From assembly GCA_016873715.1 (NCBI GenBank), contig VGWF01000031.1, positions 1 through 38,227 of the forward strand: DNA of 38,227 nt. The letters run 5' to 3'. This DNA comes from Lentisphaerota bacterium. Lineage in GTDB: Bacteria > Verrucomicrobiota > Kiritimatiellia > PWTM01. Shown piece by piece: positions 1 to 38,227 of the stretch. The notes beneath the pieces were generated by a model. The model saw only the letters and a program-made list of their open reading frames with translations. It made no database searches and was not told where the DNA came from. Within the stretch, counting starts at the first letter, position 1. Every line of letters starts with the position of its first letter. Both the position numbers and the translations under genes were made by a program.

Positions 1-51
1 ATCTCGTCGTTCGGCATTGTCATGGCGTTGGAAGGGCCCCCGCGGCGGCGT

Positions 52-1734
52 CTACGATTCCCATGCGACCGCCTCGTCGAAGACCGGCTGCAGCTTCAGG
101 TTCGCCTGGTTGGCGGGTTCGCCCCGGACGGCCGGCACGCCGAGCCGGGCCGACACCGCCCCGGCGCCGACGCGGCGCGCGTACTCGCCGAACGTCTCCG
201 ACTCGCCGCGCCGGTCCTCCAGGTAGATCTCCAGGATGCGGCGGACGGCCGGCACAAGCCCGGCGGATGCCACCTCGGCCACCGGGCGCGCGATGTGGCC
301 GGGGCCGGACAGCCCGCCGCCGATGCAGATCTCGAAGCCCTCCTCGCTGCCCGTCGCGGTCGTCGTGCGGCGGCCGCGGAGGCCGATGTCCGCGATCCAG
401 TGCTGCGCGCACGAGTTCGGACACCCGTTCATGTGGATCCGCAGCGGGCCGACCTTCGCCCAAAGGTCGCGGTCCGCCGCCAGCTCCGTGTGCAGCCGCC
501 GCCACGCGTTGGGCGTGTCCGACACGGCGAGATTGCACTGCGTCGTGCCGACGCACGCGACCATGTCCGGCAGCCGCTCGAGGCCCTCGGTGGCGTAGCC
601 GGCCGCGCGGATCCTCTCGATCAGTTCGGCGACGCGGGCATCCGGGACGAAGCGGAACTGCAGGTTCTGGCGGGCGGTCAGCATGACCGAGCCGTCGCCG
701 TACTCCCGCGCCCATTCGGCGAAGAGCCGGGCGTCGCGGCAGGGCAGCTCGGACCGCGGCACGATCAGGCGGACCGTGTTCGTCCCCGGCTGGCGCTGCG
801 GGATCACCGCCTGGCCGTCGAGGTACATCGGGCCGATCTCCGCCGGCCCCGAGGCGCGTTCAATCCGATCGAGCCCGGCGATGCCGCGGGCGCGCAGCTC
901 GGCCAGCACGGCGTCGCCGAAGCCGGCCGGGCCGAGGCGGTCGACGACGAACTTGAGGCGGGCACGGGCGCGGACGCGGCGGTCGCCCTGGACGCGGAAG
1001 ACCTCGGCCGTCGCGCGGACCACGTCGAGGACGAGATCCTCCGGCACCCACGCGAACACCGCCTTCGCCATGAACGGGCGCGCGCCGAGCCCGCCGCCCG
1101 CGTGAAAGCGCCAGCCGGTCTCCTCCGCCCCGCCGGGGCCCGCGCGGCGGACCGGGTGCCAGCCCTGGCAGTTCATCAGCGTCTGGCCGCAGGCGCGCCC
1201 GCAGCCGGCCACGCTGATCTTGTGCTTGCGCGGAAGGTTGCGCTGACGGTCCTTCAGCTCCGGGTCGTCCGCGATCGCCAGCAGCATCGCGCGCACGTCG
1301 CCGATCTCGTGCGGGCAGACACCCTGCAGCGGGCACGTGACCACGTTGCGCGTGACGTCGCCGCACGCGTTCTTCGTATCCAGCCCGATCTCCCGCAGGG
1401 CTTCGAGCACCTTCCAGAGGTCGTCCTTGCGGAGCCAGTGGAACTGCAGCGTCTGGCGCGTCGTGATGCAGAGCTGACCCTGGGCGTACTCGTCTCCGAG
1501 CTCCGCGATCCGCGCGAGCTGGTCCGCCGTCAGCAATCCGCCGGGCACGCGGACCCGCATCATGAAGAAGCCCTTCTGAAGCTGCGGATAGATCCCCGTC
1601 CACTTGAACATCGCCAGCTCGTTCGGCGTGATGTCGGCCGGATCACGTTGCGCGATGTCGTTCTTGAAGTCGAAATCGGGGTTGATGGTCAGCTTGTCGC
1701 GTTCAACCGGGGTCAGATCGGGCTGTGCCGGCAT
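52..1734 (-). CDS. Ferredoxin-type nitrite/sulfite reductase, probably assimilatory sulfite reductase
   Basis: 560 aa siroheme/[4Fe-4S] reductase of the NirA/CysI/Sir superfamily, expected to reduce sulfite to sulfide (or nitrite to ammonia) in the cytoplasm with six electrons, probably from ferredoxin. Two pseudo-symmetric ferrodoxin-like plus siroheme domains are visible. The N-terminal half carries TTRQTLQFHW and the C-terminal half TARQNLQFRF. The cluster/siroheme ligands are the Cys pair in CVGTTQC (about residue 397) and CPNSC (about 440), i.e. C-x5-C and C-x3-C. No flavin or reductase domain is fused. The ATG start precedes a normal N-terminus (KLTINPDFDFKNDIAQRDP). Divergent cysH and a precorrin-2 dehydrogenase (siroheme supply) argue for sulfite rather than nitrite as substrate; that choice is inferred from context. 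Confidence 0.93.
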   Translation of the reverse strand: MPAQPDLTPVERDKLTINPDFDFKNDIAQRDPADITPNELAMFKWTGIYPQLQKGFFMMRVRVPGGLLTADQLARIAELGDEYAQGQLCITTRQTLQFHWLRKDDLWKVLEALREIGLDTKNACGDVTRNVVTCPLQGVCPHEIGDVRAMLLAIADDPELKDRQRNLPRKHKISVAGCGRACGQTLMNCQGWHPVRRAGPGGAEETGWRFHAGGGLGARPFMAKAVFAWVPEDLVLDVVRATAEVFRVQGDRRVRARARLKFVVDRLGPAGFGDAVLAELRARGIAGLDRIERASGPAEIGPMYLDGQAVIPQRQPGTNTVRLIVPRSELPCRDARLFAEWAREYGDGSVMLTARQNLQFRFVPDARVAELIERIRAAGYATEGLERLPDMVACVGTTQCNLAVSDTPNAWRRLHTELAADRDLWAKVGPLRIHMNGCPNSCAQHWIADIGLRGRRTTTATGSEEGFEICIGGGLSGPGHIARPVAEVASAGLVPAVRRILEIYLEDRRGESETFGEYARRVGAGAVSARLGVPAVRGEPANQANLKLQPVFDEAVAWES

Positions 1735-1774
1735 CGTGATTCCGTCGTCTCGGGGTTGCGTTCGGACGCCGCAC

Positions 1775-1802
1775 AGCGTAGGGATTGGCGGCCGTTTGTC
1801 AA
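1775..1802 (-). promoter_or_regulatory. Promoter for the sulfite reductase gene, overlapping an inverted repeat
   Basis: On the minus strand a consensus -35 TTGACA (1802-1797) is followed after 16 nt by TACGCT (1780-1775), about 40 nt before the ATG at 1734. The -35 lies inside the near-perfect inverted repeat CGTTTG-T-CAAACG (1793-1805) in the 127-bp divergent spacer shared with cysH, so a regulator bound there could affect both directions. The promoter match is seen; the operator role is inference. Confidence 0.5.
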
Positions 1803-1861
1803 ACGACGGCGGCCGTAAAACGGTCGAAAATGTCCCGTAAAGGGGCGGAGATTTACAGCGG

Positions 1862-2578
1862 ATGAACGCGAGCGACGGTGGGGATGCGTGGGCCGGAGTC
1901 GACCCGGACGATGCGGGAGCGGTGGTCGCCCGGGCGCTGGAGCTTCACCATCCGGCCATCGCGCTGGCGTCGAGCTTCAGCATGGAGGACTGCATCCTCA
2001 TGGATCTCCTCGCCCGCCGGCGGAAGGATGCCCGGGTGTTCGCCCTCGACACGGGCCGGCTGAACCCCGAGACCTACGAATGCGCGGAGGCGATGGGCGC
2101 GCGCTGCGGCCTGCGCGTCGAATGGTTCTTCCCGCAACGCGAGCCGGTCGAGGGGCTGGAGCGGGGGAAGGGGCTCTTCTCCTTCCGCGAGTCGGTGGAG
2201 AACCGCCGCGAGTGCTGCGGCATCCGCAAGGTTGAACCGCTGGGCCGCGCGCTGGCCGGCCTCCGCGCGTGGATCACGGGGCTCCGCCGGGGGCAGGGCG
2301 TGACGCGGACCGACCTTCGCGTCGTCGAACCCGACGCGGCCCACGGCGGCATCGCGAAGATCAGCCCGCTGGCCGGCTGGACGTTCGACCGGGTGAAGGC
2401 GTACGTCCGCGATCACAAGCTGCCGTACAACCGGCTCTACGACCAGGGCTACACGTCGATCGGTTGTGCGCCGTGCACGCGCGCCCTCCGTCCCGGCGAG
2501 GACGAGCGCGCCGGCCGCTGGTGGTGGGAGAGTCCGGACCACAAGGAATGCGGCCTGCACCTGCGTCCGGGGCCCTGA
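1862..2578 (+). CDS. cysH: Phosphoadenylyl/adenylyl-sulfate reductase (CysH family, Fe-S type)
   Basis: 238 aa thioredoxin-dependent reductase converting APS or PAPS to sulfite plus AMP/PAP. Visible hallmarks are the PP-loop-like SSFSMED near residue 38, LDTGRLNPETY near 62 and the two cysteine pairs ECCGIRKVEPL (about 118-119) and GCAPC (about 201-204), followed by the C-terminal ECGLH catalytic cysteine. The double Cys pairs bind a [4Fe-4S] cluster, which marks the APS-preferring bacterial/plant type rather than the E. coli PAPS type. The start has a GGAG about 9 nt upstream. It is the first gene of a tight plus-strand operon (3 nt gap to the siroheme gene) divergent from the sulfite reductase that uses its product. 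Confidence 0.93.
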   Translation: MNASDGGDAWAGVDPDDAGAVVARALELHHPAIALASSFSMEDCILMDLLARRRKDARVFALDTGRLNPETYECAEAMGARCGLRVEWFFPQREPVEGLERGKGLFSFRESVENRRECCGIRKVEPLGRALAGLRAWITGLRRGQGVTRTDLRVVEPDAAHGGIAKISPLAGWTFDRVKAYVRDHKLPYNRLYDQGYTSIGCAPCTRALRPGEDERAGRWWWESPDHKECGLHLRPGP

Positions 2579-2581
2579 GCC

Positions 2582-3298
2582 ATGGCCCCTCCGCGCCCAT
2601 CGTCCGCCCGCCGGCACCGCCGCCACGCGGCGTTTCCCGTGGCGCTGGTGACGACCGGGCGGCGGCTGCTGATCGCCGGCGGCGGACCGGAGACCGCCGA
2701 CCGCCTGTCCGCCGCGCTGCGCTTCGACTGGGCCTCGATCACCCTCGTGACCCTGGCGGTCCGCGCCCCGCTGCGGCGCATCGCGTCGCGCGATGCGAGG
2801 GTTCGGCTCGTCGAGCGTCCGGTGCGCGAGGCCGACGTGCGCGCCGCGGATGTCGTGATCGAGGGCTGCGGCGATCCGGGCGTTGTCGAGCGTCTCTCCG
2901 CGTGGTGCCGCCGGCATCGCCGTCTGTTGAATGCGATGGACTCGCCTCCGCATTGCGATTTCCACGGGGTCTCGTTCTTCGCCCGCGGTCCGCTGCTGGT
3001 CTCCGTCGCGAGCGGCGGCCACGCCCCCGCGCTGTCCGCCGTGCTCCGCCGCCGTCTCGAAGCCGCCGTCGGCCCCGGCTGGCAGACCGCCGCCTGCCTC
3101 ATGGCCGCCGCGCGCGGCCGCCTGCCCTCCGGCCCCGTCCGCCGCTCGCGGATGAAGGCGCTCGCCGCCGACGCGGACCTGATGGCCGCCATCGCCCGCA
3201 ACGACCGCCGCGCGATCCGTGCGCTTCTCGCGGGTCCCCGGTCACCCTTCGCGACCCGGAAACGCCGGCCGGCCCCGGCCGGGGAGAAGACACGATGA
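2582..3298 (+). CDS. Precorrin-2 dehydrogenase / sirohydrochlorin ferrochelatase-like (CysG N-terminal, Met8-like)
   Basis: 238 aa protein matching the N-terminal module of siroheme synthase. It has FPVAL near the start, the Rossmann dinucleotide motif IAGGGPETADRL (about 30-40) and the family signature NAMDSPPHCDF followed by RGPLLVSVASGGHAPALS (about 118-155). It should make sirohydrochlorin/siroheme from precorrin-2 in the cytoplasm, supplying the prosthetic group of the neighbouring sulfite reductase. The uroporphyrinogen methyltransferase (CysG C-terminal) half is absent, so that step must be encoded elsewhere. It follows cysH by 3 nt and its TGA overlaps the next ATG (ATGA), implying translational coupling. 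The Arg-rich first ~15 residues may mean a later start. Confidence 0.88.
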   Translation: MAPPRPSSARRHRRHAAFPVALVTTGRRLLIAGGGPETADRLSAALRFDWASITLVTLAVRAPLRRIASRDARVRLVERPVREADVRAADVVIEGCGDPGVVERLSAWCRRHRRLLNAMDSPPHCDFHGVSFFARGPLLVSVASGGHAPALSAVLRRRLEAAVGPGWQTAACLMAAARGRLPSGPVRRSRMKALAADADLMAAIARNDRRAIRALLAGPRSPFATRKRRPAPAGEKTR

Positions 3299-3915
3299 GC
3301 AGGACGGTTTGCGGATGGGCCGCCGCGGCGGTCATGGCGCTGACGGCCGGATGCGGCTTCGAGATTGGCCCCGCCCATCCGGAGCGGGATGGCGGCGCGT
3401 ATCTTCGGAAGCATGGGTACCCCGCCGAACTGGTGGACGCCGTGCTGAAGGGAGGCCCCCTGTCGCAATCCGACGTCGTCAGGCTCGGCGCGTGCAGGAG
3501 CGCGGATGTCCGGTTCCTCGTGGCGGCGAACACGAACCTGGCACAGCCGGAGATCGACGCCTTCATCCGCGACAGGAACGATTTCGTGCGCTCCGGCGCC
3601 GCGCGCAACCCCGGCCTTTCGCCGGCCCAGATCGCGACCCTGGCGGCGGACCCGTCCCACACCGTCTACTGCAGCCTGGCGGGCAACGAGGCGCTGTCGG
3701 ACGAGGAACTCCTCCGGATCCACACCACGAGGAATCCGGGTCTCGTCTGGTTCGCCTTGAACCCGAACTGCCCCGACTCGATCCGGCGCGAGATCCTCGA
3801 CTCGAACGACTCCTTCGCGAAGGACTGGCTCGGCACTGTCGACGGCTGGAAGAACAGCGGCGTGTACGTCCGGGACTCGAACGGCCGCTGGCGGAAGGTC
3901 CCCAAGGCCTCCTGA
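3295..3915 (+). CDS. Putative lipoprotein with leucine-rich-variant/HEAT-like repeats
   Basis: 206 aa. The N-terminus reads as a lipoprotein signal: MSRTVCGWAAAAVMALTAGC, with lipobox LTAGC and Cys at residue 20. The mature part has loosely repeated units of the kind NPGLSPAQIATLAADPS...VYCSLAGNEALSDEELLRI...NPGLVWFALNPNCPDSIRREIL, resembling the leucine-rich repeat variant found in small bacterial scaffold proteins. No catalytic motif is visible. ATG overlaps the stop of the precorrin-2 dehydrogenase gene (ATGA), so it is probably cotranslated with the sulfate-assimilation genes, but nothing in the sequence ties it to sulfur. Function unknown. Confidence 0.72.
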   Translation: MSRTVCGWAAAAVMALTAGCGFEIGPAHPERDGGAYLRKHGYPAELVDAVLKGGPLSQSDVVRLGACRSADVRFLVAANTNLAQPEIDAFIRDRNDFVRSGAARNPGLSPAQIATLAADPSHTVYCSLAGNEALSDEELLRIHTTRNPGLVWFALNPNCPDSIRREILDSNDSFAKDWLGTVDGWKNSGVYVRDSNGRWRKVPKAS

Positions 3916-3942
3916 AGAACGTCCCCTCGTGCCGCCGGGTGG

Positions 3943-3963
3943 CGCCACGGCTACGACGTGGCG
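3943..3963. repeat. Intergenic hairpin CGCCAC-GGCTACGAC-GTGGCG
   Basis: A 6-bp perfect stem with a 9-nt loop, 28 nt past the stop of the lipoprotein gene. No T-run follows, so a classic intrinsic terminator is unlikely. It may be a REP-like element or a Rho-independent pause. Confidence 0.4.
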
Positions 3964-4023
3964 TGCCGGGGCGTTCGCGGGCGCTGCGGCGCCGCGCCGC
4001 TGGAATCCCGGCCCGCCGGCGGG

Positions 4024-4029
4024 TATGGT
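4024..4029 (+). promoter_or_regulatory. -10-like element TATGGT close to the HydE-like start
   Basis: TATGGT ends 9 nt before the ATG at 4039, with CTGGAA about 17 nt upstream as a weak -35. No Shine-Dalgarno fits between, so transcription probably starts at or next to the ATG. Inferred from spacing alone. Confidence 0.4.
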
Positions 4030-4038
4030 GCAGCGCCC

Positions 4039-5070
4039 ATGGGCGGGGATTCCCAGACCGCGGCGCCGACGCGCGCGGAGGTGCTCTCGTGGCTGTCCCT
4101 GAAGGGGGCGGACCGCGAGGCGCTCTACCGTCGCGCCGACGCGGTGCGGCGCGAGCGCAAGGGCGACGAGGTCTTCATCCGCGGCATCATCGAGTTCTCC
4201 AACGTCTGCGCCAACGACTGCCTCTACTGCGGCATCCGGCGGTCGAACGGCAAGGTGCGGCGCTACCGGCTGCCGGCGGACGAGATCCTCGGTGTCGCGC
4301 GGCAGATGACCGGCTGGCGGCAGACGACCGTCGTGCTGCAGTCCGGCGAGGCGCCCTCCGCCGCCGGGGACCGCGAGCTCGGCGAGGTCATCCGCCGCAT
4401 CAAGGCCGAGACGGGCCTGGCGGTGACGGTGTCCGTCGGCAACCGGCCGCGCGAGGTCTACGCGCGATGGCGCGAGTGCGGGATGGACCGCTACCTCCTG
4501 CGCTTCGAGACGAGCGATCCCGCGCTCTTCGCGCGGCTGCATCCCGACTGCACGCTCGACGAGCGCCTCCGCTGCCTGCGCGATCTGCGCGACCTCGGCG
4601 TGCAGGCCGGCGGCGGGTTCATGATCGGCGTGCCCGGCGAGACGCGGGAGACCCTGGCGGACAACCTGCTCCTGTGCCGCGAGCTCGAGTTGGACATGGT
4701 CGGCATCGGGCCGTTCATCCCGCATCCCGACACGCCGCTCGGCGCCGAGCCCAATGCCTACGCGGATGACCCCGACATGTTCTTCGTCGCCCTTGCAGCC
4801 CTGCGGCTGGTCCATCCGCGCGCGCACATCCCCGCCACAACCGCGTTCGACGCCGTCTTCCCCGGCACGGGCCGCAACCTTGCCCTGAAGCGGGGCGCGA
4901 ACGTCTTCATGCCCAACAACACGCCCGGCGAGCGGCGCGGCGACTACCTGCTCTATCCGAACAAGCCCTGCGTCGACGAGAACGCCGGCCAATGCGCCGC
5001 GTGCGTCGTGATGCGCCTCCGCTCCCTCGGCCGCACGATCGGCGAGGGCCCGGGGCATGCGGAGGGGTGA
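4039..5070 (+). CDS. hydE: HydE-like radical SAM protein ([FeFe]-hydrogenase H-cluster maturase family)
   Basis: 343 aa from the ATG at 4039 (MGGDSQ); an in-frame ATG 81 nt upstream would add low-complexity residues. The radical SAM cluster motif is NVCANDCLYCGIR (C-x3-C-x2-C, about residues 45-52), preceded by IRGIIEFS as in HydE/BioB-like enzymes. The C-terminus has CVDENAGQCAAC, matching the C-x7-C-x2-C second-cluster site seen in many HydE proteins (about 316-327). HydE helps build the organometallic precursor of the [FeFe]-hydrogenase H-cluster in the cytoplasm. HydF, HydG and hydrogenase genes are not in this window, so a hydrogenase-independent role cannot be excluded. LarE lies 85 nt downstream on the same strand. 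Confidence 0.82.
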   Translation: MGGDSQTAAPTRAEVLSWLSLKGADREALYRRADAVRRERKGDEVFIRGIIEFSNVCANDCLYCGIRRSNGKVRRYRLPADEILGVARQMTGWRQTTVVLQSGEAPSAAGDRELGEVIRRIKAETGLAVTVSVGNRPREVYARWRECGMDRYLLRFETSDPALFARLHPDCTLDERLRCLRDLRDLGVQAGGGFMIGVPGETRETLADNLLLCRELELDMVGIGPFIPHPDTPLGAEPNAYADDPDMFFVALAALRLVHPRAHIPATTAFDAVFPGTGRNLALKRGANVFMPNNTPGERRGDYLLYPNKPCVDENAGQCAACVVMRLRSLGRTIGEGPGHAEG

Positions 5071-5139
5071 GCGTTCCGGGACGCAGGTCTGGGCGGGTTG
5101 GGAGGGTCATAGGTTCGCCTGCGAACCCAACCGGGCTGT

Positions 5140-5145
5140 GATAGA
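5140..5145 (+). promoter_or_regulatory. -10-like element GATAGA upstream of larE
   Basis: GATAGA (within GTGATAGATT) ends 10 nt before the ATG at 5156 and only 4 nt before the alternative ATG at 5150. There is no obvious Shine-Dalgarno, which favours the second ATG and a leaderless or near-leaderless mRNA. Confidence 0.4.
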
Positions 5146-5155
5146 TTCCATGACC

Positions 5156-5968
5156 ATGAGCAACGCGAGCGAAGACCGTCTCGTCGCCCTCCGCAGCTGG
5201 CTCCGCGCCCGCGGCGCGGTCGTCGTCGGGTTCAGCGGCGGGGTGGACAGCTCCTTCCTCGCGGCCGTTGCGACGGAGGTGCTGGGCGACAGGGCCCTGG
5301 CGGTGACGGCGGATTCCGCCTCGCTGTCGCGCCGGCATCTCGAGCAGGCGCGGGAGATCGCCGGGCGGTTCCGGATGAACCACCGCGTCATCACGACCGA
5401 CGAGATGGCCAATCCCGCCTACGCCGCGAACAACCCGGACCGCTGCTACCACTGCAAGACCGAGCTGTTCACGCGGCTCTCCGCGATCGCGCAGGCCGAG
5501 GGATACGCCGCGGTCCTCGACGGCACGAACGTCGACGACCAGGGCGACTACCGGCCGGGGCGCCAGGCCGCGCGCGAGCGCTCCGTGAGCAGCCCGCTGG
5601 CCGAGCTCGGCTTCACCAAGGCCGACATCCGCGAGGCGTCGCGCCGCATGGGCCTGCCGACCGCCGATCTTCCGGCCTCGGCCTGCCTTTCGTCCCGCGT
5701 GCCCTACGGCACCGCCGTCACGCCGGAGATCCTCGGGCGCATCGAGCGGGCGGAGGGGGCGATGCAGGACCTCGGCTTCCGGCAGGTGAGGGTGCGCGCG
5801 CACGGCGACGTCGCCCGGATCGAACTCGATCCCGCCGGGATCTCGCGCCTGCTCGACCCGGCCGTCCGCGCCGACGTTGCGGCGAGGGTCCGCGCCTGCG
5901 GCTTCCGCTACGTGACGCTCGACCTGCTCGGCTACCGCACCGGCAGCCTCAACGAGGCGCTGGGGTAG
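5156..5968 (+). CDS. larE: ATP-dependent sacrificial sulfur transferase LarE
   Basis: 270 aa PP-loop enzyme. The pyrophosphatase loop is FSGGVDSSFLA (about 24-34). Further LarE signatures are NPDRCYHCKTELF (about 93-105), DGTNVDDQGDYRPG and PASACLSSRVPYGT (about 174-187). The Cys in SACLSSR is at the expected position of the sacrificial cysteine, by recollection of the family. LarE adenylates and thiolates the nicotinic-acid-derived precursor of the nickel-pincer nucleotide used by lactate racemase-type enzymes; some LarE proteins instead recycle sulfur through an Fe-S cluster. LarB and LarC are not in the window. ATG 5150 is an alternative start. It converges on mnmA across a 77-nt spacer. 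Confidence 0.92.
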   Translation: MSNASEDRLVALRSWLRARGAVVVGFSGGVDSSFLAAVATEVLGDRALAVTADSASLSRRHLEQAREIAGRFRMNHRVITTDEMANPAYAANNPDRCYHCKTELFTRLSAIAQAEGYAAVLDGTNVDDQGDYRPGRQAARERSVSSPLAELGFTKADIREASRRMGLPTADLPASACLSSRVPYGTAVTPEILGRIERAEGAMQDLGFRQVRVRAHGDVARIELDPAGISRLLDPAVRADVAARVRACGFRYVTLDLLGYRTGSLNEALG

Positions 5969-5970
5969 GC

Positions 5971-6010
5971 GAACATCGAACGCCGAACACCCAACATCGA
6001 ACACCGAAGG
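5971..6010. repeat. Heptanucleotide repeat array (GAACATC/GAACGCC/GAACACC type)
   Basis: Five consecutive 7-bp units (gaacatc gaacgcc gaacacc caacatc gaacacc) begin 2 nt after the larE stop codon and occupy half of the larE-mnmA convergent spacer. The same consensus, SAACAYC or SAACAGC, recurs at 19608, 30875, 35664 and 35839. Confidence 0.8.
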
Positions 6011-6017
6011 TCGGGAG

Positions 6018-6043
6018 GGCCGCACTTCCGCGCGGACGCGGCC
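6018..6043. repeat. Hairpin element, GGCCGC...GCGGCC, 3' of mnmA
   Basis: GGCCGC and GCGGCC arms (6018-6023, 6038-6043) enclose a 14-nt loop directly beyond the mnmA stop codon. The left flank TCGGGAGGGCCGC resembles the hairpins at 15818, 15911 and 32375, of which this looks like a longer-loop relative. It could end both converging transcripts, but no T-run is present. Confidence 0.5.
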
Positions 6044-6045
6044 GG

Positions 6046-7218
6046 CTACGGGGCGGGATGGGGCTCCGGCGCGGCCGGTTCGATCGTTCCTCCGCCGAGG
6101 ACGTCGTCGCCGTCGTAGAAGACCGCGATCTGGCCGGGCGTGATGGAAAACTGGGGCTCGTCGAACTCGACATCGACGGTCGTGTCGTCGACCCGTCGCA
6201 TCGTGGCCGGGGCGCCCGCGTGTCGCTGGCGGATGCGGCACTCGACGCGCGAGGGCTCCGCGGGCGGCGCGGCGATGCCGATCCAGTTGACGCGCGCGGC
6301 GCGGAAGCGGAGTCCGCCGAGGTCCTCGCGCCGGCCGACGACGACGCGGTTCTTCTCGGCGTCGAGTTCGACGACGTACCACGGCTCGCCCGCCCCGCCG
6401 ACGCCGAGGCCCTTCCGCTGGCCGACGGTGTAGTGGATGAGTCCGCGGTGGGTTCCGAGGTGCTCGCCGGCGCGCGTCACGATCGGTCCGGGACGGGCGT
6501 CGCCGCTGCGGAAGAGGGCGCCGTAGTCGCGGCTCTCGATGAAATCCTGGCTCTCCGCGCGGGCGGCGAGATCGGGGAAGCCCGCGTCGACGGCGAGGGC
6601 GCGGACCTCCTCCTTGAGCAGGCCGCCGAGCGGCAGCACGAGCTGCGCGAGCTGCGCCTGCGAAAGATGGGAGAGGAAGTAGGTCTGGTCCTTCGATGCG
6701 TCCCGGGCCTTGAGCAGCCGCTGCCGGCCGGAGGCGTCGTCCCGTCGCCGCCGCGCGTAGTGCCCGGTCGCGAAGGCCTCGAACTCGACGCCGAGTTGTC
6801 GCGCGCGGTCGAGCAGGAACCCGAGCTTCATCTGGCGGTTGCAGTGGACGCAGGGGTTCGGCGTCCGCCCGCGCAGGTACTCCTCGCGGAAGTAGTCCAG
6901 CACGACGCGGCGGTATTCCTCCGCCAGCGGCACGACATGGTGGGCCATGCCGAGGCGGGCGGCGAACGCGCGCACGGCCTCGAGGTCGCGGACCTCGCCG
7001 GGGCCGAAGCAGCCCGACCGGCCCTCGTCGGACAGCGGGATCGCGCCGTCCCAGATCTGCATGGTGAGCCCGACGACATCGAAGCCTGCGCGGCGGAGCA
7101 GGAGCGCCGTCATCGAGGAATCAACGCCGCCGCTCAGGCCGACCGCGATCCGCGCGCCCGGCCGCAAGCCGGCCAGCGCGTCGTGCAAGGCCCGGGAATT
7201 GAAAGCGTCGCCCCCCAC
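6046..7218 (-). CDS. mnmA: tRNA-specific 2-thiouridylase MnmA
   Basis: 390 aa from the GTG at 7218. The enzyme thiolates U34 of Lys, Glu and Gln tRNAs using ATP. Motifs: PP-loop GLSGGVDSS (about 29-37), GRTPNPCVHCNRQMKLG with the first catalytic cysteine (about 117), ATGHYAR, KDQTYFLSHLS and GLIHYTVGQRKGLG in the C-terminal part. In common MnmA the second catalytic Cys lies in a GICF or SQEICF motif. Here the matching segment is ESQDFIESRDYGALF, with no cysteine. Cysteines present are GCFG (about 68) and CVHC. No ATG exists upstream of the PP-loop. GTG 7218 sits 7 nt after a -10-like TATCGT, while GTG 7227 overlaps it. Confidence 0.9.
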   Translation of the reverse strand: MGGDAFNSRALHDALAGLRPGARIAVGLSGGVDSSMTALLLRRAGFDVVGLTMQIWDGAIPLSDEGRSGCFGPGEVRDLEAVRAFAARLGMAHHVVPLAEEYRRVVLDYFREEYLRGRTPNPCVHCNRQMKLGFLLDRARQLGVEFEAFATGHYARRRRDDASGRQRLLKARDASKDQTYFLSHLSQAQLAQLVLPLGGLLKEEVRALAVDAGFPDLAARAESQDFIESRDYGALFRSGDARPGPIVTRAGEHLGTHRGLIHYTVGQRKGLGVGGAGEPWYVVELDAEKNRVVVGRREDLGGLRFRAARVNWIGIAAPPAEPSRVECRIRQRHAGAPATMRRVDDTTVDVEFDEPQFSITPGQIAVFYDGDDVLGGGTIEPAAPEPHPAP

Positions 7219-7225
7219 GGCGTTC

Positions 7226-7231
7226 ACGATA
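7226..7231 (-). promoter_or_regulatory. -10-like element TATCGT upstream of mnmA
   Basis: On the minus strand TATCGT ends 7 nt before the GTG start at 7218, the spacing expected for a leaderless transcript. There is no Shine-Dalgarno. Confidence 0.35.
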
Positions 7232-7433
7232 GCCCGGCCGCACGGACGACGCAACCGGCCGCTCCCCGGGGCCTCGCCGCTCGATGTCCGCCCCCGACGG
7301 GCACGATCGTGACAGCGCATGACAGGCACCGGAAGTCCCGGCGCGGGTGCGCCAGGGCCCGAAGGACGGCCTGAAAGCCCTTGCACCGTCCCGTGCGGAT
7401 GGCCATTCTGGGGCGAAAGACCGGGAGGATTCC

Positions 7434-8897
7434 ATGCCCGACACCACGGACCGACGCGAGTTTCTGAAATCGGCCGCCGCCCTGTCCGTCCTCGCCGCCT
7501 GGCCGGCGGGATGCGCCACGCTTCCGACCTTGCCGCCGTCCCCCGGGGCGCGAGCGAAGAAGCCGGCGGTCATCCGCGGCGCGTTCTTCTACCCGTCGCA
7601 GGAGGTCGTCCTGGCCGGCAAGTGCGAGGACAGCTGGAGCGCGCAGCAGTGGTCGACCTGGCCGGGCAACCAGTTCCGGCCGGAGGAACAGCACGCGAAG
7701 TTCCTCGGCGAGCTCCGCCGCATGGCCGCGGGACTCGACGTCCGCCTCGCGCTGGAGGAGCAGCCGCTGGGCACGAACGCCGGCGTGGAGGCCTTCCTCG
7801 CCGACATCGCGAAGACGAAGCCGGACGCGCTGCTCCTGGTGAACTTCTGGAACACGTTCAGCGCGAAGATCCGGCCGATCCTCGATGCGTTCCAGGGCCC
7901 GATCATCCTCTACCACGCCGTCGGCGCGAACCACCAACTGCCGCCCGAGCCCTTCCGCGCCGCGCCGCCGCACGTGCAGTACATCCATTCCATCGAGAAC
8001 TGGGAGGCGATCGAGCGGGGACTGCGCGCCGTGCACGCGAAGACGCGGCTGGCGCAGAGCCGCCTGCTGCGCGTGTCGGGGCGGCTGACGCAGGAGGCGG
8101 ACGACCGCGACGCCCTCCTCGGCCTGCCGATCCACGGCATCCCGGCCGCCCACTTCAACGACCTCTTCGACGCGACCCCGGTCACGCCGGAGATGGATCG
8201 GCTCGCGCGGACGGTGCGGCGCGCCGCCCGCCGGGTCACGGACCTCGAGTCGAAGGCCTTCCTCGACGGCGTCCGCGCGCACGCGACGGTCAACGCACTC
8301 CTGGAGCGCCACGGGGCCGACGCGATCACGATCGAATGCCTCTTCCTCAAGCACCGCAAGCCGTGCCTGAGTTTCGCGCTCAACAACGGCGCGCTCGTGC
8401 CGTGCGGATGCGAGAACGACCTGAACGCATCGCTGTCGCTCATGCTCGGCGCCGCGCTGTTCGGCCGGGGCGGCTTCCAGCACAACCCGGAGTTCGACAC
8501 GGAGAGGAACCGGTACTTCGCCTCCCACTGCACCTGCACGACCCGCCTGCACGGGCCCCGCGGCCCGGACGTGGTCTACGACCTGCGCCCCTTCTTCCAC
8601 CAACAGCCGAAGTCGCTCGCGCTGGACGTGCAATGGCCGGCCGGGGAGCGGGCGACGCTCTTCAAGCTCCAGACCGCGACGAAGACGATCGACGCATGGC
8701 GCGGGACGGTCGTCGACTCGCCCGCCTGCCCGCCGACCGGCGGGTGCGCGACGCGCGTGCTGCTGGACCTCGACGGCGTCGCCGACGTGTGCAGCGTCTA
8801 CGCCGGCCCGCACCCGATCCTCTACTGCGGCGACTTCGCGAAGCACGCCAAGGTCTTTGCGCGGTTCTACGGGCTGGAGATCCGGACCAACGCCTGA
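7434..8897 (+). CDS. Exported L-fucose/L-arabinose isomerase-like protein (Tat signal, lipobox)
   Basis: 487 aa. The ATG is preceded by a strong GGGAGGA. The N-terminus is a Tat signal (RREFLKSAAALSVLAAW) followed by AGC, a possible lipoprotein Cys near residue 25. The C-terminal half resembles fucose/arabinose isomerase-like proteins: TIECLFLKHRKPCLSF, then PCGCENDLNASLSLMLG and ASHCTCTTRLHG, where the Glu and His would be the metal-ligand type residues of that fold. Classical FucI and AraA are cytoplasmic, so an exported relative is unusual and its reaction is unknown. The nearby sulfatase and the fucosidase at 33454 make a role in handling released fucose-like sugars plausible, but this is inference. 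Confidence 0.7.
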   Translation: MPDTTDRREFLKSAAALSVLAAWPAGCATLPTLPPSPGARAKKPAVIRGAFFYPSQEVVLAGKCEDSWSAQQWSTWPGNQFRPEEQHAKFLGELRRMAAGLDVRLALEEQPLGTNAGVEAFLADIAKTKPDALLLVNFWNTFSAKIRPILDAFQGPIILYHAVGANHQLPPEPFRAAPPHVQYIHSIENWEAIERGLRAVHAKTRLAQSRLLRVSGRLTQEADDRDALLGLPIHGIPAAHFNDLFDATPVTPEMDRLARTVRRAARRVTDLESKAFLDGVRAHATVNALLERHGADAITIECLFLKHRKPCLSFALNNGALVPCGCENDLNASLSLMLGAALFGRGGFQHNPEFDTERNRYFASHCTCTTRLHGPRGPDVVYDLRPFFHQQPKSLALDVQWPAGERATLFKLQTATKTIDAWRGTVVDSPACPPTGGCATRVLLDLDGVADVCSVYAGPHPILYCGDFAKHAKVFARFYGLEIRTNA

Positions 8898-8961
8898 CGC
8901 GCGCCACGGGCGCTCGGGCGGCCGGGCGAGGATCCTCCATCCGGCTCCGACTTTTTCTCCC

Positions 8962-9086
8962 CACCGGGACAAGCCCGGTGGGACCGTGAGGTACAGGGCG
9001 GGGGTCAAGCCCGGTGGGACCGTGAGGTACAGGGCGGGGGTCAAGCCCCGTGGGACCGTAAGCCCGGTGGGACCGTGAGGCACAGG
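8962..9086. repeat. 36-bp tandem repeat with a hairpin at its left edge
   Basis: A unit beginning AAGCCCGGTGGGACCGTGAG is present at 8971-9006 and 9007-9042, with truncated copies at 9043 and 9059. The first copy also pairs with the preceding CCCACCGGG (8961-8969), giving a strong stem CCCACCGGG/CCCGGTGGG. It fills the spacer between the isomerase-like gene and the convergent sulfatase. No terminator T-run lies on the correct side for either gene. Confidence 0.75.
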
Positions 9087-9115
9087 CGCTGTGAGACCGC
9101 GATGCGCGGGATGGG

Positions 9116-10573
9116 TCAGCGGCGCGGCGACTGGACCTCGCCCTCGTCGGGACCGTAGGGGATCGCCCCGTTGGCCCGGACGCGGTAGCCGTGGTGCGCA
9201 AGGTAGTGCGCCTTCGGCTTGAACTCGTCGCCGATGCGCTTCAGCGCAGCCTGCAGCTTCGCGTCGAGATCCTTGCGGAGATCCGCCGCGGCGGGGTCGC
9301 CGGCCAGGTTCCTCATCTGGTGCGGGTCGGCCATGGTGTCGTAGAGCAGCCACGGTCCGTCGATCGCACGGACGTAGCTGTGGCGGGCCGTGCGGACGCC
9401 CCGGTACTCGCGGCCCTTGGAGAAGTTGTCGAACGGCGCGACGTTCATGAAGAGCACCGCGCGGTCCTCCGGGCCGCCGCCGCGGACCAGGGCGGACATG
9501 TCCTCGCCCTCGACCGACGGCGGCACGGGCACGCCGGCGAGGGAGAGCAGGGTGGGGAGGATGTCGGGCGTGACGATCGGGGTGCGGACGACGCGGCCCT
9601 GCGCGCCGTGCAGCGCGGGGTAGCGGAGCAGGAACGGCACGAGGATCGACTCGTCCCACGGCACCTGCTTCTGGCATGCCGGGCAGCCCTGCGAACCCAT
9701 CATCTCTCCGTGGTCGGACGTGAAGACCAGGATCGTGTCGCGCTCGATGCCGGATTCCCGAAGCGCGTCGAGAAGGCGGCCGACGCAGCGGTCGAGGGCC
9801 ATGCCGTGCGCGTAGTAGCCCTGCGCCTCGCGCCGCAGCTTCTCGTCGATCGACTCCGCGGGCACGTTGGGCGGGAAGCGGATCGACTCCGGCGGGAGGA
9901 GCGCCTTGAACTCGTCCGGCGCGGTGGCGTGCGGGAAGTGCGGCGTGCCGTAGGAGACGGTCAGGAAGAACGGCCGGTCGCCGTTCGCGTGCGCGGCGAT
10001 GTAGCGCCGCGCGTCGTCGGTCTGCGCGTAGGCGTCGTAGCCCTCCCAGATCCTCTTCACCGGCGAGTCGCCCTCGTAGTAGTGGGACTTCGGGTAGTCG
10101 TGGTCGCACTCGGCGGCCTTCCAGTAGTCGAAGCCCTGGCGGCGCGCGGGCGCAACGAAGGCGGCGCGGCCGTGGCCGTCGAGGTGCCACTTGCCGATGT
10201 AGCCGGTCGCGTAGCCGGCGGCCTTGAGCGTCTCGGCGAGGCAGACCTCGCCGTCGGGCAGGTAGAGGTCGTTGAGGAACATGCCGGTCGAGGTCGGGTA
10301 GCGCCCGGTCAGCAACGCGGCGCGGTAGGGCGTGCAGACGGGACAGACGGAGACCGCGGTGCGGAAGTCGACCGACCGGGCGGCGAGGGCGTCGATCACC
10401 GGCGTCCGCGCGTTCGGGTCGCCGGTGTAGCCGAAGGCCGAGGCGCGCCACTGGTCCGCCAGGACGTACAGGATGTTCGGGCGGCGCGGCGCGGCGGCGG
10501 CCCGGGGCGGGCGGGCGGCGAGCGCGAGGGCCGCGGCCGAGGCGGTCCGGAGGAAATCCCGTCGAGGCATCAT
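9116..10573 (-). CDS. Tat-exported type I sulfatase (formylglycine-dependent)
   Basis: 485 aa. The start is the first of two adjacent ATGs (10573), preceded by GGAGGA. A Tat signal (RRDFLRTASAAALALA) implies export. Sulfatase features: PNILYVLADQWR (metal-binding Asp, about residue 40), CTPYRAALLTGRYP, a C-x-P-x-R formylglycine site (Cys about 80), GKWHLDGHG, and TSDHGEMMG (second metal site, about 280). It should hydrolyse sulfate esters, probably on a polysaccharide. The substrate cannot be read from the sequence, although the fucosidase in the window hints at sulfated fucans. A formylglycine-generating or anSME activator must exist elsewhere. The ATGATG overlaps the TGA of the upstream glycosyltransferase gene, suggesting coupled translation. 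Confidence 0.93.
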   Translation of the reverse strand: MMPRRDFLRTASAAALALAARPPRAAAAPRRPNILYVLADQWRASAFGYTGDPNARTPVIDALAARSVDFRTAVSVCPVCTPYRAALLTGRYPTSTGMFLNDLYLPDGEVCLAETLKAAGYATGYIGKWHLDGHGRAAFVAPARRQGFDYWKAAECDHDYPKSHYYEGDSPVKRIWEGYDAYAQTDDARRYIAAHANGDRPFFLTVSYGTPHFPHATAPDEFKALLPPESIRFPPNVPAESIDEKLRREAQGYYAHGMALDRCVGRLLDALRESGIERDTILVFTSDHGEMMGSQGCPACQKQVPWDESILVPFLLRYPALHGAQGRVVRTPIVTPDILPTLLSLAGVPVPPSVEGEDMSALVRGGGPEDRAVLFMNVAPFDNFSKGREYRGVRTARHSYVRAIDGPWLLYDTMADPHQMRNLAGDPAAADLRKDLDAKLQAALKRIGDEFKPKAHYLAHHGYRVRANGAIPYGPDEGEVQSPRR

Positions 10574-11652
10574 GGCGTGCTCCTCCCGCCGGCGGCGTCC
10601 GCCAGCATGTCGTCGTACAGGGCGCGGTACTTCGCGATGGTGGTGTCGATGGAGAAGGCGGTGCGGACGCGTTCGAGGGCGCGCGCGGCGCAGGCCCGGC
10701 GGAGGGCGTCGTCCCCGGTCATCCGCCGCAGCGCGGCGGCCAGCGCCGCGGCGTCGCCGGGCGGGGCGAGCAGGCCCTCGACGCCGTCGCGCACGATCTC
10801 CGCGGGTCCGCCGACGTTGCTGACGACGGCCGGGACACCCTGCGCCATCGCCTCGAGCACCGCCTTGCACAGGCCCTCCTGCTCGTTGGACGGCATGACC
10901 ATGATCTCGCAGGCGCCGAGCAGCGACGTCGCGTCGGCCTGGTGCCCGACGAAATGAATGCGTCGGCTGCGCGCCGGGTCGCGGGCCATCCGATCGAGGG
11001 CGGGGTCGCTGATCTCCCCGATGAACAGAAGGTGGACCTCCGGCTCCGCCGGAAGCCGCTCGAAAGCCTCGACGAGCGTCGGCCCCATCTTCCAGTCGCG
11101 CCAGCGGGCCGCCGTTCCGACGAGCCGCGCGCCGGGCGGCAGGCCGAGGGCCGCGAGGCGGTCCGGCGTCGCGGCGCGGTACCACGCGGGGTCGTGGCCC
11201 TTGTAGATCGTCGCAAGCTTCGGGGCCGGCCAGCCCTGCCGCTCGATCTCGGCGCGCACGGTGGAGCTCAGGCATGCGATGCGCGTGACGCCGCAGCGGC
11301 GGTAGAGCCGGCGCGAGCGCCACGAGACGAAGGGGGCGCCGCGATAGATCACCCACGACCCCGGCCCGGGCGGCAGCGCCTTCCATGTCTCGTACAGCGC
11401 GGTGTTGTCGAACGCGTGGACGATGTCCGGCCGCAGGTCCCGCACCAGCGCGCGCAGCGCCCCGCGCCGCGGCGACCAGAAGGCGCGCGACCACTTCCAC
11501 GTGTGAACGGGGATGCCCTGCGCCTCGACGATCGATGCGTGCCGGCGCGTCGGGCCGACGATCGTCACGGCGTCGATGCCGCCCCGGGCCAGGCCCGCGA
11601 TCATGTGGGCCTCGGGAAGGTCCAGCTGGGTCGCCACAAAGAGTACGCGCAT
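10570..11652 (-). CDS. Glycosyltransferase family 4 (GT-B fold)
   Basis: 360 aa. The N-terminus MRVLFVATQLDLPEAHMIAGLARGG is the usual GT4 opening. The donor-binding C-terminal domain has VGTAARWRDWKMGPTLVEAF, FVGHQADATSLLGACEIMVMPS (about 255-276) and NEQEGLCKAVLEAMAQGVPAVVSNVGGPAEIV, the retaining GT4 E-x7-E type signature (about 277-310). It probably transfers a sugar to lipopolysaccharide or an exopolysaccharide precursor at the inner membrane. Its stop overlaps the sulfatase start. It is divergent from lpxL. Confidence 0.9.
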   Translation of the reverse strand: MRVLFVATQLDLPEAHMIAGLARGGIDAVTIVGPTRRHASIVEAQGIPVHTWKWSRAFWSPRRGALRALVRDLRPDIVHAFDNTALYETWKALPPGPGSWVIYRGAPFVSWRSRRLYRRCGVTRIACLSSTVRAEIERQGWPAPKLATIYKGHDPAWYRAATPDRLAALGLPPGARLVGTAARWRDWKMGPTLVEAFERLPAEPEVHLLFIGEISDPALDRMARDPARSRRIHFVGHQADATSLLGACEIMVMPSNEQEGLCKAVLEAMAQGVPAVVSNVGGPAEIVRDGVEGLLAPPGDAAALAAALRRMTGDDALRRACAARALERVRTAFSIDTTIAKYRALYDDMLADAAGGRSTP

Positions 11653-11738
11653 GAGACTCCGTCCGCCCGCGCGCCGGCCGGCCCGCGGACAGCCGCGCGA
11701 TCCTACACGAAGTCGCGGAACGCGGCGAGGGTGCCGCC

Positions 11739-11767
11739 TTGACCTCCGCGATTCGTTTCCCCACTAT
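11739..11767 (+). promoter_or_regulatory. Promoter for the lpxL-like gene
   Basis: TTGACC (11739-11744), a 17-nt spacer and CACTAT (11762-11767) give a good vegetative-type promoter. The TTG of the -35 is also an in-frame potential start codon but cannot serve as both, which supports the downstream ATG at 11802. Confidence 0.5.
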
Positions 11768-11801
11768 GCGGCCCCGAACGGCCGCCCGGCGGCCGGCACG
11801 C

Positions 11802-12788
11802 ATGCGACTGATTCCGAAACCAACGCGAAAGCGGATCGAGGTGTGGCTCGCCCGGGCGGGGCTGGTCGCGATCCCGAGCCTTCCCCGGCGGGTCGTCGTC
11901 GGGCTGGCCCGGACGCTCGGCGCGCTCGGCAGCCTCGTGCCCAGCCGCGCCCGCGCGGTCGGGCTGGCCAACCTCGACGTCGCCTACGGCGCCTCGATCG
12001 ACGCCCGGCGCAAGCGCGAAATCCTGCGCCAGTCGTTCCAGACCTTCACCCTGCTCCTGATCGACACCTTCTGGTTCACCCGGGATTCGGAGAAGCGGAT
12101 CGCCCGCTGGGTCGTCTTCGCGCCCGACGCGGAGCGCGTCTTCGTGCCGCGCCGCCAGGTCTGCGTGACCGGGCACTTCGGCAACTGGGAGATCATCGGG
12201 CAGGCCGTCGCCCTGCGCGGCCATCCGCTGATGAGCGTCGCGACCCCGCTGGCGAACCCGGCGGTCGACGAGCTGTTCAACCGCATGCGCCGGACCACCG
12301 GGCAGATCGTCGTGCCGAAACGGGGCGCGATCCGCCGCCTCCTCGGCTTCCTCAAGGACGGCGGCAAGGTGGCGCTGCTGCTCGACCAGAACACGAAGCA
12401 GGCCGACGGCGGCGTCTTCATGGACTTCTTCGGCCTCCCCGCGCTCGTCTCCCCCGCCGGCGCCTCGCTCGCGCGCCGCGCGCGCGCGGAGATCCTGCTC
12501 GGCTTCTGCCTGCCGCGGCCCGACGGAACCTACCTCGCCGAGTTCCCCGCCACGATCGACTCCGCCGCGCGCCCGGGCGAGGACATGAAGGCCGCCGTCG
12601 ACCGCCTCAACCGCGAGATCCTCGCCGCGATCGAGGAGCGCATCCGCCTCCATCCCGGGATGTGGCTGTGGATGTACAAGCGCTGGAAGCACCGCAAGCC
12701 GGGCACGCCGCGCGACCGCTACCCCGACTACACCGGCGAACTCCCCGAGACGCCGCCCGCGCCGGACGCGCCCGCCGGCGAGGAGTGA
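11802..12788 (+). CDS. lpxL: Lipid A biosynthesis acyltransferase (LpxL/HtrB family)
   Basis: About 328 aa. The catalytic H-x4-E motif is VTGHFGNWEII (about residues 124-130), followed by the LPLAT-type KRGAIRRLLGFLKDGGKVALLLDQN and the end WLWMYKRWKHRKPG typical of LpxL/LpxM. It transfers a secondary acyl chain to Kdo-lipid IVA or a related precursor at the inner membrane, which implies an outer membrane with lipid A. ATG 11802 (MRLIPKP) was chosen because ATG 11766 and TTG 11739 overlap the predicted promoter. A GT2 gene follows 1 nt after its stop codon, and an LPS or glycolipid assembly role for the pair is plausible. Confidence 0.87.
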   Translation: MRLIPKPTRKRIEVWLARAGLVAIPSLPRRVVVGLARTLGALGSLVPSRARAVGLANLDVAYGASIDARRKREILRQSFQTFTLLLIDTFWFTRDSEKRIARWVVFAPDAERVFVPRRQVCVTGHFGNWEIIGQAVALRGHPLMSVATPLANPAVDELFNRMRRTTGQIVVPKRGAIRRLLGFLKDGGKVALLLDQNTKQADGGVFMDFFGLPALVSPAGASLARRARAEILLGFCLPRPDGTYLAEFPATIDSAARPGEDMKAAVDRLNREILAAIEERIRLHPGMWLWMYKRWKHRKPGTPRDRYPDYTGELPETPPAPDAPAGEE

Positions 12789-12789
12789 C

Positions 12790-13647
12790 ATGATCAGCAT
12801 CATCACCAGCGTCCACAACCAGCTCGGCATGAACCGGCTCTTCGTCGAGGCGCTGAAGGCGAGGACACACCACCCGTTCCAGCTGATCGTCGTGGACAAC
12901 GCCTCGACCGACGGCTCCGCCGACTACTTCGAGTCCGAGGGCGCCGAGGTCATCCGCAACCCCGGCAACTACAGCTACCCCTACTGCCAGAACCAGGGCA
13001 TCGCCCTCGCGAAGCACGACCCCCTGATGTTCCTGAACAACGACGTGATCGTGTCGCAGGACTGGGACCGCATCTCCCTCGAGCTGATGGCGGCCCACGG
13101 CCTCGACTTCGCCTCGTGCGCCGGCACCAACCGCCTGCACCGCAAGACCACGACCCGCGTTCACATGAAGCGCTGGTTCGCGATCAAGTACCCGCTCCTG
13201 CACCTCGGCCACGGCCGCGGCATGCTCAGGTTCATGCACGACCTCTTCTTCCTGGGGAACTTCGACGGCTTCTGCCGCCGCCACCGCCGCCACAACGCCG
13301 GCCTCGTCGTCGAGGGCATCGCCGGCTTCAACGTCTGGATGACCCGCCGCGGGCTCGAGGCCATCGGCCCGTGGGACGAACGCCTCATGGCCGCCGACTT
13401 CGACGTCTTCCTCCGTGCCAAGACCCGCGCCCTCGAGGTCGGCGACATCAAGCCCGTCCACCTCCTCTGCGAGGTCTACATGCACCACTTCATGCGCCTG
13501 ACGCTGAAGGGGGACCACCCGCCGTTCGCCGACGCGGACCGCCTCATCGAACTCGCCGACAAGTGGGACCGCCCGACGATCCGCCGCCTGATGGCCGACT
13601 GCGACCGCATCTACTTCCAGAGCGACCGCAGCAGCGCGGATTTCTGA
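12790..13647 (+). CDS. Glycosyltransferase family 2
   Basis: 285 aa GT-A enzyme. ISIITSVHNQLGMNRLFVEAL, then IVVDNASTDGSADYF (about 36-50), NQGIALAKHDPLMFLNNDVIVSQDW (DxD-equivalent NND, about 73-97) and GPWDERLMAADFDVFLRAK (about 195-213) are standard GT2 elements. The N-terminus has no signal and no membrane segment is obvious, so it is probably cytoplasmic or peripheral. It is 1 nt downstream of the lpxL-like gene and surely cotranscribed. The likely role is adding a sugar to the LPS core, O-antigen or another surface glycan. The acceptor is unknown. Confidence 0.88.
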   Translation: MISIITSVHNQLGMNRLFVEALKARTHHPFQLIVVDNASTDGSADYFESEGAEVIRNPGNYSYPYCQNQGIALAKHDPLMFLNNDVIVSQDWDRISLELMAAHGLDFASCAGTNRLHRKTTTRVHMKRWFAIKYPLLHLGHGRGMLRFMHDLFFLGNFDGFCRRHRRHNAGLVVEGIAGFNVWMTRRGLEAIGPWDERLMAADFDVFLRAKTRALEVGDIKPVHLLCEVYMHHFMRLTLKGDHPPFADADRLIELADKWDRPTIRRLMADCDRIYFQSDRSSADF

Positions 13648-13753
13648 GGCAAGAACCGCGTCGGGGTGGCCATGGTCGGGCTCCCGGCGGACCGGCTTCC
13701 GTGCATGGCGCACGCGACGCCCGCGGTCTACGCGACCATCGTATTCCTGTGGG

Positions 13754-14227
13754 TCATGGGGCCGCTCCGGCCGGAGGAGAACGGCCGGACCGGGGCGGGC
13801 GGACCACCCCGCGCGTGTCCGTGATCGGCCCGGGTCCGGTCAGCAGTTCCCAGAACTGCCGGGGAGAGAGGATGCGGATGCCACGGTAGGCTCCAAGGGC
13901 AAGGAGGTCGTCATCTCCAGTCACGACACAATCGGCCTCGCCCGCAACTGCCGTGGCAAGCACCAGATCATCGTCGGGATCCCGGCAGACGCCCCGCACG
14001 TCACGGTCGGGTTCCACGAAGTGGCACAACTCCGCCCACGCTGCGGTGGCCGTCCGGGTGCCAGGGCCGGACGGATGCTTCCGGTGCAGCAGGTCGGCAA
14101 GCTCATGCTGAATCGGACGGGACCAGATGATCTCGCACTGTCCGACGGCCTCGTCGACGACGTCTTCGCAGAACCCCTTGGCCACAAGAGCCGCGTAGAG
14201 CACGTTGGTGTCGACGACGATTCTCAC
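13754..14227 (-). CDS. PIN-domain ribonuclease, toxin of a type II toxin-antitoxin pair
   Basis: 157 aa. VVDTNVLYAAL gives the first acidic residue (Asp 5), and RDPDDDLVLATAVAGEADCVVTGDDDLLAL the later Asp cluster (about 84-105) of PIN nucleases. The order and spacing match the PIN toxin family of VapC-like or COG1569 type. The GTG start overlaps the stop of the upstream RHH gene (GTGA), the usual antitoxin-toxin coupling. The last ~25 residues (after RQFWELL) are Pro/Gly/Arg rich and may be a non-conserved extension. It is expected to cleave RNA when free of antitoxin. Confidence 0.85.
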   Translation of the reverse strand: MRIVVDTNVLYAALVAKGFCEDVVDEAVGQCEIIWSRPIQHELADLLHRKHPSGPGTRTATAAWAELCHFVEPDRDVRGVCRDPDDDLVLATAVAGEADCVVTGDDDLLALGAYRGIRILSPRQFWELLTGPGPITDTRGVVRPPRSGRSPPAGAAP

Positions 14228-14442
14228 GAGACGATCTTGAAGACGTCCTCGTCCGTATAGATCCCGCGAGCCCGCGCCTGGGGCACGAGTTCACGGCGCG
14301 CCGCGCGCAGGGCACGGCGGAAGATGTCCGCCTTGAGGGCCCGGCGGACATACTCGCTGCTGGTGACGCCCTCCGCCCGCGCCATCCGGTCCAGATTCTG
14401 GCGCAGCGGCCCGGGCAGGCTGACCGTGAGGGTCTCTCTCAT
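14224..14442 (-). CDS. Ribbon-helix-helix antitoxin / repressor
   Basis: 72 aa from ATG 14442. RETLTVSLPGPLRQNLDRMARAEGVTSSEYVRRALKADIF is a typical RHH (CopG/MetJ fold) DNA-binding domain, with the beta strand at residues 3-8 and two helices. The C-terminal tail would bind the PIN toxin. A GTG at 14460 would add six residues but lies in the predicted -10 (GATAGT, 14458-14453), so the ATG is favoured. The GTGT...ACAC inverted repeat over 14445-14463 is a possible autoregulatory operator. Confidence 0.85.
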   Translation of the reverse strand: MRETLTVSLPGPLRQNLDRMARAEGVTSSEYVRRALKADIFRRALRAARRELVPQARARGIYTDEDVFKIVS

Positions 14443-14444
14443 GG

Positions 14445-14463
14445 TGTAAGACACTATCACACA
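14445..14463 (-). promoter_or_regulatory. -10-like element and possible operator of the RHH/PIN pair
   Basis: The minus strand reads GTGTGATAGTGTCTTACAC. GATAGT is a -10 candidate 10 nt before the ATG, flanked by short GTGT/ACAC arms. Antitoxins of this fold usually repress their own promoter, so this is a natural site, but the arms are short. Confidence 0.35.
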
Positions 14464-14527
14464 CGAGGGACGACGGCAATCGGCGCGACCGCTGGACAGT
14501 CCGCACCGCCCGCGGGATCATGGGGGC

Positions 14528-15034
14528 ATGGGCGGACACGGACACGCGCGCCGGACGGACCTCGGCTTCCCCTGGCCGGACCCGCCGCTCCGCGTCGTGC
14601 TCGTGCAGCCCGAGATCGCCCCGAACACCGGCGCCATCGCGCGGCTTTGCGCGGCGACCGGGACGCCGCTTCACCTCGTCGAGCCGCTCGGCTTCCGCCT
14701 CACCGACCGTGCGCTGAAGCGGGCGGGGCTCGACTACTGGGACGCGGTCGACCTGCACCGGCATCCCTCGTGGGACGCCTGGCTGGCGGAAGCCCCTTCG
14801 CGGTTCCACCTGCTCAGCACCGCCGGGCCGCGGGCGCACTTCGAGGCGCAGTACCGGCCGGGCGACGCGCTGGTCTTCGGGTGCGAAACGTCCGGCCTGC
14901 CCGACGCGATCCTCGCGCGATGGCCGGACCGCGTCCTCCAGATCCCGATGCGCACCGACCGCGTGCGGTCGCTCAACCTCGCGACGGCGGCGGGCATCGT
15001 GATGTACGAGGCGCTGCGGCAGTGCGCGCGGTAG
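14528..15034 (+). CDS. trmL: tRNA (cytidine(34)-2'-O)-methyltransferase (TrmL, SPOUT family)
   Basis: 168 aa, a normal length. RVVLVQPEIAPNTGAIARLCAATGTPLHLVEPLGF (about 21-55), YWDAVDLHRH, FGCETSGLPDAIL and QIPMRTDRVRSLNLATAAGIVMYEALRQ (about 139-166) are the TrmL trefoil-knot SAM-binding signatures. It 2'-O-methylates the wobble nucleotide of Leu tRNAs. The ~20-residue extension before RVVLVQP is unusual, and the start is uncertain. The next gene starts 28 nt downstream. Confidence 0.92.
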   Translation: MGGHGHARRTDLGFPWPDPPLRVVLVQPEIAPNTGAIARLCAATGTPLHLVEPLGFRLTDRALKRAGLDYWDAVDLHRHPSWDAWLAEAPSRFHLLSTAGPRAHFEAQYRPGDALVFGCETSGLPDAILARWPDRVLQIPMRTDRVRSLNLATAAGIVMYEALRQCAR

Positions 15035-15041
15035 GGCGGGA

Positions 15042-15062
15042 GGTTCCAGGTGCCAGGTGTCA
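15042..15062. repeat. Three 7-bp units (GGTTCCA GGTGCCA GGTGTCA) abutting a start codon
   Basis: Three heptamers in exact register run from 15042 to 15062, the last base being the A of the CPBP gene's ATG. The flavour (GGTTYCA) is related to the GTTTCAG units near 15752, 35604 and 35772. Confidence 0.55.
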
Positions 15063-15751
15063 TGACGGAGAATCCCGGCCCGCGGGCGGTCGGCCCTGTG
15101 CCTGCGGCGCGATGGGTCGAGTTCCTCGCGCTGTTCGCCGGGCTTCCGCTCGCGCTGGTGGCGCTGGCGCCGGGCCGGCCCGTGCTGCCGGCGCTGTGGA
15201 TCGCGACGGGGGTCATCGGCGCGGCGCTCGCGCTCGACCGGACCTTCGATCGCGGCGTGTTCGCGGCCTCCCGGCTGCGCGCGGCCGGCTGGCGCCGCAT
15301 TCTCGTCCGGTGGGCCGTCGCGGCGGCGGCGCTGACGGGCATCCTGGTGCTCGCGAAGCCGGAGTACCTGCTCCAGCTCCCGCGCGAGCGGCCGCGGATC
15401 TGGGCGCTCGTGATGGTCCTCTACCCGCTGCTCTCCGTCGTTCCGCAGGCGGTCGTCTACCGCGCCTTCCTCTTCCACCGCCACGGCGGCCTCTTCCCGT
15501 CGCCCCGCGCCCGGCTCGCCGCCGCGGCCGTGGCGTTCGCCCTCGCGCATGTCGTCTTCCTCAATCCGTGGGCGCTGGCGTTCACGCTCGTCGGGGGCTG
15601 GCTCTTCGCCGGCACCTACGTGCGGACCGGCTCGCTCTGGGCCTCCGCGATCGAGCACGCGCTGTACGGCTGCTTCCTCATGACGATCGGCTGGGGGCGC
15701 TTCTTCTACCACGGCAGCATCGCCACCGCCGAGGCGTGGGCGGGACGATAG
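15062..15751 (+). CDS. CPBP-family (CAAX protease/bacteriocin-processing-like) membrane protein
   Basis: 229 aa with about six hydrophobic segments: WVEFLALFAGLPLALVALA, VLPALWIATGVIGAALAL, WAVAAAALTGILVLA, IWALVMVLYPLLSVVPQAVVY, AAAVAFALAHVVF and FTLVGGWLFAGTYV. The CPBP fold is recognisable from VVPQAVVYRAFLF, FALAHVVFLNPWAL (motif 2, F-x3-H) and SLWASAIEHALYG (motif 3). Motif 1 is normally EExxxR; here it is QAVVYR, so both glutamates are replaced. It may be a non-proteolytic member or a subfamily using another residue. ATG 15062 is used; GTG 15050 would lie in the heptamer repeat. Function unknown. Confidence 0.75.
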   Translation: MTENPGPRAVGPVPAARWVEFLALFAGLPLALVALAPGRPVLPALWIATGVIGAALALDRTFDRGVFAASRLRAAGWRRILVRWAVAAAALTGILVLAKPEYLLQLPRERPRIWALVMVLYPLLSVVPQAVVYRAFLFHRHGGLFPSPRARLAAAAVAFALAHVVFLNPWALAFTLVGGWLFAGTYVRTGSLWASAIEHALYGCFLMTIGWGRFFYHGSIATAEAWAGR

Positions 15752-15940
15752 GGTTCAGGTTTCAAGTCCGGCCACTTCGGCTCCCGCACGGTGCCGGGGG
15801 GTCGCCTCACAACGAGGTCTGGAGGGCCGCGCTCCGTCGCGGCCGGTTCGATGCGTACATCGTGGAGTCGCCCTTCCGGTTCCTCCTCCAGCGCTTTCAG
15901 GGAACGAGATCTGGAGGGCCGCGCTCCGTCGCGGCCGAGG
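15752..15940. repeat. Spacer between the CPBP gene and panC, carrying two copies of a CTCCGT-loop hairpin
   Basis: Two near-identical hairpins, GGCCGCG-CTCCGT-CGCGGCC, occupy 15825-15844 and 15917-15936, each preceded by TCTGGAGG. The second ends 4 nt from the panC stop codon. Heptamer-like ggttcag/gtttcaa lies near 15754. The same hairpin with a different stem occurs at 32380. Confidence 0.75.
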
Positions 15941-16786
15941 TCAGGGGCGCAGGACCGCGTTGTCGATGAGGCGCGTGCGGCCGACGAAGACCGCCATCGC
16001 CGCGAGGGCGGGGCGCCCGATCAAGGTCACCGGCTCCAGCGTCTCGTCGTCGACGATCTCGATGTAATCCGCGCGCGCCAGCGGCGCCCCGGCGATGACC
16101 TCCGCCATCGCCGCGCGGAGCGCCGCGGCGCTGCGTTCGCCCGCCGCGAGCCGGGACGCAGCCGCGTCGAGCGCGCGGCGGAGGCAGGTCGCCTGGAGGC
16201 GCTCCTCCGGCGAGAGGTAGGCGTTGCGCGAGCTCATCGCGAGGCCGTCGGTTTCGCGCACGGTCGGCCCCGCGACGACCTCCACGGGGATGTCGAGATC
16301 GCGGACCATCCGGCGGAGGATGCGGAGCTGCTGGGCGTCCTTCTCGCCGAAGACCGCGACGTGCGGCTGGGTCAGGTTGAAGAGCTTGGCGACGACCGTG
16401 CACACGCCGCGGAAGTGCCCCGGGCGCGAGGCGCCGCAGAGGCCGCGGGAGAGGCGGTCCTCGTCGATCCAGACGCTGGCATCCGCCGCGTAGACGGAGT
16501 CCGCCCCGGGAGCGAAGAGGATGTCCGCCCCCTCGGCCTCGCAGAGCGCGCGGTCGCGCTCGAAGTCGCGCGGGTAGCGCGACAGGTCCTCGTTCGGCCC
16601 GAACTGGGCCGGGTTGACGAAGAGGGTGACGATCACGACATCCGCCCGCGCGCGCGCGAGGCGGATCAGCGAGGCGTGGCCCTCATGCAGGAAGCCCATC
16701 GTCGGCACGACGCCGATGCGCCGCCCCGCCGCGCGCAGCGTCAGCGCGGCGTCCTGCATGGCCCGTGGAGTGGTGAGGATCTGCAT
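15941..16786 (-). CDS. panC: Pantothenate synthetase (pantoate--beta-alanine ligase)
   Basis: 281 aa, standard length. The Rossmann/HIGH-type motif is VVPTMGFLHEGHASLI (about 26-41), followed by VTLFVNPAQFGPNEDLSRYPR, GHFRGVCTVVAKLFNLTQP (about 125-145), FGEKDAQQL and the KMSKS-like AMSSRNAYLSPEER (about 185-198). It condenses pantoate and beta-alanine with ATP to give pantothenate for coenzyme A. panB, supplying ketopantoate, lies ~1 kb upstream on the same strand, but a HepT/MntA module sits between. A CTCCGT hairpin lies immediately 3' of the stop. Confidence 0.96.
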   Translation of the reverse strand: MQILTTPRAMQDAALTLRAAGRRIGVVPTMGFLHEGHASLIRLARARADVVIVTLFVNPAQFGPNEDLSRYPRDFERDRALCEAEGADILFAPGADSVYAADASVWIDEDRLSRGLCGASRPGHFRGVCTVVAKLFNLTQPHVAVFGEKDAQQLRILRRMVRDLDIPVEVVAGPTVRETDGLAMSSRNAYLSPEERLQATCLRRALDAAASRLAAGERSAAALRAAMAEVIAGAPLARADYIEIVDDETLEPVTLIGRPALAAMAVFVGRTRLIDNAVLRP

Positions 16787-16800
16787 GGGCTGCGATCGCG

Positions 16801-17208
16801 TCAGACGCCCGCCATGACGGCCCGGAGGAACTCCTCGAAGTCGCCCAGCCGGTGGCGCAGGATTCCGGCCAGGACCGGCATTTCGATGGCGCGGTAGTCG
16901 TGGACGGCGATATTGCGGAAGCCGACCATCCGTTTCATCCGGGTCTCGGTCTCTGCGGACAGGACGCCGGCGGCGGCCAGCAGCGCGAAGGCGCTCCGGG
17001 CGTCCTGGGGCACGCCGAGACGCCGCGCGGCGACCATGTGCATGGCGAGGTCGATGGCCGCCTCGCAGGCGCGCTGGAGATTCAGCACGATCGAATCCTG
17101 AATGGTGAAGTCCTTCAGGCGCGCGGGGTCGCCCCGGTACTCCTCGGTCACCCGCCGCAGGCAGCGCCGGATGGTGTCGGCCTTGTTGACCGTGACATCA
17201 TCGGGCAT
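16801..17208 (-). CDS. hepT: HepT-like ribonuclease toxin (DUF86)
   Basis: 135 aa from ATG 17208, with GAGGAG upstream. The HEPN motif R-x4-H-x-Y is exact: RNIAVHDY (about residues 103-110), preceded by RMVGF. QDSIVLNLQRACEAAIDLAMHMVA is the conserved helix of this family. HEPN toxins of this type cleave RNA, and the partner MntA neutralises them by AMPylating the Tyr of the motif. The start overlaps the end of mntA by 11 nt. TTG 17223 is a less likely start. Confidence 0.9.
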   Translation of the reverse strand: MPDDVTVNKADTIRRCLRRVTEEYRGDPARLKDFTIQDSIVLNLQRACEAAIDLAMHMVAARRLGVPQDARSAFALLAAAGVLSAETETRMKRMVGFRNIAVHDYRAIEMPVLAGILRHRLGDFEEFLRAVMAGV

Positions 17209-17599
17209 GGAAGGACTCCTCAAAGACTCGGAGCGGTTCCCGACGTTCCTCGTTGGCCCGCGCGTAGTCGCTCAGGGCGTACATCTCGAACGTGGCGGTC
17301 GCGCCGGGATCTCCTCCCGCCAGCCGGCGCCCGGTGCCGATGATCTGGGCCTTCAGGACGGCGGATGCGCGGTGGAGGTCGACGAGGTCGACCTCCCGTC
17401 CGAGATCCGCGGCGATCTCCTGCGCCACGTCGAACACGCGAACCGGGTCCGGCGGCGACGCGGCAAGAAAGGCGACATCGATGTCGGAGTCCGGCCGCGA
17501 ACAGCCCTTCGCCGCCGATCCAAACAGGTAGACGACAGCCGGCCGGAACGGGGCGAGCCGGCGGGACAGGACGCCGTCGATGTCGAGGGTTGCCTTCAT
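17198..17599 (-). CDS. mntA: MntA-like minimal nucleotidyltransferase antitoxin
   Basis: 133 aa from ATG 17599. The nucleotidyltransferase motif GS-x10-D-x-D is visible as FGSAAKGCSRPDSDIDV (about 28-44), with the third acidic residue in REVDLVDL (about 75). In characterised MntA/HepT systems this enzyme transfers AMP from ATP to the toxin's RX4HXY tyrosine and silences it. It is co-oriented with and overlaps hepT. A TATGAT hexamer 12 nt before the ATG, within TGTGTATGAT, is a good extended -10. Confidence 0.88.
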   Translation of the reverse strand: MKATLDIDGVLSRRLAPFRPAVVYLFGSAAKGCSRPDSDIDVAFLAASPPDPVRVFDVAQEIAADLGREVDLVDLHRASAVLKAQIIGTGRRLAGGDPGATATFEMYALSDYARANEERREPLRVFEESFHAR

Positions 17600-17611
17600 G
17601 CCACCGCCCCA

Positions 17612-17617
17612 ATCATA
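17612..17617 (-). promoter_or_regulatory. Extended -10 (TGTGTATGAT) of mntA-hepT
   Basis: TATGAT on the minus strand (17617-17612), preceded by TGTG, matches an extended -10 and ends 12 nt before the mntA ATG. It gives the toxin-antitoxin pair its own promoter within the pan gene region. Confidence 0.45.
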
Positions 17618-17764
17618 CACAGGAATGACGGGCCTGCACACCCCCGGGGGCGGGGCGGGCGCATGGCAACTCCGCGGGGCTTCTGTCGGCGCGACCGCAC
17701 CGTCGCGGTTGCAGAAGGCCGGCTCCGGCGCGCCCCGCCGAGCCGCCTCCCGCCCGGTCGGGGC

Positions 17765-18571
17765 TCAGTAGCCGTGCTCCGCGCCCGGGAAGCGGCCGGC
17801 GGCGACATCGCGGCGGTAGGCCGAGAGCGCGCGGGTTGCGGTGGCGCCGAGGGAGGCAAAGCGCTTCACGAAGCGGGGCGCCGGACCGGACACGAGGCCG
17901 AGGAGGTCGTGGATCACGAGGATCTGCGCGTCGCACGCCGGACCGGCGCCGATGCCGATCGTCGGCACGCGCACCGCTCGCGTGATGCGGCGCGCGACCG
18001 CCGGCGGCATGCCCTCGAGGACGATCGCGAAGACGCCGGCCTTCTCCAGGGCGCGGGCGTCCGCCACCAGCGCGGCGGCCTCGGCCGGCTTCCGGCCCTG
18101 CACCTTGTAGCCGCCCATCGCGCGCACGTTCTGGGGCAGCAGGCCGATGTGGCCCATCACCGGGATGCCGTTGCGGACGAGCGCGCGGACCGTCGCGGCC
18201 CGGAACGCGCCGCCCTCGATCTTGACCGCGTCGGCGCCGGCCTCCTTGAGGAAGCGCCCGGCGTTCCCGACCGCACGCGCCGCGGTGGCCTGGTAGGAGA
18301 GGAAGGGCATGTCGGCGACGACCAGCGCCCGGCGCGTGCCGCGGGCGACCGCCGCGGTGTGGTGAAGCATCTGCTCCACCGTGACCGGCAGGGTGGTGGC
18401 GTAGCCGAGAACCGTCATCGCGAGCGAGTCGCCGGCGAGCACGACCGGGATGTCCGCGTCGTCCGCCCAGCGCGACGTGACCGCGTCCACCGCCGTGACG
18501 CACGCGAAGGGCGCGGCGCCCTTCAGCGCGCGGATGCGGTCGACGGTCCACTTGAACCCGGCCTTCTTCAT
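17765..18571 (-). CDS. panB: 3-methyl-2-oxobutanoate hydroxymethyltransferase (ketopantoate hydroxymethyltransferase)
   Basis: 268 aa from ATG 18571 (MKKAGFKWTVDRIRALKG). The (beta/alpha)8 enzyme transfers a hydroxymethyl group from 5,10-methylene-THF to alpha-ketoisovalerate. Motifs: VLAGDSLAMTVLGYATTLPVTVEQML (metal Asp, about 46), DAVKIEGG (about 118), VMGHIGLLPQNV and IVLEGMP (catalytic Glu, about 182), then PTIGIGAGPACDAQILV. A -10-like TATGCT ends 7 nt before the ATG, suggesting leaderless initiation. Downstream, 17680-17717 can fold (CTTCTG/CAGAAG around GCGAC/GTCGC) and may end the transcript before mntA. Confidence 0.96.
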   Translation of the reverse strand: MKKAGFKWTVDRIRALKGAAPFACVTAVDAVTSRWADDADIPVVLAGDSLAMTVLGYATTLPVTVEQMLHHTAAVARGTRRALVVADMPFLSYQATAARAVGNAGRFLKEAGADAVKIEGGAFRAATVRALVRNGIPVMGHIGLLPQNVRAMGGYKVQGRKPAEAAALVADARALEKAGVFAIVLEGMPPAVARRITRAVRVPTIGIGAGPACDAQILVIHDLLGLVSGPAPRFVKRFASLGATATRALSAYRRDVAAGRFPGAEHGY

Positions 18572-18578
18572 GCCCGGC

Positions 18579-18584
18579 AGCATA
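18579..18584 (-). promoter_or_regulatory. -10-like TATGCT of panB
   Basis: TATGCT on the minus strand ends 7 nt before the panB ATG, with no Shine-Dalgarno between. It overlaps an in-frame upstream ATG (18583), making that start unlikely. Confidence 0.4.
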
Positions 18585-18675
18585 CCATTCCCCGGGCGGG
18601 CGGCGAAGCGGTTGAAGGCTTCGGGGGATGTGCGACGCTCGCGCGGTGAACAGGGACCGTGCAGCGGCCGGACGG

Positions 18676-18840
18676 ATGCGGGAGGGCAGGCCCCGCGACG
18701 ACTACGTCGGCGGCACGGCGGCCGACCGGCTGGCCATGGTCTGGCCGCTGACCCGCGAGGCGGCTTCGTTGAGCCCCCACCACGATGCTGAACGAAGACT
18801 ACAAAGTGATGGTGCAGTGCTCGTCCGACGAGGGCGCTAG
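18676..18840 (+). pseudogene. Small ORF, possible first gene of a degraded two-gene module
   Basis: 54 aa: MREGRPRDDYVGGTAADRLAMVWPLTREAASLSPHHDAERRLQ and a short tail. The block YVGGTAADRLAMVWPLTREAASL looks like small hypothetical proteins that, by my recollection, precede a nucleotidyltransferase gene in related bacteria. The downstream remnant starts inside it (18785). It may be intact or may have lost its natural C-terminus in the deletion described for the neighbour. Confidence is limited by length. Confidence 0.35.
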
Positions 18841-18943
18841 GTTCCTCCACGACCTCATCCTGAACAAGCGGGCCTCCGGCCGCACCAGGGATCTTGCCGA
18901 CGCCGAGGCGTTGGAGGATCTCAGGGACGGCCCCGGACGATAG
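18785..18943 (+). pseudogene. Internally deleted nucleotidyltransferase (DUF6036/AbiEii-like) remnant
   Basis: 52 aa reading frame. It opens like such nucleotidyltransferases (MLNEDYKVMVQCSSDEGARFL) and then goes directly into what looks like the family's C-terminal end (LILNKRASGRTRDLADAEALEDL). The central catalytic region (G-S and D-x-D) is missing. The simplest reading is an in-frame internal deletion joining the two ends. Family identity rests on motif memory. Confidence 0.45.
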
Positions 18944-18990
18944 GTCGTCCCGGCTGGTTGCCGACGTTCCGCTCCGTGCCGCCGCAGATC

Positions 18991-19039
18991 CTTCCAACGA
19001 TTGGACGTTGAACGCGGTTTGCCTTCCAACCCTTGGAAG
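18991..19039. repeat. Paired palindromes CTTCCAA-NNN-TTGGA, 32 bp apart
   Basis: CTTCCAA-CGA-TTGGACG (18991-19007) and CTTCCAA-CCC-TTGGAAG (19023-19039) have centres at 18999 and 19031. The second is a perfect 7+7 palindrome. The same arrangement with the same 32-bp spacing occurs at 28360-28408. No gene is seen between 18944 and 19087. Confidence 0.75.
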
Positions 19040-19087
19040 AGCCTCATCCGCTCCTTGCGCCTTCGTGCGGTCTTCGTCCGCCGGCTG

Positions 19088-19654
19088 TCACCATTCGGCG
19101 GCGAAGAGGCGCAGGTCGGAGGCGGGGTCCTCGAGGGTCGCGAGGATCGCGGCGACGGTGCCCGGGGCCCCCGGCAGGCGGAGGGCGGGACGGACGTCGG
19201 CGAGGGGTTGGACGACGAAGCGCCGCTGCGCCCAGCGGGGGTGGGGGACGGAGAGCCCGCCGCGGTCGATCCATTCGTCGCCGCAGTAGAGCAGGTCGAC
19301 GTCGATCGTGCGCGGGGCGTAGCGGTCGGGTCCGCGGACGCGGCCGAGCGCCGTCTCGATCCGCGAGAGCGCGGCCAGCCACGCGCGCGCGTCGAGCGGG
19401 GCCGCGACGACGACCACCGCGTTGAGGTACTTGAGGGCCCGGTGTTCGTCCTTCACGCCGACGGGTTCGGTTTCGTAGACGGGCGACTGCGCCGCCAACC
19501 GGGCGCCGGGGACGGCGGCGAGGGCGTCGCCCGCTCCGCTCAGGAACGCGAGGCGGTCGCCGAGGTTGGACCCGAGGCTGAACCCGGCTTCCGCATGGCT
19601 TCCGTCCGTTGGCTGTTGGCTGTTGGCTGTTGGCTGTTGGATGTTGAGCCTCAC
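19088..19654 (-). CDS. folK: 2-amino-4-hydroxy-6-hydroxymethyldihydropteridine diphosphokinase with a repeat-encoded N-terminus
   Basis: 188 aa. The HPPK domain starts at about residue 24: FSLGSNLGDRLAFL, SPVYETEPVG, YLNAVVVVAAPL, IETALGRVRGPDRYAPRTIDVDLLYCGDE (pyrophosphoryl-transfer motif, about 105-135), then PHPRWAQRRFVVQPLADV. It makes the pterin pyrophosphate for folate synthesis. The only in-frame start before the domain is GTG 19654, which overlaps the TGA of the upstream GT4 gene (GTGA). Between that GTG and the domain lies the heptamer array, translated as NIQQPTANSQQPTDG. The ATG near 19595 is out of frame. A 7-bp copy-number change would shift the frame. Confidence 0.85.
   Translation of the reverse strand: MRLNIQQPTANSQQPTDGSHAEAGFSLGSNLGDRLAFLSGAGDALAAVPGARLAAQSPVYETEPVGVKDEHRALKYLNAVVVVAAPLDARAWLAALSRIETALGRVRGPDRYAPRTIDVDLLYCGDEWIDRGGLSVPHPRWAQRRFVVQPLADVRPALRLPGAPGTVAAILATLEDPASDLRLFAAEW
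19608..19649. repeat. Heptamer array GTTGGCT inside the 5' end of folK
   Basis: Four exact GTTGGCT units (19608-19635), then GTTGGAT and GTTGAGC, in perfect 7-bp register. On the coding (minus) strand these read AGCCAAC. The array lies wholly within the folK reading frame. Confidence 0.85.
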
Positions 19655-20778
19655 GTCTTCAGGCAGGCGTCCACGGCCCGGGCCATGCCGTCGATGAACG
19701 GCTGTTCGCCGAAGCGTTCGGCGTTGGCGCGGATGCGGGCGGGGCTCCAGGTGCGGGCGTCGCAGGTGCGCAGGGCGTCGAGCAGCGCTTCCTCGGTCTG
19801 CTCGTGGAAGAGGACGCCGGTCTCGCCGTCGACGACGGATTCGGCGACGCCGCCGCGGCCGTACGCGACGACGGGCCGGCCGCAGGCCTGGACCTCGACG
19901 GGGACGAGGCCGAAGTCCTCCTCGCCGGGGAACACGAGCAGCCGGCATCGGCGGTAGAGGTCGCGGATCTCGTCGTCCGACCGGCGTCCGAGGAACGTGA
20001 CCGTCGGCCCGGCGATGCGGCGCAGGTCCGGGGCGAGGCTGCCGCTGCCGACGATCCGCAGCGCGCGGCCGGCGCGCGTGTAGGCCTTCACCGCGAGATC
20101 GATCCGCTTGTAGGGCACGAGCGCCGAGACGATCAGGTCGAAGGGCGACTCCGCGGGCGCCGCGCCGCCGTCGGGGGCCGGGGTGTAGTAGTCGAGGTTC
20201 ACGGGCGGGTAGACGACGTCGGCGTCGCGCTCGTAGAACTCCCAGATCCGGTTGCGGACGTGGCGGCTGAGGGTGACGAAGCGGTCGACGCCCTCCGCGG
20301 TGCGGCGGTCCCACGCGCGCAGGCGGGCGGAGACGGGCGCGAGCAGGGCGCGCTTGAGCGGGTTGCGGCCGAAGTACTCGTCCTGGAACGACCACACGTA
20401 GCGCATCGGCGTGAAGCAGTAGCAGAGGTGCTTCATCCCGGGCGCGGGCCGGAGGGCCTTGATCGCGCAGTGGCTCGTCGTGACCAGCAGGCGCCCCGGC
20501 GGGCAGTGCAGGCGGGCGACGGCCGCCGGGAAGAGCGGGAGGAGGTAGCGGTAGTAGCGGTGAACGCCCGGCAGCCGCTGGAGGGGCGAGGCCAGGAGAG
20601 GGTGGGACCGGATGGTGTCCGAGATGCACTCCGGCCGGCCGAGCAGGGTGGCGATCGGGGCGCGCGGAAAGGCCCGGCACAGCACCTCGAGCACCCGCTC
20701 GCCGCCGCGCATGCCGGTCAGCCAGTCGTGCCCGAGCACGACGTCGAGCGCCGACCACGATTCCGGAAACCTCGTCAC
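19651..20778 (-). CDS. Glycosyltransferase family 4
   Basis: 375 aa from GTG 20778, with GGGG-type purines upstream. VVLGHDWLTGMRGGERVLEVLCRAFP is the classical opening of this GT4 group. Then come CYCFTPMRYVWSFQDEYF, SRHVRNRIWEFY, VVYPPVNLDYYTP (about 190), LIVSALVPYKRIDLAVKAYTRAGRALRIVGSG, and FPGEEDFGLVPVEVQACGRPVVAYGRGGVAESVVDG with the E-x7-E motif (about 295-330). The group often acts as a mannosyl- or rhamnosyltransferase in exopolysaccharide synthesis. The gmd/rmd-like genes in this window could supply its donor, but that link is inference. It overlaps folK by 4 nt at its 3' end. Confidence 0.88.
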   Translation of the reverse strand: MTRFPESWSALDVVLGHDWLTGMRGGERVLEVLCRAFPRAPIATLLGRPECISDTIRSHPLLASPLQRLPGVHRYYRYLLPLFPAAVARLHCPPGRLLVTTSHCAIKALRPAPGMKHLCYCFTPMRYVWSFQDEYFGRNPLKRALLAPVSARLRAWDRRTAEGVDRFVTLSRHVRNRIWEFYERDADVVYPPVNLDYYTPAPDGGAAPAESPFDLIVSALVPYKRIDLAVKAYTRAGRALRIVGSGSLAPDLRRIAGPTVTFLGRRSDDEIRDLYRRCRLLVFPGEEDFGLVPVEVQACGRPVVAYGRGGVAESVVDGETGVLFHEQTEEALLDALRTCDARTWSPARIRANAERFGEQPFIDGMARAVDACLKT

Positions 20779-20883
20779 CCGATCCCCGTTCCTTCGGTCC
20801 GGCGGTCCGTCCGCCGATCGCGCAGATGGTATGTGCGCGGCGCGCCGGCGCAATTCTTTTCGGAGGGGGCGGGCCTTCGCCCT

Positions 20884-20911
20884 TTGCGTTTTCGCCGGTT
20901 TAAGGCATTAT
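20884..20911 (+). promoter_or_regulatory. Promoter for the GYF_2/DUF975-like gene
   Basis: TTGCGT (20884-20889), 16 nt, CATTAT (20906-20911), followed 35 nt later by the ATG at 20947 with GGAGGG in between. Confidence 0.45.
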
Positions 20912-20946
20912 CCGGGGTGTTTGGGGCTGGAACGGAGGGTGCAACC

Positions 20947-21873
20947 ATGTGGCATTTCGCGCGAGACGGGAAGACGGTCGGTCCGCTCGAGAAGTACGAA
21001 ATGGTCGACCGGGCGGCCCGCGGGGAGTTCGGGCCGGACGACCTGGTCTGGCATCCGGACTTCGGCACCGAGTGGCGGCGTGCGCGGACGGTCGGCGGGC
21101 TCTTCCCGGCGACGGCGGCGGTGACCGTGCCCGATCTGCCCGTGGTGGGCGGAACGGGCGGGCTGACGCCGAACCGCGACATCACCCGGCGCGCCCGCGA
21201 AGTGCTGGGGGGGCGGTGGGGGCTGGCGGTCGGCTTCACGCTCCTGTTCCAAATGCTGATGGTCGCGATCGCCATGGTCGCCAGCCTGTTCAACCTCTTC
21301 CTGCCGATGTCCAGCGTCGTGGTGCAGCTGGCCGTGGCGGCGCCGCTTTCGGTGGGCGCCCTCGCTTTCTACCTGACCCTGTCCCGGGGCGGGCCGGCCT
21401 CGCTCGGGCAGATGTTCTCGGGCTTCCGTTCCTGGTGGCCGGCGGTCGGCGCGAACCTGATGATGATGGTCCTCATCATCGGGTGGATCCTCGCGGTCCT
21501 GCTGCCGTTCGGCATCGCGGCGGTGGTGCTGAAGATCACCAACAACCTGAAGCCCGACACCTGGCTGACGCTGGCCCTGATGGGTGCGGCCGGGTTCGTC
21601 TACGCGACGACCATCATCGTCCTCAGCTTCCGCTACGCCATGACCTTCTTTGCGATCGCGGACGATCCCGCCTGCGGGCCGGTCGAGGCGATCCGGCGCA
21701 GCATCCGCCTGATGCGCGGAAGCAAGTGGAAGCTCTTCCGCTTCTACTGGCGGTTCTTCGGCTGGTCGCTGCTGTGTGTGCTGACCTGCGGCATCGGCTT
21801 CCTGTGGCTGGCGCCGTACGCCGCCGTCTCGATGGCGGCGTTCTACGATGACTTGAAGCGGCCCGAGATGTAG
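20947..21873 (+). CDS. Membrane protein with N-terminal GYF_2 (DUF4339) domain and DUF975-like C-terminus
   Basis: 308 aa. Residues 1-55 (MWHFARDGKTVGPLEKYEMVDRAARGEFGPDDLVWHPDFGTEWRRA) are a GYF_2 domain, a small tryptophan-rich module thought to bind peptides. After a linker come four to five membrane segments: GLAVGFTLLFQMLMVAIAMVASLFNLF, VVVQLAVAAPLSVGALAFYL, LMMMVLIIGWILAVLLPFGIAAVV, LALMGAAGFVYATTIIVL and FFGWSLLCVLTCGIGFLWLAPYAAVSMAAFY. The end, with RRSIRLMRGSKWKLF, resembles DUF975/DUF4013-type proteins. No enzymatic motif is seen. The rhodanese gene follows 18 nt downstream. Confidence 0.8.
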   Translation: MWHFARDGKTVGPLEKYEMVDRAARGEFGPDDLVWHPDFGTEWRRARTVGGLFPATAAVTVPDLPVVGGTGGLTPNRDITRRAREVLGGRWGLAVGFTLLFQMLMVAIAMVASLFNLFLPMSSVVVQLAVAAPLSVGALAFYLTLSRGGPASLGQMFSGFRSWWPAVGANLMMMVLIIGWILAVLLPFGIAAVVLKITNNLKPDTWLTLALMGAAGFVYATTIIVLSFRYAMTFFAIADDPACGPVEAIRRSIRLMRGSKWKLFRFYWRFFGWSLLCVLTCGIGFLWLAPYAAVSMAAFYDDLKRPEM

Positions 21874-21891
21874 GGCCGCGGGAGGATCGCG

Positions 21892-22254
21892 ATGGGCGAC
21901 ATGGTGCCGCGGATGTCCGGGGCGTCGAGTGGCGGCGCGCCGGGGGTGGCGGCGGACGATCTGCACGCGCGGATCGAGGCCGGCAGCGCCCCGCTCGTGC
22001 TCGATGTGCGCAGCCCGGACGAATTTGCCGCCGGCCACATCGTCGGGGCCCTCAACATCCCCCACGACACGATCGCCGCCCGCCTTGCCGACCTCGGGCC
22101 CGATCCCCGCCGCGAGATCGTCGTCTGCTGCGCCATGGGCGGCCGGGCGGCCCACGCCGCCGGGGAGCTGCGACGGGCGGGTTTCACGGACGTGAAGCTG
22201 CTCGACGGCCACATGCGGGGGTGGTGCTCCTCCGGCAGGCGGGTCCATCGATGA
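21892..22254 (+). CDS. Rhodanese-like domain protein
   Basis: 120 aa single-domain rhodanese. LVLDVRSPDEFAAGHIVGALNIPHDTI (about 36-62) is the CH2A/N-terminal signature, and IVVCCAMGGRAAHAAGELRRAGF (about 82-104) carries the active-site loop C-x-x-G-x-R with the nucleophilic Cys. GGGAGGA precedes the ATG. It probably moves sulfane sulfur or persulfide in the cytoplasm. Substrate unknown. It lies between the membrane protein and the M50 protease genes and is probably cotranscribed with them. Confidence 0.88.
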   Translation: MGDMVPRMSGASSGGAPGVAADDLHARIEAGSAPLVLDVRSPDEFAAGHIVGALNIPHDTIAARLADLGPDPRREIVVCCAMGGRAAHAAGELRRAGFTDVKLLDGHMRGWCSSGRRVHR

Positions 22255-22282
22255 TGCGGCTCCGTCGCCCGCGGGCCGGCGC

Positions 22283-22933
22283 ATGAGCGGCTTCTTCCTG
22301 TCCCGGCTCGCCGAATCCCCGTGGGACTACGTCTCGTGGGTGCTCATCATCATGTTCTCGATCTGCGTCCACGAGTACGCCCACGCCCGCATGGCGCTCC
22401 GGTGCGGCGACGACACGGCGGCGAGGGCCGGGCACCTGACCCTGAATCCCCTCGTCCAGATGGGGCCGCAGTCGATGCTCGTGCTCGCCCTCATCGGCAT
22501 CGCGTGGGGCGCCGTGCCGGTCAACCCGGGCCTCCTGAGCCGGTCCGGCCGCGCCAAGGTCGCCTTCGCCGGTCCCGCATCGAACCTCGCCCTCTCGATC
22601 GTCGCCGCCGGCCTGGCCGTGGTCGTCGCGCGACTCCTCGGCGACGGCGACGGCCGCGGCGCTCCCTACCTGCTCGCCAAGGCCGCCCAGGCCAACGCGA
22701 CGCTCTTCGTCCTCAACATGCTTCCGATCCCGATGTTCGACGGCTGGTCCGTTGCCGAAAGCCACATCCCCGCCATGGAGAGCTTCCGCCTCCGCGTCGG
22801 CCCGCAGCTCAACTGGATCCTCCTCCTCCTCATGTTCCTCACGCCCCTCTTCAGCTTCGTCTGGTTCGGCGGCGACCTGATCGCCGTCCACGCCCTCCGT
22901 CTCTGGGCCCTCCTCCTCGGTTTCGGCAGCTGA
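22283..22933 (+). CDS. Site-2-type membrane metalloprotease (peptidase M50 family)
   Basis: 216 aa, multiple membrane segments. The zinc motif H-E-x-x-H is SICVHEYAHARMALRCGDDTAARAGHLTLNPLVQMGP (HEYAH about residues 30-34). The third ligand region is NMLPIPMFDGW (about 146-156). AFAGPASNLALSIVAAGLAVV is the typical segment following the catalytic core. The short, PDZ-less architecture is that of Rip/SpoIVFB-like group III S2P proteases of unknown substrate. It follows the rhodanese gene by 28 nt. Confidence 0.87.
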   Translation: MSGFFLSRLAESPWDYVSWVLIIMFSICVHEYAHARMALRCGDDTAARAGHLTLNPLVQMGPQSMLVLALIGIAWGAVPVNPGLLSRSGRAKVAFAGPASNLALSIVAAGLAVVVARLLGDGDGRGAPYLLAKAAQANATLFVLNMLPIPMFDGWSVAESHIPAMESFRLRVGPQLNWILLLLMFLTPLFSFVWFGGDLIAVHALRLWALLLGFGS

Positions 22934-23224
22934 CCTGCGCCGCCTCCGGGCAACGCGAACTCCGTCCGCGGTCGACAACATCCGTGTATCTGCAGGGGTC
23001 AGTCGATACGGAATTGTAAGCGCTCCTCCGCGCGGCTCGGTTATTGAAGTACCGGTGATCGAGATGTAACAAATTGTCGTGAAACAGATAACGGCCTGAA
23101 CCTCGCGGCGACTGCGTCTTCGTGGCACGTGCCATGCTTCGGCCTCCGGCGTCGGCTTGGGTGCGGTTGAAGCGGGTGTTGGCAGTCGCGAAGCGGCGGC
23201 TGCGGGCCGACGGGGGAACTACCG
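22934..23224. other. Intergenic region upstream of amtB
   Basis: About 290 nt with no gene. Besides the sigma-54 promoter at 23123 it holds GTATC...GATAC arms (22985 to about 23008) and a more AT-rich stretch at 23038-23090 (ttattgaagtacc...gatgtaacaaattgtcg). That stretch is a natural place for an activator (NtrC-type) site, though I could not match a consensus. Confidence 0.5.
23123..23139 (+). promoter_or_regulatory. Sigma-54 (RpoN) promoter of amtB-glnB
   Basis: TGGCACGTGCCATGCTT has GG at 23124-23125 and GC at 23136-23137 with exactly 10 nt between, the defining -24/-12 geometry, and TGGCACG matches the consensus -24 box. It lies ~85 nt before the amtB ATG. The inner TGGCACGTGCCA is also a perfect palindrome. 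Nitrogen-responsive RpoN control of amtB/PII is well established in other bacteria. Confidence 0.75.
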
Positions 23225-24643
23225 ATGACGATCAACGGGCGGCGGATGGTGACCGTGCTGGGCGCGGTCATGCTGGTTCTGGGGCTTTGGGGCTCGGTCA
23301 CTTCCTGGGCGCAGGAGGCGGCGCCGGCGGCGCCGGCCGCCCCGGCCGTGGCGGCTGCGGCATCGACGCCGGCCGCGCCGGCACCCGCGGCGCCGGAACC
23401 GACGGTGGACAGCGGCGACACGGCGTGGCTGCTGGCCAGCGCCGGGCTGGTGCTGCTGATGACGCCGGGTCTTGCGTTCTTCTACGGCGGTCTGGTGCGC
23501 AAGAAGAACGTCCTCTCGATCCTGATGCAGTGCTTCATGGCGATGTGCCTGGTCACGATCCAGTGGGTGCTCTTCGGCTACAGCCTTGCGTTCGGCCCGA
23601 CGGTGAAGGGGCTGATCGGAAGCCTCGACTGGGCCCTCCTGAAGGGCGTCGGCGGAACGCCGTTCGCCGGCTACGCGGCGACGATCCCGCACTCGGTCTT
23701 CATGGCCTTCCAGCTCAAGTTCGCGATCATCACGCCGGCGCTGATCATCGGCGCGTTCGCGGAGCGGATGAAGTTCTCGACGTTCTGCGTGTTCATCCTG
23801 CTCTGGACGACGCTGGTCTACGACCCCGTCGCCCACTGGGTGTGGGGCCTCGGCGGGATGCTGGCGCGGTTCGACGCGGCCGGCAACGCGATCCCCGGCG
23901 CGCTGGACTTCGCCGGCGGCGCGGTGGTCCACATCAACGCGGGCGTCGCGGCGCTGGCCGCCGCCCTCGTGCTGGGTCGCCGCCTCGGGCCCTCGTCGCC
24001 GCCGCACAACCTGCCGCTGGCGATCCTCGGCGCCGGCATGCTGTGGTTCGGCTGGTTCGGTTTCAACGCCGGCAGCGCGCTCGGCGCGAACGCGACGGCC
24101 GCGAACGCCTTCGTGACGACCCACGTCGCGACGGCCGCCGCCGGGCTCACGTGGGCGGTCTGCGACTGGCTGCACCACAGGCGCGCGACGACGCTCGGCA
24201 TGATCACCGGCGCGGTCGCGGGCCTCGTCGCGATCACCCCGGCCTGCGGCTTCGTCTCGCCGCTCAGCGCGATCTGGATCGGCATCGGTTCCGCGGTCTT
24301 CGGCTTCCTGGCGGTGACGTTCCTGAAGGCGAAGCTCGGCTACGACGACGCGCTCGACGCGTTCGGCGTGCACGGCGTGGGCGGGTTCTGGGGCGCGCTG
24401 GCGACCGGCCTCTTCGCCCAGGAGTCCTACGGCGGCTTCAACGGGCTCTTCTACGGCAACGCGGCGCAGTTCATGATCCAGCTCAAGGCCTCGGCGATCA
24501 CGGCCGTCTACTCCTTCGTCGTCTCGCTGGTTCTGTTCAAGGTGCTGGACCTCGTGATGGGGCTCCGCGTCAACGACCTCGAGGAGCGCGTGGGCCTCGA
24601 CCTCACGCAGCACAAGGAAACGGCCTACACGGTGCTCGACTGA
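23225..24643 (+). CDS. amtB: Ammonium transporter AmtB
   Basis: 472 aa. A cleavable-looking signal (MVTVLGAVMLVLGLWGSVTSWAQ) is followed by an Ala/Pro-rich stretch (about 36-60), then the 11-helix Amt core from DTAWLLASAGLVLLMTPGLAFFYGGLVRKKN. The twin pore histidines are in FAGGAVVHINAG (about 239) and FGVHGVGGFWGAL (about 384). FGYSLAFG and FAERMKFSTF are also typical. It conducts ammonia/ammonium across the inner membrane. The downstream PII gene, 16 nt away, encodes the expected gating partner, and the sigma-54 promoter suggests induction on nitrogen limitation. The long Ala/Pro extension before the first core helix is a local oddity. Confidence 0.96.
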   Translation: MTINGRRMVTVLGAVMLVLGLWGSVTSWAQEAAPAAPAAPAVAAAASTPAAPAPAAPEPTVDSGDTAWLLASAGLVLLMTPGLAFFYGGLVRKKNVLSILMQCFMAMCLVTIQWVLFGYSLAFGPTVKGLIGSLDWALLKGVGGTPFAGYAATIPHSVFMAFQLKFAIITPALIIGAFAERMKFSTFCVFILLWTTLVYDPVAHWVWGLGGMLARFDAAGNAIPGALDFAGGAVVHINAGVAALAAALVLGRRLGPSSPPHNLPLAILGAGMLWFGWFGFNAGSALGANATAANAFVTTHVATAAAGLTWAVCDWLHHRRATTLGMITGAVAGLVAITPACGFVSPLSAIWIGIGSAVFGFLAVTFLKAKLGYDDALDAFGVHGVGGFWGALATGLFAQESYGGFNGLFYGNAAQFMIQLKASAITAVYSFVVSLVLFKVLDLVMGLRVNDLEERVGLDLTQHKETAYTVLD

Positions 24644-24659
24644 GCCGCGGAGATCCACC

Positions 24660-25001
24660 ATGAAGTACATCGTTGCCATCATCCAGCCCGACCGGCTCGA
24701 CGCGGTGCTCGACCTGCTCGAGAAGAAGGAGATCCACCTCGTCACCGTCTCGACCGTCATGGGTCGCGGCCGGCAGAAGGGGATCTCCGCCGTCTACCGC
24801 AGCGTCAAGGAGGCGGGCAGCCTGCTCAAGAAGGTGAAGCTGGAAATCGCCGTGAACGACGAGTTCGTGCGGCCGACGCTCGACGCCATCCAGGAGGGCG
24901 CCCGCACCGGCCAGGTCGGCGACGGGAAGGTGTTCATCCTCGACCTCGACCAGTGCCTCCGCATCCGCACGGGCGAGACGGGTGGGGCCGCCATCGGCTG
25001 A
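24660..25001 (+). CDS. glnK: PII nitrogen-regulatory protein (GlnB/GlnK type) with altered T-loop
   Basis: 113 aa, aligning with E. coli GlnB without gaps over the first ~65 residues. MKYIVAIIQPDRLDAV, GRGRQKG (37-41), Tyr46, Arg47, Lys58 and the C-terminal GDGKVFILDLDQCLRIRTGE are conserved, covering the ATP/2-oxoglutarate site. The uridylylation residue Tyr51 is Glu here (SVKEAG at 48-53), so canonical GlnD uridylylation at that site is impossible. The linked amtB makes the GlnK name reasonable. It would bind AmtB's cytoplasmic face. Its stop forms one arm of the palindrome TGAGCC-GGC-GGCTCA, whose other arm holds the stop of the convergent gene. Confidence 0.93.
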   Translation: MKYIVAIIQPDRLDAVLDLLEKKEIHLVTVSTVMGRGRQKGISAVYRSVKEAGSLLKKVKLEIAVNDEFVRPTLDAIQEGARTGQVGDGKVFILDLDQCLRIRTGETGGAAIG

Positions 25002-25010
25002 GCCGGCGGC

Positions 25011-25952
25011 TCACGCGGCGGGCGTGCCGGTCCGGGCGAGGACGTCCTCGTAGACGTCGCGGAGCGTCCGCTCGATCGGGATCTCCGGCGTCCAGCCCGT
25101 GTCGCGCAGGATGCGCGAGCAATCGAGGCGCGGCGACGTGTCGGCCGGCCGCCAGCGCGCGGGATCGACGATCCGCTCCGGCGAAACCCCCGCGATCGCG
25201 CAGAGCCGGTCGAGCAGTTCCGAGATCCGGTCCAGCCGCCCGCCCGCCAGGTGGTAGGCCAGCCCCGGGCGCCCGCCCTCGATCAGCAGCCGGTAGGCCC
25301 GCACCGCGTCGCGCACGTCCATGAAGTCGCGCCGGCTGTCGAGGTTCCCGCTGCGCAGCGGCCCCGCCTCGCGTCCCGCCGCGATCGCCGCGAGCTGGGC
25401 GGCCAGCGACGGGATCACGAAGTCCAGCGACTGCCCCGGACCGATGTGGTTCGCCGGCCGCGCCGTCATCACCGCCATGCCGAAGCGAACCGCGTAGGCG
25501 AGGGCGATCTGGTCGGCCGCCGCCTTGGAGATCGCGTAGGGCGATTCCGGGCGCGCGGGGGTCGCCTCGTCGATCGCCGCGTCGCCGGCGTGGTCGCCGT
25601 AGATGTGGGCCGAGGACACCGCGAGGATCCGCATCTCCGGCCGCAGCGCGCGCGCCGCGTCGAGCAGTCGGATCGTGCCGGACAGGTTGACCTCGAACGC
25701 CCGCGCGGGGTCGGCCCACGAGCGAGGGACGGACGAGACGCCGGCCAGGTGGATGCACGCGTCCGGGGCGAACGTGCCGAGGGCCTCGCGGAGGTCGCGC
25801 TCGCGGACGACGTCGCCCGCGACCGACGCGACGCCGGCCGGCGGCGTCTCGCCCGGCAGGCACAGCGCGACGGGCTCGTGGCCGTGCGCCGCGAGGTCGG
25901 CGGCCAGGTGCCGTCCGACGAACCCCGCCGCTCCCGTGATCAGCACGCGCAT
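25011..25952 (-). CDS. NAD(P)-dependent extended SDR, probably GDP-4-keto-6-deoxymannose reductase (Rmd-like)
   Basis: 313 aa. The Rossmann motif is VLITGAAGFVGRHLAADL (about 3-20). The catalytic triad is visible as SSAHIYGD and SPYAISKAAADQ (Y-x3-K, about 135-140). GNLDSRRDFMDVRDAVRAY (about 200-218) is characteristic of the GDP-deoxyhexose reductases. It starts immediately after the gmd stop (TGACATG), so the two make a coupled pair: Gmd gives GDP-4-keto-6-deoxymannose and this enzyme would reduce it to GDP-D-rhamnose. GDP-fucose synthase (Fcl) has a different sequence, so rhamnose is preferred, but the product is inferred. Confidence 0.82.
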   Translation of the reverse strand: MRVLITGAAGFVGRHLAADLAAHGHEPVALCLPGETPPAGVASVAGDVVRERDLREALGTFAPDACIHLAGVSSVPRSWADPARAFEVNLSGTIRLLDAARALRPEMRILAVSSAHIYGDHAGDAAIDEATPARPESPYAISKAAADQIALAYAVRFGMAVMTARPANHIGPGQSLDFVIPSLAAQLAAIAAGREAGPLRSGNLDSRRDFMDVRDAVRAYRLLIEGGRPGLAYHLAGGRLDRISELLDRLCAIAGVSPERIVDPARWRPADTSPRLDCSRILRDTGWTPEIPIERTLRDVYEDVLARTGTPAA

Positions 25953-25953
25953 G

Positions 25954-26928
25954 TCAGGCCCCCGGCGCCCCCGAGAGGCGCGCGATGTCCGCATCGACCA
26001 TCATCCCGACCAGCCCGCGGAAGTCGACCTCCGGCGTCCACCCGAGGGCGGCGCGCGCCTTCGCCGGGTTGCCGATCAGGTGGTCGACCTCCGCCGGCCG
26101 CATGTAGCGCGGGTCGGTGGCGACGTGCGCCGCCCAGTCGAGGCCCGCGCGCGCGAAGGCGATCTCGCAGAACTCGCGGACGGAGTGGCTCTCGCCGGTG
26201 GCGATGACGTAGTCGTCGGCCCGCGGTTGCTGCAGCATCAGCCACATCGCGCGGACGTAGTCGCCGGCGAAACCCCAGTCGCGGCACGAGTCGAGGTTGC
26301 CCAGCTTCAGGTCCTTCGCCAGCCCCCGCTTGATGCGCGCGACGCCGTCGGTGATCTTGCGCGTGACGAACTCGAGGCCGCGCCGCGGGCTCTCGTGGTT
26401 GAAGAGGATGCCCGACACCGCGAAGAGGCCGTAGCTCTCGCGGTAGTTGACCGTGATGTAGTGCCCGTAGACCTTCGCCACCGCGTAGGGGCTGCGCGGG
26501 TAGAACGGCGTCAGTTCCGTCTGCGGCACCTCGCGGACCTTGCCGTACTGCTCGCTGCTCGAGGCCTGGTAGAAGCGCGACTTCGGGCACACGAGCCGGA
26601 CGGCGTCGAGCAGCCGCGTGACGCCCAGCGCGGTGAACTCGCCCGTCAGCGTCGGCTGGCTCCACGAGGTCGGCACGAAGGACATCGCCGCCAGGTTGTA
26701 GATCTCGTCCGGCCGGGTCTGCTCCAGCACCCGGATCAGCGAGAACGGGTCGAGCAGGTCGCCCTGCAGCAGCGTGAGGCGGTCGCGCAGGTGCTCGATC
26801 CGCTCGAAGTTCTCCGTGCTGGCGCGGCGGACCATCCCCGCCACCTCGTAGCCCTTCGACAGGAGGAGTTCCGCCAGGTAGGAGCCGTCCTGGCCCGTGA
26901 CGCCCGTGATCAGTGCGCGTTTCGACAT
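25954..26928 (-). CDS. gmd: GDP-mannose 4,6-dehydratase
   Basis: 324 aa. [26 protein letters not shown] (NAD site, 4-29), VRRAST (about 34), [36 protein letters not shown] and [24 protein letters not shown] (Y-x3-K, about 147-151), [20 protein letters not shown] and [24 protein letters not shown] are the Gmd signatures. It converts GDP-mannose to GDP-4-keto-6-deoxy-mannose in the cytoplasm with bound [13 protein letters not shown] lies just upstream of the ATG. The Rmd-like gene follows directly, and the product likely feeds surface glycans built by the glycosyltransferases of this window. Confidence 0.96.
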
Positions 26929-26989
26929 CGAGGTCTCCCTTGCATTCAGGTCCCGCCGCTCATCCCGCTCATTCCCCGGCCCTCTTCCC

Positions 26990-27955
26990 TCATCCGTAGA
27001 ACCCCTTCGCCGGCGCCGGGTCCCGCGCCGGCCGCGGCGCGGGCCCTTCCCACGCCTTCTGCAGGTGGCGGACGGCCTCCTGCAGGACTTCGACCGGCAC
27101 GTCGCGCTCGGGCTCGATGACGCGCGGGACGTCGAGGCGCGCGAACTCGCGGAACGCGGCGAAGTCGATCATCCCGTGGGGCGGCAGGATGTGATCCGTC
27201 GCCGGCGGCTTCACGTCGTGCACGTGGAACCCGCCGATGTGCTCGCGCATCCGCTCGAGCAGGCGGAGATGGTTGATGAAGCCGAGGTTCTCGCGGATCT
27301 GTCCGTGGCCGAAGTCGTGCCAGTAGCGGATCCGGTCCGAGCCCAGCCCGGACAGCATCGCGGCGAGCTCCGTTTCCGCCGGTACCGCCTCCCACGAGGG
27401 GAGGTTCTCGATGCCGAGGCGCACCCCGCATTCGCGCAGGACCGGGTCGAGCAGGGCGAGGCCCTCGCGCAGCCACTCGAGGGGACGCGCCGCCTTGCGT
27501 TCGCGGACGCGCTGCGCGGCGTTCCACGTCCAGTACCACCACCACGAGCCCTCGCGCCCGCGCTCCGCCAGGTCGATGAGCGTCCGCGTGCGGTTTCGCA
27601 TGCGGACGTAGCCGGCGTGCATCACGACGGCCTTCGCGCCGACCGACGCGGCGAACCGGATCGTCTTCGTGGTCTCCTCGACCGCCTTCCGGCGGACCGC
27701 CGGATCGGGCGACGCCAGCACCCACAGTTCCGGGTGCCCGCGCGGCACGCCCATCGGCACGGGGCAGTAGTTGTGGACGCTGACGACCTCGACCGCGCGC
27801 TCCGCGACGCGCTGCTCGATGCCCGGCGCCAGGTCGCGGCGCAGGTCGTAGCCGAGTTCGACGGCGCGGAAGCCCGCCGCGAGGATCTCGTCGATCATCG
27901 CCCCGCCGTCCCGGTGACGGCGCGAGTTCCATCTCGTGGATAACGCCAGGTTCAT
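26990..27955 (-). CDS. Sugar phosphate isomerase/epimerase-type TIM barrel protein (AP endonuclease 2 fold)
   Basis: 321 aa. [11 protein letters not shown] is a typical first strand. [49 protein letters not shown] (metal Glu, about 187), [14 protein letters not shown] (about 220-233), [10 protein letters not shown] (about 260-270) and RVIEPERDV (last metal Glu, about 295) give the E/D/H/E metal site order of the xylose-isomerase-like superfamily. No signal peptide. The sugar substrate is not predictable. Transcription of the upstream rpsU ends at the terminator just before this ATG. Confidence 0.82.
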
Positions 27956-27962
27956 AAACGGG

Positions 27963-27987
27963 AAAACTCCCGGACCCGGGAGTTTTT
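27963..27987 (-). terminator. Rho-independent terminator of rpsU (two-way capable)
   Basis: Stem AAAACTCCCG/CGGGAGTTTT around a GACC loop (27963-27986). On the minus strand the stem ends in a T-run, the correct orientation for rpsU, whose stop is 27 nt away. A second hairpin, CCCC-CGAC-CGGGG-type, lies between (about 27993-28008). Confidence 0.8.
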
Positions 27988-28013
27988 CACCGATCCCCCG
28001 ACCGGGGGCTCGC

Positions 28014-28190
28014 TTACGCCGAGCGGCTTCGCGCCCGCGCGGCCTTCCGCCGCTTCTGCTCCGAAGGCTTCTCGTAATGACGCCGCGCGCGAACCTCGCG
28101 CATGACGCCCTCGCGATCCAGCTTCTTCTTCAGGCGCCGCAGCGCCTTCTCGATCGTCTCGCCCTTCCGCACCTTCACTTCGGTCGACAC
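28014..28190 (-). CDS. rpsU: Small ribosomal subunit protein bS21
   Basis: 58 aa from GTG 28190, with GGTGAG about 6 nt upstream. [56 protein letters not shown] matches bS21: a short beta start, then basic helices with the conserved Y-E-K-P-S-x-x-R/K-R segment (about 37-45). It binds the 30S platform near the anti-Shine-Dalgarno region. A GTG at 28214 would add eight residues. It is monocistronic, followed by a clear terminator. Confidence 0.93.
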
Positions 28191-28359
28191 GTGATACTCA
28201 CCCCGCTTTCGCACCCGCTCCGCCGCCTGCCGGGCGGCTGAAACGAGCGGAAAGAGTAGCCCGCCCGGCGGCTCGCGTCAACGCTTCCCGCCCGCCGGGT
28301 GAGGGCGGGGGGGACGCATGACGCGGCGGGCGGGCGGATCGGATATGCAAACAGCTGGA

Positions 28360-28408
28360 CTTCCAATGGTTGGAAGAGAACGGTCCGGAGGGTTCCAAGG
28401 GTCGGAAG
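28360..28408. repeat. Second pair of TTCCAA-NNN-TTGGAA palindromes, 32 bp apart
   Basis: CTTCCAA-TGG-TTGGAAG (28360-28376, centre 28368) is perfect. GTTCCAA-GGG-TCGGAAG (28392-28408, centre 28400) has one mismatch pair. Centre spacing is again 32 bp. It lies ~170 bp upstream of rpsU and 14 bp beyond the stop of the next gene. The rest of 28215-28421 is GC-rich spacer with short GC hairpins and no gene. Confidence 0.75.
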
Positions 28409-28421
28409 CGGGATCGTGGGG

Positions 28422-29558
28422 CTACCGGATGCCCGGGGTGTCCGTGACCTCGCGGCTGAGGGACTGCGGGTGGAAGCGCTGCATGATGACGCGGCCCTCG
28501 GGATCGAGGAGGCTGACGGTGAGCCCGTGGAACTCGTCGCCCGAGTAGCTCCGGATGCTGCCGCGCGTCGAGGTCGAGACGGATTCGGAACGGTACAGCG
28601 AGATCCCCTTGAACTCCGCCGTGTAGGATTCGCCGCGGCCGATGCCGGGCAGCACGGACTGCTCGGAGCTGTGGTACTTCTTGCTGTTGTCGGTCAGCGA
28701 ACGGCTGAAGTACTCGACCACCAGCCGGCTCCCCGGCGGCACCTCGCTGTTCCGGCCGCCGATGTTGATCCGGACCTGGTAGCCCACGGCGCCGTCCTGG
28801 CTCTTGGCAGAGGTCTTGGCGCCCTCGGACAGGCGCTCGCGGACGCGGGAGGTGTCCTCCGTGAGCCCGACGCTGATCGTGTAGCCCATCACCACCGCCA
28901 CGTCCTCGTTGCCCGGGCCGTACATGCGCAGGATCCGGTCGCTCACCTCGACCCCGCTGCCCGTGTCCACGGCGACCGCGGCCTGGTTCGTCAGCGATCC
29001 GGGTCCCGCGAGGCTGCCGGCGACGGCCTTGCGGATGCGCGTGTTGGTCAGCAGGCCGTCGCGCTCCGCGTCGAGCGCCAGCAACATGTCCGGGTCCGCG
29101 CGCTCGGCCATCGACCGGCGCAGGATCGCCAGGTTCTGGACGTAGATGGCGGCCGCGCGCGTGACGCAGACATCGTTGCTGTACTGGGCCGCGCGCAGCG
29201 AGCGGAGGTGCTCCTCGGCGAGCAGCTTCAATTCCGCCGGCTCCGTGGCGGCCGTCGGGGCGGGGGGCGCGTGCCTGGCCTGGAACCTCCGGGCCTCGTC
29301 GTACACCGCCATCAGCTCGCGCAGCCGGCCGGCGTACTGCAGAAGGTACTGGAGCTGGCGGAGCCGGTCGGCGTAGGTCAGCTCGAGGCCCTGCATCAGC
29401 CGCTGCGTGGCGTCGTCGGAGGACTTCACCGCGGCCTCGTACTCGGCGCGGTAGACCTCGGCTTCCCGGGGGAGGTCCGGCCCGCGCTTGGTCGCGCCCA
29501 GCGCCGCGGCGGCCAGGCAGGCCGCCGCGAGCCATTGGATGGGCCGACGCGCGATCAT
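28422..29558 (-). CDS. Secreted protein of unknown function with helical N-terminal half
   Basis: 378 aa from ATG 29558. A signal peptide is evident (MIARRPIQWLAAACLAAAALGA). Residues ~30-175 are rich in Glu/Arg/Ala/Leu and predicted helical or coiled coil (REAEVYRAEYEAAVKSSDDATQRLMQGLELTYADRLRQLQYLL). The C-terminal ~200 residues look beta-rich (VGYTISVGLTEDT..., GYQVRINIGG, GLTVSLLDPEGRVIMQRFHPQSL). No catalytic motif or known domain recognised. It lies downstream of a Spy-like gene on the same strand (50 nt gap), suggesting a shared periplasmic context. Confidence 0.7.
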   Translation of the reverse strand: MIARRPIQWLAAACLAAAALGATKRGPDLPREAEVYRAEYEAAVKSSDDATQRLMQGLELTYADRLRQLQYLLQYAGRLRELMAVYDEARRFQARHAPPAPTAATEPAELKLLAEEHLRSLRAAQYSNDVCVTRAAAIYVQNLAILRRSMAERADPDMLLALDAERDGLLTNTRIRKAVAGSLAGPGSLTNQAAVAVDTGSGVEVSDRILRMYGPGNEDVAVVMGYTISVGLTEDTSRVRERLSEGAKTSAKSQDGAVGYQVRINIGGRNSEVPPGSRLVVEYFSRSLTDNSKKYHSSEQSVLPGIGRGESYTAEFKGISLYRSESVSTSTRGSIRSYSGDEFHGLTVSLLDPEGRVIMQRFHPQSLSREVTDTPGIR

Positions 29559-29608
29559 GATCGCCCAGCATGCGAAACGGCGCGGACCTTGTCCACCCGT
29601 TTCGCCGC

Positions 29609-30073
29609 CTATTTCGCCTCCCCGTGATCCCGGACCCACGCATCGAGCAGCGAGCCCTCGCGCTTCGAGCGCTCCTCCATCGCCGTGAGAACCTCCGCCT
29701 GCGCCCGCGCCAGCTTGCGCTTCTGCGCCGGGGTGAGGATCGACCGCAGCGCCTCCGTCATCCGCGCGCGCTGCACCGCCAGCTCCTCCTCGGCCGCCGC
29801 GCTCGCCCGCGACGCCTCGCGGATCGCCGCCTCGTCGGGCGGCTCCGCGTAGGCCCGGCGGAAGACCTCGCGCTTCGCGGCCGACGCCGCCCTCAACGCC
29901 GCCGTCAGCGCCGGCTGGCGCTCGCCCAGGATCGCCGCGGACTTCTGCTTCTGCTCCGCCGTGAGCCCCAGATCGTCGGCCGGCGTCGCGGACTCCGCCG
30001 CGGGCGCGGCGGCGACGGCGCCCGCCAGGAACAGGCCTGCCAGGAACAGACGTGGACGGTGCTCGGTGTTCAT
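29609..30073 (-). CDS. Spy/CpxP-like periplasmic protein
   Basis: 154 aa with a signal peptide (RLFLAGLFLAGAVAAAPAAES). The mature part is almost entirely helical and carries two LTxxQ motifs, LTAEQ (about 37) and LTPAQ (about 113), the hallmark of the Spy/CpxP family of periplasmic chaperone/sensor proteins. The mid part is Ala/Arg/Glu rich. It is probably cotranscribed with the secreted protein downstream. Divergent from the large fusion gene at 30177. Confidence 0.78.
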   Translation of the reverse strand: MNTEHRPRLFLAGLFLAGAVAAAPAAESATPADDLGLTAEQKQKSAAILGERQPALTAALRAASAAKREVFRRAYAEPPDEAAIREASRASAAAEEELAVQRARMTEALRSILTPAQKRKLARAQAEVLTAMEERSKREGSLLDAWVRDHGEAK

Positions 30074-30132
30074 TTCGCCGCCACCTTGCCCCCGTCGGAA
30101 GTCCGTGGCAAGCCTGCCCGTCCGCGATTTCC

Positions 30133-30161
30133 TTGCGGCGGTCCGCGCCCGCTTGTGCTAT
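30133..30161 (+). promoter_or_regulatory. Promoter of the MurU/AmgK-like fusion gene
   Basis: TTGCGG (30133-30138), a 17-nt spacer and TGCTAT (30156-30161). The ATG follows 15 nt after the -10, so the leader would be only ~8 nt and has no Shine-Dalgarno. Confidence 0.45.
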
Positions 30162-30176
30162 CACGCCCCGCATTCG

Positions 30177-32369
<2,193 letters not shown>

Positions 32370-32374
32370 GGCGA

Positions 32375-32402
32375 TGGAGGGCGCCGCTCCGTCGGCGCCG
32401 GT
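32375..32402. repeat. CTCCGT-loop hairpin 3' of the fusion gene (variant stem)
   Basis: TGGAG followed by GGCGCCG-CTCCGT-CGGCGCC (stem 32380-32386 and 32393-32399), starting 6 nt after the stop codon. The loop and left flank equal those at 15825 and 15917, but the stem is changed on both sides so pairing is kept. Confidence 0.7.
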
Positions 32403-32446
32403 CCGCACCCGGGGCGCGCGCGTGACGCGGGGGGCGTCTCCCCGCT

Positions 32447-33376
32447 TCAGTTCCTGCGTGCCCGCACGCGGAAGTACGCGGCCGCCCCTCCAACGCTTCC
32501 CGTGTACGCATTCGCGGGCGGCTCGGTTGGGAGGTTCGACGCAATGCACGAGTACCCCGTGGTCGGGGCCGCGCTACGCTCGACGAAGTAAACGTGGTTC
32601 GAGGCCGAGGACCACCGCAGCGCCACCTGGTCGGCCGCGGCCGTGCCCGCCACCTGGATCTCGGGCATGTCGGCCGGCGCCTTCGGGTCCGCGAACTGGA
32701 AGTGGCGGATCGCCATGTCGTCGTTGTTCCCTTGGGGCACGGTGTTGTCGCCGTCGACCACCGCGCGCCCGATGGGCTCGTCCGACACAACCCCCAGGAA
32801 GGCGTAGCCGCCGGAAACGGCCGGCAGGGGGAACGGGCCGCCCAGGACCTGGCCGGAGGTTCCGTACACCGTCAGGCCCGGATCGTTCAATCCGGGCTCG
32901 TTGTCGCCCAGTTCGAACGCCAGCGCGCGCAGGGGCGGGCCGCCGAGGATCACGATCTCGCAGTCGTCGTCCTCGTAGTTGTCGATGTCGCCGATCGACA
33001 ACGCATTCTCGTATCCCGCCCCGGGCGGGCTGGAGGGGCCGATCTCGTTGTCGTTGAACGTGAAGGTGGCGCCCGGCTCCAGCGTGGCGACGCGGAAGGA
33101 CCGGGACAGCCCCGTCGTGGCGGCCAGGAAGGTCAGGTTGCTTCCGACGTCGATGTTGTTCGCCGTCGGCGCGGGGACTTCCTCCGCCATCCCCACGCCT
33201 GCGGCCGTGGTGGCCAGTATCTGCCGCCCCGTGACCACCGCCGCCCATTCGGTCTCGTTCGTGTAGACGTAGACCGCCGCCCCGGCGCGACTGCCGCCCG
33301 CAGCCCACGCCGCAGCCGCCAGCACTTCCAGCACCCGCCGGCACGCCGCCGGCCATCCCCGCATCGTCGCCTGCAT
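32447..33376 (-). CDS. Secreted protein of unknown function, beta-rich
   Basis: 309 aa from ATG 33376, with GGGAGG upstream. Signal peptide MRGWPAACRRVLEVLAAAAWAAGGSRAGA. The mature part (VYVYTNETEWAAVVTG..., FTFNDNEIGPSSPPGAGYENALSIGDIDNYEDDDCEIVILGGPPLRALAFELGDNEPG...LTVYGTSGQVLG) resembles the secreted PEP-CTERM-like or PVC extracellular proteins that carry a D/N-rich jelly-roll-like domain. The last ~70 residues (VALRWSSASNHVYFVERS...AYFRVRARRN) look like a C-terminal Ig/Fn3-like module common in secreted proteins of these bacteria. No PEP-CTERM anchor is visible. Function unknown. Confidence 0.68.
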   Translation of the reverse strand: MQATMRGWPAACRRVLEVLAAAAWAAGGSRAGAAVYVYTNETEWAAVVTGRQILATTAAGVGMAEEVPAPTANNIDVGSNLTFLAATTGLSRSFRVATLEPGATFTFNDNEIGPSSPPGAGYENALSIGDIDNYEDDDCEIVILGGPPLRALAFELGDNEPGLNDPGLTVYGTSGQVLGGPFPLPAVSGGYAFLGVVSDEPIGRAVVDGDNTVPQGNNDDMAIRHFQFADPKAPADMPEIQVAGTAAADQVALRWSSASNHVYFVERSAAPTTGYSCIASNLPTEPPANAYTGSVGGAAAYFRVRARRN

Positions 33377-33453
33377 GGCGCGCCTCCCAGCCGCCCCGCG
33401 GCAGGGCAAGTGTGGCGCGACAATCGACAGGGATCAAGACTCGAATGCGACGA

Positions 33454-35394
33454 TCAGGGCTCCCGCGAGACCCGCAGCGACCGGACATTGATCGACTTCC
33501 AGGACGCCGCGTCGCGGGCCTTGAGGTTCAGGACCAGGTCCCCGGTCTCCTTCACCTCGACGGCGCCGAATCCGACGCCCTTGAACTCCGCCCAGTCGCC
33601 GGTCTTCGCGGGCTTCGCGGACAGCGTCCTGCCGGCGAACTCGACGACGCATTCCGCGCCGTCATGGACGGTCGCGAACTGGCCGCCGATCCTGTAGACG
33701 CCGGGCCGCTCGATCCTGAGCCGCCACGAGACCCACTCCGCCGGGAGGTCCCAGAAACCGATGTTGGCGTGGACGCCTTTCATCTCGACCTTGATCTTGT
33801 CGCCGTGAAGCTCGGCGTCGTCGGCGCGGAGGTTGAACGCGCCCTTGTCGTCGGCCAGGACGACCACCGGCGGCTCGACCACCGGCACGGGCCGGAGGTC
33901 CGCGCCCTCGATGCGCAGCGAGCACGTGTACTCCGACACCTTCGCCGCGGGCACCGTGACCGCGAGCCCCTCGTCGGTCTGCTTCCACGCCACCTCGCCC
34001 GCGTGGCCCAGCACGCCGACTTTCGTCACCCGGCCCGCCGCCGTGGCGAGGGAGCGGACGAGCAGGGTGCCGTCGGCCGGCCAGCCGAGCGCCGTTGCGT
34101 AGAGCGTCGCGCCCTTGGTCGTGAAGCGGATGTCCCGCGCGGAGTAGGCGAAGTCCTCCTTGAAGTGGCCGCCGCCGGCGCGGACGGGCCCCTCGCCGTA
34201 GACGTCCCACGGGCGCGTGCCGTAGATCGCCTCGCCGTGGACCGCGGTCCACGTCGCGAGATCCGCGAGCTGCTGCTCGACCTCGGGGTCGAGGGAGCCG
34301 TCGGGACGCTGCACGATGTTGAGGAGAAGGTTGCCGTTCTTGCTGACGATGTCGACGAGCATGTGGATGGTCCAGCTCACCGGGCGGAACTTCCAGTCGC
34401 GATTGTAGTACCAGTCGCCGATCGAGGTGTCCGTCTGCCACGGGTGCGGGTTGACGCCCTTCATGACGCCGCGCTCGAGATCCTGCACCCACCGCCCCTC
34501 GGACTCCTGCTTGCAGGTATAGATGATCTCGGGCTTGCCGCCGCGGCGGGCGGCGTCGGCGTTGTAGAGATGGGCGATCATGCTCAGGCCGCACTCGTTC
34601 TCGAACGGCACGCGGCCGTCGGTGTAGACGAGGTCCGGCTGGTAGCCGTCGACCAGCTCGCGGATGCGGTCGAACCACTGGCGGTGCCAGCGCGGATCCT
34701 TGCTGTACCAGCCCTTGTCGTCCGGCGCCGCCGCCGGGTGGTAGAGGTCCTGCCACTCCGGGTTCGCGCCGTCGTAGGGCACGCCGGCCTTCGGGCCGTC
34801 CTTGTCCGCGCCGTGGCTCGTCTGGAACCAGGTGAAGCTGGCGCCGAGGTGCTCGGAGACGCCGAACTTGAGGCCGTGCTTCTTCGCGGCCTTCTGCCAG
34901 TCGCCGACCACGTCGCGCTTCGGCCCCATTTCGACCGAGTTCCACCGGTGCAGCTTCGAGGCCCAGAGGTAGTAGTTGTCGTGGTGGGAGGCCATGCTGA
35001 CGAAGTACCGCGCGCCCGCCTTCCTGTAGAGGGCCATCAGGCGGTCCGGATCCCACGTCTCGGCCTTCCACAGCGGGATGATGTCCTTGTAGCCGAACTC
35101 CGACGGATGGCCGTAGGTCTTGACGTGGTGCTCGTACTGGCTGCGCCGGGCGCCGGGGACGTACATGTTCTTCGCGTACCAGTCGCCGACCATCGGCACG
35201 GCCTGCGGTCCCCAGTGCGCCCAGATGCCGAACTTGGCGTCGCGGAACCAGTCGGGGCACGCGTAGCCCTTCAGCGAGTCCATGTCGCCCTTGAACGGCC
35301 CCGCCGCGATCGACCACGCCTGCGTCTCCGCCGCCGCGGCCGCACCCGCCATCCACGCCGCCAGCCCCGCCGCCCATCCGTGCATCCGGTTCAT
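33454..35394 (-). CDS. Secreted alpha-L-fucosidase-like glycoside hydrolase (GH29) with C-terminal accessory domain
   Basis: 646 aa. Signal peptide MNRMHGWAAGLAAWMAGAAAAAE; GGAGGCGAG lies upstream of the ATG. GH29 features: DWFRDAKFGIWAHWGPQAVP (about 47-66), EYGHPSEFGYKDIIPLWKAE-type segment, YFVSMASHHDNYYLW (about 130), PDLVYTDGRVPFENE with the probable nucleophile Asp (about 250), and SKNGNLLLNIVQRPDGSLD (about 345). The C-terminal ~140 residues (VSWRLRIERPGVYRIGGQFATVHDGAECVVEFAGRTL...) are a carbohydrate-binding-like beta sandwich. It should release L-fucose from glycans outside the cytoplasm, fitting the sulfatase at 9116. Substrate not determinable. Confidence 0.9.
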   Translation of the reverse strand: MNRMHGWAAGLAAWMAGAAAAAETQAWSIAAGPFKGDMDSLKGYACPDWFRDAKFGIWAHWGPQAVPMVGDWYAKNMYVPGARRSQYEHHVKTYGHPSEFGYKDIIPLWKAETWDPDRLMALYRKAGARYFVSMASHHDNYYLWASKLHRWNSVEMGPKRDVVGDWQKAAKKHGLKFGVSEHLGASFTWFQTSHGADKDGPKAGVPYDGANPEWQDLYHPAAAPDDKGWYSKDPRWHRQWFDRIRELVDGYQPDLVYTDGRVPFENECGLSMIAHLYNADAARRGGKPEIIYTCKQESEGRWVQDLERGVMKGVNPHPWQTDTSIGDWYYNRDWKFRPVSWTIHMLVDIVSKNGNLLLNIVQRPDGSLDPEVEQQLADLATWTAVHGEAIYGTRPWDVYGEGPVRAGGGHFKEDFAYSARDIRFTTKGATLYATALGWPADGTLLVRSLATAAGRVTKVGVLGHAGEVAWKQTDEGLAVTVPAAKVSEYTCSLRIEGADLRPVPVVEPPVVVLADDKGAFNLRADDAELHGDKIKVEMKGVHANIGFWDLPAEWVSWRLRIERPGVYRIGGQFATVHDGAECVVEFAGRTLSAKPAKTGDWAEFKGVGFGAVEVKETGDLVLNLKARDAASWKSINVRSLRVSREP

Positions 35395-35602
35395 GCGCTC
35401 GCCTCCGCCGCGGGACCGTCCGCCCCGCGCCCCGCCAGTATGTCCGAACGCCCGCGCCCCGCCATGGCCCAGACTGGCCGCCGCATGCCGAAAATTGACT
35501 TCGCGGACGAGGGGCGGGGAAAGTGTCGGGTGGCCAGTGGCGAGTGTCGGGGCGGAGGAAGGCAACGGCGCGGTCGATTGATCCCCGACAGCTTCCTCCT
35601 TC

Positions 35603-35731
35603 TCTTTCAGGTTTCAGGTTTCCTCCCTCATCCCTTCCCCGTTGGTTGTTGTATCCGCACTTCGGTGTTCGATGTTGGATGTTCGATGTTCGGTGTTCTC
35701 CGAAAGGGTCGGGGGTCGAGGGGCGAGGGGG
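35603..35731. repeat. Spacer direct repeat, copy 1
   Basis: Starts tctttcaggtttcagg, contains ccctcatcccttcc, gttggttgttg, tatccgcacttcgg, then heptamers ggtgttc gatgttg gatgttc gatgttc ggtgttc (35664-35698), and ends in a G-rich ggggcgaggggg tract. Copy 2 at 35771 is nearly identical, with small indels. Confidence 0.8.
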
Positions 35732-35770
35732 AAGGACGAGGGACGAGGGTCGAGGGACGAGGGGGCGTCT

Positions 35771-35908
35771 TCTTTCAGGTTTCAGGTTTCCGCCCTCATC
35801 CCTTCCTCGTTGGTTGTTGGCCGTTGTATCCGCACTTCGGTGTTCGATGTTGGATGTTCGGTGTTCGGTGTTCTCCGGAAGGGGCGAGGGTCGAGGGGCG
35901 AGGGGGGG
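35771..35908. repeat. Spacer direct repeat, copy 2
   Basis: Second copy of the block at 35603, with an extra gccgttg heptamer near 35818 and heptamers ggtgttc gatgttg gatgttc ggtgttc ggtgttc at 35839-35873. Confidence 0.8.
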
Positions 35909-36009
35909 GGAGTGTCGGGTGGCAAGTGGCGAGTGTCGGGCTTTTGCGCCAACGAGCAAGCCACAACAGGCCCGGACCGGGCCCTGGGCACCCCGCACGC
36001 CCCGGCCCG

Positions 36010-36033
36010 GGATATGCGACGCGTCGCATATCC
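36010..36033. repeat. 24-bp perfect palindrome, GGATATGCGACG plus its reverse complement
   Basis: Twelve bases followed directly by their exact reverse complement, no spacer. It lies at the edge between the repeat-rich spacer and the lower-GC cassette region. It could be a recombinase, partition or regulator site, or an unusual cruciform. No gene overlaps. Confidence 0.85.
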
Positions 36034-36297
36034 TCGTAATGGAGGGGTTTTGCGCCACGATCCGACTCAGGCCAATCTCAACCCCAACCGCAGTCTCCAC
36101 CAAGCCGGCGCTTGCGGCGAGCCCGCCAACCCTCTGGCGCGCAGCGCGAAACCTCAATCAAGAAGCCGCTTGAATCTCTCCGTCGGCAGGCGCAGCATCG
36201 TCTGCAAGATGAACGGATGGAGGACCGAGAAACCACGCCGGAGAGGTGCCGACCCGAGAAATGCGACTGGTCGTAGAATACACGTTCGCCGAGAAGG

Positions 36298-36720
36298 ATG
36301 ATGATGGAATATCGCTTTGCGACAGTCAGTGATCTTGACCGCCTCGCGGAGTGGAATCACCAACTCATCCGTGATGAAGGTCACAGGAACGCCATGACGG
36401 TGCCAGAACTGCGAGAGAGAATGCGTGCATGGATCAGTGGCGAGTACAAAGCCGTGATCTTCGGTCCGGAGGTTGACCCGGTCGCGTATGCTCTATTCAA
36501 GGAGACCGCGGCGGAGGTCTACCTCAGGCAACTGTTCGTGAGACGAGACAGGAGAAGTGAGGGAATTGGCCGGAAGTCCGTCGATATCCTGCGTGAACGA
36601 GTGTGGCCGCGGCAGAAGAGGTTGACGGTCGAGGTCCTGACGGCCAACACTCGGGCCGTGCGCTTCTGGCGCACTATTGGGTACAAGGACTACTCCCTCA
36701 CGCTGGAGATCATGCCATAA
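36298..36720 (+). CDS. GNAT-family N-acetyltransferase (first cassette gene)
   Basis: 140 aa. EYRFATVSDLDRLAEWNHQLIRDEGH is a GNAT opening. VAYALFKETAAEVYLRQLFVRRDRRSEGIGRKSVDILRERVW (about 60-102) contains motif A with R-x-x-G-I-G-R for acetyl-CoA binding, and VEVLTANTRAVRFWRTIGYKDYSL is motif B. Three consecutive ATGs (36298, 36301, 36304) follow GAGAAGG, and the third has the best spacing. Substrate unknown. GC is clearly lower than in the rest of the window, and the gene is followed within one nucleotide of the stop by an attC-like site, as expected for an integron cassette. Confidence 0.88.
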   Translation: MMMEYRFATVSDLDRLAEWNHQLIRDEGHRNAMTVPELRERMRAWISGEYKAVIFGPEVDPVAYALFKETAAEVYLRQLFVRRDRRSEGIGRKSVDILRERVWPRQKRLTVEVLTANTRAVRFWRTIGYKDYSLTLEIMP

Positions 36721-36797
36721 AGAACCGGCGAACCATGAGGTTCACCGTATTCCTCACCCGCGGCGGGTTCGGAATCCGGTGACCTCCGACGTTGGGC
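36719..36797 (+). repeat. attC-like site 1 (integron recombination site)
   Basis: It ends in the core GTTGGGC (36791-36797). The fold pairs GAGGT with ACCTC and CACCGTATTCCTCACCCGC with GCGGGTTCGGAATCCGGTG, leaving unpaired bases as in attC hairpins. The left core is degenerate (AAAGAAC). The apical segment is almost identical to that of site 2. Confidence 0.75.
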
Positions 36798-36806
36798 TTA
36801 AGACAG

Positions 36807-37391
36807 ATGACCAGGACACCTCCAAATTCAATTGAACCAAAGACTCGCCGAGCATGGAGAGCTTGGCTCCAGAAGAATTCAGACAGGGACAGGGGGTTGT
36901 GGCTAATCACGTACAAGAAGGCGTCTGGAAAACAGCAATTGACATTCGAACAGGCGGCGGAAGAGGCTCTGTGTTTCGGGTGGATCGACAGCAAGCCTGC
37001 CAAGTTGGATGATGAACGTTCCATGCTTTGGTTCGCACCGCGTAAAGCAGGCACAGGTTGGTCCGCGCTCAACAAGAAACGCGTTGCTCAAATGATCGCC
37101 CAAGGGCACATGACCCCAGCCGGACTAGCGAAAATAGAAACGGCAAAGCAGGACGGATCGTGGACACAGTTGGATGCGGTAGAACGTCTTGATATTCCCA
37201 CGGATCTGGCCGAGGCGATGGTTCGTTACCCCGAGTCGAGGCGCAATTTCGAGGCATTTCCGAGATCGGTGAAGCGCGGGATACTGGAATGGATTGTGAA
37301 GGCCAAGCGACCAGAAACACGAAGAGGCAGAGTTGAGGAGACGGCGGAATTGGCGATGAAGAATCTACGAGCCAATCAGTGGAGACAATGA
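36807..37391 (+). CDS. YdeI/OmpD-associated family protein (DUF1905/BOF-type)
   Basis: 194 aa from ATG 36807 (the upstream TTG at 36792 is part of the attC core). SIEPKTRRAWRAWLQKNSDRDRGLWLITYKKASGKQQLTFEQAAEEALCFGWIDSKPAKLDDERSMLWFAPRKAGTGWSALNKKRVAQMIAQGHMTPAGLAKIETAKQDGSW is the conserved YdeI-like region (EAL(C/R)FGWID and KR...L). The C-terminal half has the usual AFPRSVKRGILEWIVKAKRPETRRGRVEETAELA segment. The family is named for bacteriocin/antimicrobial-peptide resistance links, but its molecular role is poorly known. Common as a cassette cargo; both flanks are attC-like. Confidence 0.88.
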   Translation: MTRTPPNSIEPKTRRAWRAWLQKNSDRDRGLWLITYKKASGKQQLTFEQAAEEALCFGWIDSKPAKLDDERSMLWFAPRKAGTGWSALNKKRVAQMIAQGHMTPAGLAKIETAKQDGSWTQLDAVERLDIPTDLAEAMVRYPESRRNFEAFPRSVKRGILEWIVKAKRPETRRGRVEETAELAMKNLRANQWRQ

Positions 37392-37393
37392 AA

Positions 37394-37464
37394 GCCCAAC
37401 CATCGCCTCCACCGTATTCCTCACCCGCAGCGGGTTCGGAATCCGGTGAGGCGTGACGTTAGGC
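37394..37464 (+). repeat. attC-like site 2
   Basis: 71 bp with canonical cores GCCCAAC (37394-37400) and GTTAGGC (37458-37464). Stem GCCTC/GAGGC continues into CACCGTATTCCTCACCCGC / GCGGGTTCGGAATCCGGTG. Relative to site 1 the outer stem differs on both arms so pairing is preserved. Confidence 0.85.
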
Positions 37465-37482
37465 CAACGAAAGGGATAGTAA

Positions 37483-38082
37483 ATGGAATCCTTCTCAATG
37501 CTCGTATCGATTGTTTTCATGGTGCTCTTCATCCCGCTGCTTGCCGTCCAGCAGCGGCATGGCCATCTTGACTATGGCGTTTACGCGCATCTGCAGATTC
37601 CTGTGATCATCTGTGTTCTTTTCGGCGTCTGCTGGTGGCTGCACAAGAAGGCGTCGAAAGCGTCCCTGTATTTCGTCCTTGTTCCGCTCGCCTACGTCGT
37701 TTCCACCGCCACAACGAACATAGTCGGCGAGAGGTGTCTCCAGGTAGATCACTCCAAGGATTTGCCCATCAGACAACGGCTCGTGGACTACAGCCCCCCA
37801 AACACACCGCCTACCAAGTCGCAGATTCTGGTTGATCTCGGTCAGCCTTTGGGCGACGCCATTCTCGCATCTACGAACGTCAATGTGCCCGAAGAGGTGA
37901 TGGTAAGCGTACGCTACGCCCCGGCAAGGTCAGAAGTTCTCGTCTACGAGGAAACGGCTCGTAACGGCCTGCATTTTACGTATTTCATCTTCATCGATCC
38001 CAACACGGGCAGAAAAGGGTTCCACGTAGAGGTGCCGGGCATCTTGAGAGAGGACCAATGGCCAAGGCAGGCGCTACGTTGA
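37483..38082 (+). CDS. Membrane-anchored protein of unknown function (third cassette gene)
   Basis: 199 aa. Three hydrophobic segments at the N-terminus: MLVSIVFMVLFIPLLAV (6-22), IPVIICVLFGVCWWL (about 39-53) and SLYFVLVPLAYVVSTATTNIVG (about 60-81). The rest is soluble (QILVDLGQPLGDAILASTNVNVPEEVMVSVRYAPARSEVLVYEETARNGLHFTYFIFIDPNTGRKGFHVEVPG), with a glycine-poor beta-rich look. No family recognised. Typical cassette-style orphan gene, flanked by attC-like sites. Confidence 0.75.
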   Translation: MESFSMLVSIVFMVLFIPLLAVQQRHGHLDYGVYAHLQIPVIICVLFGVCWWLHKKASKASLYFVLVPLAYVVSTATTNIVGERCLQVDHSKDLPIRQRLVDYSPPNTPPTKSQILVDLGQPLGDAILASTNVNVPEEVMVSVRYAPARSEVLVYEETARNGLHFTYFIFIDPNTGRKGFHVEVPGILREDQWPRQALR

Positions 38083-38104
38083 TGCTCTGTTCAGAAGACT
38101 GAAG

Positions 38105-38165
38105 GCCTAACAACCGGCGGCACCATACGTCGCTAACGCGCCGCTGGTGCGCCGTGACGTCAGGC
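38105..38165 (+). repeat. attC-like site 3 (different loop sequence)
   Basis: 61 bp with cores GCCTAAC (38105-38111) and GTCAGGC (38159-38165, one mismatch to GTTRRRY). Arms CGGCGGCACCA and TGGTGCGCCG pair imperfectly around a short loop. Its interior differs from sites 1 and 2. Confidence 0.75.
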
Positions 38166-38209
38166 GTCGCTCGCGCATCCATGGAACTCAAGAGCAAACA
38201 GCACCAGGA

Positions 38210-38227
38210 ATGAAAGCCAAACCCCCC
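38210..38227 (+). CDS. Possible start of a fourth cassette gene, cut by the window end
   Basis: ATGAAAGCCAAACCCCCC begins 44 nt after site 3 and is preceded by CCAGGA. Only six codons are visible, so nothing can be said about the product. A separate short frame, MELKSKQHQE, begins at 38181. Confidence 0.3.

Follow-up and report, generated by a model that had tools for sequence, protein, structure and literature searches.

An integron cassette array on a repeated attI-like flank whose integrase gene has probably been lost

In integrons the integrase gene, intI, lies 5′ of the cassettes. Arrays of at least two attC sites with no neighbouring intI are known as CALINs, and the candidate origins of integrase-less arrays are decayed integrons, chance insertions and assembly splits. 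In the sections of the sources drawn on here, CALINs are proposed to be degraded integrons (PMC9024848) and are considered open to mobilisation in trans (PMC12444791), and attG sites are reported as points of cassette entry into genomes (Loot et al. 2024, via PMC12901181).

The window analysed here, a stretch of 38,227 nucleotides, is the entire length of contig C31 in an assembly of 5.13 Mb (289 contigs, 97.6% complete). It very probably ends in an integron cassette array starting at an attI-like site whose integrase gene is gone. The array of the window is a CALIN seated on an attI-like platform, rather than an integron running towards an integrase, and the genome is an unusually clear case of such platforms copied away from the integrase.

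The cassette array and its attC sites

The array (36284–38165) consists of three cassettes on the forward strand, each a small open reading frame with an attC site behind it. The gene of cassette 1 (36298–36720) encodes a GNAT acetyltransferase of 140 residues (PF00583, 31 bits, above the cut-off) and is followed by attC site 1 (36727–36797; R″ GGCGAAC, R′ GTTGGGC). Cassette 2 contains an ORF for a YdeI/OmdA-like protein (36807–37391; PF13376, 60.9 bits), the longest reading of which begins with TTG at 36792, and ends in site 2 (37394–37464; R″ GCCCAAC, R′ GTTAGGC). The ORF of cassette 3 (37483–38082) encodes a 199-residue protein with a hydrophobic N-terminal half and no match in Pfam or NCBIfam; it is followed by the weaker site 3 (38105–38165; R″ GCCTAAC, R′ GTCAGGC). 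The start of a fourth cassette (38159–38227), the sequence after R′ of site 3, is cut by the contig end. Much of this layout had been proposed in a first-pass annotation. The cores, order and orientation that it gave agree with the sequence and ORFs, the array does run off the right end, and the lower local GC is real (0.54–0.58 against about 0.71). Its three cassettes also stand, with a different left boundary, as cassette 1 begins at 36284 and not at 36298; at site 1 it had identified R′ correctly and missed the R″ box at 36727.

All three sites have the complementary R″/R′ and L″/L′ boxes and the AAC and GTT cores of attC, with GTC in place of GTT at site 3. Compared with shuffled sequences, their bottom-strand DNA folds give z scores of -2.4, -5.3 and -3.5 (sites 1, 2 and 3). 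A first covariance model, built from nine candidate attC sites of the genome aligned by their arms and including those of the window, scores them at 40.8, 47.0 and 38.1 bits. A second model was trained on other contigs only, with the window left out. With this held-out model site 1 scores 34.1 bits and site 2 33.9 bits (E about 1e-6), and no further match is found across the 38 kb; the model misses site 3, so that the predicted covariance-model hits hold for two sites independently and for the third only with the model that includes it. The models also pick up sites, absent from the training set, in the vicinity of intI in related genomes. Infernal with its filters off gave low, truncated scores even at good attC sites and these were discarded; an Rfam scan of the window returned no families at threshold.

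The complementary change noted between the outer arms of sites 1 and 2 (GAGGT/ACCTC versus GCCTC/GAGGC) is real. Across the nine attC sites of the genome, two-sided changes occur in 9/9 L-arm pairs, and 88.9% of cells pair compared with 23–38% when the partner is slid, a count biased towards structure by the placing of the arms by hand. Site 3, already described as different, is the weakest of the three and rests on its fold together with the complementarity, at 7/7 positions, of the ends of cassette 3 (GTTAGGC..GCCTAAC).

Before insertion a cassette is a circle, and its first seven bases are expected to be complementary to its own R″ box. This complementarity is 7/7 in all three window cassettes. 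Among 13 cassettes of the genome, for which a few R″ boxes were chosen by eye, the two ends of a cassette agree at 46 of the 52 variable positions (permutation P <= 1e-5). The start of cassette 1 was placed at 36284 because the seven bases there, GTTCGCC, exactly complement the R″ box at 36727 in the same cassette. Together with the held-out model and the covariation, these ends confirm the first-pass reading of a probable integron cassette array with structurally conserved attC sites. Homogeneity of the attC set, which it named as a feature of sedentary chromosomal integrons, does not extend across the genome, where short arrays with diverse attC are found, those reaching contig ends being possibly longer than seen. 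The assembly is a draft and its attC coverage is partial: of 3,375 candidates in a genome-wide search 150 were scored, and a known site on contig C54, detected by the covariance model, was missed. An exploratory fold-based attC finder proved too permissive and was used solely for picking candidates.

The repeated 5′ flank and the integrase genes

Just outside the interval of the first-pass annotation, which thereby omitted the most notable feature of the window, lies a repeated attI-like 5′ flank (35920–36283, best conserved over 36160–36283), here termed platform type B. It ends at the core GTTCGCC (36284–36290), where the crossover would fall at G^TT. A stretch of 370 bp with this core at its right end has an 84% identical counterpart at C121, and shorter stretches of it are present at C15, C54 and C32. 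A sequence model (R1) of the shared 131 bp finds exactly five copies, in the window and on these four contigs (E <= 5e-28); the next match, at 22 bits, is without the core. In each of the five copies the similarity reaches the G of GTT and then ends: mean pairwise identity, 0.84–0.91 over the final 30 bases, has dropped to 0.21 by 30 bases downstream. Cassettes begin at the G^TT core in 5/5 copies, TAGAAT stands just before it in each, and behind each is a different cassette or cassette set. The chromosomal neighbours of the five copies also differ. No convincing match to the platform model was found in 57 relatives, and scanning named genomes with a pattern for the platform core gave no match. 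In a promoter scan of the platform no sigma-70-like promoter passed, and no cassette promoter is claimed. Probe matches at C7:762 and C43:152 were rejected as attC sites or platforms. On C188 an attC-bearing array (L109, 1471–1412, minus strand) has no recognisable platform of either sequence type in front.

The outer part of the flank contains a perfect 24-bp palindrome, GGATATGCGACGCGTCGCATATCC (window 36010–36033), which recurs at C15. Low-complexity intergenic repeats of the GAGGGGCGAGG and TTCGATGTTCGATG types lie beside several platforms (window 35500–35960, C121, C32, C41 and C200), and might be mediators of copying.

A single intI in the genome exceeds the curated cut-off; it lies on C200, scores 421 bits, is free of stops and is accompanied by an attI and two attC sites. 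This gene (L007, 3955–5451, minus strand) encodes an intact integrase of about 500 residues with some 190 extra N-terminal residues, and Pfam matches its SAM-like core-binding domain in two stretches. The relatives L110–L112 match over nearly the full length. Kiritimatiellae metagenome assemblies are among the close named relatives of the integrase, and the organism itself most likely falls within this class. Partial TIGR02249 matches on C155 and C74 fall short of the cut-off and were rejected, that on C155 being XerC/D-like by eye. The C200 attI (type A) recurs once, at C41, with about 91% identity; beside this copy is a truncated, stop-containing 5′ part of a C200-type intI, followed by cassettes of its own. 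The truncated gene abuts a low-complexity repeat. With the five type B copies, these two sites bring the attI-like sites dispersed through the genome to at least seven.

Types A and B have little sequence in common. At C54 a heavily deleted intI relic adjoins the type B copy and reads divergently, as does intI from attI. Still present in it are the GGKGDKDR box, the IntI-specific RRH region and the C-terminal tail, and its best match is the integrase of genome G013, not that of C200. As the relic reads away in this manner, the type B platform is most simply interpreted, from sequence, as an attI whose integrase was lost. No intI remains were seen at the other four type B copies. A further attC-like site on C54 (L044, 6074–6141, minus strand; 23.5 bits with model R3) follows a DUF2330 gene and probably closes cassette 3 of the array there.

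Contig C31 carries no intI, as first annotated, and so does not show the complete-integron arrangement of intI beside attI and divergent from the cassettes. The further expectation of an integrase beyond 38227 is unsupported, since intI belongs 5′ of the cassettes and the 5′ side of this array, left of 36284, is within the window, has no intI and passes into ordinary chromosome.

Origin and present state of the platforms

The platform copies would have arisen by duplication of an integron attI region followed by decay of intI, and cassettes would have entered them by IntI-catalysed attI x attC recombination at GTT. Counting against this reading are the small size and heavy deletion of the C54 relic, the lack of intI remains at the other four type B copies and the limited likeness between type B and the C200 attI. 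A parallel comes from G049, a genome of another family of the class, in which contig C12 carries a copy, 80% identical, of the attI region belonging to the C16 integron. The copy stops precisely at GTT, and behind it comes a run of attC-like sites in one orientation, of which three score above 23 bits and several are weaker. The array lies in the middle of a 127-kb contig, and none of the four intI genes of G049 is on C12. At its start the orphan attI copy (L152, 8397–9075) lies within the 3′ end of an ORF that, judged by eye, resembles a portion of a squalene-hopene cyclase, and the two look fused. G029 and G051 showed no additional attI copies, and the arrangement is therefore not general in the class.

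Whether the platforms are still in use divides the next two readings. The first keeps the history just outlined and removes present activity: a second integron type was duplicated, all of its integrases died, and the platforms and cassettes are frozen and used by no living integrase. The chance that this is so is close to even. It agrees with the C54 relic being closer to the G013 integrase than to that of C200, with the sequence difference between types A and B, and with the altered cores GTC (window site 3) and CCCCAAG (C32). Given these three observations, fossil arrays appear at least as likely as live ones on the evidence of sequence. Against this first reading, most cassettes retain complementary ends and open reading frames, and attC sequences that are almost the same accompany different genes on C31 and C121, as expected of one cassette pool. 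The second reading, which may be put forward tentatively, is a distributed integron in which one chromosomal integrase supplies cassettes, in trans, to seven or more attI-like platforms spread over the chromosome, which fall into two sequence types and bear small exchangeable arrays.

An origin at attG sites would make the flank an ordinary genomic repeat that was never an attI, its GTT serving as a secondary target. Cassette entry at attG is known, at least from the part of PMC12901181 cited, and the outer part of the flank does occur at C215 without cassettes. This explanation is nevertheless unlikely: all five core-bearing copies hold cassettes and none is empty, an intI relic adjoins one of them in the orientation expected of attI, and the other platform type, which is certainly the attI of an intI, has been copied likewise. 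That the window array is a piece of the single C200 integron, cut off from it where repetitive attC DNA broke the contigs, is highly improbable, for while C31, C15 and C200 do end within arrays and such splits are common in draft assemblies according to the section of PMC9024848 drawn on, five different chromosomal flanks precede the arrays on their start side, not their end side, and at C121 and C32 chromosome is found on both sides.

Comparison with described systems

A multicopy attI-like start with a relic beside one copy is direct sequence evidence for platform copying with integrase loss, a combination that occurs in two families of Kiritimatiellae. Should the surviving integrase act on the platforms, the functional unit of the integron would be a genome-wide set of docking sites and not one locus. 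A literature search, with most subscription journals outside its coverage, found no description of dispersed attI copies of this kind.

The genome resembles those with sedentary chromosomal integrons in the chromosomal location of its arrays, the mostly unknown functions of its cassettes and the intact intI-attI-array on C200. It differs in having several short, separate arrays with diverse attC, whereas a sedentary chromosomal integron has homogeneous attC in one long array beside intI. In common with insertions at attG, cassettes are found at chromosomal places away from intI; attG sites, however, are reported to diverge from attI and attC, whereas here a shared flank of at least 131 bp precedes the core at five loci. 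The CALINs of Xanthomonas outside the ilvD locus are similar in that one genome holds several integrase-less arrays, and differ in that the portion of PMC12444791 consulted describes no common attI-like flank. Finally, the window array has at least two attC sites and no neighbouring intI, as do CALINs in general; its right side is beyond the contig, and intI would be expected on the left. In the cited parts of PMC9024848 and PMC12444791, however, CALINs are defined by attC alone, whereas the window array starts at a multicopy attI-like sequence with the relic of an integrase gene beside one of its copies.
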